A DNA stretch of 64,000 bases from assembly GCA_900696495.1 (NCBI GenBank), contig CAADGI010000008.1, positions 62,001 through 126,000 on the forward strand. Direction: 5' to 3'. The position numbers were made by a program, and so were the translations under genes. Below the pieces are notes generated by a model. It saw nothing but the letters and a program-made list of their open reading frames with translations. It was not told where the DNA came from and did not search any database. Origin of the DNA: an uncultured Alphaproteobacteria bacterium. GTDB lineage: Bacteria; Pseudomonadota; Alphaproteobacteria; Micavibrionales; Micavibrionaceae. This document shows, one piece after another, positions 1 through 64,000 of this stretch; positions within the stretch are counted from its first letter, which is position 1; each line of letters opens with the position of its first letter.

Positions 1-20
1 GCTTCGGCGGGGTTTTTTTA
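1..20 (+). terminator. 3' half of a rho-independent terminator
   Basis: The window opens with the closing arm GCTTCGGCGGGG followed by seven T. The same arm and T-run occur complete behind rpsI at 12042-12066, so this is the tail of a terminator for a plus-strand gene left of the window. The opening arm is cut off. It also separates that gene from the minus-strand bamE that ends at 42. Confidence 0.6.
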
Positions 21-41
21 TTTGCGTGAATTAGCGCCCGA

Positions 42-521
42 TTAACGGCCAGGTCTGGTGGGTGAGCTATTAGGCTGCGAGTTGAAACGACCGATATTGC
101 CGAGCATCTGCTGCATGATGGTCATGTCGTTGCCGTGCGTGGGGGTTTTGCTGCGCTCGATCGGTACGTCGAGGCTCGCGCCCTTGGGCATTTCCTTCAG
201 GAAATAAACCGTGCTGTCGGGATTGAAGACGACGACCACGACGCGCTCTTTCGTCACTTCGGGGTCAAGAATGCCCTTTTTCTCAGTTTCCTGGCCGATG
301 TAATACCAGACGTCATCGTTGAATGGCGCCTGTGTCGTGGGCGAGCCAAGGATGCGGAGAACGTCGGAGCGCGTATGAATGCCGGGAATGATGGTTTTCA
401 TCTGCTGGTCTTCCAGCATGTTGCCGCGCTGCGCCACCGTGGGCGTGCAGGCGGGAGCGGCGAACAATGCGGCTGCGGCCAGGAGCAGGAATTTCGATGT
501 CTTCGGTTTCATATATTTCAT
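42..521 (-). CDS. bamE: outer membrane protein assembly factor BamE (SmpA/OmlA family lipoprotein)
   Basis: BamE is the small lipoprotein of the BAM complex, which inserts beta-barrel proteins into the outer membrane. The 159-residue product starts with a basic, Ala-rich signal peptide ending FAAPAC, so Cys25 is the probable lipidated residue. The SmpA/OmlA core follows: IIPGIHTRSDVLRILGSPT, then FNDDVWYYIGQ and ERVVVVVFN. The C-terminal 40 residues are hydrophilic and probably disordered. A second ATG three codons in gives an equally good signal peptide. The gene diverges from the bc1 chaperone gene at 584, a common alphaproteobacterial arrangement. Family assignment is firm; the lipobox has Pro before the last Ala, which is slightly unusual. 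Confidence 0.88.
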   Translation of the reverse strand: MKYMKPKTSKFLLLAAAALFAAPACTPTVAQRGNMLEDQQMKTIIPGIHTRSDVLRILGSPTTQAPFNDDVWYYIGQETEKKGILDPEVTKERVVVVVFNPDSTVYFLKEMPKGASLDVPIERSKTPTHGNDMTIMQQMLGNIGRFNSQPNSSPTRPGR

Positions 522-583
522 GTACTCATCCGGGCTTTTAATCTATATGTCATCACGAGCCAAGTCGAGAGGGCTTAGGAAAC

Positions 584-1114
584 ATGCTGGCTTTTCTGAA
601 AAAGAAGACACCCCATGCCGATCCGGCGAAACGGGCCTATGCGCAGATTCTGCAGCATATCCGCGCGCCGGTTTTCTATACAACGTATGGCGTGCCCGAT
701 TCCTTCGACGGGCGGTTCGACCTGCTGCTGGTGCACCTGTTTATCGTGATCAACCGGCTGGCCGGGGAGGGGGAGCAAGCCAGAGAATTCAACCAGGCCC
801 TGTTTGACGTCACGTTCGCGGATATGGACCAGACTTTACGCGAAATGGGCATCGGCGATATGGGCGTGCCCAAGCACCAGCGCCGGATGATGAAAGGTTT
901 CAACGGGCGCATGCATGGCTATGATGAGGCGTTGAAGCAGGGTGAAGGCGCATTCGTGATTGCCCTGCGCCGGAATCTTTACGGGACGCTTGAAGACAGC
1001 GAGGTTCCTGACATCCAGAAAATCATGCGCTATATAAGAGAGAGTATGGCGGTTATGGCGAAAAAGCCGGTTCCGGAGATTTTGAACGGCGAGGTCGCCT
1101 TCGCGGGAGTATAG
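584..1114 (+). CDS. ubiquinol-cytochrome c chaperone family protein (CBP3/UQCC1-like)
   Basis: This 176-residue protein belongs to the family of mitochondrial Cbp3/UQCC1, which assists cytochrome b maturation in the bc1 complex. Family hallmarks are the N-terminal helical part with a FYTTYGVPDSFDGRFDLL segment, LLVHLFIVINRL, and DVTFADMDQTLREMGIGDMG followed by a conserved basic stretch (KHQRRMMKGFNGR). There is no signal peptide, in line with a cytoplasmic assembly factor. An AGGA ribosome site sits just before the ATG. It is followed one base later by yceD, so the two are probably co-transcribed with rpmF and plsX, the usual alphaproteobacterial neighbours. Confidence 0.85.
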   Translation: MLAFLKKKTPHADPAKRAYAQILQHIRAPVFYTTYGVPDSFDGRFDLLLVHLFIVINRLAGEGEQAREFNQALFDVTFADMDQTLREMGIGDMGVPKHQRRMMKGFNGRMHGYDEALKQGEGAFVIALRRNLYGTLEDSEVPDIQKIMRYIRESMAVMAKKPVPEILNGEVAFAGV

Positions 1115-1115
1115 A

Positions 1116-1721
1116 ATGACACGTAAAAAACAAGACATAACCGCGCCTGAATGGTCGCATTTCGTGGAGGTCGAGAAAATCGGCGCCGTGCCGGTGAAGA
1201 TGACGATTTCGCCGACCGCCGACGAGCGCAAGAGGCTGGCGAAGCGGATGGGGTTGGTCGATTTGCGCAGCCTTGAGGCTGATTTGGTCATGAGCCGCGA
1301 TTCCGGCAGCAACGTGATTTTCATTTCAGGACAGATACGGGCGGCAGTGACGCAGAATTCCGTCGTCAGCGGCAAGGCCGTGAAGAGCGACATCATGGAC
1401 AGTTTCGAGGCGTGGTATGCCGACCCGGAGCAGGCGGTGTCGTTCGCGAAGGCCAAGCAGGAGCGGCTGACGCGCGACGGGCAGGCCGACATGCCGTTCC
1501 TCGATGAAAGCGAAGACCCGGAGCCGGTGGTGGATGGCAAGATCGACGCAGGCGAGTTGGTGGCGCAATATTTGTCGCTGGCCATAGATGCCTATCCCCG
1601 GCTGGAGGGGGAGGAATATGAGGGCGAAGGGGTGATGAAGGCGCAGGCCGGCGAACCCTATGAAAATCCTTTCGCGGCTTTAAAGGATTGGAAAAACAAG
1701 CAGGAAAAAGGCGATTTTTAA
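1116..1721 (+). CDS. yceD: YceD/DUF177 family protein
   Basis: A 201-residue DUF177 protein. Members are encoded next to rpmF in most bacteria and YceD is implicated in 23S rRNA accumulation and large-subunit biogenesis. Seen here: the acidic C-terminal half with the family signature around DAGELVAQYLSLAIDAYPR, and a tail ending ENPFAALKDWK, the usual C-terminal motif. Two family cysteines that bind metal in some members are absent. The ATG follows the preceding TAG by one base, which suggests translational coupling. It lies 86 bases upstream of rpmF. Confidence 0.87.
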   Translation: MTRKKQDITAPEWSHFVEVEKIGAVPVKMTISPTADERKRLAKRMGLVDLRSLEADLVMSRDSGSNVIFISGQIRAAVTQNSVVSGKAVKSDIMDSFEAWYADPEQAVSFAKAKQERLTRDGQADMPFLDESEDPEPVVDGKIDAGELVAQYLSLAIDAYPRLEGEEYEGEGVMKAQAGEPYENPFAALKDWKNKQEKGDF

Positions 1722-1807
1722 GCGTTTTCAGGCCGTTTCGCAGGTTTTGCTTGCATCCCGTGGCCGTTTTCGTTAATAAAAGCGCCTGATTTGGAAGGAT
1801 TACAAAA

Positions 1808-1987
1808 ATGGCTGTTCCCAAGCGAAAAACATCGAAATCCCGCCGCAACATGCGCCGCTCGCATGACGGCCTGACGGCTACGAACTGGGCCGAGGATTCA
1901 CACACCGGCGAACCTGTGCGCCGCCATCATGTCGACCTGAAAACCGGCATGTACAAAGGCAAGCAGGTTCTCGCAGCCCGCGACTAA
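1808..1987 (+). CDS. rpmF: 50S ribosomal protein L32
   Basis: A 59-codon reading frame translated by eye: it begins [20 protein letters not shown] and ends KQVLAARD, the typical L32 pattern of the alphaproteobacteria. It lacks the zinc-binding cysteine pairs of C+ L32 proteins. GGAAGG at 1794-1799 is the ribosome binding site. The gene sits between yceD and plsX, its standard position. It is short enough to be missed by length-filtered gene callers. Confidence 0.97.
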
Positions 1988-1989
1988 TT

Positions 1990-2097
1990 CTCTATTCCCC
2001 TCCCTGAGGGAGGGGGGTTGGGGGAGGGTTTAAGATGTGCAATAATCCTAAACCGTAAACCCCCACCTGGCCTCCCCCTCAGGGGGAGGGATAGAAA
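1990..2097. repeat. paired palindromes between rpmF and plsX
   Basis: Two strong hairpins, 1997-2015 (8-bp stem, 3-nt loop, CCCCTCCC/GGGAGGGG) and 2071-2089 (8-bp stem, 3-nt loop, CCTCCCCC/GGGGGAGG), face each other across a spacer whose edges are also partly complementary (GGGTTTA near 2028 and TAAACC near 2050). The outer ends TCTATTCC and GGGATAGA nearly match as inverted repeats. No T-run follows, so readthrough into plsX is plausible. It looks like an intergenic palindromic repeat unit rather than a simple terminator. Confidence 0.7.
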
Positions 2098-2108
2098 ACG
2101 GATACCCC

Positions 2109-3188
2109 TTGTCTAATTTCACTGAAACTGTCACCGCTTTGCACGCGATCACTATTGCCGTGGACGCCATGGGCGGCGATTTCGGGCCGGAGATCGTCAT
2201 CCCGGGTCTCAATATCATCCACGAAGAGAACAAGGATATCCGCTTCATCGTCATCGGCGACGAGAGCCGGATTTATCCGTACCTGAATAAATATCCGAAT
2301 TTGAAAGATGCCTGCCGCGTCATGCACACCGACAAGATGGTGCGCAATAACGAGAAGCCCTCGGCGGCGCTGCGCGCGAGCAAGGGCACCAGCATGCGCA
2401 TGGCGATCGAGGCGGTGGCGGAAGGCAAGGCGCACGCGGCGGTGTCGGCGGGTAATACCGGCGCGCTGATGGCGATGGCGAAAGTTGTTTTAAGAATGCT
2501 GCCCGGGATTCACCGCCCGGCGCTGGCGAGTGTTTTCCCGTCCATGCATGGCAGCACCGTGATGCTGGATCTCGGCGCCAATGTTCTGGTGGACGCGGAG
2601 ACGTTGACGCAGTTCGCGGTTCTTGGCGCGGTGTTTGCGCGGGCGCATAAGGGAATACAGGTGCCGACGGTTGGCTTGCTGAATGTCGGGTCGGAAGAGA
2701 TGAAAGGGCCGGACCATGTGCGCGCGGCCAATAATATTCTTACGAAAGTCGAATTTCCGGGTTCGTACAAGGGATTTGTCGAGGGCGATGACATCACCAA
2801 GGGCACGGTGGATGTCGTGGTTTGCGATGGTTACGCGGGTAATATCGCATTGAAAACCGGCGAGGGCGTAGGCCGCATGACGGGGCATTATTTTAAAGAG
2901 GCGATCAGTTCGGACCCGCTGGCCATTCTCGGCGGGGCATTGGCGTTTTTCGCGATGAAGAGATTTAAGCACAAGGTCGATCCGCGGCTTTATAACGGCG
3001 GCGTGTTCGTCGGGCTGAATGGCGTGTGCGTGAAGAGTCATGGCGGAACGGACGGACTCGGGTTTTCCAGCGCGGTGAGACTTGCCGCGCAGCTGGCGCG
3101 TTCGGGATACGTCAAGAAAGTCGCCGACGAGATCAATCGCCTGATGAGCCAGGATTCATTCCTCTCGCAGGGGACATACGAGGGGTGA
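2109..3188 (+). CDS. plsX: phosphate acyltransferase PlsX
   Basis: PlsX makes acyl-phosphate from acyl-ACP, the first step of phospholipid synthesis through PlsY. The 359-residue product has the N-terminal signature ITIAVDAMGGDFGP, the middle VSAGNTGALMA motif and VVCDGYAGNIALKTGEG, all diagnostic. No ATG fits: the frame opens with TTG at 2109, and a second TTG at 2139 would give a start closer to the family N-terminus (five residues before VDAMGGD). It is joined to fabH without a gap, as in most proteobacteria, so lipid initiation steps are co-expressed. Confidence 0.95.
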   Translation: MSNFTETVTALHAITIAVDAMGGDFGPEIVIPGLNIIHEENKDIRFIVIGDESRIYPYLNKYPNLKDACRVMHTDKMVRNNEKPSAALRASKGTSMRMAIEAVAEGKAHAAVSAGNTGALMAMAKVVLRMLPGIHRPALASVFPSMHGSTVMLDLGANVLVDAETLTQFAVLGAVFARAHKGIQVPTVGLLNVGSEEMKGPDHVRAANNILTKVEFPGSYKGFVEGDDITKGTVDVVVCDGYAGNIALKTGEGVGRMTGHYFKEAISSDPLAILGGALAFFAMKRFKHKVDPRLYNGGVFVGLNGVCVKSHGGTDGLGFSSAVRLAAQLARSGYVKKVADEINRLMSQDSFLSQGTYEG

Positions 3189-4127
3189 ATGAGTATTACA
3201 GCTGTTATCAGGGCTACCGGCGGATATCTTCCCAAAAAAATCGTCACCAATGCCGATCTCGAGAAGATGGTCGATACGTCGGACGAGTGGATCGTCAAAC
3301 GCACGGGCATCAAGGAACGGCGGCTGGCCGAAGCGCATGAAACGACCGGGACGATGGCGATCGAGGCCGCGAAGCAGGCGCTGGCGAATGCGAAGCTAGA
3401 AGGCAAAGATATTGATACCGTGATTGTCGCGACGACGACGCCGGACAAGAAATTTCCAGCCGTCGCGGTGAACGTGCAGCAGGCGCTCGGTATCCCCCGC
3501 GGGCCGGCGTTCGACGTGCAGGCAGTATGCACGGGATTTGTTTACGCGCTCGGCATCGCCAACAGTTTTATTCAAACGGGTGTTTCGAAGCGGGTTCTCG
3601 TGATCGGCGCGGAGAAGATGTCGGGTATCGTCGACTGGAACGACAGGACGACGTGTGTTTTGTTCGCGGACGGCGCGGGTGCGGCGATTCTCGAGGCCAA
3701 CACCAAGAATGACGGGCGGGGGGTTGTCTCGACGCATTTATACGCCGACGGGCGGTTCCAGGATTTGTTGTATGCCGACCCGCTGATCGTCATGGAGGGG
3801 CGCGAGGTGTTCAAGAACGCCGTGCAGTTCATGGCGGATGTGGTGGAAGAGGTGCTGGCGAAGAATAACCTCAAGCCGGAAGACATAAGCCTGCTGGTGC
3901 CGCACCAGGCGAACATCCGGATCATCGAGGCGACGGCCAAGAAGTTGAACCTCTCCATGGACAAGGTGGTGACGACGGTGGACCGGCACGGCAATACGTC
4001 GGCGGCATCGATCCCGCTGGCGCTACACGAAGCTATGGAAGGCGGACGGATCAAGCCGGGCGACCTGGTGCTGCTGGAGGGGATGGGCGGCGGTCTGACC
4101 TGGGGCGCGCTGCTGGTCAGGTTTTGA
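3189..4127 (+). CDS. fabH: beta-ketoacyl-ACP synthase III (FabH)
   Basis: FabH condenses acetyl-CoA with malonyl-ACP to start fatty acid synthesis. The 312-residue protein shows the complete Cys-His-Asn triad: Cys114 in AVCTGF, His239 in VPHQANIRI and Asn269 in HGNTSAAS, plus the C-terminal GMGGGLTWGA loop. It is about ten residues shorter than usual because the segment between GRGVVSTHLYADG and LIVMEGREVF is trimmed. The ATG directly abuts the plsX stop codon. Confidence 0.96.
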   Translation: MSITAVIRATGGYLPKKIVTNADLEKMVDTSDEWIVKRTGIKERRLAEAHETTGTMAIEAAKQALANAKLEGKDIDTVIVATTTPDKKFPAVAVNVQQALGIPRGPAFDVQAVCTGFVYALGIANSFIQTGVSKRVLVIGAEKMSGIVDWNDRTTCVLFADGAGAAILEANTKNDGRGVVSTHLYADGRFQDLLYADPLIVMEGREVFKNAVQFMADVVEEVLAKNNLKPEDISLLVPHQANIRIIEATAKKLNLSMDKVVTTVDRHGNTSAASIPLALHEAMEGGRIKPGDLVLLEGMGGGLTWGALLVRF

Positions 4128-4162
4128 TTGAAAGTAACAAAATCCCTGATCATACTTCCCGT

Positions 4163-4693
4163 ATGATAAACAGGTTTTTAAAATTCCTTGTTCTTGTGTC
4201 TTTGTTTGCCCTCTGGCTTGTGCCGGGAGCCGCGCATTGTGAAGACGGCATCAAGTCTGTCACGCTTGAAGGTGGGCCTATATGGAGCAAACATTTTCAA
4301 AGAGGCGATGAAGATTTCCGGAATCATCACGGGTTGGGTGTATTGAAGGTTCATACCCGTGGGTATGGTAACTGGGCGGTATATGCCTTGATGCCTAACA
4401 GTGTCGATCGCACATCGATAGGGGCAGGTTATGTAACCAATCCTTATGTCCTTCCTCTAGGTTCGCTGGATTTGGAGTTGTCCGGGGCGGTAGGGCTGGT
4501 TACAGGCTATCAGGACTATCCCGTGCCTTTGTTGGTCGGACAGGCCCGGCTGGTTTTTTATCGCAGCGGTCCCTGGGATACAGGTCTTTCAGCGGCGGCC
4601 CTGCCTTATTACACGGAGGACAGAGACGGGGACGATAACGAGTTTGGTATTGTCGCGACCACACCGTTCCTGAGTATTCGTTATAATTTCTAA
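4163..4693 (+). CDS. small exported protein, probably an outer-membrane beta-barrel, function unknown
   Basis: The best start is ATG 4163, which gives a clear signal peptide (FLKFLVLVSLFALWLVPGA, cleavage near AHC or CED). The mature part of about 150 residues alternates hydrophobic and polar residues, is rich in Gly, Tyr and Trp, and ends in SIRYNF, a C-terminal aromatic as found on outer-membrane barrels. The GGPIWSKHF opening and the short strands recall PagP-like or OmpW-like barrels, but I cannot assign a family. It breaks the usual fabH-ihfA adjacency, reads the same way, and lacks its own obvious terminator. An upstream in-frame ATG at 4124 overlapping fabH is less likely. Confidence 0.6.
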   Translation: MINRFLKFLVLVSLFALWLVPGAAHCEDGIKSVTLEGGPIWSKHFQRGDEDFRNHHGLGVLKVHTRGYGNWAVYALMPNSVDRTSIGAGYVTNPYVLPLGSLDLELSGAVGLVTGYQDYPVPLLVGQARLVFYRSGPWDTGLSAAALPYYTEDRDGDDNEFGIVATTPFLSIRYNF

Positions 4694-4834
4694 TAAAGAC
4701 AGCGTTACTGCGACCGTAGCAATAAATGAATAGATTGTCCTACCCCCTTGAATTGAATCGGATTTCTTGCAGTTTAGTTTGACGACCCTCCTTGAAATGG
4801 CTAACCTGAATACATTCACGTATTGGGAGTCATA

Positions 4835-5131
4835 ATGGAAAGCAAAACAATCACCAGGGCGGACCTGGCCGAGGCCGTTTATGAACAGGTCGGCCTTTCT
4901 CGCAACGAATCATCGGACCTTGTTGAAGTTCTCCTTGAAGAAGTCTGCGCGGCGCTCGTGAACGGCGACAACGTCAAGATTTCATCCTTCGGCAGTTTCT
5001 CGGTCCGCAAAAAGGGCCAGCGCATAGGCCGCAACCCCAAAACCGGTGTCGAAGTGCCGATTTTACCGCGCAAGGTGCTGGTATTCCGCGCCAGCCACGT
5101 TCTAAAGGACAGGATTAACAAAGGGCAATAG
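4835..5131 (+). CDS. ihfA: integration host factor subunit alpha
   Basis: A 98-residue HU/IHF fold protein that bends DNA as a heterodimer with IHF-beta. It begins [21 protein letters not shown] and carries the IHF-alpha arm pattern [23 protein letters not shown], with the intercalating Pro in the beta arm. GGGAG at 4825-4829 lies at good distance from ATG 4835; the longer TTG-initiated frame from 4823 would overlap this ribosome site and is rejected. The gene precedes a MerR regulator, the normal alphaproteobacterial pairing. Confidence 0.95.
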
Positions 5132-5169
5132 CCCATTCTAAAAAAAGTATATTAACAGGGAGATTCATC

Positions 5170-5694
5170 ATGAACGCACAATCAGGGCCTTTGAAGCAGG
5201 ACCAGTTCCAGCCAAGCGTTAATCTCGTCGCGCCGCAGGAGCCTGCAAAGCAGGAAGCAGCGCCGGCAACACCTGAAGCCGAAAAATCCCGCAAGGCGCC
5301 GAGCGCCTTCCGCACGATCAGCGAAGTGGCGGATGACCTGAACGTCCAGCAGCATGTGCTGCGGTTCTGGGAAACCAAGTTTTCGCAGGTAAGACCTCTG
5401 AAGCGCGGCGGCGGACGCCGTTATTACCGCCCGGAGGATGTGGACATCCTGAAGACGATCCATCACCTGCTTTATACGCAGGGTTACACGATCAAGGGCG
5501 TCCAGAAGCTGTTCCGCGAGCAGGGCAAGAACAAGGTGGTCGAGAAGACACCCCCCGAGGCCCGTAACCAGAACGTTCCGCACCAGGCCCCGGCGAAGGC
5601 CATTTCGGGCCTTAGTGACCGCCAGCGTTCGGCGCTGCAGTCACTGGCCAGCGAGCTCAAGGAGCTGCGGGCCATGATCGCGGACACGGAATAA
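5170..5694 (+). CDS. MerR family transcriptional regulator
   Basis: A 174-residue regulator with a Pro/Ala-rich N-terminal extension of about 45 residues, then a MerR winged helix-turn-helix: [40 protein letters not shown] and the second wing helix ending [11 protein letters not shown]. The C-terminal part is a short coiled coil ([17 protein letters not shown]) for dimerisation with no effector domain or conserved cysteines, so it is not a metal or redox sensor of the classical type. This MerR protein follows ihfA in many alphaproteobacteria; its target is unknown to me. Confidence 0.88.
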
Positions 5695-5739
5695 TCACCT
5701 AATCTTGCAAATATGGGTATTTGTGCTTATAAGCACGGG

Positions 5740-5762
5740 ATCCCGGCTTTCGCCGGGATGAC
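5740..5762. repeat. dispersed palindrome ATCCCGGCTTTCGCCGGGAT + GAC
   Basis: A hairpin with an 8-bp stem (ATCCCGGC/GCCGGGAT) and a TTTC loop, followed by GAC. The same unit occurs at 12014-12033 and 44536-44555, and variants lie at 17533-17552, 20700-20717 and 35030-35044. No U-tract follows here, so it is better called an intergenic palindromic repeat than a terminator, although it does lie between merR and tRNA-Pro. Confidence 0.75.
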
Positions 5763-5770
5763 GTGATTAT

Positions 5771-5847
5771 CGGAACGTGGCGCAGCCTGGTAGCGCACTT
5801 GCATGGGGTGCAAGGGGTCGCAGGTTCAAATCCTGTCGTTCCGACCA
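5771..5847 (+). tRNA. tRNA-Pro (GGG)
   Basis: Cloverleaf read directly: acceptor CGGAACG/CGTTCCG, anticodon stem CTTGC/GCAAG with loop ATGGGGT giving anticodon GGG, T arm GCAGG-TTCAAAT-CCTGT, A73 and encoded CCA. The sequence from 5823 to 5849 is repeated exactly at 5921-5947. Confidence 0.97.
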
Positions 5848-5947
5848 TTACTAACTAGCATAAGTTTGACTATAGGATTTTAACCTGCGTTTTTAAGGTT
5901 TGCGCGCCTTCGCGCGCGGGGGTTCAAATCCTGTCGTTCCGACCATT
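5848..5947 (+). mobile_element. 73-nt hairpin element plus duplicated tRNA-Pro 3' end
   Basis: Exactly 73 bases (5848-5920) separate the tRNA CCA from a perfect 27-base copy (5921-5947) of the tRNA 3' end including CCATT. The insert ends in a perfect hairpin, GCGCGC-CTTC-GCGCGC at 5902-5917, then GGG. The same architecture with the same 73-base insert length is found after tRNA-Val (38970-39059). No integrase is nearby. The tail copy cannot fold as a tRNA and is not a second gene. Mobile nature is inference; the duplication is directly seen. Confidence 0.6.
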
Positions 5948-6003
5948 CTGCTCCGTTCATTCTGAGCTACGCAGAATGCGAAATTCAATAGGGGGAAATC
6001 ATC

Positions 6004-6477
6004 ATGGCCAACAGCTACAACAAGGATGTTTCTGCGTTCAAAAAATGGCTGCCAATCAAGGCGTGGCTGGGCAAGCAATCGGTGCCGGCGAAGGGGCCGG
6101 CCAGCATTGCCGTCGCCTGCGACCAGGTGAACCGGGCGGTGAATAGCGGTTTCGTCTATCAGCGCGACGGGCTGAGCGATGTGTGGTACACGCCGGAGCA
6201 GTTCGTCAAATTCAAGGGCGGGGACTGCGAGGATTTCTCGATCTATAAAATGCACAAGCTGATGCAGATGGGGGTGAAGCCCTCGCAGATGGAGATGGTG
6301 ATTTGCGTTGATAAAAGGAGCCGGGAGTATCACGCGGTGCTGCGGGTGTTCAGCGGGAATTACCAGTATATCCTCGACAACCAGACCGTCATGGTCATGA
6401 ACAAAGATGCTTACAACGCGCGCTATTCGCCGATTTATGCCATCGGGACGCCGGGCTGGCGCGCCTGCACGGCCTGA
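6004..6477 (+). CDS. bacterial transglutaminase-like cysteine proteinase (LapG-like fold), no signal peptide
   Basis: The 157-residue protein carries the papain-like triad of the BTLCP family (the family of LapG, the periplasmic protease that releases large adhesins): Cys75 in GGDCEDF, His110 in YHAVL and Asp125 in YILDN. It lacks the signal peptide and N-terminal extension of LapG and is shorter, so it may act in the cytoplasm or be a minimal version. No LapD, LapA or type I secretion gene is in the window. AGGGGGA at 5989-5995 is a strong ribosome site. The gene lies immediately downstream of the tRNA-Pro tail duplication. Confidence 0.8.
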   Translation: MANSYNKDVSAFKKWLPIKAWLGKQSVPAKGPASIAVACDQVNRAVNSGFVYQRDGLSDVWYTPEQFVKFKGGDCEDFSIYKMHKLMQMGVKPSQMEMVICVDKRSREYHAVLRVFSGNYQYILDNQTVMVMNKDAYNARYSPIYAIGTPGWRACTA

Positions 6478-6624
6478 TATAGAACGTTGTTGCATGGCAA
6501 TAAAATATCTAGGATTTAAAGCCTGTTAGCGGATTATTTTAATTTCCTTGTCTACAGCGAAATATTTTGCTTAATTTCTGAAAAGAATTTTTTATAAAAA
6601 GTTGGTCCAAGGGAGAAACTGCGT

Positions 6625-8496
6625 ATGGTTGCTGCTGTTCCGAATTATAACGATTTTCCTCAAATCGCACAGGAAACGAATTCAAAATTAAAAGAGGCAT
6701 GGGGGCGCAACAATGAGGCTTATGCCCAGGCGTATCAGGATTTTGTAAATTTTTTACGCGTTGAAATGCTTGCTGCCCCGGCAGATCCCAGCACCTTCAG
6801 CCTGACAAGCGCTACCAACGGCGTTTTCCTTGGCAAAAGACACCTGACGACCGACGCTGAAGTAGAGCCGATTTTAAATCGCGCCAGAACGGCGCATGAG
6901 CTTTTGTCAAAGCTTCCCGTTAGTTTCCGCCAGGGGATGTTGAATCATTTCCTTCAAAACAGTTTTCCCAAGGTCGCTGCCGCTGCCGCTGTCGCGCAGA
7001 CCGCAAGCATGGGTAAGGCCATAACAGAATCGAAAGGGGAAATCACCGGCAAGGGCGCTGCATGGGGAACATGGGCGACATCGGAAACTGTCAGGAATTA
7101 TATTGAAGATCAAAGTGCAATAAGCAAAACCGGCTATTACTTTGCCAATGAAAAAGGGCAAGAGATCACCAGAGAGCAGATTGCCGAAGCCGCAAAGACC
7201 GGTAAGCCTTTGCTGGTTACCAAATATCCCGATAATCAGGAAAATTATTTGCCGGGCGATCACGTCGTAAAAGGAAGCGGCATTTCGGTCGAATTGCCGC
7301 CGAGCAACTACACGGCGCTTTCTTTCCCCGGCCTGACGCTGCCCGTTGCGGTGGGGAATGCATCGATTACCAAAGTTTCACCGCGCGTGCCGGATCCGTT
7401 TGTCATTCTCATGCAGGGCTTCAAACATGACGTGCGGCAGTATTTGAAAATGCATGCCAACGACCTGCCATCGGATGTCGGTGCCGAAGTCAATCTGAAC
7501 AAAGAAGCAACGGTGGATGCGATTGTCGACGGCATTGCGCAAGCCGTCAGCAACGGCGGATGGGAAAGATACGGCAACAGCTTCCGTCTCGTCGGCGGGA
7601 TGCCCGCATGCAACGTTCTTTATCCAAGCCGTATGGAATCGCCTTTTATCTCTGAGGACGATAAAAGGAGATCGATCTATGAACTGGCGGGCGACAACCC
7701 GATGTTCATCGATGATGTTCCTGAAGATGAACTGGCTGCTGTGGCGGGTAATCACCTGGCCCGCACGGCCTCGAATTCCGGCATGATCTGCACGCGGATC
7801 AATGCCGCCATGGTCAAAGAGGGAAAAACCTATAATACCTATGCGGCGATTCTTGAGAAAAAATTTGCAGATTACGATGCGGCCGCTGAAAAAAATATCG
7901 GCAACCCGCATGACGAGTCGACCAAGCAGGGCGCATTGATCAGCGAGGGCGAGTACAGCCGGGTTTCCAATTATCTTGAGGAAATACGTCAGGCCGGCGC
8001 CAGAGTGATTGGCGGACGCAGGCTGCATCAGGATAGCGGCGGCGTCTATATGACCCCGGCGCTGGTTATATTGCCTGAAGATAAAAAATATGTTTACGAG
8101 GCCATACGTTCTGCCAACGTTGAGATTTTCGGGCCGGTGACCAATCTTATGCCGGTCAGGGACGTGAAAGAGGCCGCGGATATTACCAATCTTTCCACCA
8201 ATAACCTGACGGCGGCGATTGTTTCTCATGATGCTGATGTGATCGATTATTTTGTCGATAACACGAAGCTGGGATCCTACAACATCAATAACCCGAAGCT
8301 GGGTTCGGACAATTCTCCGTTTGGGGAGCATATGGGTCATTATCCGGGGATTGAATATAACGGTCCGACAGGCGGCCTGGCGCATGTGGCGCATCACCTC
8401 AATGTCCGGCCTCAAAATCCGGAACATGCCGTCTGGATTTCCGGTTCGGTTGCCGAGCAATATGTAGAACAACATTTACTGGTCCTGGCCCGTTAA
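6625..8496 (+). CDS. divergent aldehyde dehydrogenase superfamily protein, substrate unknown
   Basis: A 623-residue protein with the ALDH fold but low similarity to the standard families. Visible catalytic features: Asn228 in PPSNYTALSFPG (the oxyanion Asn of the usual PWNFP motif), Glu353 in ELAGDNP (general base) and Cys389 in NSGMICTRIN (nucleophile); the C-terminal part has VEIFGPVTNLMPV, matching the EIFGPV motif. It is over 100 residues longer than a typical ALDH, with extra sequence at the N-terminus (1-100) and around residues 165-220. GGGAG lies nine bases before ATG. cutA follows after 13 bases in the same direction. Activity is likely but not certain. Confidence 0.8.
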   Translation: MVAAVPNYNDFPQIAQETNSKLKEAWGRNNEAYAQAYQDFVNFLRVEMLAAPADPSTFSLTSATNGVFLGKRHLTTDAEVEPILNRARTAHELLSKLPVSFRQGMLNHFLQNSFPKVAAAAAVAQTASMGKAITESKGEITGKGAAWGTWATSETVRNYIEDQSAISKTGYYFANEKGQEITREQIAEAAKTGKPLLVTKYPDNQENYLPGDHVVKGSGISVELPPSNYTALSFPGLTLPVAVGNASITKVSPRVPDPFVILMQGFKHDVRQYLKMHANDLPSDVGAEVNLNKEATVDAIVDGIAQAVSNGGWERYGNSFRLVGGMPACNVLYPSRMESPFISEDDKRRSIYELAGDNPMFIDDVPEDELAAVAGNHLARTASNSGMICTRINAAMVKEGKTYNTYAAILEKKFADYDAAAEKNIGNPHDESTKQGALISEGEYSRVSNYLEEIRQAGARVIGGRRLHQDSGGVYMTPALVILPEDKKYVYEAIRSANVEIFGPVTNLMPVRDVKEAADITNLSTNNLTAAIVSHDADVIDYFVDNTKLGSYNINNPKLGSDNSPFGEHMGHYPGIEYNGPTGGLAHVAHHLNVRPQNPEHAVWISGSVAEQYVEQHLLVLAR

Positions 8497-8509
8497 CAGC
8501 AGGAACGTA

Positions 8510-8824
8510 ATGGGACAATTGTTTCTATATGTCACCTGCCCGGACCGCGAGGAAGCCGGGAAGATCGCCAGTGCGCTGGTCGAACAGCGGCTGGTGGCGT
8601 GCGCGAATATCATGGCGCCGCACGAGGCGGTCTATCAGTGGAAGGGCAAAGTCGAGAGCGCTACGGAAGTCGCGATCGTGATGAAGACGCGGAGCGATCT
8701 GTTCGAAGACGTGAAAGAGGCGATTTTAAAACTGCACAGCTATGAGACGCCGTGCATCGTCGCGCTGCCGATCGAGAAGGGGCATGCGCCGTTTCTGAGG
8801 TGGATTGAAGAGGAAACTGTCTAG
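8510..8824 (+). CDS. cutA: divalent-cation tolerance protein CutA
   Basis: A 104-residue CutA1 family protein, a trimeric PII-like fold linked to copper and divalent metal tolerance. It contains the signatures YVTCPDREEAGKIASALVE, RLVACANI, YQWKGKVE and the C-terminal HSYETPCIVALPIEKG. Its length is typical. It follows the ALDH-like gene closely and ends two bases before the convergent exported-protein operon, which ends at 8826. Confidence 0.95.
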   Translation: MGQLFLYVTCPDREEAGKIASALVEQRLVACANIMAPHEAVYQWKGKVESATEVAIVMKTRSDLFEDVKEAILKLHSYETPCIVALPIEKGHAPFLRWIEEETV

Positions 8825-8825
8825 G

Positions 8826-9281
8826 TCACGAGGCATTCAGAGCGATTTTTTCGCCCAGATCGCAGCCGTCAATCGTAATTATTACCGCCTTGATTTTTAT
8901 GTCCGCCGTTCGAACGGCCCCTTGTTCCTGCAACATCAAATCAAATCTGGCGCTGTCAAAAAGACGCTTCAAGGTTATATCAGGGGGATTCATATCCATT
9001 TCAGAGAGGCTGATTGCATTATATTGATGCCTTACCGCATCGGAAAATCTTTGCCGGTTGATTTCAAATGGGTCGGAAATGCTTTTTAAATTCTGTCCTT
9101 TTTCAACCTTTATTATCAAGGTCTGGTCGAAAAGAACCTGCATGCGGTTTTTGTCGGGAAGGCAGACGTCAATTTCCTCTCCTTCTCTTTCAACCATGTA
9201 AGACCTGTTGACGTCGCAGCTGCTTGAGCCGAGACAACTTAAAGTGAAAAACAGGGTTGCGAGGGATTGTTTATTAAGCAT
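8826..9281 (-). CDS. small exported protein of unknown function, paralogue 4 of a four-gene operon
   Basis: A 151-residue protein with an N-terminal hydrophobic segment (SLATLFFTLSCLG) and nearby cysteines that could form a weak lipobox (SSSC). It shares with its neighbours a first cysteine after the leader (EEIDVCLPDKNRMQVLFDQ) and a second near the C-terminus in a strand-like stretch (ADIKIKAVIITIDGC). No known domain was recognised. It is the last gene of the operon and starts two bases after the preceding stop codon. Confidence 0.6.
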   Translation of the reverse strand: MLNKQSLATLFFTLSCLGSSSCDVNRSYMVEREGEEIDVCLPDKNRMQVLFDQTLIIKVEKGQNLKSISDPFEINRQRFSDAVRHQYNAISLSEMDMNPPDITLKRLFDSARFDLMLQEQGAVRTADIKIKAVIITIDGCDLGEKIALNAS

Positions 9282-9283
9282 AT

Positions 9284-9811
9284 CTATGACGGGGCCCGAT
9301 CAGCCTGGGGTGTTACGTCCGCGCGCAACGGGTCGCTTGTGCAGTCTTTGACGTGCATCTTTATTTCCCTGATGGTTATTTCATTTATCATGCGGCCATC
9401 ATCCGTGAACATGCCGGGCGCCGCTTCTTCTAAAAAGCCCGCCATGACGACCCTGTTTTCCTTGTTCGATTCCGCGAGGCTGGCATCGAGAATTTCTTTG
9501 ATTATGTTCTCGTCATCCGTGATTCTCACCGCCTCGTAAAATGCATCCACCATGTGATCCGCCTGCAGCACGAAAAGTGATTGCAGTTTTTCCTGTGCCC
9601 ATACCGGAAATTCGGGCGGGATGGCCTGGTTTAAATTCAGAAGGCTTCTTTTGTTGTTCCGGTCGCATACATGTATGTGCGAGGTCATTTCGAAACCTTT
9701 CAGCGGTTTGGCAGCGGAGGGCGTGTCGCCGGCTGCATAGGCGGCGGTTCCCAAGGCCATGGCTGATGCCAGAAACGCGGCAAATACAGAAGGTTGCGCA
9801 TGAGTTTTCAT
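9284..9811 (-). CDS. small exported protein of unknown function, paralogue 3
   Basis: A 175-residue protein with a Sec signal peptide (AAFLASAMALGTAAYAAGD, cleavage after AYA). The mature part has Cys in HIHVCDRNNKRSLLNLNQAIP, a helical middle, and a second Cys in REIKMHVKDC. Its signal peptide region PSVFAAFLAS matches PSALLAFVLA and PSALHAFLLA of the two upstream genes, which points to tandem duplication. The two conserved cysteines could form a disulfide in the periplasm. No function is recognised. Confidence 0.65.
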   Translation of the reverse strand: MKTHAQPSVFAAFLASAMALGTAAYAAGDTPSAAKPLKGFEMTSHIHVCDRNNKRSLLNLNQAIPPEFPVWAQEKLQSLFVLQADHMVDAFYEAVRITDDENIIKEILDASLAESNKENRVVMAGFLEEAAPGMFTDDGRMINEITIREIKMHVKDCTSDPLRADVTPQADRAPS

Positions 9812-9849
9812 TCCCGGTTCCCCGTTTATTTTTTATAATTATAAGATTT

Positions 9850-10242
9850 CTATAAATAATAAATATGGGCAATCTTCAACCGGTTGTATTCCTGATTTAT
9901 TACAAATTCCAGTTGGTCGTTGTCCAGGGGTTCTGCAGTGACATCATGCATAAAGTTGTCCATTTCAGTTGCGGATTCCTGAAATATTTTCCAGCCACTC
10001 CGGTAAACTTCCGCAGACACTTTTTCGGGATGAAGGGGAATAACTTTTTGTGAAAGCATCGCAATGAACTGTCTTTCCCTCGAGTCGCAGGTCAGGGAAT
10101 GGGCTTTATAAAGTTTGTAAAAACCAGGAGGTGGTTTGTCGGAAGTTGGTTCATCAGCAAGCGTTGTGCCGGACGTGGCAATCAATGTGCCTGTGGCAAG
10201 AACAAACGCGAGAAGAGCCGAGGGTTTTTGAGAGTCAGGCAT
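9850..10242 (-). CDS. small exported protein of unknown function, paralogue 2, C-terminally shortened
   Basis: The plausible start is ATG at 10242 (MPDSQKPSALLAFVLATG), which gives a signal peptide ending near LADEP; a longer frame from 10362 would run into the upstream gene. The first family cysteine is kept (HSLTCDSRERQFIAMLSQKVIP) but the frame ends in IAHIYYL, roughly where the paralogues continue for 40 to 50 residues to their second cysteine. It therefore looks like a truncated copy. The next gene starts 38 bases downstream. Confidence 0.6.
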   Translation of the reverse strand: MPDSQKPSALLAFVLATGTLIATSGTTLADEPTSDKPPPGFYKLYKAHSLTCDSRERQFIAMLSQKVIPLHPEKVSAEVYRSGWKIFQESATEMDNFMHDVTAEPLDNDQLEFVINQEYNRLKIAHIYYL

Positions 10243-10258
10243 TTCAGTTCTTTCAAGC

Positions 10259-10765
10259 TCAGTGTTTATACGCAAGTTGTTCGGTTTCCGAAGAACAGCC
10301 GTTTGTAACCTCCACGGGAGTGAAAGTGATATCTCCGAGACTTCTGGTGATTTCATGCGCACGACCGGGATCCATTTCAGGATTCATGGCTGCTAAAGCC
10401 AGAGGAGTATAAAATCCATTATATGAGTTTATTTCTTTGACCTTTTCTTCCAGTACAGCCTGAATTTGCGCCTGTTGATCGGTAAAACCCAAGGCTTCAA
10501 GAAGGGTTGCGACGACCAGTTTCATATTTTGATTGTAAATTTCTGTCAGGTTTTCAAAAATTTTCGGAGAGATGTCTATGGGAACCGCTTGACTGACGGT
10601 TAAGGCATTCATTTTTTGATTATATTTCGTGCATACACTTATTTTAGTTTTCAGGTCCAGGGCATGCCCGGCAGTTGCAGAAGCGTCGCTGTCTGTCGCG
10701 GTCGCGCCAAGCATCGAGACAGCCAATAAAAAGGCATGCAGGGCCGAAGGTTTTTCGATACGCAT
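10259..10765 (-). CDS. small exported protein of unknown function, paralogue 1, first gene of the operon
   Basis: A 168-residue protein with a signal peptide (PSALHAFLLAVSMLGATA). The mature part carries Cys in ISVCTKYNQKMNALTVSQAVP and a second Cys in TFTPVEVTNGC; between them lie predicted helices. The two-cysteine layout is shared by the genes at 9284 and 8826. AGGAG is seven bases before ATG, and a good promoter lies upstream at 10798-10826. Base composition here is visibly more AT-rich than the flanking ribosomal and cutA genes, which may indicate acquisition or weak constraint. Confidence 0.65.
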   Translation of the reverse strand: MRIEKPSALHAFLLAVSMLGATATDSDASATAGHALDLKTKISVCTKYNQKMNALTVSQAVPIDISPKIFENLTEIYNQNMKLVVATLLEALGFTDQQAQIQAVLEEKVKEINSYNGFYTPLALAAMNPEMDPGRAHEITRSLGDITFTPVEVTNGCSSETEQLAYKH

Positions 10766-10797
10766 TTCCCAACTCCTAATTTATAAGATTTTTCTTA

Positions 10798-10826
10798 TTA
10801 ATAATTATGTATATAAAGACTGTCAA
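10798..10826 (-). promoter_or_regulatory. sigma70-type promoter of the four-gene exported-protein operon
   Basis: On the minus strand TTGACA (10821-10826) is followed after 17 bases by TATTAA (10798-10803), about 30 bases upstream of ATG 10765 with AGGAG between. The -35 hexamer is a perfect consensus match and the -10 matches four of six. Confidence 0.6.
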
Positions 10827-10840
10827 TAAGAGGATTTGGG

Positions 10841-10852
10841 GTATTATAATAC
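10841..10852. promoter_or_regulatory. 12-bp perfect palindrome GTATTATAATAC between divergent promoters
   Basis: This perfect dyad lies 15 bases upstream of the -35 box of the exported-protein operon and 36 bases upstream of the -35 box of rplM. It could be an operator. It also contains TATAAT, so an alternative is an extra plus-strand -10 element; no good -35 is seen for that. Confidence 0.35.
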
Positions 10853-10888
10853 CGCATTTGAAAGTCATTCTTTTTATTGGATTTTTTG

Positions 10889-10918
10889 TTGACAGGTGCG
10901 GGGCCGATGGGGCATAAA
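10889..10918 (+). promoter_or_regulatory. sigma70-type promoter of rplM-rpsI
   Basis: TTGACA at 10889-10894, an 18-base GC-rich spacer, then CATAAA at 10913-10918. The predicted start near 10925 leaves a short leader with TAAAGGAAA (10931-10939) before ATG 10945. Confidence 0.6.
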
Positions 10919-10944
10919 GCGCCATCTTTTTAAAGGAAACGACC

Positions 10945-11418
10945 ATGATCACAACGATTACAAAATCGCTGAAGCCTGCAGAGGTGGAGAAAAAATGGGT
11001 GCTGATTGACGCCGAGGATATCGTTCTTGGACGCCTGGCCAGCATCATCGCCATGCGCCTGCGCGGCAAGCACAAGCCCCAATTCACACCGCACGTCGAT
11101 TGCGGCGACAACGTCATCGTCATCAACGCTGACAAGATCAAGATCACCGGCAAGAAAGCCGATGATGAAATCTTTTACTGGCACACGGGTCACCCCGGCG
11201 GAATTAAAGGCCGCAGCCGCAACCAGATCCTCGAAGGCAAGACGCCTGAACTGGTGATCGAGAAGGCCGTGCAACGCATGCTGCCGCATCCCGGCCCGCT
11301 TTCGCGCAAAGTGATGTCGAACCTGCATGTCTATGTCGGCGCGACGCACCCGCATGAAGCGCAGCAACCCGAGAAACTCGATGTTGCTTCCATGAATCCG
11401 AAAAACAAAAGGGCATAA
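10945..11418 (+). CDS. rplM: 50S ribosomal protein L13
   Basis: A 157-residue L13 with the family motifs [35 protein letters not shown] and [11 protein letters not shown], and [24 protein letters not shown] near the C-terminus. It has an N-terminal lead of a few residues as in other alphaproteobacteria. It is followed after five bases by rpsI, the near-universal L13-S9 operon. A TAAAGGAAA ribosome site precedes the ATG. Confidence 0.97.
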
Positions 11419-11423
11419 TCACC

Positions 11424-12002
11424 ATGGCCAAGAGAGACGACAAAAACAAAGAAGCGCCGAAAGTCGAAGTGAAGCGCACGCGCAAGAAGCCTGCCGCCAC
11501 CGAGATGGCGGATATCGCCGCGGCGATGCCTGAGCAGGGCGCGAAGCCGAAGGCGCTGGATTTCCAGTCCGCCCCGCAGAACGAGCCGAAAAAGCGCGAA
11601 CCGAAGATCGACGGCAAAGGCCGCTCGTACGCGACGGGACGCCGCAAGGACGCGGTCGCCCGCGTATGGCTGCAGCGTGGTAACGGCAAGGTTACGGTCA
11701 ATGGCCGCGACCAGAGCGTTTATTTCGCCCGCCAGACACAGCGCCTGATCCTGAACCAGCCGTTCCTGATCGTCAGCAGCGTCGGTCATTTCGACGTGGT
11801 CTGCACGGTGAAAGGCGGCGGATTGTCCGGCCAGGCCGGTGCGGTCCGTCACGGTATCAGCCGCGCGCTCGAGAATTTCGACCCGCAATACCGCCCGGCG
11901 CTGAAAAAGGCCGGTATGCTGACCCGCGACCCGCGCGTGGTCGAGCGGAAAAAGGTCGGCAAGCACGGCGCGCGCCGCACCAAGCAGTGGGCGAAGCGTT
12001 AA
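11424..12002 (+). CDS. rpsI: 30S ribosomal protein S9 with Lys/Ala-rich N-terminal extension
   Basis: The S9 core starts near residue 68 ([18 protein letters not shown]) and ends with the decoding-site tail [14 protein letters not shown]. Before it lies an extension of about 65 residues rich in Lys, Ala, Glu and Pro, longer than in typical bacterial S9 and probably disordered. There is no better internal start with a ribosome site, and ATG 11424 lies five bases after rplM, so the extension seems real. The operon ends with a palindromic repeat and a strong terminator. Confidence 0.95.
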
Positions 12003-12013
12003 TTACGAACCCG

Positions 12014-12033
12014 ATCCCGGCTTTCGCCGGGAT
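12014..12033. repeat. dispersed palindrome ATCCCGGCTTTCGCCGGGAT
   Basis: Identical to the units at 5740 and 44536: an 8-bp stem with a TTTC loop followed by GAC. It precedes the true terminator of the rplM-rpsI operon. Confidence 0.75.
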
Positions 12034-12041
12034 GACAAAAG

Positions 12042-12066
12042 AACCCCGCTTCGGCGGGGTTTTTTA
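12042..12066 (+). terminator. rho-independent terminator of rplM-rpsI
   Basis: AACCCCGC-TTCG-GCGGGGTT stem-loop (12042-12061) followed by a run of six T. It has the stable UUCG tetraloop and a U-tract, so it should be efficient. Confidence 0.9.
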
Positions 12067-12073
12067 TTGCGGT

Positions 12074-12235
12074 TGTCATTGCGAGCGTCAGCGAAGCAAT
12101 CCAGAAAAAATTGAACCACAGCGAGCACAGCGAAAACACGGACGCGTTCAGCGCGAAAGGCGCCGTGCTTCGCCTGTGCTCGCTGTGGTAAAGACTAGAT
12201 TGTTTCCCCCGGCTTTCACCGGGGTCGCAATGACA
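12074..12235. repeat. large nested inverted repeat (modular palindrome)
   Basis: The outer arms TGTCATTGCGA (12074-12084) and TCGCAATGACA (12225-12235) are perfect 11-bp inverted repeats. Inside, CCACAGCGAGCACAG (12116-12130) pairs perfectly with CTGTGCTCGCTGTGG (12174-12188). A further hairpin, CCCCGGCTTTCACCGGGG, lies near 12208. The CCACAG/CTGTGG module and the GCAATGAC module recur, in another order, at 22302-22422. It fills the gap between the convergent rpsI and phaC genes and holds no gene. Confidence 0.8.
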
Positions 12236-12241
12236 TAAAAA

Positions 12242-14047
12242 TTACGTGCTTTTCTTTTTGACGTAGCTGCCGGGGGCGGGTTCGAGACCCTTGCCGGGTT
12301 TGCGGGCGGGGATTTTGTCACCTGTATAGGCGGCAATCCATTTCTGCCAGTGCGGCCACCAGGAGCCTTCGTTCTGCGCGGCGGTGTCCATCCAGTCGCC
12401 GGGCGGGCCGGAAGTTTTTGACGAGGTCCAGTAGCAGTATTTGTTCTTGGCCGGGGCGTTGACGATGCCGGCGATATGGCCCGAGGCGGCGAGAGTGAAT
12501 TTCACGTCCTCGCTGCCGAGCAATTTGATCCCGGCATAGGTGGCGCGCCACGGGGCGATATGGTCCTCGCGCGTTGAGAGAAAATAGGCGGGCGCGGTGA
12601 TTTTTTTGAGGTCTATCGGCGTGTCCAGCATCCTGATGCCGCCGGGCTTGGTCAGTTGGTTATCACGGTACATCTTGCGCAGGTAGAAGCTGTGCATCGC
12701 GGCGGGCATGTTGGTGGAGTCATCATTCCAGTAGAGCAGATCGAAGGGGAACGGCTCGCGGCCCATGAGGTAATTATTGACGACGAAGGACCAGATGAGG
12801 TCGTTGGCGCGGAGCAGGCTGAAGGTTTTCTGGAGATTTTTGGCCTCGAGCACGCCTTTTTCCGCCATCGACTGGTCCATCAGCGCGAGCTGGCTGTCAT
12901 CCATGAACAGTTTCAGGTCGCCGGAATTTTCAAAGTCGAGCAGCGTGGTGAGGAAGGTGGCGGAGGCGATGAGTTTTTCCTGCTTCTTCGCCGCGAGCCA
13001 GGCAAGCGTGATCGCCAGCAGCGTGCCGCCGAGGCAATAGCCGACAACATTACAATCGGGTTCGCCGGTGATATCGCGGATCTGCTCCAGCGCGTCGAGC
13101 ACGCCTTCCTGCATGTAATCGTCGAAACGTTTCTGCGCAAGTTCCGCGTCGGGATTGACCCATGACACCGCGAACACAGTGTGGCCCTGCTGGACCGCCC
13201 AGCGGATGAAGGAATTATCCTCGCGCAGGTCGAGAATATAATATTTGTTGATCCATGGCGGGATGATCAGCAGCGGGCGTTTGAAAACTTCACCGGTTGC
13301 GGATTCATACTGGATGAGCTGGATCAGGTCGTTCTGGTAGACGACGCGGCCGGGTGTGTTGGCGATGTTTTCCCCGAGTTTGAACGCATCGTAATCGGTT
13401 GTGCTGATTTTAAGTTCGCCGCCGCCGCGCTCGAGATCGGCGACGAGATTTTCGAGGCCCTTCACGAGATTTTCGCCGCCGGTTTTTAAAGTTTCCTTCA
13501 AGACCTCAGGGTTCGTCATCAGGAAATTCGTGGGCGAGAGGGCATCGGCGAAAAGCTTCGTATAGAAGACGAGCTTTTCTTTTTTGTCGGCATCCAGCCC
13601 CTCGGCGCCGCGCACGGTTTTGTCCATCCAGTGGCAGGTGAGCAAATATGATTGCTTAATGTAATCGAAGAGGGCGGATTCCTGCCACTCCGGCGCCTTG
13701 AAGCGGCGGTCGCCTTTTTCAGGCTGGATGATTGTCTTGCCGTCCTCGCCGAGGAACTTCATGGCGCTTTCCTGCCAGAGACGGAACCAGTCGTTCCAGA
13801 AACCCTGCTGCATCTGCCAGAATTTTTCCGGGTCGGCGGCCATGCGGTTCAGGAATTCGAGATAGACGTCCTTGATATGAAAGGGGTCGAAATTCTGTTT
13901 GGCGAGGTCTTCGCCCATGCGGGTGAAGTAATTTTCGAGGATGGGGGCGGCGCGTTCATAAACGCCGAGCAGGGCCTGGCCGAGCGCGACAGGGTCGGGC
14001 ATGGCGTTCTGATTGTTGGCGGCGGTTTTTGCTGAGGCTTCGGTCAT
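12242..14047 (-). CDS. phaC: class I poly(3-hydroxyalkanoate) synthase
   Basis: PhaC polymerises hydroxyacyl-CoA into PHA granules. The 601-residue protein matches class I in length. The lipase-box-like GYCLGG places the nucleophile at Cys338; downstream are the catalytic Asp region (LSTREDHIAPW) and the His region (LAASGHIAGIVNAP). The N-terminal PhaC_N domain with FNPFL-type context is seen around TPGRVVYQNDLIQLIQYES and LLIIPPWINKYYILDL. No phaA, phaB, phaR or phasin is adjacent. It converges on rpsI, separated by the terminator and a large palindrome. Confidence 0.96.
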   Translation of the reverse strand: MTEASAKTAANNQNAMPDPVALGQALLGVYERAAPILENYFTRMGEDLAKQNFDPFHIKDVYLEFLNRMAADPEKFWQMQQGFWNDWFRLWQESAMKFLGEDGKTIIQPEKGDRRFKAPEWQESALFDYIKQSYLLTCHWMDKTVRGAEGLDADKKEKLVFYTKLFADALSPTNFLMTNPEVLKETLKTGGENLVKGLENLVADLERGGGELKISTTDYDAFKLGENIANTPGRVVYQNDLIQLIQYESATGEVFKRPLLIIPPWINKYYILDLREDNSFIRWAVQQGHTVFAVSWVNPDAELAQKRFDDYMQEGVLDALEQIRDITGEPDCNVVGYCLGGTLLAITLAWLAAKKQEKLIASATFLTTLLDFENSGDLKLFMDDSQLALMDQSMAEKGVLEAKNLQKTFSLLRANDLIWSFVVNNYLMGREPFPFDLLYWNDDSTNMPAAMHSFYLRKMYRDNQLTKPGGIRMLDTPIDLKKITAPAYFLSTREDHIAPWRATYAGIKLLGSEDVKFTLAASGHIAGIVNAPAKNKYCYWTSSKTSGPPGDWMDTAAQNEGSWWPHWQKWIAAYTGDKIPARKPGKGLEPAPGSYVKKKST

Positions 14048-14246
14048 GAGTTAAATGTGTTTCTCGCCCGTGGGCTCTAAACGCAGGAAGGCAAAGCGAA
14101 ATCTGGCTTATATAAGGTAGAAAATCAAGTCCGGTCCTGCGTTATGAACGGGGGGATAAGATAAGGCTAAAGGCTTGAAAGTCCATTGGGATGTCGCCTA
14201 TCATTTTCAGGTTCGTTTCCCTGAGTCTCTTTGAAAAGCCCCGCCC

Positions 14247-15110
14247 ATGAAAAAAATAGCCAATCTGCTCGTTATCCTCGGTTCCGCCAGCCTGCTGGCG
14301 GCCTGTTCCTATTTCGACACCGGCGAGACGGTTGATGTCAGCACGGAGAAGCCTGCCGAGAGCGTCGATTTGACCAGCGGCCAGGTTCAGTCGCAGGTGC
14401 TCGACCCGGTTGAATACCGTGATGTGGCGGATGTCATTTACCGTTCCTCGGACGGGCGTGTGGAAGTTTTCCCGCTGGATGGCGAGGACTGGAGAGCGAG
14501 CGAGAGCGACATGAATGATGTGCCCGGGCCGCAATCGTCCGCCGGGCCGTTGGATATACAGCCGGTGACGGCGGTGCCTGTTTATAACGAAACTTATTTG
14601 AATGCCTATCCGGGCGTGGAGGTTTTTCCGCTGGATGATGACATGGCCGCGATGGTCAACCCGCGTGTCGTGCAATATGCGCCGCCCGTATCCGAGCTGA
14701 CGCCGTTTCCGGGGCAGGGGCGGGGAGGCCCGGATCATGGCTATGTCTCGCTGCATGCGGGCGGTAACCCGCTGACGATTTATTTCGACCATGACTCGGT
14801 CTCGCTCAAGCAGGATGACCTGGCGACGCTGTCGGCGGTCGGGCGCGGCTATAGCGGGCAGGATATTTCGGTGATGGGCCATGCGAGCGTGATGTCCTCG
14901 ATCCAAGACCCGGTCCAGCGCAAGATTATCAATCTCAAGATTTCCATGGACCGGGCCTTTGCCGTGGCGCGGGCGCTGATCGAGAGCGGAATTCCGCCCG
15001 AACGCATAGAAACCAAGGGTTATGGCGAAACAAGGCCGCCGGTGCCGGGGCATAAACCTCTCGAGGTCGCTTCGAGACGGGTTGAGGTTCTGGGCGTTTC
15101 CGTGCAGTAA
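14247..15110 (+). CDS. OmpA-family lipoprotein
   Basis: A 287-residue lipoprotein: signal peptide with lipobox LLAAC (Cys20), a variable middle, and a C-terminal OmpA-like peptidoglycan-binding domain from about residue 172 (PLTIYFDHDSVSLKQDD, ISVMGHAS, RAFAVARALIESGIPPERIETKGYGETRP, SRRVEVL). The middle contains two copies of VEVFPLD (near residues 72 and 126), a small internal repeat. The role is probably to tether the outer membrane to the cell wall. It lies eight bases upstream of hom, so the two may share a transcript. Confidence 0.87.
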   Translation: MKKIANLLVILGSASLLAACSYFDTGETVDVSTEKPAESVDLTSGQVQSQVLDPVEYRDVADVIYRSSDGRVEVFPLDGEDWRASESDMNDVPGPQSSAGPLDIQPVTAVPVYNETYLNAYPGVEVFPLDDDMAAMVNPRVVQYAPPVSELTPFPGQGRGGPDHGYVSLHAGGNPLTIYFDHDSVSLKQDDLATLSAVGRGYSGQDISVMGHASVMSSIQDPVQRKIINLKISMDRAFAVARALIESGIPPERIETKGYGETRPPVPGHKPLEVASRRVEVLGVSVQ

Positions 15111-15118
15111 TAGCCCTT

Positions 15119-16405
15119 ATGTCTGAAGTTTTCCGCATTGGCATTGCCGGTCTCGGGACCGTGGGCGCAGGGGTTGTCAAAATCCTGCAGCAGAATGGCG
15201 ACATGATCGCCGAGCGGGCGGGGAAGAAAATTGAAATCGTCACGGTTTCGGCGCGGAGCAAGAAAGACCGCGGCGTCGATCTTTCGAAATATAAATGGGC
15301 GGACAAGCCGGAGAGCCTGGCCGACGAAAAACTGGACGCGGTTGTCGAGCTGATGGGCGGCGCGGAAGGCACGGCGCGGACGCTGGTCACGAAATCGCTC
15401 GAGAATAAAAAACATGTCGTGACGGCGAACAAGGCGCTGCTGGCCAATCACGGGTTTGAACTGGCGAGCATTGCCGAGAAGAACGGCGTCAGTCTGATGT
15501 ATGAAGCGTCGGTGGCGGGATGCGTGCCGATTATCCGTTCGCTGCGCGCCGGGTTTACGTCGAACAAGATTACCGGCGTTTACGGTATTCTGAACGGCAC
15601 GTGCAATTATATCCTGACGCAGATGCGCCTGACGGGGCGTGATTTTAAAGAAGTGCTGAAAGAGGCGCAGGCGAAAGGATATGCCGAAGCCGATCCGGCG
15701 GCGGATGTTGAGGGCACGGACGCGGGACACAAGACCGCGATCCTCGCGGCGATTGCCTACGGTGTGAAACCGAATTTCAAGGACATCAAGCTCCGGGGTA
15801 TTACGAAGCTGACGGATGTCGATATCCAGTTTGCCGGGAAGCTCGGGTACAAGATCAAGCTGCTCGGCATCAGCAAGGATTATGACGGCAGGATCGTGCA
15901 AAGCGTCGAGCCGTGCCTTGTGCCTGCCGACGACCCGCTGGGTTCAATCGAGGATGTTTATAACGCCGTATTCGTCGAGGGGGATTTCTTCGAGACGCCC
16001 TTGCTGACCGGGCGCGGGGCGGGCGAGGGGCCGACAGCGTCGGCGGTTGTTGCGGATATCATCGACCTTGCGCGCGGCGTGCACACGCCGACATTTGGAA
16101 TCCCGGCCTCGAAGCTCAAAGATATGAATCCCATGGATCTCGGCGAGACGCAAAGCCGGTTTTATATGCGCATCACCGTGCTCGACAAGCCGGGTGTGAT
16201 TGCCGATATTTCCGCGATCCTGCGCGACCAGAATATTTCCATCGAGAGCGTGCTGCAGCAGGGGCGCGACCCGGGCCAGCCGGTGAATGTCGTGATGACC
16301 ACGCATGAGGCACGGCGGGCGAATATCGCCGAAAGCTGCCGCCAGATCGCGAAACTGGATTCCACGATCGGGGAACCATGCCTGCTGCGGGTGGTTGTAT
16401 TATAG
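15119..16405 (+). CDS. hom: homoserine dehydrogenase
   Basis: It reduces aspartate semialdehyde to homoserine in the threonine/methionine pathway. The 428-residue form has a Rossmann NAD(P) motif GIAGLGTVGAGVV, the catalytic domain signature AAADVEGTDAGHKTAIL-like (here ADPAADVEGTDAGHK) and a C-terminal ACT domain from about residue 348 (YMRITVLDKPGVIADISAIL) for threonine feedback. Length is typical of the monofunctional enzyme. The ATG is at 15119, eight bases after the lipoprotein gene; glpX and recJ follow, a conserved alphaproteobacterial order. Confidence 0.96.
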   Translation: MSEVFRIGIAGLGTVGAGVVKILQQNGDMIAERAGKKIEIVTVSARSKKDRGVDLSKYKWADKPESLADEKLDAVVELMGGAEGTARTLVTKSLENKKHVVTANKALLANHGFELASIAEKNGVSLMYEASVAGCVPIIRSLRAGFTSNKITGVYGILNGTCNYILTQMRLTGRDFKEVLKEAQAKGYAEADPAADVEGTDAGHKTAILAAIAYGVKPNFKDIKLRGITKLTDVDIQFAGKLGYKIKLLGISKDYDGRIVQSVEPCLVPADDPLGSIEDVYNAVFVEGDFFETPLLTGRGAGEGPTASAVVADIIDLARGVHTPTFGIPASKLKDMNPMDLGETQSRFYMRITVLDKPGVIADISAILRDQNISIESVLQQGRDPGQPVNVVMTTHEARRANIAESCRQIAKLDSTIGEPCLLRVVVL

Positions 16406-16429
16406 GGGGCAAGAGAATAAGATAAGCCC

Positions 16430-17437
16430 ATGATCCCGAAAGAAAAGACACAAGCCATGACCGATAATCAAATGGACCGCAATTTCGCGCTCGAAGCCAT
16501 TCGCGTGACGGAGGCGGCGGCGCTGGCGGCATCCCGCCTGATCGGACGGGGCGATAAGGACGGCGCCGACCAGGCGGCGGTGGATGCGATGCGCGAGGCG
16601 CTCAATACGCTCCATATTTCAGGCCGGGTCGTGATCGGCGAGGGCGAGCGCGACGAGGCGCCGATGCTGTATATCGGCGAGGAAGTCGGACAGGGCGGAC
16701 CGAGAATTGATATCGCGCTCGATCCGCTGGAGGGCACGGATATTACCGCGCGCGGCGGCAACAACGCGCTGGCGGTGCTGGCGATGGCGGATGAGGGTGG
16801 GTTCCTGAATGCGCCCGATGTTTACATGGACAAGCTGGCGGTCGGACCGAATGTGAATCCGAAAATTCTCGATCTGGATGCGCCGATGTCGGATTTGCTT
16901 AAAAAGATCGCCAAGGAAAAAGGCACGAAGATCGAAGATTTGATGGTCTGCATCCTGGACCGCCCGCGTCATGAGAAGCTGATGAACGATGTGCGCGCGG
17001 CTGGGGCGCGCATTACGCTGATCCAGGACGGCGATGTCAGCGCGGTGATCGCGACGACCGACCCGGAGACGGGCATCGATGTTTATGTCGGCAATGGCGG
17101 GGCGCCGGAAGGCGTGCTGGCGGCGGCGGCGCTGCAATGTATCGGCGGATCGATTTTAGGGCGCCTGATTTTCAGGAATGACGACGAGCGGGCGCGGGCC
17201 GAGCGCTGGGGCATCAAGGATCTCAAGAAGATTTATACGACGGACGATCTCGCGAAACCCGGTAATGTAATGTTCGCGGCGACGGGTGTGACGGACGGGA
17301 CGATGCTTCGCGGCGTGCGGCGTTTTCCGGGCGGGGCTTCGACCTCGTCGATTATCATGCGGTCGCGTTCCGGCACCGTTAGACGCGTGGAAGCCACCCA
17401 TAATTTCGAACGGAAAAACTGGCTTAAATCCGTGTAA
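16430..17437 (+). CDS. glpX: class II fructose-1,6-bisphosphatase (GlpX)
   Basis: This gluconeogenic phosphatase contains the metal-binding signatures GRGDKDGADQAAVDAMR, GEGERDEAPMLYIGE and LDPLEGTDITARGGNNAL, plus GNGGAPEGVLAAAAL. Three in-frame starts exist: 16430, 16457 and 16472. The family N-terminus usually reads M-x-RNFALE, so 16472 (MDRNFALEAI) is a realistic alternative to the 335-residue version. It lies 24 bases after hom. Confidence 0.95.
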   Translation: MIPKEKTQAMTDNQMDRNFALEAIRVTEAAALAASRLIGRGDKDGADQAAVDAMREALNTLHISGRVVIGEGERDEAPMLYIGEEVGQGGPRIDIALDPLEGTDITARGGNNALAVLAMADEGGFLNAPDVYMDKLAVGPNVNPKILDLDAPMSDLLKKIAKEKGTKIEDLMVCILDRPRHEKLMNDVRAAGARITLIQDGDVSAVIATTDPETGIDVYVGNGGAPEGVLAAAALQCIGGSILGRLIFRNDDERARAERWGIKDLKKIYTTDDLAKPGNVMFAATGVTDGTMLRGVRRFPGGASTSSIIMRSRSGTVRRVEATHNFERKNWLKSV

Positions 17438-17458
17438 ATCCATGTGTTATCCCCGAGA

Positions 17459-17600
17459 CCATGCGTAGCATGGCTTAAATGTCGAAAATTCATAATGTGC
17501 GCGGCCTTGCCGCATTCTTTATTATGGACTGGACCCCCGCTTTCGCGGGGGTGACAACAGGTGGATACTTTCGCCGGGATGACGGGGATTGTAGAATGGG
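17459..17600. repeat. cluster of intergenic hairpins between glpX and recJ
   Basis: The 165-base gap contains CCATGCGTAGCATGG (17459-17473), the perfect hairpin ACCCCCGCTTTCGCGGGGGT (17533-17552) followed by GACA, and a half-unit CTTTCGCCGGGATGAC (17569-17584) that matches the right arm of the repeat at 5740. It appears to be stacked or recombined copies of the dispersed palindrome. No strong T-run is present, so readthrough into recJ is possible. Confidence 0.65.
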
Positions 17601-17603
17601 CGC

Positions 17604-19406
17604 ATGCCCGATTCACTCTTTAATATCGAAAAATCACTCATGCAGAGCCGTTGGGTGATGCCCGATATCGAGCTTTCGATTATCGAGCAGGTGGCGCGCA
17701 AGCATGGGCTGCCTGAGGCGGTGGCGCGGCTTTTATGCGCGCGGCAGATCGGTGAAGAGGATGTGCCGCGTTTTCTCAACCCGACGCTCAAGAATGATTT
17801 TCCGGACCCGTTTTCGCTGACGGGCATGCGTGCGCTGGCCGAGGATATCAGCGATGCGATTATCAAAAAAAGAAAGATCAGCATTTTCGGTGATTTCGAC
17901 GTCGACGGCGCGACATCGTCGGCCATTCTGCACCGGTTCCTGAAACAGTATGGCGTCGATGCGCCGATTTATATTCCGGACCGTCTGACGGAAGGGTACG
18001 GGCCGAACACCGAGGCGCTGCAGAAACTGAAAGCGGACGGCGCGGAGATTGTGTTCCTGCTCGATTGCGGCACCACCGCATTCGATATCGTCGCGGAAGG
18101 CAAGGCGATGGGGCTTGAGATTATCATTCTCGACCACCACGAGGCGGAGGAGAAGCTGCCGGATGCCAAACATGTCATCAATCCCAAGCGCAGGGATGAT
18201 ACATCGAGCTTGCAGATGCTGGCGGCGTGCGGGGTGACGTTTTTGACCTGTATCGCGATCAACAACCGTCTCAAGGAAAAGACCGGGCAGGCGGGGGCGG
18301 ATCTGAAAAACCTGCTGGATCTCGTGGCGCTGGGGACGGTGTGCGACATGGTGCCGCTGAAGGGCGCGAACAGGCTGTTCGTCAAGGCAGGTTTTGCGCA
18401 GATGGCGAAGCGGCAGAATGCCGGGATTGCGGCGCTGCTGGAAACCGCGAAGGTCAATAATGTGCCGGATGTGTTCACGGCGGGATTTATTCTGGGACCG
18501 CGCATCAATGCCGGAAGCCGCGTGCACAAGGCCGATCTGGGGGCGCAGCTTTTGAGCACTGATGATGCGGAAGTAGCGAAGAATATCGCCTGGACGCTGC
18601 ATGACTGCAACGAGAAGCGCAAGGAAATGCAAGCGCAGATGGAGTTCGAGGCGATTGAGAAAGTGGATCAGCTTGGGTTGGATCAATTCCCGGCGATTGT
18701 CGTCGATGATGAAGCCTGGCACCCGGGACTGGCGGGATTAGTTGCAGGGCGGCTGAAGGATAAATACGGCAAGCCGGCCTGCGTGATCACCTACACGGAG
18801 AACGGCCGCAAGGAAGGCAAGGGTTCGGGCCGCAGCGTGGCGGGGGTCAATATCGCGAAAGTGTTTATCGATGCGCGGCGTGCGGGACTCCTGGAAAAAG
18901 GCGGCGGGCATGCGATGGCGGGAGGATTTACCGTTCTACCCGAAAAAATCGAGGCATTTCGTGAATTTATTTACCGGCATGTGAAAAGCCAGGCCGCTTC
19001 ACAGATGGCGAATAGTGAATCGCTGATCGATGGTGTATTATCCGTGCGTGGCCTGCGCGCGGATTTCGTAAAAATGCTGCGGGATTCCGTGGGTCCGTTC
19101 GGGCAGGAACATCCCGAGCCGCTGTTCGTTATCAATAACGTGCGGATTCATTCCGCGGATGTGGTCGGTTCAGCACATGTGCGCGTGCTGGCGGGCGACT
19201 GGGAAGGCGGGACAAGGCTCAAGGCGGTTGCTTTCCGTGCGGTGGATACGCCGCTGGGCGATGCGTTGCTGAAGCAGGGGAAGCGGCCGTTTCATTTGTG
19301 CGGGACGCTGAAGATCAATGAATGGCAGGGGCGCGAGAGCGTCGAGATGCATATTAAAGACGCTGCGTTTGCTATGGACATTCAGGCAGAGAAGAGAACA
19401 GCATGA
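17604..19406 (+). CDS. recJ: single-stranded-DNA-specific exonuclease RecJ
   Basis: A 5'-3' ssDNA exonuclease for recombination and mismatch repair. The 600-residue protein has the DHH-family motifs: ISIFGDFDVDGATSSAIL (motif I), FLLDCGTTAFD, IILDHHEAEEKLP (DHH box), then the DHHA1 domain with KGSGRSVAGVN and KGGGHAMAGGFTV, and a C-terminal OB fold. Length is usual. An alternative ATG at 17640 would drop 12 residues. Its end overlaps the next gene by four bases (ATGA), which suggests coupling. Confidence 0.95.
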   Translation: MPDSLFNIEKSLMQSRWVMPDIELSIIEQVARKHGLPEAVARLLCARQIGEEDVPRFLNPTLKNDFPDPFSLTGMRALAEDISDAIIKKRKISIFGDFDVDGATSSAILHRFLKQYGVDAPIYIPDRLTEGYGPNTEALQKLKADGAEIVFLLDCGTTAFDIVAEGKAMGLEIIILDHHEAEEKLPDAKHVINPKRRDDTSSLQMLAACGVTFLTCIAINNRLKEKTGQAGADLKNLLDLVALGTVCDMVPLKGANRLFVKAGFAQMAKRQNAGIAALLETAKVNNVPDVFTAGFILGPRINAGSRVHKADLGAQLLSTDDAEVAKNIAWTLHDCNEKRKEMQAQMEFEAIEKVDQLGLDQFPAIVVDDEAWHPGLAGLVAGRLKDKYGKPACVITYTENGRKEGKGSGRSVAGVNIAKVFIDARRAGLLEKGGGHAMAGGFTVLPEKIEAFREFIYRHVKSQAASQMANSESLIDGVLSVRGLRADFVKMLRDSVGPFGQEHPEPLFVINNVRIHSADVVGSAHVRVLAGDWEGGTRLKAVAFRAVDTPLGDALLKQGKRPFHLCGTLKINEWQGRESVEMHIKDAAFAMDIQAEKRTA

Positions 19407-20635
19407 AAGCGTTCGATCCACAGGAAGTCAGGAAGCTTTTTCCGGCATTGGCGAAAAAAACAAGCGGAACCATGTCCGTATTTTTCGACGGGCCGGGCGG
19501 CACGCAGGTGCCCGAAAGCGTGGCCAAGGCCATGTCGGATTATTTCCTGCAGGGCACGAGCAATGTGATTGCGAGCCAGTTTTATACCGTAAAGCGCACG
19601 CATGAAATCGTGCGTACGGCGCGGGAGCGTGGCGCAGCGTTTTTCAATGCATCGCCGGGCGAAATTATTTTCGGCGCGAATATGAGCACCATCACAGCGC
19701 ATTTAAGCCGTTCGATCAGCCGGGAATGGAACGCGGGTGATGAAATAATTTTAACGCATCTCGATCATTATGCGAATATTTCATACTGGAAGCAGGCGGC
19801 GGAGGACAGGGGCGTGAAATGGCACATGGTGCCGGTGCGGCCCGATGACTGCACGCTGGATTACAATTACCTGGAATCGGTGATTTCAGATAAGACGAAA
19901 TTCATCGCGTTTACGCTGGCGTCGAATGCGTGCGGGTCACTGACCGATGCAGTGCGGATTATGAGGGCGGCAAAATCGGTTAAGGCCATGACATATGCCG
20001 ACGCGACGCACTACGCGCCGCATTACCTGCCGGACGTAAAAGCTCTTGATTGCGATTTCATGGCCTGTTCGCCGTATAAATTTTACGGGCCGCATATGGG
20101 CATGGTGTACGGCAAGCGCGAACATTTGGAACGGCTGAAGCCTTATAAAGTTGAACCGGCGATCGTTACGCCGCCTGAATGCTGGGAGACCGGCACGCAG
20201 AATTTCGAGGCGATGGCGGGATTTGTGGCCGCGATCGATTACATCGCCTCGATCGGCTTGTTCAGCAAGTCACTCCGCGAGCAGCTGGAATCCAGCTATA
20301 CCCGCGTGGGCGCGTACGAGCGCGAGTGGAGCAGGAGATTCCTGAAGCACGTGAAAGAAACCGGGAATATTACAGTATGGGGCATTACCGATCCGGAGCG
20401 CGTGCGCGAGCGCACGGCGACATTCGCGATTACCGTCGATGGTTTCAAATCGCCCGCGGTTTCCGATCACCTGGCGAAAGAGAATATCACGACAGGCGCG
20501 GGGAGTTTTTACAATCATGGCGTGACGGACGCGCTGGGGCTGACATCCAAGGGCGGCGTCGTGCGCGTCGGGTGCGTGCATTACAACACGTTCGCCGAAA
20601 TGGATATGCTGTTTGAGAGTTTAGAAAAACTTTGA
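19403..20635 (+). CDS. cysteine desulfurase-like class V aminotransferase (VC1184-type family)
   Basis: A 410-residue PLP enzyme resembling SufS/NifS. The PLP lysine is Lys226 in ACSPYKFYGPHMG; the N-terminal FFDGPGGTQVP and the cofactor Asp/His region (YADATHYAPH) are present. This subfamily carries the cysteine-desulfurase fold but lacks the conserved catalytic Cys loop in the usual position, so true desulfurase activity is doubtful and the substrate is open. It overlaps recJ by ATGA. The convergent 2OG-Fe oxygenase at 20723 is its only other neighbour. Confidence 0.85.
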   Translation: MKAFDPQEVRKLFPALAKKTSGTMSVFFDGPGGTQVPESVAKAMSDYFLQGTSNVIASQFYTVKRTHEIVRTARERGAAFFNASPGEIIFGANMSTITAHLSRSISREWNAGDEIILTHLDHYANISYWKQAAEDRGVKWHMVPVRPDDCTLDYNYLESVISDKTKFIAFTLASNACGSLTDAVRIMRAAKSVKAMTYADATHYAPHYLPDVKALDCDFMACSPYKFYGPHMGMVYGKREHLERLKPYKVEPAIVTPPECWETGTQNFEAMAGFVAAIDYIASIGLFSKSLREQLESSYTRVGAYEREWSRRFLKHVKETGNITVWGITDPERVRERTATFAITVDGFKSPAVSDHLAKENITTGAGSFYNHGVTDALGLTSKGGVVRVGCVHYNTFAEMDMLFESLEKL

Positions 20636-20649
20636 TTCTGTAAATCGAA

Positions 20650-20717
20650 ACCCCATCGCAAGACGGGGTCCATGAGATATGTTTGCGCATGTTCATGGTC
20701 CCCGGCTTTCGCCGGGG
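20650..20717. repeat. two intergenic hairpins between convergent genes
   Basis: CCCCATC-GCAA-GACGGGG (20651-20668, one mismatch) and CCCCGGCTTTCGCCGGGG (20700-20717), the latter a variant of the dispersed palindrome. They sit between the convergent PLP-enzyme and oxygenase genes and may act as a bidirectional stop, but no T-run is seen. Confidence 0.6.
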
Positions 20718-20722
20718 TTGCG

Positions 20723-21376
20723 TCAAGCCGATTGCAGCGCCTCGTTCGCCGTCAGGATTATCAGATCCCAGTAACCTTCATCCTTGTTCGGACGCGGCAC
20801 GAGCGGCGCGGCGTAATGGAACAGGCGTTTGTCGTTCAGAATCATGAATTCGCCGGGTTCCAGTTGTTTCACCAACAAGGGCGCTTCATCGGGCGAGGGG
20901 TAGATCATGAGTTCGCCGCCGTCGATATTGTGCGAATTGACCATGAACATGCCGATATAATCGAAACCGTCCTGGTGCACGCCCTCGGGAGCCGGGATTT
21001 TGACGCGCTTGGCGCAATGCCAGCGGATCTGGTGGACTTCGATGGCGCTGTTTTCGCTTAAGTTCGTGCGCTCGCGGAACTCCTCGAACATCTTCAGGAA
21101 TACGGGGTTCGTTTCCAGCGACGGGTCGAGGGGTTCGTATTTGCGCTCGACGTCGCCGACATGCTTGTTGATATTGCTGCTCTGCATGAAATCTTTTTGC
21201 GAGAGTTTCGTGACCGAGCCGTCGGCGTTGTGGCGGTAGCAGGAATACCGGCGCGAGCGCAGGCGCTTTTCCGCGTATTTATCCTCGGGAAGATTGTCAA
21301 AGCTTGGGTGCAGGCTGGACATGTCCTGGATGGTAAGCCAGCCGAGTTCGTAAAGCTGATCGCCTTTGATTGTCAT
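20723..21376 (-). CDS. 2-oxoglutarate/Fe(II) dioxygenase family protein (PF10014 type)
   Basis: A 217-residue protein with the features of the family that includes the bacterial L-isoleucine hydroxylase: iron ligands His134 and Asp136 in GVHQDGFDYIG, the distal His187 in LFHYAAPLVPR, and the preceding EVHQIRWHCAKR strand. GGAGGG lies seven bases before ATG 21376. Free amino acid hydroxylation is the known activity in the family; the substrate here cannot be read from the sequence. It converges on a class V aminotransferase-like enzyme. Confidence 0.82.
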   Translation of the reverse strand: MTIKGDQLYELGWLTIQDMSSLHPSFDNLPEDKYAEKRLRSRRYSCYRHNADGSVTKLSQKDFMQSSNINKHVGDVERKYEPLDPSLETNPVFLKMFEEFRERTNLSENSAIEVHQIRWHCAKRVKIPAPEGVHQDGFDYIGMFMVNSHNIDGGELMIYPSPDEAPLLVKQLEPGEFMILNDKRLFHYAAPLVPRPNKDEGYWDLIILTANEALQSA

Positions 21377-21411
21377 GGAAGACCCTCCATGATTCTAGTA
21401 TAGCACAAATT

Positions 21412-21843
21412 TCAATCCGCGCATTTCGCGCAGGTGCCGTGCAGTTCCATGGTCTTGTGGGAAATGCGAAAGCCTTCATCGGCGACTTTTTTGGCGATAT
21501 AATCGTCAATCGCGTGGTTGTGGAGTTCCTCGACGCAGCCGCAATCGTCGCAAATGAGGTATTGTGAATCGGTGTGGGCGCAATGACGCTCGACGCAGGG
21601 GATGTAGGCGTTAAGGCTTTCGATGCGATGGACGAGGCCCTGCGCGACGAGGAAATCGAGGGCGCGGTAGATGGTCATCGGTTTCGCGCCTTTCATTTTT
21701 TCGACGACGTCATAGGCTTTCATCGGCGGTTTACCCGCGATCAGGGTTTTAAGCACGTCGCGGCGCGGCGCGGTGAAGCGCTCGCCTTTTTGCAGAAGCG
21801 ATTTTTCGACCCTTTCCAATGTCAGCGCGGTTTTTTCTTGCAT
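21412..21843 (-). CDS. zur: Fur-family regulator, probably zinc-responsive Zur
   Basis: A 143-residue Fur family repressor: winged helix (RFTAPRRDVLKTLIAGKPPMKAYDVVEKM, MTIYRALDFLVAQGLVHRIE) then the dimerisation domain with structural zinc cysteines CDDCGCVE and HGTCAKCAD. The Zur reading comes from these residues and from a Zur-type operator at 21856-21868 in its own promoter. ATG 21843 is preferred over ATG 21852, because the predicted promoter places transcription start at about 21844; the mRNA may be leaderless. It is divergent from a Cys/His-rich membrane protein gene. Confidence 0.87.
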   Translation of the reverse strand: MQEKTALTLERVEKSLLQKGERFTAPRRDVLKTLIAGKPPMKAYDVVEKMKGAKPMTIYRALDFLVAQGLVHRIESLNAYIPCVERHCAHTDSQYLICDDCGCVEELHNHAIDDYIAKKVADEGFRISHKTMELHGTCAKCAD

Positions 21844-21850
21844 AAGGCGC

Positions 21851-21880
21851 ATTATGTTATATTGTAACGAACGTTTTCAA
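21851..21880 (-). promoter_or_regulatory. zur promoter containing the operator
   Basis: On the minus strand TTGAAA (21875-21880) and CATAAT (21851-21856) are 18 bases apart, each five of six to consensus. The Zur-like box fills the spacer's 3' half and touches the -10, as expected for autorepression. Confidence 0.5.
21856..21868. promoter_or_regulatory. Zur-type operator GTTATATTGTAAC
   Basis: A near-perfect dyad (GTTA...TAAC arms, central TATTG) in the 52-base gap between zur and the divergent gene at 21896. It resembles alphaproteobacterial Zur boxes of the GTTATA-N-TATAAC type. It overlaps a plus-strand -10-like TATATT (21858-21863) as well as the zur promoter, so one bound dimer could repress both genes. 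Confidence 0.65.
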
Positions 21881-21895
21881 GGAAATAATAGCCTG

Positions 21896-22303
21896 ATGGA
21901 AAAGTACAGAAAGACAGTCCTGACCGCGATCCTGCTTTCGGAGACAAGCCATATTTTCTGCTGCGTGCTGCCGACGGTGTTCAGCATTGTCAGCGTGCTG
22001 TCGGGGATTGGGATTATCAGCGCCTTGCCGGCGGGATGGACGCATCTCCATGATCTGCTCCATCACTATGAAGTGCCGATGATTGTTTTATCAGGGATGG
22101 TGCTGGCGCTGGGGTGGGGACTGCATTATTACACCGAGCATATGGGGCCGCACGAACAGCACAAGCATTGCTGCGACGGGCATTGCGGGCCGAAAGAGCA
22201 GAAGAAAAATAAAGTGCATATGATTTTAAAAGTGGCGACGATTTTATTTTTGGTGAATGTGACGGTTTATTTCATGTTTCACCGGGGGCACTCTTTTTTT
22301 TAA
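21896..22303 (+). CDS. Cys/His-rich small membrane protein, probable Zur target
   Basis: A 135-residue protein starting at ATG 21896 with AAGGA upstream. It has two or three membrane segments (residues about 8-40, 58-75 and 110-130). A cytoplasmic or periplasmic loop between them is packed with metal ligands: HMGPHEQHKHCCDGHCGPKE. The first segment holds a membrane-embedded FCCVLP pair that recalls the Mer transporters. Divergence from zur across a Zur-type box suggests a zinc-related role. I do not recognise a characterised homologue. Confidence 0.7.
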   Translation: MEKYRKTVLTAILLSETSHIFCCVLPTVFSIVSVLSGIGIISALPAGWTHLHDLLHHYEVPMIVLSGMVLALGWGLHYYTEHMGPHEQHKHCCDGHCGPKEQKKNKVHMILKVATILFLVNVTVYFMFHRGHSFF

Positions 22304-22422
22304 CCACAGCGGTCACAGGCGAAATCACAGTGCGTTTTGCGCTGAATGCCCCTGTGTTTTCGTTGTGAACGCTGTGGTTTGATCTTTTTCTGGATTGCTT
22401 CGGCTTACGGCCTCGCAATGAC
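22302..22422. repeat. modular palindrome, second copy of the CCACAG and GCAATGAC modules
   Basis: AACCACAGCG (22302-22311) and CGCTGTGGTT (22370-22379) are perfect 10-bp inverted repeats around a spacer of about 60 bases that contains further CACAG/CTGTG pairs. The unit is followed by a TGGATTGC...GCAATGAC segment at 22391-22422, the same sequence family as 12076-12104 on the opposite strand. No gene lies here. Confidence 0.75.
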
Positions 22423-22424
22423 GA

Positions 22425-22799
22425 TTAGGAAGTAAAAATCAGCTTTCCGTCCTTGCCGAGGACGCGGTAGAAGCATGAGCGGCGGCCGGTGTGGCAGGCG
22501 GCCTGTTTGGCGCCCTGCATCTCGACGGTAACCCAGAGGCAGTCCTGGTCGCAGTCGGTGCGGATTTCGAGAACTTCCTGGGTTTCGCCGCTGGTCGAGC
22601 CCTTGTGCCAGAGTTCATTGCGGGAGCGGGACCAGAAATGCGCCTCGCCGGTTTCGAGGGTGAGGTCGAGGGCCTCGCGGTTCATCCAGGCGAACATGAG
22701 GACTTGCCCGACGGCGGAGGTCACGATGCAGGGAATCAGCCCTTTTTCATCGAAAACAGGCTTGAATTCGGTGGTTTCGTCGTTTTGGGTTGTGCCCAT
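22425..22799 (-). CDS. hisI: phosphoribosyl-AMP cyclohydrolase
   Basis: HisI opens the purine ring of phosphoribosyl-AMP in the third step of histidine synthesis. The 124-residue monofunctional enzyme has the motifs [29 protein letters not shown], the metal site DCDQDC and the tail [12 protein letters not shown]. It is not fused to HisE and stands alone here, away from other his genes, as in many alphaproteobacteria. Confidence 0.96.
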
Positions 22800-22877
22800 A
22801 AATCACGCGTTTTAGTTGCTTTTCCCTAGGTTTTATAATAATAAGTCGAGCTTATTGAAAGTGATATTAAACAATCC

Positions 22878-24194
22878 ATGCATTTTACAGACCTCGGTTT
22901 AAGCGAAAATATCCTCAAGGCTGTCGCCGAATGCGGCTATGACACCCCGACGCCCATCCAGGCGCAGGCCATTCCCATCATCCTCATGGGCCGCGATATT
23001 GTCGGCCTTGCGCAGACGGGCACGGGCAAGACGGCGGGCTTTACGCTGCCGATGATTGAAATCCTGCAGGGCGGGCGCGCGAAGGCGCGGATGCCGCGCT
23101 CGCTGATTTTATCGCCGACGCGCGAGCTGGCGGCGCAGATCGCCGAGAATTTCGACACGTATGGGAAATACGCGAAGCTGACGAAGGCGCTCTTGGTCGG
23201 CGGGACGTCGATGGACGAGCAGATCAAAAAACTCGATCGCGGCGTTGATGTCCTGATCGCGACGCCGGGCAGATTGCTGGATCTGTTCGAGCGCGGGAAA
23301 ATCCTGCTCAGCGATATTAAAATTCTTGTGATCGACGAGGCGGACCGGATGCTGGATATGGGTTTCATTCCCGATATCGAGAAAATCGTTTCACGCCTGT
23401 CGCCGATCCGGCAGACGCTACTGTTTTCGGCGACGATGCCGCCCGAAATCAGGAAACTGACGCAGAAATTCCAGAGCAGCCCCAAGGAAGTGTCGGTGGC
23501 GCCGACATCCTCGACATCGGAGCGCGTGACGCAATTCCTGGTGAATACGCATCCGAAAGATAAACTCAGCGTGCTGGATAAGCTCATCAGGAAAGAGGAA
23601 GTGAAGAACGCGTTCATTTTCTGCAACCGCAAGCGCGATATGGGCGGGGTTGTGCAATATCTGCAGCGTAAAGGTTATGCAGCCAAGGGCATCAACGGCG
23701 ACATGGAGCAGAGCGCCCGCACGAAGACGCTGGCGGAGTTTAAAGAAGGAAAAGTCACGATGCTGGTTTGCAGCGACGTGGCGGCGCGCGGGCTGGATGT
23801 TGATGATGTTTCGCACGTGTTCAACTACGACGTGCCGTTCAACGCCGAGGATTATGTTCACCGTATCGGCCGCACGGGCCGGGCGGGCAAAGAGGGCCGG
23901 GCGTGGATGCTGGCGTCCAGGGACGACCAGAAATATGTCGACGCGATTGAAAAGCTCATAAAGCAGAAAATCACGGTTGAAAATGTAGAGGCGGGCCGTG
24001 AGCAGGATTCCCGGTCGCCGCGCGAGGAGCGTCCACGTTCCGAAGGCCCTCGTGAAAACAGGCCCCAAAAACCCCAGCAGCGCGAAAATCGTCCGCAACA
24101 GGCCCGTCCGAGGGATAATGCGCCCGCCGACAAAGCGGTACAGGGATTCGGCGATGAAATGCCGGGTTTTTTCGGCGGACAAAATAAAAGATAG
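22878..24194 (+). CDS. rhlE: DEAD-box RNA helicase, RhlE-like
   Basis: A 438-residue ATP-dependent RNA helicase with all motifs: Q motif (GYDTPTPIQAQAIP), Walker A AQTGTGKTA, PTRELA, GG, TPGR, DEAD replaced by VIDEADRML, SAT, and the C-terminal domain with ARGLDVDDV and HRIGRTGRAG. The last 65 residues are a low-complexity Arg/Pro/Gln/Glu tail typical of RhlE-type proteins and likely RNA-binding. It probably acts in ribosome assembly or cold adaptation. The subfamily call is less sure than the family. Confidence 0.92.
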   Translation: MHFTDLGLSENILKAVAECGYDTPTPIQAQAIPIILMGRDIVGLAQTGTGKTAGFTLPMIEILQGGRAKARMPRSLILSPTRELAAQIAENFDTYGKYAKLTKALLVGGTSMDEQIKKLDRGVDVLIATPGRLLDLFERGKILLSDIKILVIDEADRMLDMGFIPDIEKIVSRLSPIRQTLLFSATMPPEIRKLTQKFQSSPKEVSVAPTSSTSERVTQFLVNTHPKDKLSVLDKLIRKEEVKNAFIFCNRKRDMGGVVQYLQRKGYAAKGINGDMEQSARTKTLAEFKEGKVTMLVCSDVAARGLDVDDVSHVFNYDVPFNAEDYVHRIGRTGRAGKEGRAWMLASRDDQKYVDAIEKLIKQKITVENVEAGREQDSRSPREERPRSEGPRENRPQKPQQRENRPQQARPRDNAPADKAVQGFGDEMPGFFGGQNKR

Positions 24195-24273
24195 AGGTTT
24201 AACTCCTCTTGACCCGCTCCCTGCCGGGAGGGCAAAATCACTAATATTTTCATTTATTTAAAAGCGTTTTCCT

Positions 24274-26664
24274 ATGCGCCGTTTCGTCTGTCTTTTTTTC
24301 CTCGCCGGGGCCGTGTTTTTCACGGCTGTTTTCCCGTCTTCGGCGCAGATGCTGACCGGCCCTTCCGATTCATCTTCTTCAGAGACAATGCAGGTCGCGG
24401 ATTCCGCCCGGTTGATGACCGGGCCGGAGCCTTATGTGCAGGGACCGTATGAGGGCGACCTGACCGAGATGCCGGTGGGCGAAACCGCGGCGGCGCAATC
24501 GGTCGAGGACAAGCCGGTTTCGAACGCGCCGGTCGACCTGCAGGCCGATACGATCGAGCATGACGAGAAATCGCAGACCGTGACGGCGTCGGGCGATGTG
24601 ATGCTGGTGCAGTCGGGCCGGATTTTTCGCGCCGACCGGATTGTTTATTTCCTGAGCGAGGACCGCGTGATCGCGAGCGGGCACGTGGTGCTGAACGAGG
24701 AAAGCGGTGACATCCATTATTCCGAAGAAGTCGAGTTGCATAACGAATTCAAGGATGGGTTTGTGCGCGGCCTGAAAACCTATCTCGCGGACGGGTCGCG
24801 TTTTACCGCAGCGGATGGCACGCGCACGGGCGGCGTCAAAACGGTGATGAATGATGCAACCTATACGCCCTGCGAGCCGTGCAAGGCGGAGCCGGAGAAG
24901 CCGCCGGTCTGGCAGATCCGGGCGTCGGAAGTCGAGCATGACAGCGAAGCGCACATGATCAGCTATACCAGCGCGCGGTTCGAGGCGTGGGGCATGCCGA
25001 TCGCCTATGTGCCGTATTTCTCGCACCCGGACGGCACGATCAAGCGCAAGAGCGGTTTCTTGGCGCCGACGGGCGGGTTCAAAAGCAATCTCGGCGCATT
25101 CGTGCGCGAGGATTATTACTGGAACATCGCGCAGGACAAGGATGCGACGATCGGGTTGATGGCGATGACCGAGGAAGCGCCGCTGATGGTGGCGCAGTAC
25201 CGGCAACGCTGGGATGCCGCGTCGCTGGAATTGAATGGCGGGATTACTTATTCGAGCCGCACGGAGAAAGTCGGCAACCGTGATGTCGATCTCGATGAAG
25301 AGGTGCGCGGCCATGTGCTGGGCGAAGCGCGCTGGGACATGAATGACAAATGGCGCTCGGGCGTGAATGTAAACTGGGCGTCGGACGACCAGTATATGCG
25401 CCAGTACGATTTTACCAATGAAGATGTACTGGAGAACGAGGTTTACGCCGAGAGATTTTCCGGGCGCGATTACGCGGTTGGCAGAATGTTGACGTTCCAG
25501 GATGTGCGGGTGCGCACCGAGCAGGAGGAGCAGCCGGAAGTCCTGCCCGAAATTATCACGAGTTTTGTCGGAGAGCCGGGCGGCGTGCCGGTGATCGGCG
25601 GGCGATGGAATGCGGGTGCATCGTTCCTCGGCCTTGTGCGCGGCGGCAGCGGGCAGGATATGAACCGGCTCAATCTCGAAGGAGGATGGCAGCGCAGGCT
25701 GGTTTCCGATTACGGGTTCCTGACGACGGTGGATGCGGGCCTGCGCGGGGATTTCTATTCGGTCACGGACCGCGATGTTGCGGTCGCCGGATCAAACCGC
25801 AGCGGCGATTCATTCGCGGCACAGTTTTTCCCGCAGGTGCATATGCAGACGAGCTATCCGATGGCGAGTCAGCATGAGAATTACCAGGTGACGCTGGAGC
25901 CGATCGTGGCGTTGACGATGGCGCCGAATATCGATGTGAATACAAAAATCCCGAACGAGGACAGCCGCGACGTCCAGATCGACGCCAGCAATATTTTCGA
26001 GCCGAACCGCTTCCCGGGACTGGACCGGGTCGAGGACCGCTCGCGCCTGACCTATGGCGTGCGCACGGGAATTTACGATTACGAAGGCAATCACGGTGAT
26101 GTTTTCCTGGGGCAGAGTTACCGCCTGAGTGAAAAGGACAATCCCTTTCCGGAAGGGTCGGGGCTGAATGAGCAGAATTCGGATTATGTCGGCCAGATTT
26201 CATCGACGTTTGATAACCGCTACACGCTGAATTACAGGTTCCAACTGAACAGCGAGGATCTTTCATCGGAGCGCCATGAGGTCGATTTCGGCACATGGCT
26301 GGGGCCGTTCTCGCTCAACACGCGTTACCTTTATGCCTCGGCGCTGGAAGATACCGACATCGATGAAAGCCGCGAGCAACTGCATAACGACATCGGCTAT
26401 TACTTGTCGCCTGAGTGGCGGGTCCGGGCCGGGGCCACGAACGATTTCGGCGAAAACCCGGGCCTGCGCCAGGCTTATGGGGGGTTGGATTATTTCCACC
26501 AGTGCTGGTCGTGGTCATTGCTCGGCGTGCGGAATTATACGGATGATTCCAGCGGTGACAGCGAGATGGAAATCTTATTCACGCTTGGCCTTAAAAACAT
26601 CGGCGGGTTTGTCGAATCCGGATACCGCGACCCGGATTTCGTACGCAAGGAAACCGTACGATGA
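24274..26664 (+). CDS. lptD: LPS-assembly protein LptD
   Basis: LptD is the outer-membrane barrel that inserts LPS at the cell surface with LptE. The 796-residue protein has a signal peptide (CLFFLAGAVFFTAVFPSSAQ), an OstA/LptA-like periplasmic domain (about 88-215: LQADTIEHDEKSQTVTASGDV) and a C-terminal barrel. Cysteines in YTPCEPCKAEP (about 200 and 203) and HQCWSW (about 743) suggest inter-domain disulfides like those that activate E. coli LptD, with one C-terminal Cys rather than two. The usual surA-pdxA-rsmA followers are missing; instead a coiled-coil membrane protein overlaps its end. Confidence 0.95.
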   Translation: MRRFVCLFFLAGAVFFTAVFPSSAQMLTGPSDSSSSETMQVADSARLMTGPEPYVQGPYEGDLTEMPVGETAAAQSVEDKPVSNAPVDLQADTIEHDEKSQTVTASGDVMLVQSGRIFRADRIVYFLSEDRVIASGHVVLNEESGDIHYSEEVELHNEFKDGFVRGLKTYLADGSRFTAADGTRTGGVKTVMNDATYTPCEPCKAEPEKPPVWQIRASEVEHDSEAHMISYTSARFEAWGMPIAYVPYFSHPDGTIKRKSGFLAPTGGFKSNLGAFVREDYYWNIAQDKDATIGLMAMTEEAPLMVAQYRQRWDAASLELNGGITYSSRTEKVGNRDVDLDEEVRGHVLGEARWDMNDKWRSGVNVNWASDDQYMRQYDFTNEDVLENEVYAERFSGRDYAVGRMLTFQDVRVRTEQEEQPEVLPEIITSFVGEPGGVPVIGGRWNAGASFLGLVRGGSGQDMNRLNLEGGWQRRLVSDYGFLTTVDAGLRGDFYSVTDRDVAVAGSNRSGDSFAAQFFPQVHMQTSYPMASQHENYQVTLEPIVALTMAPNIDVNTKIPNEDSRDVQIDASNIFEPNRFPGLDRVEDRSRLTYGVRTGIYDYEGNHGDVFLGQSYRLSEKDNPFPEGSGLNEQNSDYVGQISSTFDNRYTLNYRFQLNSEDLSSERHEVDFGTWLGPFSLNTRYLYASALEDTDIDESREQLHNDIGYYLSPEWRVRAGATNDFGENPGLRQAYGGLDYFHQCWSWSLLGVRNYTDDSSGDSEMEILFTLGLKNIGGFVESGYRDPDFVRKETVR

Positions 26665-27386
26665 GCATTTATTCATATGATCCCTATAACCGCTACCGCA
26701 AGCGTAGCATGCAGCGTTTCGCAGGATTTGCGGTTGTGCTGGTCTGCATGGTGGCGGGCGGGGCGCTCGGGTTTTTTCTCGGGCGGCAGCATGTTTTCCG
26801 TGATGAGATCGTGATGAGCTCGCAGGTCGATGCGCTGACGCTGGAAAAGCAGGAGGTGGAAAATACGGTGACGGAGCTGAAGGCGGAGGCGCTGACCGCG
26901 ACGACGCGTTACGAAGAGCTTCAGAAGACGGTTGCCGAAACGATGCCGGAGGGACCGGTGCAGGATTTGATCATGCTGGTGCACAGGCAAATTGCAGACG
27001 GGATGGACCCGGAGCGGCTGGCGTTTTTGATCCGCTCGGCGCGGCCGCCGCGCAATTGCACCGAGCCGGAGACGCAACGCTTCGTCGTGTCGACGCCCGC
27101 CTATAAGGGCCCGGAGAGTAAGGCGAGCATCGCGGAAGGCGGTATTGCCATCAAGGGGCACGGCGTTTCGGCACGTAATGCGAAGGGTGATCCCGAGGCG
27201 TGGTATGATCCGAGCAAGGCGGTGACGATGGATTTTATCCTTAAGGATGGGCGGGCCGAAAGCAAAAAGGGCGTGATGCCGATTCACCAGTCGCTGGTGA
27301 TCGGCGACAAGGAATACCGCTTCACGGTGACGGAAGGCGCGCGGTCCTTCGCGAAGGTCACGTTCGACAGTTGCGACTACCCTTAA
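26661..27386 (+). CDS. membrane-anchored coiled-coil protein of unknown function, coupled to lptD
   Basis: A 241-residue protein with a single N-terminal transmembrane helix (FAVVLVCMVAGGALGFFLG), a coiled coil (about 50-95) and a periplasmic C-terminal domain containing two cysteines (RNCTEPE, FDSCDYP) that may pair. It overlaps lptD by ATGA, which implies translational coupling. Position suggests an envelope role, perhaps helping LptD, but that is inference; no domain was recognised. Confidence 0.7.
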   Translation: MSIYSYDPYNRYRKRSMQRFAGFAVVLVCMVAGGALGFFLGRQHVFRDEIVMSSQVDALTLEKQEVENTVTELKAEALTATTRYEELQKTVAETMPEGPVQDLIMLVHRQIADGMDPERLAFLIRSARPPRNCTEPETQRFVVSTPAYKGPESKASIAEGGIAIKGHGVSARNAKGDPEAWYDPSKAVTMDFILKDGRAESKKGVMPIHQSLVIGDKEYRFTVTEGARSFAKVTFDSCDYP

Positions 27387-28490
27387 TTATTTTATGGAGA
27401 CTTCTTTGACCGGCGCATTTTGCATTGTGTTGAGGCGATATTTTATTTTTTCCGGTTCATAGGCAAAATCGGCCTTGAGGTCCTGTGTGTTGCGGATGAT
27501 CGTCATATCGGCGGCGGGCAGCGTGATTTTGGATTGTTCGCCCAAAAATGCTGAGAGAGCCGCGCCGTCGTCGGCGTGCAGGCTTCCATAGATCATTCCT
27601 GCGGCGCCTGCGTTTTTTTGATAGTTCAGCCCGAGTTCGATACCGTCAACGCCAATGGATTTTGCATCCGAGAAGGCTTTGATGCTGCCATCCTTGATTT
27701 CAAGGGTTGCGGATGCGTTTTGCCACGGCATTTCAAGAACTGTAAGTCCGCCGGCGCGGAGTTCTGCCATGATTTTGGAAGAGCCGGATTTATCGCGTGT
27801 GTAATTGAACCAGCCATGGCCGCGGCTGGCGCGGATGTGGGCTTCGGGCATTTCGAATTTTCCCTCGTCGATCTCGACGTCAATGTTCGAAAAATCATGG
27901 GCAAGAATGCCGCTGGCGCTTGCGGTGAAGCTCATGTATTTCTGCGCGCTCTTGAGGTGCGACTGGAATTCGAGTTTTTTATCGTTGAATGCGCCGTTAA
28001 AATCGAAATCAAGCGACAGGCCGCCGAAGCCCACTGTAAGGACGGAAATTTTTGATTTTTCCATGCGTATGTTTTGTGCCGGGATGACGGCAATGTGCTG
28101 GAAGTCATTCGGAATTTTCCAGCCTGAGAAAGTTGCAGGAAGGGATGCTCCTGGATCCCATTCGCCGATGAGGTTCAAATTTTTAAATGTCAGGGTATTC
28201 AAACGGCCCGTGAGTAAAATGGAGAGCGGGTTATAGCTGATATCGATGGTCTCGATAGTACTGATTTCGTCTTCGTCGAGCTTGATATCGTTATAAATAA
28301 CGTGTCCCCACTTCGATCGGGGTTCGGGAAGAAACGCGGCGTTGAGGCCGAGGATCCGGAGGCTGAGGCGCGCTTTTTGTGCGGCGACGTTCGGCGCCTG
28401 AATCGCGGCGATGCCGCAATAGAGCGCGGCAAGAAGAGTGATCAGGAGAATAAAGGCGAGAGATATTTTTTTTACGCTTTGGAATGTCAA
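27387..28490 (-). CDS. membrane-anchored AsmA/DUF2125-like protein
   Basis: A 367-residue protein with an N-terminal membrane anchor (LAFILLITLLAALYCGIAAI) and a long beta-rich periplasmic part with repeating strands such as LTFKNLNLIGEW, ISVLTVGFGGLSLDFDF and GLTVLEMPWQNASATLEIKDG. This resembles DUF2125/AsmA-type proteins of the alphaproteobacterial envelope. The start is TTG at 28490, which overlaps the parE stop in a TTGA arrangement, so translation may be coupled to parE. The family call is moderate. Confidence 0.65.
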   Translation of the reverse strand: MTFQSVKKISLAFILLITLLAALYCGIAAIQAPNVAAQKARLSLRILGLNAAFLPEPRSKWGHVIYNDIKLDEDEISTIETIDISYNPLSILLTGRLNTLTFKNLNLIGEWDPGASLPATFSGWKIPNDFQHIAVIPAQNIRMEKSKISVLTVGFGGLSLDFDFNGAFNDKKLEFQSHLKSAQKYMSFTASASGILAHDFSNIDVEIDEGKFEMPEAHIRASRGHGWFNYTRDKSGSSKIMAELRAGGLTVLEMPWQNASATLEIKDGSIKAFSDAKSIGVDGIELGLNYQKNAGAAGMIYGSLHADDGAALSAFLGEQSKITLPAADMTIIRNTQDLKADFAYEPEKIKYRLNTMQNAPVKEVSIK

Positions 28491-30499
28491 ACGTCGATGT
28501 CCTGGACGAATTGCGCATTTTCCTGGATGAACAGGAAGCGGGGTTCGGCGTTTTTGCCCATCAGGCGCTCGACGAGATCGTCGGTTTCGTTCTGGGCGCC
28601 GTTTTGTTCCTTGAGCTCGATGGCGATGCCGAGCGCGGTTTCGGCGTCGGGCAGGCTGACGCGGATGAGTTTGCGCGATTTCGGGTTCATCGTCGTTTCC
28701 TTGAGCTGCGCGGCGGGCATTTCGCCGAGGCCCTTAAAGCGGCTGATGTCGACTTTGGATTTACCTTTGAAGGTTGTTTTCAGGAGTTCGTCCTTGTGCG
28801 CGTCGTCGCGGGCATATTCACTGATCTGGCCGCTGGTGAGGCGGTAGAGCGGCGGCATGGCGAGATAGAGATGCCCGTTTTCGATGAGCGGTTTCATCTG
28901 CGTGTAGAAGAAGGTGATGAGCAGCGAGGCGATGTGCGCGCCGTCGACGTCGGCGTCGGTCATGATGATGATGCGTTCGTAGCGTAAATTTTCTAGCTTG
29001 AAATCCTTGCCGGCGTTGCTGCCCATGGCCTGGATCAGGTCCTGGATTTCCTGGTTGGCGCGGATTTTGTCGATGGTGGCGCTGACCACGTTCAGGATTT
29101 TACCGCGCAGGGGAAGGATGGCTTGGGTCTCGCGGTTGCGGCCCTGTTTGGCCGAGCCGCCCGCCGAGTCGCCCTCGACGATGAAAAGCTCGGTGCCTTC
29201 CGCCTCCTGGCGCGAGCAATCGGCCAGTTTGCCGGGCAGGCGGAGTTTGCGGGTGGCGCTTTTACGCGCCATGATTTTTTCATCTTTTTGACGGACGCGG
29301 AGTTCGGCGCGTTCGATCAGGGTCTCAAGCAAATTGGTACTGGAGTTCGGGTCGTTCGAAAGCCAGTGATCGAATAAATCCTTGAGCGCAGTGTCGACCC
29401 ATTTGGTGACCTCGGCGTTGGCGAGTTTTTCCTTGGTCTGGCCCTGGAAGAGGGGATTTTTGATGAAGACCGAAAGAATGACGGCGGCGCCGGACATGAT
29501 GTCATCCGCGGTCACGACGGAGGCTTTTTTCGTGTTCGTCATATCGGCGTAGGCGCGTAAGCCACGCGAAAGCGCCGCGCGCAGGCCCTGTTCATGCGTG
29601 CCGCCGTGAATGGTCGGGATCGTGTTGCAGTAGGAATGTGAAAAGCCTTCGCCGTCCTGCGGCCATGTTACCGCGAATTCGACGCGTCCGCCTTTGTCAG
29701 GCAGGTCGGCTTTGCCGGTGAAATGGGCGGCGGTCAGCGTTTTGCGGTCATGTAGTGAAGTGATGAGGAAATCTTTGAGGCCGCCGGGGAAATGGAATTT
29801 ATCCTCGGTGGGTGTCTTGCCTTCGCCGATCAGGCTTTCGGCACAGCGCCAGCGGATTTCAACGCCGGAATAAAGGTAAGCCTTGGAGCGGGCCATCTGG
29901 TAGAGCCAGCTCGGTTTGAAATGCGCCCGGGCGCCGAAAATTTCCGCGTCGGGGTGGAAGGTGACGCTGGTGCCGCGCTTGTTTTTTGCGCCCGCGCTTT
30001 CTTTCAGTTTTGAAGTCGGTTTACCGCGTGAATAAGTCTGGGTATAGAGCTTGCCGTTACGGGCGACCTCGACCGTCATGAAATCCGAAAGGGCGTTGAC
30101 GACGGAGATACCGACGCCGTGCAGGCCGCCGGAGGTTTCGTAATTGTCGGTCGAGAATTTACCGCCGGAGTGCAGCGTGGTCATGATGACTTCCAGTGCC
30201 GACTTCCCGGGATATTTCGGGTGTTCGTCGATAGGGATGCCGCGGCCGTTGTCGCTGATGGTTACCGAATAATCCTCTTTCAGTTCGATCTCGATCCAGT
30301 CGGCGTGGCCGGCGACGGCTTCGTCCATGGAGTTGTCGAGGATTTCGCCGACGAGATGATGCAAGGCGCGCTCATCGGTGCCGCCGATATACATGCCGGG
30401 ACGGTGCCGGACGGGTTCAAGGCCTTCGAGCACCTGGATGTCGGCGGCGTCGTAGGAATTTTTCTTCTTCGTTTTCGATGAGTTCAAAAGATCAGCCAT
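28487..30499 (-). CDS. parE: DNA topoisomerase IV subunit B
   Basis: ParE is the ATPase subunit of the decatenating topoisomerase IV. The 670-residue protein has the GHKL ATPase ([45 protein letters not shown]), the transducer domain, and the TOPRIM domain from about residue 440 ([23 protein letters not shown]-like motif, [10 protein letters not shown]). The [10 protein letters not shown] motif near residue 45 favours ParE over GyrB, as do its length and the lack of the GyrB insert. The parC partner is not in the window. Confidence 0.94.
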
Positions 30500-30646
30500 G
30501 CTCCTGAATTATCGTTATCAGCCCCGGAAATCAAATAATTTCATAAAAAAGCCCCCGTTTTAGAAAAACTCCAAACAGGGCCGAATATCCGCTACAATAG
30601 AGAAGGGAATGTCTTTCCGTGTCGTAATACATAATAAGGGGTTTTG

Positions 30647-31837
30647 ATGAAGCGCTTTCTTGGGCGGTATAGCCTTAAATTCCTGGTCGCAGGGGCGGTA
30701 GTGGCAGGGTTTGTCCTGCCCTCGACCATTGCCCCCGCGCAGCAGCTTCTCAAGAGTTATGCGCAGGCCTTGCCGGAGATCGCCCCGATGCCGGACAAGG
30801 AGTTCAACGACAAGACTGTTCTTTATGAAGATGTGCCGGCTGGCGACGAGGCATTGTCGTACAGATTCAGGCTGCCCAGTGACTGGAAACGGCCGGAAGA
30901 TTCGGCGCTGACCAGCTACCAGATCAGCAACAAGATTCTCGGCGAAATCGTTCGTTATTACGGGCCGCCGGTGATTGACAAGCGCAGTTATTTCACGCTG
31001 CAGGCCATCAACCTGGAATACCAGCTCTCGGCGCAGCAATGGCTTTTGCAATATCTGCTCTCGAACGGGTTTACGATCCAGGGCATTAGAGAGCATAACT
31101 TCAAGCGCGCCGAAGCGCTTTACGTGAAAGTCATAGAAAGTACGACCTACGTTATTCGCGCGGTCGCGCAGATGAATGGCAGGCGCGTCGTCATGGCGCA
31201 GTATTTCATGCCCGCCGATAACTGGGAGGCCGAGAAACAGATGCAGGCCCAGGTCATGAAGACGTTCGAGTTGACTTACCCGATCACGGAGTCAGTCGAG
31301 GAAATGACCAAGTACCACTTCCTTGATATTGCCGAATTCCAGTACCCGGTTTCGTGGGAATTCAGGGCGGCGCCGATGAAGGGCGCGGACCGGATGAATT
31401 TTGAACTGTTGAATATTCAGTCCGAGGAGAAGATCGACTGGAAGAATTACAAGACGCTGGACGGGCGGATACAGGTCGATATCGTTTCCTATGATTCCGC
31501 CGATTCCGTGCCGGGTGAAATCGATAACCTCAAACGCGGCCTGGCCAAGATAAATCTGGCGGTCGGCGACAAGTTTGAAACTTTCGATGATTTCAAATTC
31601 AGCAATGAGTTGAATGCGGGCGCGGTCGATGTTTACAAGGCGGTCGATAACCAGAACAGCCTGTTGAACTACGAATATTGGATCGTGCCGCTTGAGGCGG
31701 GTGATTACTATTATTTCGTCAGCCTGATCACGCCGTCGCGCGACGATGATTTCTTTATCTGGGCGAGAAACACGCAGGCCTATGCGCTTATCCTCAGCCT
31801 GATCCGCCCGCTGGATGAAGGCCTGATCTACAGGTAA
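30647..31837 (+). CDS. exported protein of unknown function
   Basis: A 396-residue protein; ATG 30647 is preferred over TTG 30644 because ATAAGGGG (30634-30641) is well spaced. The signal peptide (LKFLVAGAVVAGFVLPSTIAPAQ) is followed by two related-looking halves, each beginning with a strand-rich segment about a 'FRLPSDWKRPED' or 'FQYPVSWEFRAAPM' motif and a LNIQSEEK or Tyr-rich section. The layout suggests a duplicated periplasmic domain. It converges on glnA, with adjoining stop codons. No family was recognised. Confidence 0.7.
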   Translation: MKRFLGRYSLKFLVAGAVVAGFVLPSTIAPAQQLLKSYAQALPEIAPMPDKEFNDKTVLYEDVPAGDEALSYRFRLPSDWKRPEDSALTSYQISNKILGEIVRYYGPPVIDKRSYFTLQAINLEYQLSAQQWLLQYLLSNGFTIQGIREHNFKRAEALYVKVIESTTYVIRAVAQMNGRRVVMAQYFMPADNWEAEKQMQAQVMKTFELTYPITESVEEMTKYHFLDIAEFQYPVSWEFRAAPMKGADRMNFELLNIQSEEKIDWKNYKTLDGRIQVDIVSYDSADSVPGEIDNLKRGLAKINLAVGDKFETFDDFKFSNELNAGAVDVYKAVDNQNSLLNYEYWIVPLEAGDYYYFVSLITPSRDDDFFIWARNTQAYALILSLIRPLDEGLIYR

Positions 31838-33268
31838 TCAGGACGAATAGTACATTTTATATTCGATGGGGTGGACCATCGTTTCGTAAGTCTCCACCTC
31901 TTCCATTTTCATCCTGATATAAGCCTCGATAAAATCCGCGGTGAAGACGTCGCCTTTCACCAGGAACTTGTAATCCGTACTGAGCGCAACGAGCGCTTCG
32001 CGCAGGGAGCCGCAGACGGTCGGGATTTTTTTCAGTTCATGTTGGGGCAGGGCATAGAGGTTTTTATCAATCGCCTCGCCGGGATGGATTTTGTTTTCAA
32101 TGCCGTCGAGACCGGCCATCAGCATTGCCGAGAAAGCGAGATAAGGATTGGCGAGCGGGTCGGGAAAGCGAATCTCGACGCGGCGCGCGTTCGGCGAATT
32201 GACCTGCGGAATACGGCACGAGGCCGAGCGGTTGCGCGCGGAATAAGCGAGCAGGACGGGGGCTTCGTAGCCGGACACAAGGCGCTTGTAGCTGTTGGTG
32301 GTCGGGTTGGTGAAAGCGTTCAGTGCGCGGGCGTGCCGGATGATGCCGCCGATGTAATAGAGGGCGGTGTCGGAAAGGCCTGCGTATCCTTCGCCCGCGA
32401 ACAGCGCCTTGCCGGTTTTCCAGAGCGACTGGTGGCAATGCATGCCGGAGCCATTGTCGCCGAAAATGGGCTTGGGCATGAAGGTCGCGGTTTTGCCGTA
32501 GCTGTTCGCGACGTTATGCACGACATGTTTGTAGATTTGCATGTTGTCGGCGCAGTCGAGCAGGGTGGAATAGAGGATGCCGATTTCGCACTGGCTCGGC
32601 GCGACCTCGTGGTGATGTTTTTCGACGGCGAGGCCCATGCTCTGCATGACCGTGACCATTTCGCCGCGGATGTCGGAAAGGCTGTCGACCGGCGCTTCGG
32701 GGAAATAGCCGCCCTTGATGCGCGGGCGGTGGCCGGAATTGCCGGTTTCGTAATTGCGTGCGGAATTATACGGGCCTTCGCTGCTGTCGACTTCAAAACC
32801 CACGCGGTTCATGGAGACGTCGAATTTGACGTCCTCGAAAATGAAAAATTCAGCCTCGGGGCCGAAATAGGCGGTGTCGGCATGGCCGGATTGTTTCAGA
32901 TATTCCTCGGCGGCGCGGGCGATGGAGCGGGGGTCGCGGTTATAGGGTTTGCCGGTGGCGGGGTCGTAAACGTCGCAGAAGATTTTGATGGTCTTCTGGG
33001 CGGCGAAGGGGTCGACGCAGACCTTGTTGATGTCGGGCCTGACGATCATGTCGGATTCATGGATTTCCTTCCATCCGGCGATAGAGGAGCCATCGAAAAA
33101 CAGGCCGTTTTTAATGGTGTCGGCGCTAAAAACGCTATGATGTTCGGCAGAGTGGTGCCATTTGCCCCGCATATCGGTGAAATTCAGCTCGATGAACTCT
33201 ATTTCATTATCGGCGATGAATTTAATGAGGTCGCTATCTTTCTTGAATTTCAGGACGTTGGCTGGCAC
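31838..33268 (-). CDS. glnA: type I glutamine synthetase
   Basis: Glutamine synthetase joins ammonia to glutamate using ATP. The 476-residue GSI enzyme shows the DGSSIAGW motif, the ATP-binding KPIFGDNGSGMHCHQSLW and the adenylylation region NLYALPQ with the target Tyr, so GlnE control is likely. The start codon is GTG at 33268 with ACGGAG upstream. Unusually for an alphaproteobacterium, no glnB precedes it; tRNA-His lies there on the other strand. An antisense open frame across the gene is a GC-codon artefact. Confidence 0.95.
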   Translation of the reverse strand: MPANVLKFKKDSDLIKFIADNEIEFIELNFTDMRGKWHHSAEHHSVFSADTIKNGLFFDGSSIAGWKEIHESDMIVRPDINKVCVDPFAAQKTIKIFCDVYDPATGKPYNRDPRSIARAAEEYLKQSGHADTAYFGPEAEFFIFEDVKFDVSMNRVGFEVDSSEGPYNSARNYETGNSGHRPRIKGGYFPEAPVDSLSDIRGEMVTVMQSMGLAVEKHHHEVAPSQCEIGILYSTLLDCADNMQIYKHVVHNVANSYGKTATFMPKPIFGDNGSGMHCHQSLWKTGKALFAGEGYAGLSDTALYYIGGIIRHARALNAFTNPTTNSYKRLVSGYEAPVLLAYSARNRSASCRIPQVNSPNARRVEIRFPDPLANPYLAFSAMLMAGLDGIENKIHPGEAIDKNLYALPQHELKKIPTVCGSLREALVALSTDYKFLVKGDVFTADFIEAYIRMKMEEVETYETMVHPIEYKMYYSS

Positions 33269-33362
33269 GTTTGACGCTCCGTGGAGGCATTAAATACTTG
33301 ACCAGAGCTAGCATAAACCTATAGACAAAGGCAATTCAGAAGTGCGCCGTGTCCGGTGCTGT

Positions 33363-33439
33363 GGCGGCCGTAGCTCAGTTGGTAGAGCACTCGGTTGTGG
33401 TCCGAGTTGTCGCGGGTTCAAGCCCCGTCGGTCGCCCCA
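33363..33439 (+). tRNA. tRNA-His (GTG)
   Basis: G-1 at 33363 pairs with C73 at 33436, the tRNA-His identity feature. Acceptor GCGGCCG/CGGTCGC, anticodon loop with GTG, T arm GCGGG-TTCAAGC-CCCGT and encoded CCA. No tail duplication follows. Confidence 0.96.
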
Positions 33440-33499
33440 TTTTCCTCTATTAAACCTTGCACTTCCCCCTTTACTCGGCTAACACATTGCAAGCTAAAC

Positions 33500-33584
33500 G
33501 CGGGTATGGCGGAACTGGCAGACGCACTGGATTTAGGTTCCAGCGCCGTAAGGCGTGTGGGTTCGACTCCCTCTACCCGCACCA
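33500..33584 (+). tRNA. tRNA-Leu (TAG)
   Basis: An 85-nt class II tRNA: acceptor GCGGGTA/TACCCGC, anticodon stem CTGGA/TCCAG with loop TTTAGGT (anticodon TAG), a long variable arm CGCCGTAAGGCG, T arm, A73 and CCA. It directly precedes tig by 32 bases. No tail duplication follows. Confidence 0.97.
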
Positions 33585-33616
33585 ACTTGCCGGATTATAG
33601 AAAAGAAGAGATGACA

Positions 33617-35017
33617 ATGCAGGTTAAAGAACTGAAGAAAAGCGGCCTCAACCACGAGTTGGAAGTCACGGTGACGGCCCAGGATATCGACAAACGCGTG
33701 GACCAGCGCCTCCAGGAAGTCGGTAAGACGATTAAAATGCCCGGTTTCAGACCCGGCAAGGTGCCGCTGAAACTGCTGAAGCAGAAATACGGCAAGGCCA
33801 TCATGGGCGAGGTGCTTGAGATTGCCGTCAACGAGACATCGACAAAAGCCTTGAAAGAGAAAGACCTGAAGCCTGCTCTTCAGCCAAAAATTGAAGTTAA
33901 ATCGTTCGATGAGGGCAAGGATTTGACCTATACGATGTCGGTCGAGGTGCTGCCGAAATTCGACGTTAAGGAATATAAGGGCATCAAGCTGCAGAAGCTG
34001 GTTTCCAAGCCGGATGACAAGGCGGTGAACGAGGCGCTTGAGAAGATCGCATCGAACAACCAGACGACCGTGAAGGTCGAAGGCAAGCGGGCCGCGAAAG
34101 ATGGCGATACGACCGTCATTCATTTCAAGGGCCGCACGGCGGATGATAATTTCGAGCACCCGGGTATGGAGGGTGACGACCATCATCTGAAACTCGGAAG
34201 CGGCATGTTCATTCCCGGTTTCGAGGAACAACTCATCGGCAAAAAAGCCGGTGACAAGGTTGAAGTGAAGGTCACGTTCCCGAAGAATTACTCCAAGGAG
34301 CTTGCGGGCCGCGACGCGATTTTCGATGTCGAGATCAAGGAGCTGCGCGAGCCGGGCGAAGCGAAGATCGACGATGATTTCGCCAAGTCGCTGGGTCTTG
34401 ACAGCCTGGATGCGCTCAAAACAGCGGTGCAGGAGCAGATGCAGCAGGAATATGACCGCCAGAGCAAGATGCACCTGAAGAAGACGCTGATGGACCGTCT
34501 CGATGAACTGCATGATTTTGAAATTCCTGCCGGCATGCACGACATGGAATTCAACAATATCCTCGGCCAGATCGAGCACGAGCGCGCGCACCACGTGCAT
34601 GGCGAGCATTGCGATCACGGCGATGATTACAGCGACAAGGTTACCGACAAGGAAAAAGACGAGTTGAAGGATATCGCGGGCCGCCGCGTGCGTCTCGGCC
34701 TCGTTCTTTCCGAGATCGGCACCAAGAACAACATCAAGGTTTCGGATGTCGAGCTTCAGAAGGCTGTCATCGCCGAGGCCCAGCGTTACCCCGGACAGGA
34801 ACGCGATGTGTTTGACTATTTCTCGAAAAACCGCGGTGCCCTCGAGACCCTGCGCGCGCCCCTGTTCGAGCAGAAGGTCGTGGACTATATTCTTGAACTG
34901 GCGGACGTTTCCGAAAAGACCGTGAGCGGCGAAGAACTGCTCAAGGCGCTGGACGAGGACGACGGCGAGGGCAAGGAAAAGTCCAAAAAGCCAGCCGCCA
35001 AGAAGAAAAAGGCCTGA
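33617..35017 (+). CDS. tig: trigger factor
   Basis: The ribosome-bound chaperone and peptidyl-prolyl isomerase. Start ATG 33617 (MQVKELKKSG) is six bases after AAGAAGAG; ATG 33611 overlaps that site and the open frame continues upstream into tRNA-Leu. The 466-residue product has the ribosome-binding tail motif GFRPGKVPLKLLKQKYG, the FKBP-type domain (about 155-240) and the helical chaperone arms. An insert rich in metal ligands, HHVHGEHCDHGDD, sits in the arm near residue 330, where many homologues have an acidic segment. It leads the tig-clpP-lon-hupB cluster. Confidence 0.96.
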   Translation: MQVKELKKSGLNHELEVTVTAQDIDKRVDQRLQEVGKTIKMPGFRPGKVPLKLLKQKYGKAIMGEVLEIAVNETSTKALKEKDLKPALQPKIEVKSFDEGKDLTYTMSVEVLPKFDVKEYKGIKLQKLVSKPDDKAVNEALEKIASNNQTTVKVEGKRAAKDGDTTVIHFKGRTADDNFEHPGMEGDDHHLKLGSGMFIPGFEEQLIGKKAGDKVEVKVTFPKNYSKELAGRDAIFDVEIKELREPGEAKIDDDFAKSLGLDSLDALKTAVQEQMQQEYDRQSKMHLKKTLMDRLDELHDFEIPAGMHDMEFNNILGQIEHERAHHVHGEHCDHGDDYSDKVTDKEKDELKDIAGRRVRLGLVLSEIGTKNNIKVSDVELQKAVIAEAQRYPGQERDVFDYFSKNRGALETLRAPLFEQKVVDYILELADVSEKTVSGEELLKALDEDDGEGKEKSKKPAAKKKKA

Positions 35018-35098
35018 TAGTTTGCCGATCCCGGCTTTCGCGGGTGGGTTAAATTTGTTAGGTTCTGATTCTGGACATTAACCTTTTGGGAAAGACCT

Positions 35099-35743
35099 AT
35101 GGCCGAGCGCGATCCTCTGGAAGTTTATAACAACTACCTTGTTCCTACCGTCATCGAGCAGACGAACAGGGGCGAGCGGGCGTTCGACATTTACTCGCGT
35201 CTGCTGAAGGAGCGCATCATCTTCCTGACCGGCGAGGTCAACGATCATGTTTCGAGCCTGATCTGCGCGCAGCTGCTGTTCCTTGAATCCGAAAATCCCA
35301 AGAAAGATATTTCATTTTACATCAATTCACCGGGCGGCGTTGTGACGTCGGGTCTCGCGATGTATGACACGATGCAATATATACGCCCGGATGTTTCGAC
35401 CGTCTGTATCGGCCAGGCGGCTTCGATGGGTTCGCTGCTGCTGACGGCGGGAGCCAAGGGCAAGCGTTACGCGGTTCCCAATGCCCGGATCATGGTGCAC
35501 CAGCCCTCGGGCGGTGCGCGCGGTCAGGCGACGGACATCGAAATCCAGGCCCGGGAAATTCTGCGCCTGCGGGAGCGCCTTAACAAGCTTTACGTCCACC
35601 ACACCGGCCAGAAACTGGCGGTGATCGAAAAGGCCATGGAACGCGATAATTTCATGGGCTCCGAGGAGGCCAAGGAGTTCGGCCTGATCGACAGCGTCGT
35701 GGAATCCCGGCCCGAGCCGGTCGGCGAAGACGCCAAGAAATAA
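35099..35743 (+). CDS. clpP: ATP-dependent Clp protease proteolytic subunit
   Basis: ClpP, the serine peptidase chamber. The 214-residue protein has Ser109 in [11 protein letters not shown], His134 in [10 protein letters not shown] and the Asp in the following helix region, plus the N-terminal [23 protein letters not shown]. Its normal partner gene clpX is absent between it and lon, which is unusual (see findings). A 175-base gap follows. Confidence 0.97.
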
Positions 35744-35918
35744 ACCTTTTCTAAAGATTTAGGCGTTTAAGCTGTTAAAAGGCCTTGATTTTCGTCCGAA
35801 ACAGGCCAAATTCAACTAAATTGGGCGTCATAAAGCGCAGTTTTATGCTAAAATCTTTAAAAAGCTGCTATTTAATGACGGTTTTCATTTAAAAACACGA
35901 AATTTGAGGGTTTCACGC

Positions 35919-38345
35919 ATGCTCGGTGGTTCTTTAGGCGGTCCAAAAGCCAATATTTACGCAGTTTTGCCGCTCCGCGACATCGTGGTCTTCCCGCATA
36001 TGATCGTGCCGCTGTTCGTGGGCCGTGAGAAATCGGTCCAGGCGCTTGAGCATGTCATGCATGAGGACAAGCAAATCCTGCTCGTCACCCAGAAATCGCC
36101 CGGCGATGATGACCCCGGCCCGGATGCGCTTTATACGGTCGGGACTATTGGCACGATTTTGCAATTGCTCAAGCTGCCCGACGGCACGGTAAAAGTTCTG
36201 GTCGAGGGCGGCGCCCGTTCGCGCATCAACAAGTTCATCGACAGCAAGTCTTACCTTGAAGCGGAAACGGTTCAAATTTCTGATGACACTTTAGTGAATG
36301 ACGAGCTTGAAGCATTGGCGCGGGCCGTCATGACGCAGTTCGAACAGTATGTGAAGCTGAACAAGAAAATTCCGCCGGAAGTGATCGTCTCGGTCAACCA
36401 GATCGAGGAGCCGTCGAAGATGGCGGACACGATCGCCTCGCATCTTTCACTCAAGATCGACCAGAAACAGGAATTGCTTGAGGTTGCGAGCACGTCCGAG
36501 CGGCTGGAGCGCATTTACGGCTTCATGGAAGGCGAGATCGGCGTTTTGCAGGTCGAAAAGCGTATCCACAGCCGCGTCAAGCGCCAGATGGAGAAGACGC
36601 AACGCGAGTATTACCTGAACGAACAGATGAAGGCGATCCAGAAAGAACTCGGCGAATCCGAGGACGGGCTGGATGAGCTTGGCGAGCTAGAGAAGAAAAT
36701 CAACGAGACGAAGCTCTCGAAAGAGGCAAAAGAAAAAGCGCTGCATGAATTGAAAAAGCTGCGCCAGATGTCGCCGATGTCGGCAGAGGCGACGGTCGTG
36801 CGCAATTATCTCGATTGGGTCATCAATGTGCCGTGGAACAAGCGCACGCGCGTGAAGAAAGATATCGCGCTGGCGGAAAAAGTTCTCAGCAAGGATCATT
36901 ACGGATTGGAGAAGGTCAAGGAGCGCATTCTTGAATATCTCGCCGTTCAGCAGCGTATGAACAAGGTCAAAGGCCCGATTTTATGCCTCGTCGGCCCGCC
37001 CGGCGTCGGCAAGACATCGCTCGGCCAGTCGATTGCAAAAGCCACCAACCGCAATTTTGTCCGCATGAGCCTCGGCGGGGTGCGCGATGAAAGCGAGATT
37101 CGCGGCCACCGCCGCACCTATATCGGCGCGTTGCCGGGTAAAGTCATACAGGGCATGAAAAAGGTGAAGGTTACAAACCCGCTGTTCCTGCTCGATGAGG
37201 TCGACAAGCTGAGTCATGACTGGCGCGGTGATCCGTCGTCGGCGCTGCTCGAGGTTCTCGACCCCGAGCAGAACGATAAGTTTCAGGATCATTATCTTGA
37301 ACTCGATTACGATTTATCCGACGTCATGTTCGTCTGCACGGCGAACAGCACGGCGGGCATGCCGCGCCCGCTGCTCGACCGGATGGAAATCATCCGCGTC
37401 GCCGGTTATACCGAGGATGAAAAGCTCGAGATCGTCAAGCGTCACCTGCTGAAAAAGCAGATGGCGGCGGCCGGGCTGAAGGCCGGTGAGTTTGTCATCA
37501 ACGACAACGCGCTGCGCGATTTGATCCGCTATTATACCCGCGAGAGCGGCGTGCGGAGCCTGGAGCGCGAGATCGCCAATCTCTGCCGCAAGGCGATCAA
37601 AGAAATCCTGATGAAGGGCAAAAAGGAAATTTCGGTTACGCCGAAAAACCTTGGCAAATATGCGGGCATTCCTAAATTCCGCTTCGGCGAGATCGAGGAG
37701 GAAAACCGTATCGGCGTCGTTAATGGTCTCGCTTATACCGAAAGCGGTGGCGACCTGCTGTCGATCGAGGCGGTGACCATGCCCGGCAAGGACGGCAAGG
37801 TGACGATGACCGGCAACCTTAAAGACGTGATGAAGGAATCCATTCGTGTCGCCGAGATGCTGATCAAGTCACGCGCGAGCGTTTACGGGCTCGATTACGA
37901 AGCGCTGAAGGAAAAGCAAATCCACGTGCACGTGCCGGAAGGCGCGACGCCGAAAGACGGTACTTCCGCAGGCGCGGCGATGGTGACGGCGATCATGTCG
38001 GCGTTGACGGGAATTGAAGTGCGCAAAGACATCGCCATGACCGGCGAGGTGAATTTGCGCGGCAAGGTCACCGAGATCGGCGGACTGAAAGAGAAACTTT
38101 TGGCTGCGTTGCGAGCAGGCATCAAAAAAGCGCTCATCCCGCAGGACAATGAGAAAGACCTGCCGGAGATTCCCGCGAACGTCAAAAAGGCGATCCAGAT
38201 CGTTCCGGTGCGGACAATCGACGAAGTTCTTGCGCATGCGCTTATTGAAATGCCGCGCGGCAAAGGCGCTGAATCCAAAGAAAAAATCGGCGCTATTCCC
38301 ACGGACGGCGCGGAAAGCAAGGGCGACGACGTCATTCGTCATTGA
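35919..38345 (+). CDS. lon: ATP-dependent protease Lon
   Basis: Lon degrades damaged and regulatory proteins. ATG 35919 is preceded by GAGGG nine bases earlier; a frame from 35904 has no better site. The 808-residue enzyme has the LAN substrate domain (about 10-205), AAA+ with GPPGVGKTSLGQS near residue 358, and the protease domain with Ser683 in PKDGTSAGAAM and the Lys about 43 residues later in GGLKEKLLAALRAG. The upstream 175 bases are AT-rich and hold CTTGAT and CCAAAT spaced like a weak heat-shock promoter; I do not score that separately. Confidence 0.97.
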   Translation: MLGGSLGGPKANIYAVLPLRDIVVFPHMIVPLFVGREKSVQALEHVMHEDKQILLVTQKSPGDDDPGPDALYTVGTIGTILQLLKLPDGTVKVLVEGGARSRINKFIDSKSYLEAETVQISDDTLVNDELEALARAVMTQFEQYVKLNKKIPPEVIVSVNQIEEPSKMADTIASHLSLKIDQKQELLEVASTSERLERIYGFMEGEIGVLQVEKRIHSRVKRQMEKTQREYYLNEQMKAIQKELGESEDGLDELGELEKKINETKLSKEAKEKALHELKKLRQMSPMSAEATVVRNYLDWVINVPWNKRTRVKKDIALAEKVLSKDHYGLEKVKERILEYLAVQQRMNKVKGPILCLVGPPGVGKTSLGQSIAKATNRNFVRMSLGGVRDESEIRGHRRTYIGALPGKVIQGMKKVKVTNPLFLLDEVDKLSHDWRGDPSSALLEVLDPEQNDKFQDHYLELDYDLSDVMFVCTANSTAGMPRPLLDRMEIIRVAGYTEDEKLEIVKRHLLKKQMAAAGLKAGEFVINDNALRDLIRYYTRESGVRSLEREIANLCRKAIKEILMKGKKEISVTPKNLGKYAGIPKFRFGEIEEENRIGVVNGLAYTESGGDLLSIEAVTMPGKDGKVTMTGNLKDVMKESIRVAEMLIKSRASVYGLDYEALKEKQIHVHVPEGATPKDGTSAGAAMVTAIMSALTGIEVRKDIAMTGEVNLRGKVTEIGGLKEKLLAALRAGIKKALIPQDNEKDLPEIPANVKKAIQIVPVRTIDEVLAHALIEMPRGKGAESKEKIGAIPTDGAESKGDDVIRH

Positions 38346-38487
38346 AGAATTTCCTAAAAAGGCGTACAACGATTCGTATCCGGCAGAGAGAATCACTGGC
38401 CCAGAGCGGAATTTTTTCCGCCGGTTGGTCTGTACAAAATCGTTTGAGCAGATCAAACGTTCAACTTTTCACACAAGGGGGTTTCCC

Positions 38488-38763
38488 GTGAACAAGCAAG
38501 ATCTTATTGCCAAAGTGGCCCAAAACGCCGACATCTCGAAGACGAAGGCAGCGGAAGCTGTCGACGCCGTGATCGATGCGATCAAGGCGAGCCTGAAAAA
38601 AGGCGATGCAGTCCGGCTGGTTGGTTTCGGCACATTCACCGTTGCGCGCCGTTCGGCGACGACAGGCCGCAACCCGCGCACCGGCGAGCCGATCAAAATC
38701 CCGGCCTCAAAACAGCCTAAATTCAAGGCCGGCAAAGAGCTGAAAAAAGCCGTTAATAAATAG
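38488..38763 (+). CDS. hupB: DNA-binding protein HU-beta
   Basis: A 91-residue HU protein starting at GTG 38488 with AAGGGGG seven bases upstream. It reads MNKQDLIAKVAQNADISKTK, then GFGTFTVARRSATTGRNPRTGEPIKIPAS, the HU arm with the intercalating Pro. The longer open frame that begins inside lon is not the gene. It follows lon, as in most proteobacteria, after 142 bases. Confidence 0.96.
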   Translation: MNKQDLIAKVAQNADISKTKAAEAVDAVIDAIKASLKKGDAVRLVGFGTFTVARRSATTGRNPRTGEPIKIPASKQPKFKAGKELKKAVNK

Positions 38764-38773
38764 ATTAATATGC

Positions 38774-38839
38774 TGTCATCCTCCGCGAAAGCGGAAGATC
38801 CATGGATTGTGGATCCCCCGGTCAAGCCGGGGGATGACA
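38774..38839. repeat. three-hairpin composite palindrome after hupB
   Basis: Outer arms TGTCATCC (38774-38781) and GGATGACA (38832-38839) enclose TCCGC-GAAA-GCGGA (38782-38795), ATCCATGGATTGTGGAT (a partial hairpin near 38799) and ATCCCCCGGTCAAGCCGGGGGAT (38813-38835). A T-rich tract follows further downstream, so it may also stop transcription from hupB. The GGATGAC edge is shared with the units at 5740 and 12014. Confidence 0.7.
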
Positions 38840-38894
38840 TTTTGGGGTATTTGCTTGCTTTTTTGAGGGTTTCTGATTAACAAGTAGCCGGAAA

Positions 38895-38969
38895 GCGCGA
38901 TTAGCTCAGCGGTAGAGCAACTCGTTTACACCGAGTGGGTCGGCGGTTCAATCCCGTCATCGCGCACCA
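38895..38969 (+). tRNA. tRNA-Val (TAC)
   Basis: Acceptor GCGCGAT/ATCGCGC, anticodon stem ACTCG/CGAGT with loop TTTACAC (anticodon TAC), T arm CGGCG-GTTCAAT-CCCGT region and encoded CCA. A copy of its last 17 bases, with one mismatch, lies at 39043-39059. Confidence 0.96.
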
Positions 38970-39059
38970 TCTTTACTCAATAACGCTGGTTTATTTTTGC
39001 GCGCCTTAGCGAGATTTAGGTGTTGCGTGCTTCGCACGCGGGCCCGTCATTGCGCACCA
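38970..39059 (+). mobile_element. 73-nt hairpin element plus duplicated tRNA-Val 3' end
   Basis: Again exactly 73 bases (38970-39042) lie between the tRNA CCA and a copy of the tRNA tail (39043-39059, 16 of 17 identical, CCA kept). The insert ends in the perfect hairpin GCGTGC-TTC-GCACGC (39025-39039) plus GGG. Its 3' third matches that of the tRNA-Pro element, and the stem keeps pairing although the bases differ (GCGTGC/GCACGC against GCGCGC/GCGCGC). The GNAT gene on the opposite strand ends four bases further on. Confidence 0.6.
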
Positions 39060-39062
39060 CTC

Positions 39063-39554
39063 CTATCCTATATGCATTCCTACATTGGTGCTGTCGGCTG
39101 TGAAGTTTGCTTTTTTGAAAAAAGCGAGGCTTGCGTTGTTCGCATCTAAAATCTTGCCCCACATGTGGTAGTGACCTGTTTCCCGGGTCCAGGTTTTCGC
39201 AGCTCTTAAAAGAGCAGTTCCTATACCCTGACGCCTGTGATTTTCATCAACGACAATGTTGTCGAGATACGCTTCTTTTTCGAACGCGGACCAGCTTAAA
39301 GTGCTGCGCGAAAGTGATTGAACAAAAACAGAGCCAATTACTTCATTATCCAGTTCAGCGACTTTCAGCATTACAGGTTGATAGTTAAATTTGTCTCTCA
39401 GAAACAATGCTGCCTGAAATTTGAATTCCGGAATGCAAATTTTGACGGGCCGGTATAAATCCGGGCGCATTTTGAGATGTTCGAAATTGGCCTTGGCAAA
39501 AAGAGCGCAAAGGCTTTCGTAATCTTTTGAAGTGGCATTTCTAACAATAAACAT
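39063..39554 (-). CDS. GNAT family N-acetyltransferase
   Basis: A 163-residue acetyltransferase with the acetyl-CoA motif A VVDENHRRQGIGTALLRAAK (Q/RxxGxG/A as RRQGIG), strand 4 ELDNEVIGSVFV and a C-terminal LAFFKKANF motif. The substrate is unknown. Base use is more AT-rich than the neighbours. Its stop codon lies four bases beyond the tRNA-Val tail duplication, and ispG starts divergently 104 bases upstream. Confidence 0.87.
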   Translation of the reverse strand: MFIVRNATSKDYESLCALFAKANFEHLKMRPDLYRPVKICIPEFKFQAALFLRDKFNYQPVMLKVAELDNEVIGSVFVQSLSRSTLSWSAFEKEAYLDNIVVDENHRRQGIGTALLRAAKTWTRETGHYHMWGKILDANNASLAFFKKANFTADSTNVGMHIG

Positions 39555-39658
39555 CGGCGGTTTATATTATACATATTGTATGCCTGTCAAGGTTTTATAT
39601 ATGGCAGGCAGGGCCATTTTGCTTGGATTTCAGAAGACTTCTGGCCTAGATTACGGCC

Positions 39659-40897
39659 ATGGTCGCACTCAGTGAAATCAAGCGCCACCGCACGCTTCCC
39701 GTCCGCATCCGCAATATCGTGATCGGCGGCGGGTTTCCCGTGGCCGTGCAGTCGATGACCAATACCGACACGGCCGACGTTCAGAAAACATTCGAGCAGG
39801 TCCGGCAATTGTACGAGGCGGGTTCGGAGATCGTGCGCGTGACGGTGAATACCGCCGAAGCCGCGAAGGGCGTGCCGAAGCTGCGCGAGTTGCTGGATAA
39901 AAACAATCTCGATGTGCCGCTGGCGGGTTGCTTTCACTATAACGGGCATAAACTACTGAGCGATTTCCCGGAGCTGGCGCAGGCGCTGGATAAATACCGC
40001 ATCAATCCGGGCAATGTCGGGTTCGGGCAGAAGCGCGACCGCCAGTTCGAGATCATGATCGAGAAAGCCATCGAGTTTAAGAAAGCGGTGCGCATCGGCG
40101 TGAACTGGGGTTCGCTGGATGCCGATCTGTCGACGCGATTGATGGATGAGAATGCGCGGCGGGCGGAGCCATGGGGCGCGGATGCGGTGACGCGTGAGGC
40201 CTTGGTTCAATCGGCGATGATGAACGCGGAGAAGGCGGTGAAAATCGGGCTGCCGGCCGAGAAGATTATTCTGTCGGCGAAAGTAAGCCGGGTGCAGGAT
40301 CTGATGGCCGTGTACCGCGAGCTGGCGAAGCGTTCGAATTATGCGCTGCATCTGGGCCTGACGGAAGCCGGGATGGGATCGAAAGGCATTGTCGCGACAG
40401 CGCTGGCGGAAGGAATTTTGCTGCAGGAAGGCATTGGCGACACGATCCGTGCATCACTGACACCGGAGCCGGGCGGCGACAGGACGATCGAGGTGAAAAT
40501 CTGCCGGGAAATTCTGCAGGCGCTGGGATTGCGTTCTTTCACGCCGGAAGTTTCCGCGTGCCCGGGATGCGGGCGGACGACGAGCACGGTTTTCCAGGAA
40601 CTGGCGCAGGATATCCAGCGTTATCTTGATGCGCAGATGCCGATCTGGGCGGCGGAATATCCGGGCGTGGCGACGATGAAGGTGGCGGTGATGGGCTGCA
40701 TCGTGAACGGCCCGGGCGAGAGCAAGCATGCCGATATCGGGATTTCGCTGCCGGGAACCGGTGAGCAACCCGTCGCACCGGTCTTTATCGACGGCAAGAA
40801 AGCGCATACGCTGCGCGGTGAGCATATCGCGAAAGAATTCCAGGATATCGTCGCGCGGTATGTCGAGGAACGATTTGGCAAGAGCAAGGCCGCATGA
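39659..40897 (+). CDS. ispG: 4-hydroxy-3-methylbut-2-en-1-yl diphosphate synthase (flavodoxin/ferredoxin)
   Basis: IspG is the 4Fe-4S enzyme of the non-mevalonate isoprenoid pathway. The 412-residue product has the N-terminal [14 protein letters not shown] motif, a TIM-barrel core and the cluster cysteines in [10 protein letters not shown] and [11 protein letters not shown]. It is the longer alphaproteobacterial form. Its end overlaps gabD by ATGA. Confidence 0.96.
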
Positions 40898-42348
40898 AAC
40901 TGAAGAATGCATCGCTTCTGAAAGATAAAGCCTTCGTCGCCGGGAAATGGGTAAAGGGTGCGAAGTCTTTTGATGTGACGAATCCAGCGAATGGTGAAGT
41001 GATCGGGGCTGTGCCGGACCTGACGTCTGCCGATGTGAAAAAAGCTATCGAAGCGGCGCACAAGGCGCAGCCGGCATGGGCGGCAAAACCCGCGAAGGAG
41101 CGCGCGAAAGTTTTAAAGACATGGTCGGATTTGATGATTCAAAATGCCGACGATCTGGCCTCGATCATGACAGCGGAGCAGGGCAAGCCGTTGGCCGAGG
41201 CCAAGACAGAGGTTTTATCAGCCGCAAGTTTTTATGAATGGTTCGGCGAGGAAGCCAAGCGCGTTTACGGCAATACCATCCCGAGCACCTTTCCGAATTC
41301 ACGCATTACGGTGATCAAGCAGCCGGTCGGCGTGTGCGCCGCGATCACACCGTGGAATTTCCCGACATCTATGATCGCGCGCAAGGCGGCGCCTGCGCTG
41401 GCGGTGGGTTGCGCGATGATCATCAAGCCCGCGGGCGAAACACCCCTCTCGGCATTGGCGCAGGTTGTGTTGGCGGAAGAAGCCGGTGTGCCGGAAGGCA
41501 TGTTGAGCGTCATCACATCGCGTGATTCCAAGGGCGTCGGTCTTGAGATGTGCGAGAACGAACTGGTGCGGAAACTGTCTTTTACCGGTTCGACGGAAGT
41601 CGGGCGTATTTTGATGAAGCAATGTTCCGGCACGATTAAAAGGATTTCGCTGGAGCTGGGTGGTAATGCGCCGTTCATTGTTTTTGACGATGCGGATTTG
41701 GACGCGGCGGTTGATGGCGCGATTGTGTCGAAATACCGCAATGCCGGGCAGACATGTGTCTGTGCCAACCGCATTTACGTGCAGGACACGGTTTATGATG
41801 CGTTTGCCGAAAAGCTTGCGGCGAAAGTGAAAGCGCTGAAAGTGGGCGACGGGTCGGAGCAGGGCGTGCAGATCGGGCCGTTGATTAACCCGGATGCGAT
41901 CAAAAAAGTTGAAGATCACATCAAGGACGCCACGGACAAGGGTGCGAAAGTTATTCTTGGCGGCAGGGCGCATAAACTGGGCGGCACGTTTTTCGAGCCG
42001 ACGGTCATTACAGGCGTAACGCAGAAGATGAAAGTCGCGAAAGAGGAAACATTCGGGCCCGTCGCGCCGCTATTCAAATTCAAGGATGAAAAAGAAGTCA
42101 TCGAAATGGCGAATGATACGATTTTCGGCCTGGCTGCGTATTTCTATGCGCGGGATGTGGGCCGGATCGCGCGCGTGTCGGAAGCGCTGGAATACGGCAT
42201 GGTCGGGGTGAATGCGGGGATTGTTTCGACGGAAGTCGCTCCGTTCGGCGGCGTGAAACAGTCGGGCATTGGCCGTGAAGGTTCGAAATACGGGCTGGAT
42301 GAATATCTCGAAATTAAATATGTGCTGACGGGCGGGTTAAATACTTAA
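40894..42348 (+). CDS. gabD: NAD(P)-dependent succinate-semialdehyde dehydrogenase
   Basis: A 484-residue ALDH matching Gab[14 protein letters not shown] (catalytic Asn), [16 protein letters not shown] (Glu) and the nucleophile Cys in [12 protein letters not shown], whose CVCANR neighbourhood is typical of GabD. It oxidises succinate semialdehyde to succinate in GABA catabolism. The GTP/NAD site FTGSTEVGR is present. Coupled to ispG by ATGA overlap, though the pathways are unrelated. It converges on the gene at 42337 and overlaps its end by 12 bases. Confidence 0.92.
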
Positions 42349-43077
42349 CTCGGCGGCGTTTCCACCGATGGCTTTTTGCTGATCGAGAAAGTAGGGGTTT
42401 TTCTGCCTTTGCAATTTTTCCAGATATTGTTCCCTGACGTCGTCATGGCCCGCGTGCGTGGAAACCTGTCCGTCGATTTTTGCACCGGTGGCAGAATTTT
42501 TGAAGATGCCGTGCAGGTATGCCTTCAAATCGTTGCTGAAGCCGTGGCCCCGGCCAGCCGCATTTTCGATGTCGTGCTTATAGGCGGCCACTAAAAAGGA
42601 AATGCTCTGGTAGATATCGGCGGCCATGCCCGGTTTATCATTGAGATGCAGTCTGACAGGCAGCCAGATGACAGGATATAAAAGCGCGTAAGCGAGGCGT
42701 GTGTAACGGCCCTGGCTTTGCAGATCGACAGCGGCGCCGATAATCGTCCCGGCGATCGGCATGATATCAACCGGGTTTCTGTAAGCGGGGATGGAAACGC
42801 TGAGCGAAACGGCGCTTGTAAAGATTCCGACAAGCGTCGGGTGTTTTGCGCCCCACTTGGTGGAGAGGATTGAACTTCTCAGGCAAGCGCCGCCCTGAAC
42901 GGCTGCGGCTGTCCAGGATTTCTGCAGCGCGTAGGAGAGGGTGTTCACGCCCGTGACGGCGGCAGCCACCAGCCGCATTCTCCTTGTATCGGGAAAGCGG
43001 GCTTTGAGTGTATCCGACCCAATCCGCATCAATAAGAGGAGCGAACTGGCGGCCTGACCTAAGAGTTGATTATCCAT
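42337..43077 (-). CDS. YgjV-like inner membrane protein
   Basis: With ATG 43077 the product is 246 residues (a TTG at 43101 would add eight). The first 165 residues form five or six membrane helices, arranged as in the Imp-YgjV family: LLGQAASSLLLLMRI, VTGVNTLSYALQKSW, IFTSAVSLSVSIPAY and a final LVAAYKHD. The C-terminal 80 residues are soluble, rich in Gly, Asp, Gln and Lys, and are an addition to the family core. The function of the family is unknown. It overlaps the gabD 3' end. Confidence 0.65.
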   Translation of the reverse strand: MDNQLLGQAASSLLLLMRIGSDTLKARFPDTRRMRLVAAAVTGVNTLSYALQKSWTAAAVQGGACLRSSILSTKWGAKHPTLVGIFTSAVSLSVSIPAYRNPVDIMPIAGTIIGAAVDLQSQGRYTRLAYALLYPVIWLPVRLHLNDKPGMAADIYQSISFLVAAYKHDIENAAGRGHGFSNDLKAYLHGIFKNSATGAKIDGQVSTHAGHDDVREQYLEKLQRQKNPYFLDQQKAIGGNAAELSI

Positions 43078-43190
43078 GTTTTTGCCTGACGCCGCGGACA
43101 ATAAATATAAAATATGTAAATAGCAAGAAAAGCTTTTGATGGGAGGCTTTGTGAGCTATATCAGGGCGGATAAAACAAGGGAGTTTCACT

Positions 43191-44312
43191 ATGCTCATCG
43201 GCGTTCCAAAGGAAATCAAAACACAGGAATACCGCGTCGGACTGGTGCCGTCGTCGGTCAAGGAATTGATTACGCACGGTCATCAAGTTTTAGTCGAAAC
43301 GGGAGCGGGCGCGCAGATCGGTTTCACGGATGAGATTTATAAAGAAGCGGGCGCGAAAATCGCCGGAACAGCCAGGGAAGTTTTTGAAAAAGCCGAAATG
43401 ATCGTAAAAGTGAAGGAGCCGCAGCCGCAGGAAATCAAGATGCTGCGCGAGGGGCAAATTCTGTTCACGTACCTGCATCTCGCGGCGGACCCGGAGCAGG
43501 CGAAAGGCCTGATGGATTCCAAATCGGTCTGCATCGCGTATGAAACGGTGACATGCAAGGACGGTCGCACACTGCCGCTGCTGCAGCCGATGAGCGAAAT
43601 CGCGGGTCGTCTGTCCGTTCAGGTGGGGGCGCATTATTTGATGAAACACAAGGGCGGCACGGGCCGCTTGATCGGCGGCGTGCCGGGCGTGAAGCCTGCC
43701 GAAGTCCTGATTATTGGCGGCGGCGTTTCCGGTTTCCACGCGGCGCAGATGGCGACCGGCATGGGCGCGAACGTAACGATCCTCGAGCGCGACAACGAGC
43801 GCATGCGTTTTCTCGATGAATATTTCCATGGCCGCGCGAATATCATTTATTCGAACACCGACGTTGTCGAGCGCTACCTGCGCAAATCGGACCTGATTAT
43901 CGGGGCCGTTTTGATCCCGGGCGCCGCGGCGCCGCGCCTGATCAAAAAGGCGACGCTGAAGGAGATGATTCCCGGTTCCGTGTTCGTCGATATCGCGATC
44001 GACCAGGGTGGCTGCGCGGAAACCAGCAAGGCGACCACGCATGACAAGCCGACCTTCGTGGTCGATAACGTGGTGCATTACTGCGTGGCCAACATGCCGG
44101 GGGCGGTGCCGCTGACATCGGCGCTGGCCCTGAATCACTCGGTTCTGCCCTATGCGCTACAACTGGCCAACAAGGGCTGGAAAAAGGCGTTGGGCGACAA
44201 CCCGAATTTCCGCAACGGCCTGAATGTCTGCTATGGGGAAATCACCCACCAGAACGTCGCGGAATCGCTCAACCTGGCCTTTAACCCGGCCCCGAAAGCG
44301 CTGGCGGCTTAA
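43191..44312 (+). CDS. ald: alanine dehydrogenase
   Basis: The enzyme interconverts alanine and pyruvate with NAD. The 373-residue protein has the N-terminal MLIGVPKEIKTQEYRVGLVP, the catalytic region with Lys/His (VKVKEPQ, YLHLAAD), the Rossmann GGGVSGFHAAQMATGMGA and the C-terminal NMPGAVPLTSALALN. Length is standard. GGGAG lies eight bases before ATG 43191. Two strong hairpins follow. Confidence 0.96.
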   Translation: MLIGVPKEIKTQEYRVGLVPSSVKELITHGHQVLVETGAGAQIGFTDEIYKEAGAKIAGTAREVFEKAEMIVKVKEPQPQEIKMLREGQILFTYLHLAADPEQAKGLMDSKSVCIAYETVTCKDGRTLPLLQPMSEIAGRLSVQVGAHYLMKHKGGTGRLIGGVPGVKPAEVLIIGGGVSGFHAAQMATGMGANVTILERDNERMRFLDEYFHGRANIIYSNTDVVERYLRKSDLIIGAVLIPGAAAPRLIKKATLKEMIPGSVFVDIAIDQGGCAETSKATTHDKPTFVVDNVVHYCVANMPGAVPLTSALALNHSVLPYALQLANKGWKKALGDNPNFRNGLNVCYGEITHQNVAESLNLAFNPAPKALAA

Positions 44313-44321
44313 TTTGTTGTC

Positions 44322-44376
44322 ATGCCCGCGAAGGCGGGCATCCGGCAAAAAGCCAGACCCCCGCCTTCGCGGGGGT
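44322..44376. repeat. paired palindromes after ald
   Basis: ATGCCCGC-GAAG-GCGGGCAT (44322-44341) and ACCCCCGC-CTTC-GCGGGGGT (44357-44376), the second followed by GACATTATT. Both have 8-bp perfect stems with complementary 4-nt loops. The unit belongs to the dispersed TGTCAT/ATGACA-edged family and lies between the convergent ald and tRNA-Asp, so it may also stop transcription. Confidence 0.7.
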
Positions 44377-44402
44377 GACATTATTGATATTTAGGGAAAA
44401 AG

Positions 44403-44479
44403 TGGCGCGAGAGACGGGACTTGAACCCGCGACCTCCGCCGTGACAGGGCGGCGTTCTAACCAACTGAACTACTCCCGC
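44403..44479 (-). tRNA. tRNA-Asp (GTC)
   Basis: On the minus strand: acceptor GCGGGAG/CTCTCGC, anticodon stem with CGCCGCCCTGTCACGGCGG, anticodon GTC, T arm GCGGG-TTCAAGT-CCCGT, and encoded CCA. No 73-nt element or tail copy follows its 3' end. Confidence 0.96.
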
Positions 44480-44535
44480 AGTAAGGGCCTGTTAATATAG
44501 CCTGCTATGCAAAAAAGCAAGCATCAATTTACCGG

Positions 44536-44558
44536 ATCCCGGCTTTCGCCGGGATGAC
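44536..44558. repeat. dispersed palindrome ATCCCGGCTTTCGCCGGGAT + GAC
   Basis: Third exact copy of the unit at 5740 and 12014. It lies in the 172-base gap between tRNA-Asp and nuoA, which otherwise shows only T-rich sequence and no gene. Confidence 0.75.
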
Positions 44559-44652
44559 GTAGTTTCAATGGTATAGCAGCTTTTTCTAGGTTTTCTTTTG
44601 CCCCCCGGGGTGTTAAAACAATTGAACTGTTTCAAAGGGGTGATTTGGCCTC

Positions 44653-45024
44653 ATGGCACCGCAAGATCTGCTCATCGAATACCTGCCTATCCTGATCTTC
44701 ATGATAATTGCGCTTGGCATTTCCGGGGCTATGGTTCTCGGCTCGATTTTGGTCGCCCGCCAGAAACCCGACCCCGAAAAAAACTCGGCCTATGAATGCG
44801 GTTTCGACGCGTTCGGCGATGCGCGGAATAAGTTCGATGTGCGCTTTTACCTCGTGACGCTGCTGTTCATCATTTTCGACCTGGAAATTGCTTTTCTGTT
44901 TCCATGGGCTATTTCGCTCAAGGGGATAGGGGTGTTCGGTTTCTGGTCGATGGTCGTGTTTCTCGGCGTGCTGACCGTCGGGTTTATCTATGAATGGAAA
45001 AAAGGCGCGCTGGAGTGGGAGTGA
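44653..45024 (+). CDS. nuoA: NADH-quinone oxidoreductase subunit A
   Basis: A small membrane subunit of complex I. The 123 residues hold three transmembrane helices and the loop [22 protein letters not shown] with the conserved Cys that moves during the active/deactive transition in homologues. Start ATG 44653 follows AAAGGGG. nuoB starts three bases after its stop. It heads the complex I cluster. Confidence 0.95.
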
Positions 45025-45027
45025 TTG

Positions 45028-45603
45028 ATGGGCCACGATAGAAAAGTCATACAGGCGCCTGAATATAATTTCCGCACGTCGGTGCCGTTGCCGCCTGCAT
45101 CGGAGCAGGATGTCGTGCCCGTGGCGATCTCGCGCACGCTGGAGGAAAAAGGATTTCTGCTGACGCAGGCTGACCGGTTGTTCGACTGGGCGCGCACGGG
45201 TTCGATGTGGCCAATGACGTTTGGTCTTGCGTGCTGCGCCGTGGAAATGATCCACGCTTATATGTCGCGTTATGATCTTGACCGGTTCGGGATGATTCCG
45301 AGGCCGAGTCCCCGTCAGTCCGACGTGATGATCGTCGCCGGGACGCTCTGCAATAAAATGGCGCCGGCCCTCAGAAAAGTTTACGACCAGATGCCCGAGC
45401 CGCGCTGGGTGGTGTCGATGGGAAGCTGCGCGAATGGCGGCGGGTACTATCACTATTCCTATTCCGTTGTGCGCGGGTGTGACCGCATCGTGCCGGTCGA
45501 TATTTACGTGCCGGGCTGCCCGCCGACGGCGGAAGCGCTGATTTACGGTCTGCTGCAGCTTCAGAAAAAAATCCAGCGGGAGGATACACGCATTGCCCGT
45601 TGA
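45028..45603 (+). CDS. nuoB: NADH-quinone oxidoreductase subunit B
   Basis: NuoB carries cluster N2, the last iron-sulfur centre before quinone. Visible cysteines: [21 protein letters not shown] and [11 protein letters not shown], the full four-Cys set. ATG 45028 is chosen over the preceding TTG at 45025. The 191 residues include a short N-terminal extension typical of alphaproteobacteria. Confidence 0.96.
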
Positions 45604-46243
45604 TCTGAAGACTATCGGTGAACGCGCGGTCGAGAGCCTGAACGGTTCGGTCGAGTCTTTTGAATTCGCGCAAGATGAGTTGGTATTAAAAGCCAGGCGC
45701 GACGATATCGTCGCGGTGCTGACATATTTGCGTGATAACGGTGCGTGCCAGTTTACCCAGCTTGTCGATGTGACGGCGGCTGATTACCCATCGCGCCCGG
45801 AGCGTTTTGAGGTCGTCTATAGCCTGCTTTCGATTTCGAATAACACACGCGTGCGTGTGAAAGTGTCGGCGTCTGAAGAAACGCTGGTGCCGAGCGTGAC
45901 GAGCGTGTTCGGGTCCGCCAACTGGTTCGAGCGCGAAGTGTGGGACATGTACGGGATTTTGTTCAGCGGTCACCCCGATCTGCGCCGCATTTTGACCGAT
46001 TACGGTTTCGAGGGGCATCCGCAGCGCAAGGATTTTCCGCTGACCGGATATGTCGAGCTTCGTTACGACGAGGAGCAGAAGCGCGTGGTGTATGAGCCCG
46101 TGAAACTGACGCAGGATTTCAGGAATTTCGATTATCTTTCGCCGTGGGAAGGTATGACCGACATCCAGCTTCCGGGCGATGAAAAGGCCGTGAAGCCGCC
46201 GCATGGCTGGCGTCCCGCGCAGAAGACAAGAGGCGCGCGATGA
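45593..46243 (+). CDS. nuoC: NADH-quinone oxidoreductase subunit C
   Basis: The 30-kDa peripheral subunit. The 216 residues include the signature [26 protein letters not shown] and [13 protein letters not shown]. The start is TTG at 45593, nine bases after GGGAGG and inside the nuoB 3' end (11-base overlap), a clear case where the ribosome site decides the start. It ends in an ATGA overlap with nuoD. Confidence 0.94.
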
Positions 46244-47460
46244 TTTCCGCCGCGAAAGAAGACGAAACGCTGGATATCGGCGCGGAGACGCAGATCAAGC
46301 CGTACACGATGAATTTCGGACCGCAGCACCCGGCGGCGCACGGCGTTTTGCGCCTCGTTCTGGAGATGGAAGGCGAGATCGTCGAGCGCGCCGATCCGCA
46401 TGTTGGCTTGCTTCACCGCGGCACCGAGAAACTGATCGAGCATAAAACCTACATGCAGGCGGTGCCGTATTTCGACCGGCTGGATTATGTCGCGCCGATG
46501 AACCAGGAGCATGCATTTGCGCTGGCGACAGAAAAATTGCTCAAAATCACCGCGCCGCGCCGCGCGCAGTTTATCCGCGTGCTCTATGCCGAGCTGGGAC
46601 GCGTGCTGAACCATTTGTTGAATATCACGACCTTCGCGCTCGATGTCGGCGCGATCACGCCCGCGCTCTGGGGATTTGAGGAACGTGAAAAGGGCATGGA
46701 ATTTTATGAGCGCGTTTGCGGCGCGCGTTTGCACGCGAATTATTTCCGCCCGGGCGGCGTTGCGCAGGATATGCCTGCTGGCCTTGCCGCCGATATCATG
46801 GAATGGTGCGATGGCAGCCTGCCGAAAGTGATCGATGACCTCGATAATCTTCTCTCCGGCAACCGGATTTTCAAACAGCGCACGGTTGATATCGGCGTGG
46901 CGACGCGCGAGCAGGCGCTGGATTTAGGTTTCAGCGGGCCAATGCTGCGCGGCTCGGGCGTGGCGTGGGATTTGCGCAAGGCGCAGCCGTATGATGTTTA
47001 CAGCGAGCTGGATTTCGACATTCCTGTCGGCAAGACGGGTGATTGCTATGCGCGTTATCTCGTGCGGATGGCGGAGATGCGAGAGTCCATCAAGATCATG
47101 AAGCAGTGCCTTGAGAAATTGCCGCAGGGGCCGGTGAAGGCGGATGATTACAAGGTTTCGCCGCCGCCGCGCGCCGAGATGAAATCCTCGATGGAAGCGA
47201 TGATCCATCATTTCAAACTTTATACCGAGGGCTATCACGTTCCGGCGGGAGAAACGTATACGGCTGTCGAAGCGCCGAAAGGCGAATTCGCGGTGTACCT
47301 CATTTCCGACGGGACGAACAAGCCGTATCGTTGCCGTATCCGCGCGCCGGGTTTTCCGCATTTGGCGGCACTGGATTTCCTTTCGAAAGGGCACCAGTTG
47401 GCCGACACGGTTTCGATCATCGGGTCGCTGGATATTGTGTTCGGAGAAATTGACCGATGA
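46240..47460 (+). CDS. nuoD: NADH-quinone oxidoreductase subunit D
   Basis: The 49-kDa quinone-site subunit, separate from NuoC. The 406 residues contain [16 protein letters not shown] (with the quinone-site His), [14 protein letters not shown], and the C-terminal end [18 protein letters not shown] and [14 protein letters not shown]. Overlaps nuoC and nuoE by ATGA on both sides. Confidence 0.97.
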
Positions 47461-48113
47461 AAAAGCCGTTTGATTTGCATGCTGATTACCAGCCCGAAAG
47501 CTTCGAGTTCACGAAGGCGAACCAGAAGAAGATTCAAGAAATTATTGCGCTGTATCCGAAGGGCAGACAGCAGAGCGCTGTGATGCCGTTGCTTGATCTT
47601 GCGCAGAGGCAGGTGGGAGAAGAGGGCGCAAAGGCCAAGCCGCCTTATGGTGGGTGGATTCCGCGCGCGGCGATGGACAAGATCGCCGAAATCCTCGGCA
47701 TGGCGCCGGTGAAGGTTTACGAGGTCTGCAGTTTCTATTCGATGTACAACATGGCGCCTGTGGGCCAGAACCTCGTGCAGATCTGCACGACGACGCCGTG
47801 CTGGCTGTGCGGATCGGATGAGCTTGTGAAAACATCCAAGAAAAAACTTGGCATCGGCATGGGCGAGACGACGGAAGATGGAAAATTCACGCTGGTCGAG
47901 GTGGAATGTCTCGGTGCCTGCGTCAATGCGCCGATGGTGCAGGTGAATGACGATTATTATGAAGACCTGAACGGCGATAGCATGGGCGAGCTGATCGACG
48001 CGCTGGCCGAGGGCGAGAAGCCGGCAATCGGCTCGCAGACAGGCCGCCGCGGATCGATGGCGCAATCCGGTCCGACAAGCCTCGAGAAACAGGCGAAGAA
48101 GGCGGGCATCTAG
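47457..48113 (+). CDS. nuoE: NADH-quinone oxidoreductase subunit E
   Basis: The 24-kDa subunit with the 2Fe-2S cluster N1a. The four ligands appear in [12 protein letters not shown] and [12 protein letters not shown]. Its 218 residues include the long alphaproteobacterial C-terminal tail (about 50 residues rich in Gly, Ser, Lys). It precedes a transporter gene rather than nuoF. Confidence 0.95.
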
Positions 48114-48125
48114 GCCGGGCACGCG

Positions 48126-49527
48126 ATGGAGAATATAGACACCCTCGCAGTCATCGGTCTTGTTTTCTATCTCGTCGCGCAGCTTGGCATCGCGTTCTTC
48201 GCCAGCCGTTTTATCAAAACAGAAGCGGATTATCTTTTGGCCGGGCGCGGCATGGGCATGGCGGTGTTGTCGCTTTCCCTGTTCGCGACATGGTTTGGCG
48301 CGGAGACTGTGGTAGCGCCCAGCGGCGCCATCGCGGCGGAAGGATTGTCGGGCGGGCGGGCCGAGCCGTTCGGCTACGCCATCTGCCTCGTGCTCATGGC
48401 TTTATTGATTGCCTACCGCCTGCGCGTAAAAGGTTATGTCACGGTTTCGGATTTTTACAATGAACGGTTCGGCGGCGCGGCAGAAAAGCTGAGCGTTATC
48501 CTGATGGTGCCGACGTCATTAATATGGGCGGCGGCGCAGGCGCTGGCCTTTGGGCATATTCTCTCGGCCATCATCGGCGTGGAAACGGAAACGGCGCTGC
48601 TGCTGGCGGCGCTGCTGCTTGTGACCTACACCATGATCGGCGGATTTATGGCCGACGTCATCAGCGACTGTGTTCAGAGCATTATTATCGTTATCGGCCT
48701 GATCGTGACGGCTGTTTTTGTCGTGAGCGCGGTGGGCGGATGGGACGCGGCTGTGGCGCAGATCACGCCGGAGAAACTGAATATTATAGATCCGAATACG
48801 AGTCTCTGGATGCAGGCGGATGAATGGATGATCGCGATTGTCGGCTCGCTGGCGGCACAGGAAGCGATCGCCCGCGTTCTCGCCGCGAAATCGCCCAAGG
48901 CCGCGCGTAATTCCTGTTTCGGCGCGGCGGGGCTTTATTTACTGGTCGGTTTGATCCCTGTTTTTATCGGGCTGGCGGGCGCGTCGCTGATTACGCTGAA
49001 CGGCGATGCCGATTCATTCCTGCCGCAGCTCGCGGAAACGGTTCTGCCTAAAGCCATGTACATCATTTTCCTTGGCGCGCTGACTTCGGCCATTCTTTCG
49101 ACGATTGACAGCACGCTGCTCTCGATCTCGGCGCTGATCGGTCACAATATCATTCTGCCGCTCAGCCCGAACATGAACGAAAAAGGCAAAGTTCTGATGG
49201 AGCGGGGAATCGTGCTGATGGCCGGCATCTGGGCCTATTCGATCGCCATCGGCGGCCAGAGCATTTACGACTTGATCGAGATGAGTTCGAGTTTCGGCTC
49301 GGCCGGCTTGATCGTTTGCTTGATGTTCGGGCTCTGGAGCGGGTTCGGGGGCCGCGCGGCGGCGCTGGTCACCCTGTTTTGCGGGGTGGGGGCGGCCTAT
49401 ATATTCCAGTATGTGAAAGAGTGGGAAACGGGCTATAGTTCAACCCTCGCGGCCTGTGTTATTGTATATATCATCGTGGCCGGGATAGAAAAAACCGGCC
49501 TGTTCCAGAGGAGTGCAAACCCCGCCA

Positions 49528-49535
<8 letters not shown>
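48126..49535 (+). CDS. sodium:solute symporter (SSS) family transporter inside the nuo cluster
   Basis: A 469-residue protein with about 13 membrane helices and SSS-family features: [21 protein letters not shown] at the N-terminus, the conserved Na+-site region [20 protein letters not shown] and [15 protein letters not shown]. Substrates in the family include proline, pantothenate, acetate and sugars; nothing here picks one. It starts 12 bases after nuoE and its end overlaps nuoF by eight bases, so it is transcribed and probably translated together with complex I. Other complex I clusters do not normally contain it. Confidence 0.88.
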
Positions 49536-50805
<1,270 letters not shown>

Positions 50806-50852
50806 ATCCACCTATAAGTTGTGATTTGTAAAGTTTGCGAGCCAACAGTGGC

Positions 50853-50882
50853 TTGGCACTGATAATCGGTTTCGATTATAAT
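50853..50882 (+). promoter_or_regulatory. strong promoter directly upstream of the inverse autotransporter
   Basis: TTGGCA (50853-50858), 18 bases, then a perfect TATAAT (50877-50882). Transcription would begin near 50889, downstream of ATG 50884 and just before ATG 50893, which points to a short-leader or leaderless message from 50893. Confidence 0.5.
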
Positions 50883-50883
50883 T

Positions 50884-53487
50884 ATGCCCGGAATGACATC
50901 CCGATTTTATAAAAAGTTCAGCGTTCAGGAATGGAGCCTTCCGGGGGCTGCCATGATGCTCTGCTTTTTTATTCCGCATGCCAATTCCGCCGAGAAGCTG
51001 CAACCGCGCGTGGAGGTCAATGGCCGCTATGGAAGTCAGCATTCTATATTGATGACCGAATTCTGGATGCCTTTCCTGCAGGGTGATGACAGCGTTTTTT
51101 ACGGCGACCTGCGCCTGATGGGCAACGATCAGGGCGACCGCGAGGGCAATCTTGGCGCAGGATACCGCAAACTGGCGAAGGTGCCGGTGCTGGGTGAGGG
51201 AGCAGCAGGCGCTCATGCATGGATTGATCGCAGGGTTACCGATCGCGGTTCGACTTTTCACCAGGCTACGGTCGGCGCGGAGTGGCTTGGAAAAAATTTC
51301 GATGTGCTTGCCAATGGTTATATCCCGCTTTCGGAAGGCAAGGAATACGATATTCCGAATGCGAACCCGCAAGGGCCGGCGCTGGTCGGTACCGGGATCA
51401 TCGTCGATACGAATGGCAGGGTTCTGGAAGAGCCGCAACATGGCTTGGATCTGGAACTGGGCTGGCAAGCGCCGCTGCTGAAGGAAAGCGTCGACAGCGT
51501 ACGATTATACGGCGGCGGTTATTACTTCAATAGCGACAACACTGAAAATGTTGCTGGCTGGCGCACCCGCCTTGCTGTTGACGTGACGTCGGATATATCG
51601 ATCGGCGGCCGTTTCCAGCGAGATGACGAGCGCGGCTCGCAGGCATTCCTTGAGGCGACGATCCGTTTTCCATTCGGCAATAAGAAAAGTTTTCGCCGTG
51701 AAGGCATTCGTTCACGCCTTGATGACAGTCCCGAGCGCGATATCGATATCGTGACAGGTGATGTGGTTGTTGACTCCGGCGAGCGCGTGCCGGTTCTGAA
51801 CCAGGCTCCCGGGCAAGCGCAGCAGGTTATTCATGTCGATAACACCGCCGCAGGGGGCGGCGACGGTACGGTTGAGCGCCCTTATAATACGCTCGCGGCG
51901 GGGGCAGCGGCTGTGCAGTCGCAAGGCATTTTATATATTCATGCGGGCGATAGCACAACGACGGGTCAGAACCAGGGTGTTACGCTGAATACATCCGATG
52001 TTACCGTGATCGGCGCGGGAACGGATTTCATGTATGACAGCGGGCGTTTTACGACGAAGAACGGTGCGACACCGACCGCGACATTGCTTGCAGCGGCTTC
52101 CTCAGCCCCGGTGATTTCCAATGTCAACGCGAACAGCGATGGCATTACGATCAGCGCCAATAATGTCACCGTTTCGGGTGTGAGTGTGAGCGGGGCTATG
52201 CGTGACGGAATTGCGGTGACGGGTAATAATGCCGTGCTTGAGACGCTGACGACTCTCAATAATATTCGCCACGGAATCTATGCACTGAATGTCGACTCTG
52301 TCAGCGTTTCTAGTGTGTCGGCGACAGGCAACGGGCAGGACGGCGTGCGGCTTGAGGCTTCCGGCAACGGCAACAGCCTTACTAATGGCTTACTGTCCGA
52401 TGTGGTGGCGACCGGCAACAGGAACGGCGTTCGTTTTTATGCGCATACCAATGCGTCATTGACAGGGGGCATGGCTTTCAGCCAGGCTGGATCCAATACT
52501 CAGCACGGGGTTATCGTTTATGATGACAGCACAGCGGGCGCGGTGGATGTTGATCTGGGCGGCGGGACATTTGGAAGTAGTGGCTTGAATATATTCGTCG
52601 CAAATACGCTTGAAGATCTGGCTCTCGATATAGACGGCGCGGCGCTTGCAGCACGCAATAACTGGTGGGGACAGGCGTCTGGCCCCGACCAGGATAACCC
52701 CTCAGTCGGCATTCGCCCGCAGATTTATTACGGTGCGCCTATTAATGATGGGCTTATCGGTCACTGGACATTCGATACGGAATGGCTGAGCGGGACGACG
52801 GCCTACGATAGATCAGGAAATGCTTATAACGGGACGATGCAGGACGGTCTTACCAGCGCAAACGCCGCAGCCGGGTATAACCGTCAGGCCCTAACCTTCG
52901 ACGGGCTTAATGACAGGATTCACGTTCCTTTTTCTGATCCTTTTGAATATATGGGTGTTGGCGGCTGGACAGTTATATCCAACCTGAATTCCGATACAGC
53001 GGATGTTGATCGCAGTTATATTGTTTCGAAACCGTGGAACGCGAACGGAACGTATAATTACGCTCTTCGCGTGGAGCCTAATAACGTTCCCATATCGGAT
53101 ATAGCCGGGCAAAGTTTCAGCGGTCTTGCGTTCCCTGGGGGAGCGCCCATTGTACCTCAAACATGGAACCAGCTCGCCATGACGGTTGGGCAGGACCGCA
53201 CGCTTACCAACTACAAGAACGGCGCCGCTGCCAACAGTGGCACCCATACCGTTCTCGGTTTTTTACCCCCGGCAGCGGGAGGCGATCAAAACAGGCCTCT
53301 TTCCATAGGCACTATTTTTCCTTATAACGCGCCGTGGGCGGGTGTTACGGCACATGCCGTTCAAGGTCAAATCGATGATGTCCGCATTTACAACCGTGCA
53401 ATATCAGCGGCTGAAATGGCTGAAATTTATAGAATGAACACAACCAGCACCATCGATACTGGCGGCTTCCTTTCCGCGGCACCCTGA
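50884..53487 (+). CDS. inverse autotransporter with beta-helix and LamG-like passenger
   Basis: An 867-residue surface protein. In order: signal peptide (about 1-36, ending HANSA), an inverse-autotransporter (intimin/invasin-type) beta-barrel domain (about 37-275; GDLRLMGNDQGDREGNLGAGYRK-type region, LAVDVTSDISIGGRF, ending FLEATIRFPF), a linker, a right-handed parallel beta-helix (about 315-600, beginning HVDNTAAGGGDGTVERPYNTL and continuing in VSVSGAMRDGIAVTGNNA-type turns), and a C-terminal LamG-like concanavalin domain (about 622-850, GLIGHWTFDTEW...QIDDVRIYNRAISAAEM). The N-terminal barrel should export the C-terminal passenger. ATG 50893 may be the true start. It lies between nuoF and the minus-strand purQ. 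Adhesion is inference. Confidence 0.82.
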   Translation: MPGMTSRFYKKFSVQEWSLPGAAMMLCFFIPHANSAEKLQPRVEVNGRYGSQHSILMTEFWMPFLQGDDSVFYGDLRLMGNDQGDREGNLGAGYRKLAKVPVLGEGAAGAHAWIDRRVTDRGSTFHQATVGAEWLGKNFDVLANGYIPLSEGKEYDIPNANPQGPALVGTGIIVDTNGRVLEEPQHGLDLELGWQAPLLKESVDSVRLYGGGYYFNSDNTENVAGWRTRLAVDVTSDISIGGRFQRDDERGSQAFLEATIRFPFGNKKSFRREGIRSRLDDSPERDIDIVTGDVVVDSGERVPVLNQAPGQAQQVIHVDNTAAGGGDGTVERPYNTLAAGAAAVQSQGILYIHAGDSTTTGQNQGVTLNTSDVTVIGAGTDFMYDSGRFTTKNGATPTATLLAAASSAPVISNVNANSDGITISANNVTVSGVSVSGAMRDGIAVTGNNAVLETLTTLNNIRHGIYALNVDSVSVSSVSATGNGQDGVRLEASGNGNSLTNGLLSDVVATGNRNGVRFYAHTNASLTGGMAFSQAGSNTQHGVIVYDDSTAGAVDVDLGGGTFGSSGLNIFVANTLEDLALDIDGAALAARNNWWGQASGPDQDNPSVGIRPQIYYGAPINDGLIGHWTFDTEWLSGTTAYDRSGNAYNGTMQDGLTSANAAAGYNRQALTFDGLNDRIHVPFSDPFEYMGVGGWTVISNLNSDTADVDRSYIVSKPWNANGTYNYALRVEPNNVPISDIAGQSFSGLAFPGGAPIVPQTWNQLAMTVGQDRTLTNYKNGAAANSGTHTVLGFLPPAAGGDQNRPLSIGTIFPYNAPWAGVTAHAVQGQIDDVRIYNRAISAAEMAEIYRMNTTSTIDTGGFLSAAP

Positions 53488-53492
53488 TTTTC

Positions 53493-54314
53493 TTAGGCTG
53501 TTTTCTTTTTAGCCACTTCAAAATAAGCGGCGGCGTTGCGGAACAGCGCCATGCCGTCTGATTCCAGCGGCAGTTTCTGGCCGCTGCGCTGGGCCTTGTC
53601 TTTCAGGCGGTCGTAATCGTCGCGCTGCCAGGTGAACATGCCCCTTTCAGGGTGCGGCATTAAAGCGAGTACGCGACCGGAGGGATCGGTTATCCCGGCA
53701 ATGTCGACGGTGGAGCCGTTGGGATTGAAAGGAAATTCACCGTTAGCGGGTTTGCCGTCCGGTTTGACGTAAGTGAGCGCAATCTGGTTGTTCTTCTGCA
53801 GCGTCTTCAACGTTCCGGGTTCCATCATGAAGCGGCCTTCGCCGTGGGCGACAGGGACGTGCAGGGCGCGGATGCCGGCCAGCCAGGGCGAACTCGTCTG
53901 TTCAACTTTCAGATCGATCCAGCGGCACTGGTAGCGGGCGGTGAGGTTATAGGTGACGGCGACAAGACGTTCGCCGTAATCATGCCCTTTAGGCGGGGCA
54001 AGGCCGAGATTGGTCAGGATCTGGCAGCCGTTGCAGATGCCGATCGTGAGTGTGTCACGCTCCACGAAGCGCTTCAGATGATCCCACAGCGCGAGTTTCA
54101 TCTTTTGAGCGAAGGCGTTACCGGAGCCGGTGTCATCACCGTATGAGAAACCGCCGGGAACCGCCAGAATTTGAACGTTATTCAGTTCCTGCGGGTTTTC
54201 GATCAGGTCGTTGATATGGCGGACATTGCCGCTCAAACCGGCATGCTGAAAGGCGTGGAGGGTTTCCTCCTCGCAGTTCAGGCCGTAGCCGCTTAAAACC
54301 AGAACCTTTGCCAT
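53493..54314 (-). CDS. purQ: phosphoribosylformylglycinamidine synthase, glutaminase subunit
   Basis: A class I glutamine amidotransferase that supplies ammonia to PurL. The catalytic Cys is in IGICNGCQIL, and the His-Glu pair in LMPHPERGMF; PGGFSYGDD is diagnostic of PurQ. At 273 residues it is longer than the usual alphaproteobacterial PurQ of about 225, having an extended middle and C-terminus. It starts in a one-base overlap with purL (TAATG type), on the minus strand inside the nuo cluster. Confidence 0.93.
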   Translation of the reverse strand: MAKVLVLSGYGLNCEEETLHAFQHAGLSGNVRHINDLIENPQELNNVQILAVPGGFSYGDDTGSGNAFAQKMKLALWDHLKRFVERDTLTIGICNGCQILTNLGLAPPKGHDYGERLVAVTYNLTARYQCRWIDLKVEQTSSPWLAGIRALHVPVAHGEGRFMMEPGTLKTLQKNNQIALTYVKPDGKPANGEFPFNPNGSTVDIAGITDPSGRVLALMPHPERGMFTWQRDDYDRLKDKAQRSGQKLPLESDGMALFRNAAAYFEVAKKKTA

Positions 54315-57223
54315 TAATAATCCCTCAGGGGAGCCTTATAGGCTTCTTCCAAAACTTTAATATCTTCTTTCAAGATATTTTTAATATTGAGTTTTTTGCC
54401 ATAAGCGACTGAACCGATAGGGTGCGCCATTGAACCGAAGCATTTCTCGAAGGCTTTCTTATTCTGGGGCGCGACGGTGACGACGATGCGGCCCGCGCTT
54501 TCGGAATAGAGGGCTTTATCCGCTCTTAAATTGATATGGCCGAGGTCGATGTCGAGGCCCGTCTGACCCGCGATTGCCTTTTTGGCCAGGGCAACGCCGA
54601 GACCGCCATGGTTGACGGCGATGGCCGAGGCAATCAGGCGGTCGCGGACAGCGCGGCCATAGAAGGCGTAAAGCTTACGGTTGGCTTGGCCGTCGACTTT
54701 CGGGACGTTTTGGCCGAGTTGGCCGTGCTGGTCGTAATATTCGCTGCCGCCGAGTTCGTCTTTCGTCTCGCCGAGCAGATAGACAAGGTCGCCGGTTTCT
54801 TTCGGGACGATGGAAATGGAGCCTTCAATATCTGGAATGACGCCGATGCTTGAGACGAGCAAGGTTGGCGGCGCGGAGATTTTGACCGGCTTGCCCTTGG
54901 CGTCGAAGCCTTTGAAGTCGTTGAACATGCTGTCTTTGCCGGAGATGAAGGGCGTGCCGTAGAGAACGGCGAGGTCGTAGATGGCCTGTACCGCGCGTTT
55001 TAGCTGACCTAATCTTTCCGGTTCATCGGAGGAGCACCAGCAGAAATTATCGAGTAGCGCGAGGTGGTTGAAATCGACGCCCGCGGCGACGGCGTTACGA
55101 ACTGCCATGTCGAGGGAATTGGTTGCCATATGGTAGGTGTCGATATCGCTGTAGCGCGGGAAAAGGCCTTGCGACAAAACGACGCCTCGCGGGGAAGTGA
55201 GAACGGGTTTTGTGATCGAGGCCTCGGCATAGACGCGGCCGGGGCCCTGCATCGGGCCGAGGACGGCAGTGCCCTGGACGTTATGATCGTACTGCGTGGC
55301 GATGAATTCCTTGGAGCAGACATTCAGGCGGCCAAGCATTTGTTTAAGGCTGTCGCCGTAATCCGGTTCTTTTAGATCAGGTTCTTTAGTGCCGCCGGGT
55401 GTGAACGTGGTTTTAAGCGGCGTTTCGGGAAGACCGTCATGCAGGAAATCCATCGACAGGTCCATAATGGTCTCGCCGTGCCATGTGACCTTGGCGCGTT
55501 CTGAATCGGTAAATGTGCCGATGACATGCGCCTCGACGCCGCGCCTGGCCAAAAATTCGATGAGTTTTTTCGTGTTCTTTTCGGGAACGGCCATGGTGAT
55601 GCGTTCCTGGCTTTCAGAAATCCAGATTTCCCAAGGCGCCATGCCGGGATATTTCAGGGGCACTTTATCGAGTTCGACGTGGAATCCGCCGGACTGACCC
55701 GCCATTTCACCGATGGAGGATGACATGCCGCCCGCGCCGTTATCAGTGATAGAATTATAGAGTCCCATGTCGCGGATTTCCTTGATCAGCGCATCCGACA
55801 TTTTTTTCTGCGTGATCGGGTCGCCAATCTGGACGGCCGTGGCGGGCGAGCCTTCATCGAGGGCGACGGATGAAAACGTCGCGCCGTGAATGCCGTCGCG
55901 CCCGACGCGTCCGCCCGCAACGACGATCTTGTCGCCGGGGAGCGCTTTTTTTTCATGCGCGGGTTTGCCGTTGATGGTGCGCGGGATGAGGCCGATAGTG
56001 CCGACGAAAACGAGCGGGTTGCCGACAAAGCGGTCGTCGAAATAGGCGAAGCCCTGCGGCGTCGGGATGCCGGAGCAATTGCCGCCTGATTCCACGCCGC
56101 GCACGACGCCGTTCATGATGGTGGCGGGCGGCAGGATTTTTTCGGTCTTCGATGAATTGCGGTACAGTTCGGGCGAGGTGCGCGGGTCGGCGAAGCAGAA
56201 ACCGTAGCGGTTAATGACGGGTTTCGCCCCCTGGCCGAAGCCCATACAGTCGCGGTTGACGCCGACGATGCCGGTGATCGCGCCGCCGAACGGGTCGAGG
56301 GCTGAGGGTGAGTTATGCGTTTCGACCTTGTCGGTGATCAGGTAATTGTCGTCGAAAATGATGCCGCCAGCGTTGTCGGAGAAAACGGAGACGCAGAAAT
56401 CGCGGTCGCCGCGCTTCTCGCGGATTTCCTTGGTAGCGCGTTTAATGTAATGGCGGTAGAGGCCGTCTTTCACTTCATCAATGGGCGAAGCGAAAATAGT
56501 GTGCTTGCAATGCTCCGACCATGTCTGGGCGAGGGTTTCAAGCTCGATGTCCTTCGGCGCGCGGCCTTCGGATTTGAAGTAGTCCTGAATCGCTTTCAAA
56601 TAGAGCAGGGACAAGCCAAGGGGGCCGCGGCGTGATCCGTCAGGATTTTGAATGCCGTCCTTGCCGATTTTTTCGAGTTCGGAATCGGAAACGTTTAAAT
56701 TGACGTCATCGGCAACTGTGCCCTTGTTGTCGAGAACAACTTTCGGCAGGACAGGCTCCATGCCGCCGTCTTTTTTGAAGGTTTTCTTGTCTTTGATCTG
56801 GATGCGCTGGATCAGTTTGTTTGAAAGTTCGCCCGCCAGCGCCTCGATATCCTCGCGCTTCGCGTTGCCTTTGATCAAATAGAGGCGGGAGGAGAAACAT
56901 TCATTGTCATTATCCGCGCCGATGAGCGTCAGCAATTCGGAGGCTGTATGTCCTATATTATCTGTAACACCGGGCAGAAAACCGATTTCCAGCGCCCAGT
57001 CGAAATCGACATCCAGAGTCGTGGGCGGCGCGACCCCGGCTTTCTGCACGACAGGATTCGCGAGGCTGGCGATGAATTCGGGGCTTTTGACCCTGGGATT
57101 CGCGGACGTATAGACATCAACAACCCGCACGGAAGCCTTTTTACCCAGAGAACGCAGGGTTTTTTGAATCTGAAGGGCCCGGCCGTCCTCATTATGGGCT
57201 AGAACTTCAATCCGATAGGGCAT
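54314..57223 (-). CDS. purL: phosphoribosylformylglycinamidine synthase, large form with N-terminal PurS-like region
   Basis: A 969-residue FGAM synthetase, between the small PurL (about 740) used with PurS in most alphaproteobacteria and the 1300-residue fused enzyme. The first about 190 residues form a PurS-like N-terminal region; then the synthetase domain with TWSEHCKHTIF, DNAGGIIFDDNYLITDKVETHNSPSA, and the repeated AIR-synthase halves (FCWCSSDEPERLGQLKRAVQ, ATPase-like second half). The glutaminase is separate (purQ). This architecture suggests that purL-purQ came from another lineage. It is divergent from nuoG across 87 bases. Confidence 0.92.
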   Translation of the reverse strand: MPYRIEVLAHNEDGRALQIQKTLRSLGKKASVRVVDVYTSANPRVKSPEFIASLANPVVQKAGVAPPTTLDVDFDWALEIGFLPGVTDNIGHTASELLTLIGADNDNECFSSRLYLIKGNAKREDIEALAGELSNKLIQRIQIKDKKTFKKDGGMEPVLPKVVLDNKGTVADDVNLNVSDSELEKIGKDGIQNPDGSRRGPLGLSLLYLKAIQDYFKSEGRAPKDIELETLAQTWSEHCKHTIFASPIDEVKDGLYRHYIKRATKEIREKRGDRDFCVSVFSDNAGGIIFDDNYLITDKVETHNSPSALDPFGGAITGIVGVNRDCMGFGQGAKPVINRYGFCFADPRTSPELYRNSSKTEKILPPATIMNGVVRGVESGGNCSGIPTPQGFAYFDDRFVGNPLVFVGTIGLIPRTINGKPAHEKKALPGDKIVVAGGRVGRDGIHGATFSSVALDEGSPATAVQIGDPITQKKMSDALIKEIRDMGLYNSITDNGAGGMSSSIGEMAGQSGGFHVELDKVPLKYPGMAPWEIWISESQERITMAVPEKNTKKLIEFLARRGVEAHVIGTFTDSERAKVTWHGETIMDLSMDFLHDGLPETPLKTTFTPGGTKEPDLKEPDYGDSLKQMLGRLNVCSKEFIATQYDHNVQGTAVLGPMQGPGRVYAEASITKPVLTSPRGVVLSQGLFPRYSDIDTYHMATNSLDMAVRNAVAAGVDFNHLALLDNFCWCSSDEPERLGQLKRAVQAIYDLAVLYGTPFISGKDSMFNDFKGFDAKGKPVKISAPPTLLVSSIGVIPDIEGSISIVPKETGDLVYLLGETKDELGGSEYYDQHGQLGQNVPKVDGQANRKLYAFYGRAVRDRLIASAIAVNHGGLGVALAKKAIAGQTGLDIDLGHINLRADKALYSESAGRIVVTVAPQNKKAFEKCFGSMAHPIGSVAYGKKLNIKNILKEDIKVLEEAYKAPLRDY

Positions 57224-57310
57224 ATATTGATTTCCGGTGTTGATATTCCTTGCGCCCGCGATTAAACAGTAAAGCGGGTTCTACTTCAATAACATAATGT
57301 AAACGGCAGC

Positions 57311-59365
57311 ATGCCCAAGCTCACGATCAACGGCATAGAAATAGAAGTCGAAAAAGGGACCAGTATTTTACAGGCTGCCGAGCAGCTCGGCGTTGAGATT
57401 CCCCGATTTTGCTATCATGACAAGCTTTCCGTCCCGGCCAACTGCCGGATGTGCCTGGTGCAGGTCGAGGGCGGCCCGCCGAAGCCGGTGGCCAGCTGCG
57501 CCATGGCCTGCGGCGACGGGATGATCGTCCACACCGAATCCGAAATGGTGAAAAAGGCCCGCAAGGGCGTCATGGAGATGCTGCTGATCAACCACCCGCT
57601 GGATTGCCCGATCTGCGACCAGGGCGGGGAATGCGATTTGCAGGACCAGGCGATGGCCTATGGCTTCGACCGTTCGCGCTTTTATGAGAACAAGCGCGCG
57701 GTGCCGGACAAGGAACTCGGGCCGCTGATCAAGACCTCGATGAACCGCTGCATCAATTGCACGCGCTGCGTCCGTTTCGCGGAAGAGATCGCCGGCACGC
57801 CGGTTCTGGGGCAATTTCACCGCGGCGAGGAAGCCGAGATCGGCACGTTTATCGACCAGCTGGTGAAGACTGAATTGTCCGGGAATTTGATCGATGTCTG
57901 CCCGGTCGGCGCGCTGACCTCCAAGCCTTATGCCTTCAAGGCGCGGGCGTGGGAACTGCGCAAGACGGAAACAATCGATGTTCATGATGCGCTCGGCTGC
58001 AACATCCGTGTCGATGTGCGCGGGCGCGAAGTGATGCGCGTATTGCCGCGCCTTCATGAAGATATCAATGAAGAATGGATCGACGACCGCACGCGTTTTG
58101 CCTATGACGGGCTCCAGCGCGGGCGCATCGACCGTCCTTATATAAGAGACGAGAAAAGCGGCAAGCTGGTCGAAGCGACATGGGAAGAAGCCTTCGCCGT
58201 GATCGCGGCGCGCATGAAAGGCGTGCGCGGCGTCGAGAGCGCGGGACTGGTCGGCGACATGGCGGATCTTGAATCTATCGTCGCGCTGAAAGATTTCCTG
58301 ACATATCTGGGCTCGCCCAACCTCGATTGCCGGACGGATGGTTCATCATTTGATGTGAATGAACGTGCCGGCTACCTGTTCAATTCCACCATTGCGGGAA
58401 TAGAGCAGGCGGATGCGATTTTGCTGGCCGGCACCAACCCGCGCCGGGAAGCGGCGCTGGTGAATGCGCGTATCCGCAAGATGTATTTAGAAAAGCGGAT
58501 CAAGGTCGGGGTGGTGGGCGAGGTTGTCGACCTGACTTACCCGTACGAGCATCTGGGCAACGGGCCGGATGCGATCGAAAAAGCCCGCATGTTCTTCGGC
58601 AAGGCCGTGAAGCCGATGATTATCGCCGGCAGCGGCGCCTTTATGCGCGAGGACGGCATGGCGGTGCATCATGCCCTGCGCGAGATGGCCGAGAAGTCGG
58701 GCGTTGTTAAAGGTGACTGGAACGGTTTCAATATCCTGCACCGGGCGGCGAGCCGTGTGGGCGCGTTGGAAACCGGGTTCGTGCCGCAGAAAAAAGGCAA
58801 GAATTTCCACGAAATTCTTGAAGGCACGAAAAACGGCACGATCAAGATGCTCTATCTGCTCGGCGCGGATGAATTCGATGCGCGGGCGCATATCGGCTGG
58901 CAGACTTTCGTGATTTATCAGGGCCATCACGGCGATCACGGCGCGGCGCGGGCGGATGTTGTATTGCCTGGGGCTGCCTACACCGAAAAAGACGCAATCT
59001 ATGTTAACACCGAAGGACGCCCTCAATTGGCCAAGCGCGCGGCATCGCCGCCGGGCGAGGCGCGCGAGGACTGGAAGATTATCCGCGCCTTGTCGGCGCA
59101 GCTGGGGGTGAAGCTTTCCTATGATACGGCCGTGCAGCTTCGCCAGCGCATCGCGCAGGAATGGCCGCATCTCGTCGATATCAACATTATCAAGCCCGCT
59201 AAATGGGCGGAGTTCGGCGAGAAGGGTAAGGTCGCGAAAGACAAGTTCATATTGCCGGTGAAAAATTTCTATCTCGCGAACGCGATCTGCCGCGCGTCGG
59301 AGACGATGCGTAAATGTTCGGCTTCGCTGCTTGAGAAGGAACAATTCGCGGAGGCAGCGGAATGA
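57311..59365 (+). CDS. nuoG: NADH-quinone oxidoreductase subunit G
   Basis: The 75-kDa subunit with several iron-sulfur clusters. N-terminal 2Fe-2S ferredoxin domain (CYHDKLSVPANCRMC, VASC), then the HxxxCxxC...C site (HPLDCPICDQGGECDLQD) and CINCTRCVRF, followed by a molybdopterin-oxidoreductase-like domain without cofactor. 684 residues, the usual alphaproteobacterial length. Because purL and purQ run the other way upstream, nuoG and the genes after it need their own promoter in 57224-57310; TTGATA at 57240 is a possible -35 with a poor -10. It overlaps the next gene by ATGA. Confidence 0.96.
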   Translation: MPKLTINGIEIEVEKGTSILQAAEQLGVEIPRFCYHDKLSVPANCRMCLVQVEGGPPKPVASCAMACGDGMIVHTESEMVKKARKGVMEMLLINHPLDCPICDQGGECDLQDQAMAYGFDRSRFYENKRAVPDKELGPLIKTSMNRCINCTRCVRFAEEIAGTPVLGQFHRGEEAEIGTFIDQLVKTELSGNLIDVCPVGALTSKPYAFKARAWELRKTETIDVHDALGCNIRVDVRGREVMRVLPRLHEDINEEWIDDRTRFAYDGLQRGRIDRPYIRDEKSGKLVEATWEEAFAVIAARMKGVRGVESAGLVGDMADLESIVALKDFLTYLGSPNLDCRTDGSSFDVNERAGYLFNSTIAGIEQADAILLAGTNPRREAALVNARIRKMYLEKRIKVGVVGEVVDLTYPYEHLGNGPDAIEKARMFFGKAVKPMIIAGSGAFMREDGMAVHHALREMAEKSGVVKGDWNGFNILHRAASRVGALETGFVPQKKGKNFHEILEGTKNGTIKMLYLLGADEFDARAHIGWQTFVIYQGHHGDHGAARADVVLPGAAYTEKDAIYVNTEGRPQLAKRAASPPGEAREDWKIIRALSAQLGVKLSYDTAVQLRQRIAQEWPHLVDINIIKPAKWAEFGEKGKVAKDKFILPVKNFYLANAICRASETMRKCSASLLEKEQFAEAAE

Positions 59366-59745
59366 ACAGGCTCGATGTCCTCGCCGTTCTAAAAGGTCTC
59401 GGCGCCAATATACTTCTCAGTCTGGCGCTGGGTTTGATCGCGAGTTTTGTCGCCGGTTATATTGGTGTGATCAGCAAACAGCCTGTAGCCGCTCTTCCCT
59501 TGGTGGTCTCGCTTGGTATTGGCTTGATGGGTGCTTTCGCGGGCGGTTATGTGGCCGCCCACAGCGCCCCGCAAGAGCCCATGTTTAATGCCATTGCGCT
59601 TAGTATCGTGATTATTGTCATTGGCGCCGTTCTCGCCTTCTTTTCCAGTTTTCCGCTTTGGTACAACATTGCGTCGTTCGGGTTGGTTGTGCCGTTCACC
59701 TATGCGGGCGGTTATTTTTATCTGAAAAAAGGAGTGCGCACATGA
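59362..59745 (+). CDS. small membrane protein of unknown function in the nuo operon
   Basis: A 127-residue protein with four hydrophobic helices (ILLSLALGLIASFVAGYIGV, LPLVVSLGIGLMGAFAGGYVA, IALSIVIIVIGAVLAFFSS, IASFGLVVPFTYAGGYFYL), Gly-rich with small residues in the helices. It overlaps nuoG and the next gene by ATGA on both sides, so it is embedded in the operon. Topology resembles small membrane accessory proteins; no family was recognised. Confidence 0.75.
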   Translation: MNRLDVLAVLKGLGANILLSLALGLIASFVAGYIGVISKQPVAALPLVVSLGIGLMGAFAGGYVAAHSAPQEPMFNAIALSIVIIVIGAVLAFFSSFPLWYNIASFGLVVPFTYAGGYFYLKKGVRT

Positions 59746-60143
59746 AAAGATCGACACTGGAGCAGGTCAGGGAATTTCATGAGACCTATGGCTTGCCTGT
59801 AGAGGGCGCGCCCAATATCTCGGATCAGAAAACGAACGATCTTCGTATCAACCTGATCGCGGAAGAGCTGGAAGAACTGCAGGAAGCGCTCAAGAATAAC
59901 GACATCGTTGAAACGCTGGATGCGCTGATCGATTTGCAGTATGTGCTGGACGGCGCATTTTTGTCGTTCGGCCTGCATGATGTGAAAGAGGCGGCGTTTG
60001 CTGAAGTGCACCGTTCAAACATGAGCAAGCTCGGCGAGGACGGCAAGCCGATCCGCCGCGAGAGCGATGGCAAGGTAATGAAAGGTCCGAATTATTTCGT
60101 GCCTGATATGTCGCAATTTATTAAAACCAAGAAAGCGGCCTGA
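59742..60143 (+). CDS. MazG-like/PRA-PH-type nucleotide pyrophosphohydrolase
   Basis: A 133-residue all-alpha NTP pyrophosphohydrolase family protein. The metal motif is read as [11 protein letters not shown] and, after a spacer, [15 protein letters not shown], i.e. EExxE and ExxD. Such enzymes hydrolyse (d)NTPs or house-clean damaged nucleotides. ATG 59742 is eight bases after AAAGGAG; earlier frame extension lies in the neighbouring gene. It is an unexpected member of the complex I operon and is overlapped by nuoH. Confidence 0.82.
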
Positions 60144-61153
60144 TGCTTGATCTTTGGAACACATACGGGGTCTGGACGGCGTGGACGCTCCTTTACATCG
60201 TCCTGATCATCGTCGGCGTGCTCCTGAGTGTTGCCTACCTGACCTATGCCGAGAGGAAAGTTCTCGGCGGGATGCAGCGGCGGCAAGGGCCGATCACGGT
60301 TGGGCCTTTCGGGTTGCTGCAACCCATTGCCGACGGCCTTAAATTATTTTCGAAAGAAACAGTCATCCCGTCGCAGGCTAACCGTGTTGTCTTCCTGCTG
60401 GCACCGGTGATTTTGTTCGCCCTGTCGCTGATGGCGTGGGCCGTCATTCCCTTTGACCGCGACTGGGTGCTGGCGAATATCAATGTCGGCGTTCTTTATT
60501 TATTCGCTGTTTCATCGATGGGCGTTTACGGCGTGATCATGGCCGGCTGGGCGTCGAACTCGCGTTACGCGTTTCTCGGCGGTCTGCGTTCCGCGTCGCA
60601 GATGGTTTCCTATGAAGTGTCGATGGGTTTGATTATCGTCTGTGTTCTTCTGTGCACGGGATCGCTCAATCTCCAGGATATCGTGCTGGCTGAGCGCCCG
60701 GTGTGGATGCAGGCATTGCTGTTCCCAATGCTGATTGTGTTTTTGATTTCCATTCTGGCCGAGACAAACCGCGCGCCGTTCGATCTGCCGGAAGGCGAAT
60801 CCGAGATCACCGGCGGCTTTATGGTTGAATATTCGGCGATGGCGTTTGCGCTGTTCTTCCTTGGTGAATACGCGAACATGATTTTAATGTCGGCGATGAC
60901 AACCGTGCTATTCCTCGGCGGGTGGCTGCCGCCGTTCGGCATGGATTTCCTGGCTTTCGTTCCGGGCATTGTCTGGTTCGCGCTGAAGACCGCCGCAATC
61001 CTGTTCTTCTTCATCTGGGCGCGGGCGACGCTGCCGCGTTTCCGCTACGACCAGCTCATGAGACTGGGCTGGAAAGTGTTCCTGCCGTTCACGCTGATCT
61101 GGGTGGTGCTGACGGCGGGCGTGCTTTTGACCTTTGACGCATTGCCGGGGTGA
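60143..61153 (+). CDS. nuoH: NADH-quinone oxidoreductase subunit H
   Basis: The membrane subunit contributing to the quinone pocket and first proton path. 336 residues, eight membrane helices, with [56 protein letters not shown] (the E-channel loop) and [15 protein letters not shown] near the end. Its start codon shares bases with the preceding stop. Confidence 0.97.
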
Positions 61154-61155
61154 TT

Positions 61156-61782
61156 ATGACTGAAGCCAGAAATGCCCAGCTTAGTGAAAAAGATCATTCG
61201 GAATTAATTGCGCTGTATGACAACGCGACGAAAAACGTGATGTATTTCAAGGGGCGGTTGTTCTGGATGATGACGACTTTTATTGTCGCAACTTTTACGC
61301 TCTGGAGTGAATTGAGCAAAAGCGACAGCTTTCTTAATTCTTATGTCGATTTCGTGCTTGGCTATTACCTGCTGCTTTCGCTGTGGTTCATTATTGTATG
61401 CGTTGACTGGGTCTGGAAAACGCAGCACCACAGGCAAAAGATCGATCGCTGTGCCGGATTTGATACCGATCTGAACGGTCATATACCGAAATCAGGCAGG
61501 GAACTTCCCGGTTTCGGCAATGTTTTTTTCTATGCGCGGACCGGAAAGCCCCGAAGCGCGGCAGAAGATAAGAATATGGTGGCTTACCGGGATTTCGGCG
61601 ACAAGATGATCGGCATCGCCGCTATTGGCAACATTATACTTTTTGCCGCGGCGACCATTCATGTGTTGTTTCCGAAAACCGATTTTTTTATGCAGTATTT
61701 CAGTGAATTTTCACTATTCATGATATATTTCATTGTTGCCCTTATTTTGTATTTTGTTGTTGGGTATAAGAAGTCTCATTGA
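61156..61782 (+). CDS. membrane protein of unknown function between nuoH and nuoI
   Basis: A 208-residue protein from ATG 61156 (the frame also opens with GTG at 61150, overlapping nuoH). It has four hydrophobic helices in two pairs (about 38-56, 65-85, 147-170, 183-205) with a hydrophilic middle (residues 90-145, [15 protein letters not shown] and [14 protein letters not shown]). The layout resembles small sensor or RipA-like membrane proteins (two pairs around a cytoplasmic loop). Its 3' half is AT-rich compared with the nuo genes, which suggests late arrival. Its stop overlaps the nuoI start. Confidence 0.7.
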
Positions 61783-62270
61783 TGGCCATGGATAATTTTG
61801 CACGCGCGTTTTTACTGACCGAGATTGTGAAGGGGTTTTTGCTGACCCTGAAATACATGTTTTTTGTCCCGCGCGTGACGATCAATTACCCGTATGAAAA
61901 AGGTCCGATCTCGCCGCGCTTCAGGGGCGAGCACGCGCTGCGCCGTTATCCCAATGGCGAGGAGCGCTGCATTGCCTGCAAGCTCTGCGAGGCGATTTGC
62001 CCGGCGCTGGCGATCACGATCGAGGCGGAGCCGCGCGACGATGGATCGCGCCGTACGACGCGTTACGACATTGATATGACAAAGTGCATTTATTGCGGGT
62101 TGTGCGCGGAGGCGTGCCCCGTGGATGCGATTGTCGAGGGGCCGAATTTCGAGTTCGCGACGGAGACCCGCGAGGAGCTTTATTATAACAAAGACAGGCT
62201 GCTGGCGAACGGCGACCGCTGGGAGGCGCAGATTGCCGCCAATCTGGCCGCGGATGCGCCTTACCGCTAA
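61782..62270 (+). CDS. nuoI: NADH-quinone oxidoreductase subunit I
   Basis: The 8Fe ferredoxin-like subunit. Two 4Fe-4S motifs are visible: [12 protein letters not shown] and [12 protein letters not shown]. 162 residues. Start ATG 61782 is eight bases after ATAAGAAG; ATG 61788 is also possible. 109 bases of untranslated DNA precede nuoJ, with CAGTCCTTTC... T-rich sequence but no clear terminator. Confidence 0.96.
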
Positions 62271-62379
62271 AAGTTGAGTTAATAATTCAGGAATAATTCC
62301 TTGCCCAGCCTTGCAGGAAGTCCCTGAAAGGACTAGAAAAGAACAGCCTAAAGCCCCTTTGGTAAACTAGAGAAAAACC

Positions 62380-62994
62380 ATGATCATCGAGGCGCTCGCC
62401 TTTTACGCCCTGGCCGGTATTTTGACCCTGAGCGCGCTGCTCGTTATCACCGTCAGGAATCCCGTTCATTCCGTACTTTTCCTTATTCTCGGGTTTTTTA
62501 ACGCGGCGGGTTTGTTCGTGCTGCTGGGCGCGGAATTCATCGCGATGATTTTGGTGATCGTCTATGTCGGCGCGGTGGCGGTGCTGTTCCTGTTCGTCGT
62601 CATGATGCTGGATGTCAGTTTTGCCGATCTGCGCAAGGGCGCGATGCAATATGTGCCGATCGGGCTTGTCATCGGCGCGATATTGCTCAGCGAGCTTATC
62701 CTTGTTTATTCGGTGTGGGGGTTTGCGCCGGAAACGCTCGATAACCGCGCGGCGCCGGTCGAGAAATTCGAGGGGCTGACGAACACCGAGGCGCTGGGGA
62801 ATGTCCTGTATACGGATTATATCTTCCCGTTCCAGCTGGCGGGCTTGATTTTGTTCGTTGCGATGATCGGCGCAATCGTCCTGACTCACCGTTCGCGTCC
62901 CGGCGTGCGCAAGCAATCGGTCGCGGATCAGCAGGCACGCAAGGCCTCGGACGTCCTTGAAATCAGGAAAGTGCAGACGGGGTCCGGCGCATGA
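62380..62994 (+). CDS. nuoJ: NADH-quinone oxidoreductase subunit J
   Basis: A five-helix membrane subunit of the proton-pumping arm, 204 residues, with the family segment [51 protein letters not shown] (quoted in parts: [13 protein letters not shown] and [17 protein letters not shown]) and a C-terminal helix ([19 protein letters not shown]). It overlaps nuoK by ATGA. Confidence 0.95.
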
Positions 62995-63299
62995 CGATAG
63001 GTCTTGAACATTACCTGACCCTAGCCGCGATATTATTCACCATCGGCGTGTTCGGCATTTTCCTGAACCGCAAGAACATGATCATTATTCTGATGTCGAT
63101 CGAGCTGATGCTGCTGGCGGTGAATATCAATTTCGTCGCATTCTCGTCTTTCCTGGGCGATCTGGCGGGACAGGTCTTTACCATGTTCATCCTGACCGTT
63201 GCCGCTGCCGAGGCGGCCATCGGCCTCGCCATTCTTGTCACATTTTTCCGCATGAAAGGCTCGATCGCCGTGGAAGACATTTCGGATATGAAGGGCTAG
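62991..63299 (+). CDS. nuoK: NADH-quinone oxidoreductase subunit K
   Basis: The 102-residue, three-helix NuoK, with [20 protein letters not shown], the proton-path Glu in [11 protein letters not shown], and the end [19 protein letters not shown]. nuoL starts three bases after the stop. Confidence 0.97.
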
Positions 63300-63302
63300 C
63301 GC

Positions 63303-64000
63303 ATGGAATTTATCGCCGTATTCGCCCCGCTTATCGGCTTCATTATCACCGGCATCTTCGGAACGAAGATGGGCAAGTGGCCGTCGATCGTCATCACCTG
63401 CGGCGCGATGTTCGCCGCCGCCGCTGCGTCGATTTACCTGTTTTATGCCGTCAACCTGCAGCACGCGCCTTATACGACCGTTCTCGCCAACTGGCTGACA
63501 TCGGGCGAATTGTCGGTGAACTGGGCGCTGCGCATCGACCAGCTGACAGTTGTGATGATGTGCGTCATCAATATCGTTTCGACCTGTGTGCATGTTTATT
63601 CCGTCGGCTATATGAGCCATGACGATCACCAGATCCGTTTCATGTCGTACCTGAACCTGTTTACGTTCGCGATGTTGATGCTGGTGACGGCTGACAATCT
63701 GCTGCAGCTTTTCTTCGGCTGGGAGGGCGTGGGCCTCGCGTCGTATCTTCTGATCGGATTCTGGCATCACAAGCACTCCGCGAACGCGGCGGCGCAGAAG
63801 GCGTTCGTCGTTAACCGCGTCGGCGACCTGACGCTGGCGCTTGGAATGATGGGATGCTTTGCGGTGTTCGGCTCGATCAATTTCGACGTGATTTTCGCCG
63901 AGGCAAGCAAATACGCGGATACGGATTTCGTTCTGTTCGGCCAGCATCTGCATGCGATGACGGCGATCTGCTTACTGCTGTTCATCGGCTCGATGGGTAA
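63303..64000 (+). CDS. nuoL: NADH-quinone oxidoreductase subunit L (5' part, cut by the window)
   Basis: The frame opens at ATG 63303 and runs off the window end. The first about 232 residues read MEFIAVFAPLIGFIITGIFG, then INIVSTCVHVYSVGYMSHDD, FGWEGVGLASYLLIGFW (a proton-antiporter motif with the key Glu) and KAFVVNRVGDL with the conserved Lys. It is an antiporter-like subunit of complex I. nuoM and nuoN would be expected beyond the edge. Confidence 0.95.
   Translation, partial: MEFIAVFAPLIGFIITGIFGTKMGKWPSIVITCGAMFAAAAASIYLFYAVNLQHAPYTTVLANWLTSGELSVNWALRIDQLTVVMMCVINIVSTCVHVYSVGYMSHDDHQIRFMSYLNLFTFAMLMLVTADNLLQLFFGWEGVGLASYLLIGFWHHKHSANAAAQKAFVVNRVGDLTLALGMMGCFAVFGSINFDVIFAEASKYADTDFVLFGQHLHAMTAICLLLFIGSMG

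Follow-up and report, generated by a model that had tools for sequence, protein, structure and literature searches.

Repeat units of tyrT/rtT-like architecture behind many tRNA genes of Alphaproteobacteria

Two tRNA-linked units in the window

The window analyzed here is a 64,000-nucleotide stretch of an uncultured Micavibrionaceae bacterium (genome G000; contig CAADGI010000008.1, positions 62,001 to 126,000). Two of its tRNA genes, both on the forward strand, are followed by a short insert and a second copy of their own 3′ end. Behind tRNA-Pro(ggg), placed by ARAGORN at 5771–5847, a spacer (5848–5873), whose first two bases are also found behind the tail copy, leads from the CCA to a reverse complement of the tRNA-Pro T-arm (5874–5889), hereafter the anti-T. 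It agrees with the arm at 15 of 16 positions, which none of 1000 shuffles matched. The AT-rich linker TTTTTAAGGTTT (5890–5901), the GC hairpin GCGCGC-CTTC-GCGCGC (5902–5917), and a joining GGG (5918–5920) complete an insert of 73 bases (5848–5920), and the final 25 nt of tRNA-Pro follow with their CCA, matching at 25 of 25 positions (5921–5945). The whole unit, 5848–5945, has the typical form.

The unit flagged in a preliminary description of this DNA lies behind tRNA-Val(tac) (38895–38969, forward strand, ARAGORN) and is atypical. As had been reported, its insert measures 73 bases (38970–39042) and is followed by the final 17 nt of tRNA-Val, 16 of them matching (39043–39059). Its hairpin, GCGTGC-TTC-GCACGC (39025–39039), is indeed re-paired relative to the GCGCGC/GCGCGC of the proline unit, a GGG follows (39040–39042), and the two inserts have the TTTA-GGT-TTGCG run in common. 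The shared architecture proposed for the two loci was borne out for the hairpin, the GGG, and the tail copy, whereas an anti-T is present in the proline unit alone. The AT-rich spacer 3′ of the valine CCA (38970–38998) has no detectable anti-T, and the T-arm reverse complement is absent from the entire valine insert, where 350 of 1000 shuffles equaled the best match; one part of the usual anatomy is thus missing. The valine insert additionally holds a decayed first hairpin, GCGCGCCTTAGCGAGA (38999–39014), similar by eye to the proline hairpin. In the sister genome G097, the unit at tRNA-Val(tac) carries a different hairpin, ATGCGCATTCGCGCAT with GGG, placed identically with respect to the tail copy, and the junction GGG|CCCGTCA is identical; at the same tRNA of a second sister, G098, there is no unit. 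Taken alone, the valine unit would have been a weak case against a chance palindrome. Reading by eye of stretches at the tRNA-His, tRNA-Leu, and tRNA-Asp genes of the window revealed no such unit.

Distribution and anatomy of the units

A pattern combining the hairpin with the T-arm gave 12 matches in 5 of 104 genomes of the family, all 3′ of tRNAs, and none in the reversed control. A covariance model (R1), built from 12 units, matched 47 of the 104 family genomes at an E-value of 0.01 or better. At the trusted cut-off of at least 28.9 bits, it yielded 63 matches in 31 of the 104 genomes, and all 63 sequences were retrieved. Fifty-four begin 9–53 nt downstream of a tRNA CCA on the same strand, five are extra copies 150–342 nt behind a tRNA, and four lie behind the 3′ part of a tRNA, either at a contig edge or past an insertion. 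The tRNA linkage expected of such a scan was found at 63 of 63 strong family matches, although, with T-arm units as its training set, the model itself partly favors this start point and proximity to tRNAs. Matches below 28.9 bits were excluded; some are tRNA-Ser itself, such as positions 1082–1144 of locus L037 in G000. Because R1 contains the T-arm, it is blind to units with other break points. Both the valine unit of the window and the units upstream of tRNA-Ser(gct), described below, are without a clear anti-T and have another start point; they were found by reading and by a pattern rather than by R1. Within the family, units are present at 19 isoacceptors.

Beyond the family, searches of the order matched 36 of 142 genomes at an E-value of 1e-4, a total that includes the family's own and a single candidate match in G141 (family f7). 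Outside the family, the matches in G131, G132, G136, and G138 (family f6) proved genuine on reading. In the class, 9 of 385 genomes matched, with genuine units in G000, G004, G522, G264, G477, G151, and G242; the matches L186 and L189 were tRNA-Ser self-matches. A phylum-wide search with a further model (R2) matched 9 of 398 genomes at an E-value of 1e-5. The genuine cases (G000, G860, and G726) all lie within the class, and the six matches beyond it were tRNA-Arg(tcg) self-matches. Two of four pattern-search matches (L176 and L178) were attributed to chance. Besides the family itself, units are thus present in a second family of its order and sporadically elsewhere in the Alphaproteobacteria. 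Arrays were also found, with two copies at tRNA-Ser(gct) in G000, two in G052, two in G138, three in G136, where the third tail is shortened, and arrays at two tRNAs in G067.

Typical units follow one order. The tRNA with its CCA is succeeded by a spacer, an anti-T that is the reverse complement of its own T-arm, an AT-rich linker that is often CTTTTTAAAAA-like, a GC hairpin with its GG(GG), a tRNA copy that begins at the T-loop edge and reaches the CCA, and the flank. In aligned units, the start of the spacer resembles the downstream flank, and by this alignment the typical unit is shown to sit between two direct copies, each running from the T-loop edge to the CCA and on into the flank for 0 to about 22 nt. 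With the final 28 nt of the tRNA as the query, 53 of the 54 first units have a tail copy that begins 25–28 nt from the tRNA end; in 38 of the 54 it is perfect to the CCA. Past the CCA, the direct repeat continues for 4.0 nt on average and for 22 nt at most (53 units scored); shuffled pairs gave a mean of 1.0 (sd 0.17), and none of 5000 reached the observed value. The anti-T fits its own tRNA with a mean score of 21.9, against 14.0 (sd 0.5) for shuffled partners, none of 5000 scoring as high, and 11.6 for the sense-tail control. Ranked against the tails of other isoacceptors, the own tail falls in the upper half in 52 of 54 units.

Across the 54 first units, a set that includes the proline unit of the window but excludes the valine unit, the distance from the CCA to the copy ranges from 56 to 124 nt, with a median of 78. 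It equals 73 in two units, one of them the proline unit, so that the fixed 73-base spacing seen in the preliminary description must be put down to chance. Its idea of one mobile or copied unit that adopts the target's tail fared better: a single kind of unit is found at many tRNAs, each time with the tail of its host, but the fixed length has to be dropped. The expected covariation of paired positions was likewise observed. Among 59 distinct aligned units, covariation was 0.384, compared with 0.140 (sd 0.010) in shuffles, and 86.4% of cells were paired, compared with at most 44.1% when the alignment was slid, both figures being biased towards the model because the alignment was fitted to it.

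In G000, where 34 tRNA genes were found, units lie 3′ of Pro(ggg), Val(tac), Arg(cct), Pro(cgg), and Ser(tga), and two tandem 80-bp copies lie antisense on the 5′ side of Ser(gct). Behind the other G000 tRNAs, no unit was seen by eye within 180 nt; six of the 34 genes end 0–3 bases from a contig end and were left out of this tally. Folding z-scores of six units were −1.2 for Ser(tga), +0.5 for Val, −1.6 for Ser(gct), and −2.3, −3.5, and −3.3 for the remaining three. On the 5′ side of tRNAs, where reading covered Ser(gct), the units are mirror images: they copy the tRNA 5′ end from the D-loop outward, in antisense, with two such units in G000 and one in G097 (loci L037, 900–1080, and L240).

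Comparison with the E. coli RtT repeat and with sister genomes

The tyrT/rtT repeats have been a single E. coli curiosity for decades. In the region examined behind tRNA-Tyr at tyrV-tyrT of E. coli K-12, the order is tRNA-Tyr tail, flank ATCACTTTC, anti-tail GGGGAAGGAT, hairpins, and tail copy; the anti-tail is a 10-base run, and an equally long run arose in 3 of 1000 shuffles. The short shared flank, the tail copy ending in CCA, and the tandem arrangement of RtT/rttR (RF00391) all recur in the units described here. In the Rfam consensus, the anti-tail pairs with the tail copy, as it does in typical units, although the window's valine unit fails to do so, and the first units hold the 3′ end of the preceding tRNA gene as the RtT repeat does. 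The E. coli repeat differs in its 178-bp period and several inner hairpins, whereas the units here have inserts of 56–124 nt, one hairpin as a rule, and 19 isoacceptors as hosts in the family. At the Rfam gathering score, RtT had no match in six G000 loci scanned, where only tRNA matched; the E. coli control returned three RtT matches. With a tyrT/rtT-like architecture found at many alphaproteobacterial tRNAs, its origin and use become testable through comparison.

For the repeat of the tyrT operon, evidence from covariation is considered in PMC8250186, where one helix lacks such backing; a tandem GA motif in RtT RNA is mentioned in PMC7657543, and one table row of PMC4606813 gives no effect for RttR. 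In the portions of the open-licence literature that were searchable, no description of such units outside E. coli, or at other tRNAs, was found.

Comparison of G000 with its sisters G097 and G098 revealed both presence and absence at orthologous tRNAs. At Arg(ccg), there is no unit in G000, a full unit in G097, and a remnant in G098, where the anti-T persists and little of the copy is left. Both tail copies in G097 carry a new T-arm, while the anti-T still fits the G098 arm, a mismatch that is expected if the anti-T records the time of writing. At this locus (L221), both strands of the T-stem have changed relative to the sisters, and the tRNA and its tail copy share the change, a sign that one may have converted the other. 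At Ser(tga), G000 and G098 have full units and G097 is unit-free. The G098 spacer and the G097 flank are identical at 17 of 18 bases; for the G098 flank downstream of the tail copy, the agreement with G097 is only 13 of 18, so the G097 locus may be either an empty site or a loss.

The cores of units at different tRNAs resemble each other most within a genome. Mean likeness was 10.2 within genomes (43 pairs), 9.4 between genomes of one genus (120 pairs), and 7.3 between genera (1143 pairs); with permuted genome labels it was 7.6 (sd 0.47), and none of 2000 permutations was as high (53 of the 54 units). This pattern favors copying, with the qualification that part of the likeness is lineage, because the permutation ignores kinship; shared ancestry or a lineage preference for certain hairpins could explain that part. 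Between orthologous loci (six comparisons at four loci, non-independent), identity was 92% in the anti-T, 91% in the linker and hairpin, and 95% in the tail copy, as against 80% in the spacer and 70% in the flank behind the copy. The greater conservation of unit parts would also fit selection on an RNA, and with it the selection on structure suggested in the preliminary description. Since units are sometimes absent, decayed, or mismatched at orthologous tRNAs, continual re-creation and loss would be possible as well.

Proposed copying through the T-arm and competing explanations

The reading we prefer, which we hold to be a little short of probable, is that the units are tRNA-linked repeats of the tyrT/rtT kind, written from the host tRNA, whose core is copied by way of the shared T-arm. 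The anatomy, the own-tRNA anti-T, the spread, and the sister differences behind this scheme were observed; annealing and extension are inferred. The core, consisting of linker, hairpin, and GG, would be flanked on either side by outward-facing T-arm sequence. Because the T-arm motif GGTTCRANTCC is common to nearly all tRNA genes, a 3′ end of the core could anneal at another tRNA gene and be extended along the tail of that gene. Extension of one strand would produce the direct tail copy and flank, and extension of the other strand, or fold-back onto the first copy, would produce the anti-T. The core would then be a very small non-coding element that adopts the tail of each target, slippage between copies would generate tandem arrays, and deletion would lead to loss. 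No dedicated enzyme would be required. Once transcribed, the anti-T is predicted to form a stem with the tail copy, like the corresponding parts of E. coli RtT RNA. Intermediates, an enzyme, or a transposition event were not seen in these data. More tentatively still, and on balance doubtfully, the direct and inverted T-arm and tail copies around a conserved hairpin core might mark a tiny non-coding element that moves from tRNA to tRNA and takes its targeting sequence from the target, with rtT as a relic of the same process. If the copying scheme is true, DNA without genes can spread by re-reading its target.

A functional structured RNA is the main contender, quite possible although we hold it somewhat less likely than copying. 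The unit would be transcribed as a 3′ trailer of the pre-tRNA, and the stem formed by anti-T and tail copy would steer 3′ processing or free a small RNA, with complementarity maintained by selection and release modeled on that of rtT RNA from the tyrT transcript. The strong covariation and pairing, in the model-fitted alignment, the conservation of anti-T, core, and copy above spacer and flank, and the like pairing of E. coli RtT, an Rfam RNA, all speak for it. However, the presence of units is patchy inside the genus, varying among genomes at Arg(ccg), Val, and Ser(tga), and the Ser(gct) units lie antisense on the 5′ side. Neither window unit has a terminator-like site, and no convincing promoter was seen at either. 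In a fold-protection test of 50 of the 54 units (four were dropped for an N in the stretch or a weak copy match), scrambling the anti-T left the predicted tRNA fold unharmed: pairing of the acceptor with its own strand was 0.002, against 0.007 when scrambled. In a transcript ending behind the anti-T, the acceptor stem was predicted to be lost, with a mean of 0.19 where the tRNA alone gave 0.90. A role of the anti-T in protecting the tRNA fold by trapping the copy was rejected, pairing of the acceptor with the distant copy being 0.92 with the anti-T and 0.90 with it scrambled. This predicted preference for the distant copy is taken as a weakness of the energy model, in which such pairing is overrated.

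The remaining explanations compete with the copying scheme less closely. A restored tRNA with a displaced tail copy is, according to PMC4383910, the signature of integrative islands. The units share with tyrosine-integrase elements an intact tRNA, a displaced 3′ copy, and a break point in a tRNA loop, and could be collapsed islands inserted at the T-loop that lost their interior, the tRNA and tail being attL and attR. Directly behind Pro(cgg), where G000 has a unit, G097 encodes a Phage_integrase protein (L254, 331 aa, PF00589), and a similar frame was seen by eye in G098 (L255). But in G098, the displaced Pro(cgg) tail copy (C14:307052) begins in the anticodon loop, spans about 46 bp, and has neither anti-T nor hairpin before it, so that in this one case compared, the att-core copy of an island is unlike the tail copy of a unit. 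The units are moreover gene-free, have inserts of at most 124 nt (54 first units), and contain an inverted T-arm and a hairpin. We consider this origin unlikely, because deletion would not leave an identical order of anti-T, linker, and hairpin at 19 isoacceptors.

Less likely again, at the level of a faint chance, is a hairpin element of the REP/RAYT or IS200/IS605 type moved by a Y1 transposase, with the anti-T as the guide to the cleavage site. In IS608, guide, hairpin, and target stand in a similar order. The hairpins here are lineage-specific, and G069, with four strong matches, carries a Y1_Tnp gene. Against this, five of the six genomes with at least four strong matches (G067, G049, G000, G098, and G053) lack Y1_Tnp, G097 has no match to it either, and an element of this type would not leave direct repeats of 25 to about 50 bp; at an E-value of 0.001, 34 of the 104 family genomes have Y1_Tnp matches. 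As regards MITE features, the duplication is of this same variable length, and the T-arm copies face each other but are target-derived. REPs and CGTC-tagged palindromes are likewise short, lineage-specific intergenic hairpins, and PMC3733652 reports a CGTC family from Micavibrio aeruginosavorus; all 63 strong matches here differ in lying behind tRNA 3′ parts and in carrying tRNA copies. A chance palindrome beside decayed tRNA copies is refuted for typical units and next to negligible overall. The bare 5-bp palindrome with GGG does occur in G000 at chance level (18 matches, 16 in the reversed control), in line with the preliminary description's own caution that hairpins at random places would reduce the case to coincidence. 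Yet stems of 6 bp or more occur in six of these 18, each of them a tRNA-linked copy, the other 12 having shorter stems, and the hairpin plus T-arm search across 104 genomes, with its empty control and its tRNA-linked matches, and the own-tRNA anti-T score above all 5000 shuffles are at odds with coincidence. An intron-like insert, with the tRNA 5′ half using the second tail, was also considered, and nothing in favor of splicing was found.

The units may cause assembly breaks at tRNA genes and mislead the annotation of att sites and tRNA fragments; fragments left by islands, and those in CRISPR spacers, are treated in PMC9897764. Both G067 arrays (L106 and L134) are interrupted in the assembly by a run of N. 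Behind tRNA-Asn in G049 (L095), a second hairpin, GTGTGCTAAAGCACAC with GGG, lies within the tail copy and is followed by a shorter tail copy, apparently, by eye, a nested unit. Units at L109 (G022) and L146 (G053) are, also by eye, joined to tRNA 3′ halves, where the 5′ half seems to have been displaced by an insertion at the anticodon loop. The contig-end tRNA genes of G000 lie at C24:23557, C18:51801, C24:7, C21:6, C25:47302, and C17:5, and unresolved arrays or integrated elements may follow them. Further G000 contigs start within the tail or the anticodon loop of a tRNA and overlap by short stretches. The tRNA-Leu(taa) gene of G000 is broken at its anticodon loop between the end of C20 and the start of C5, and the end of C20 holds, by eye, the apparent start of a phage-type integrase gene.
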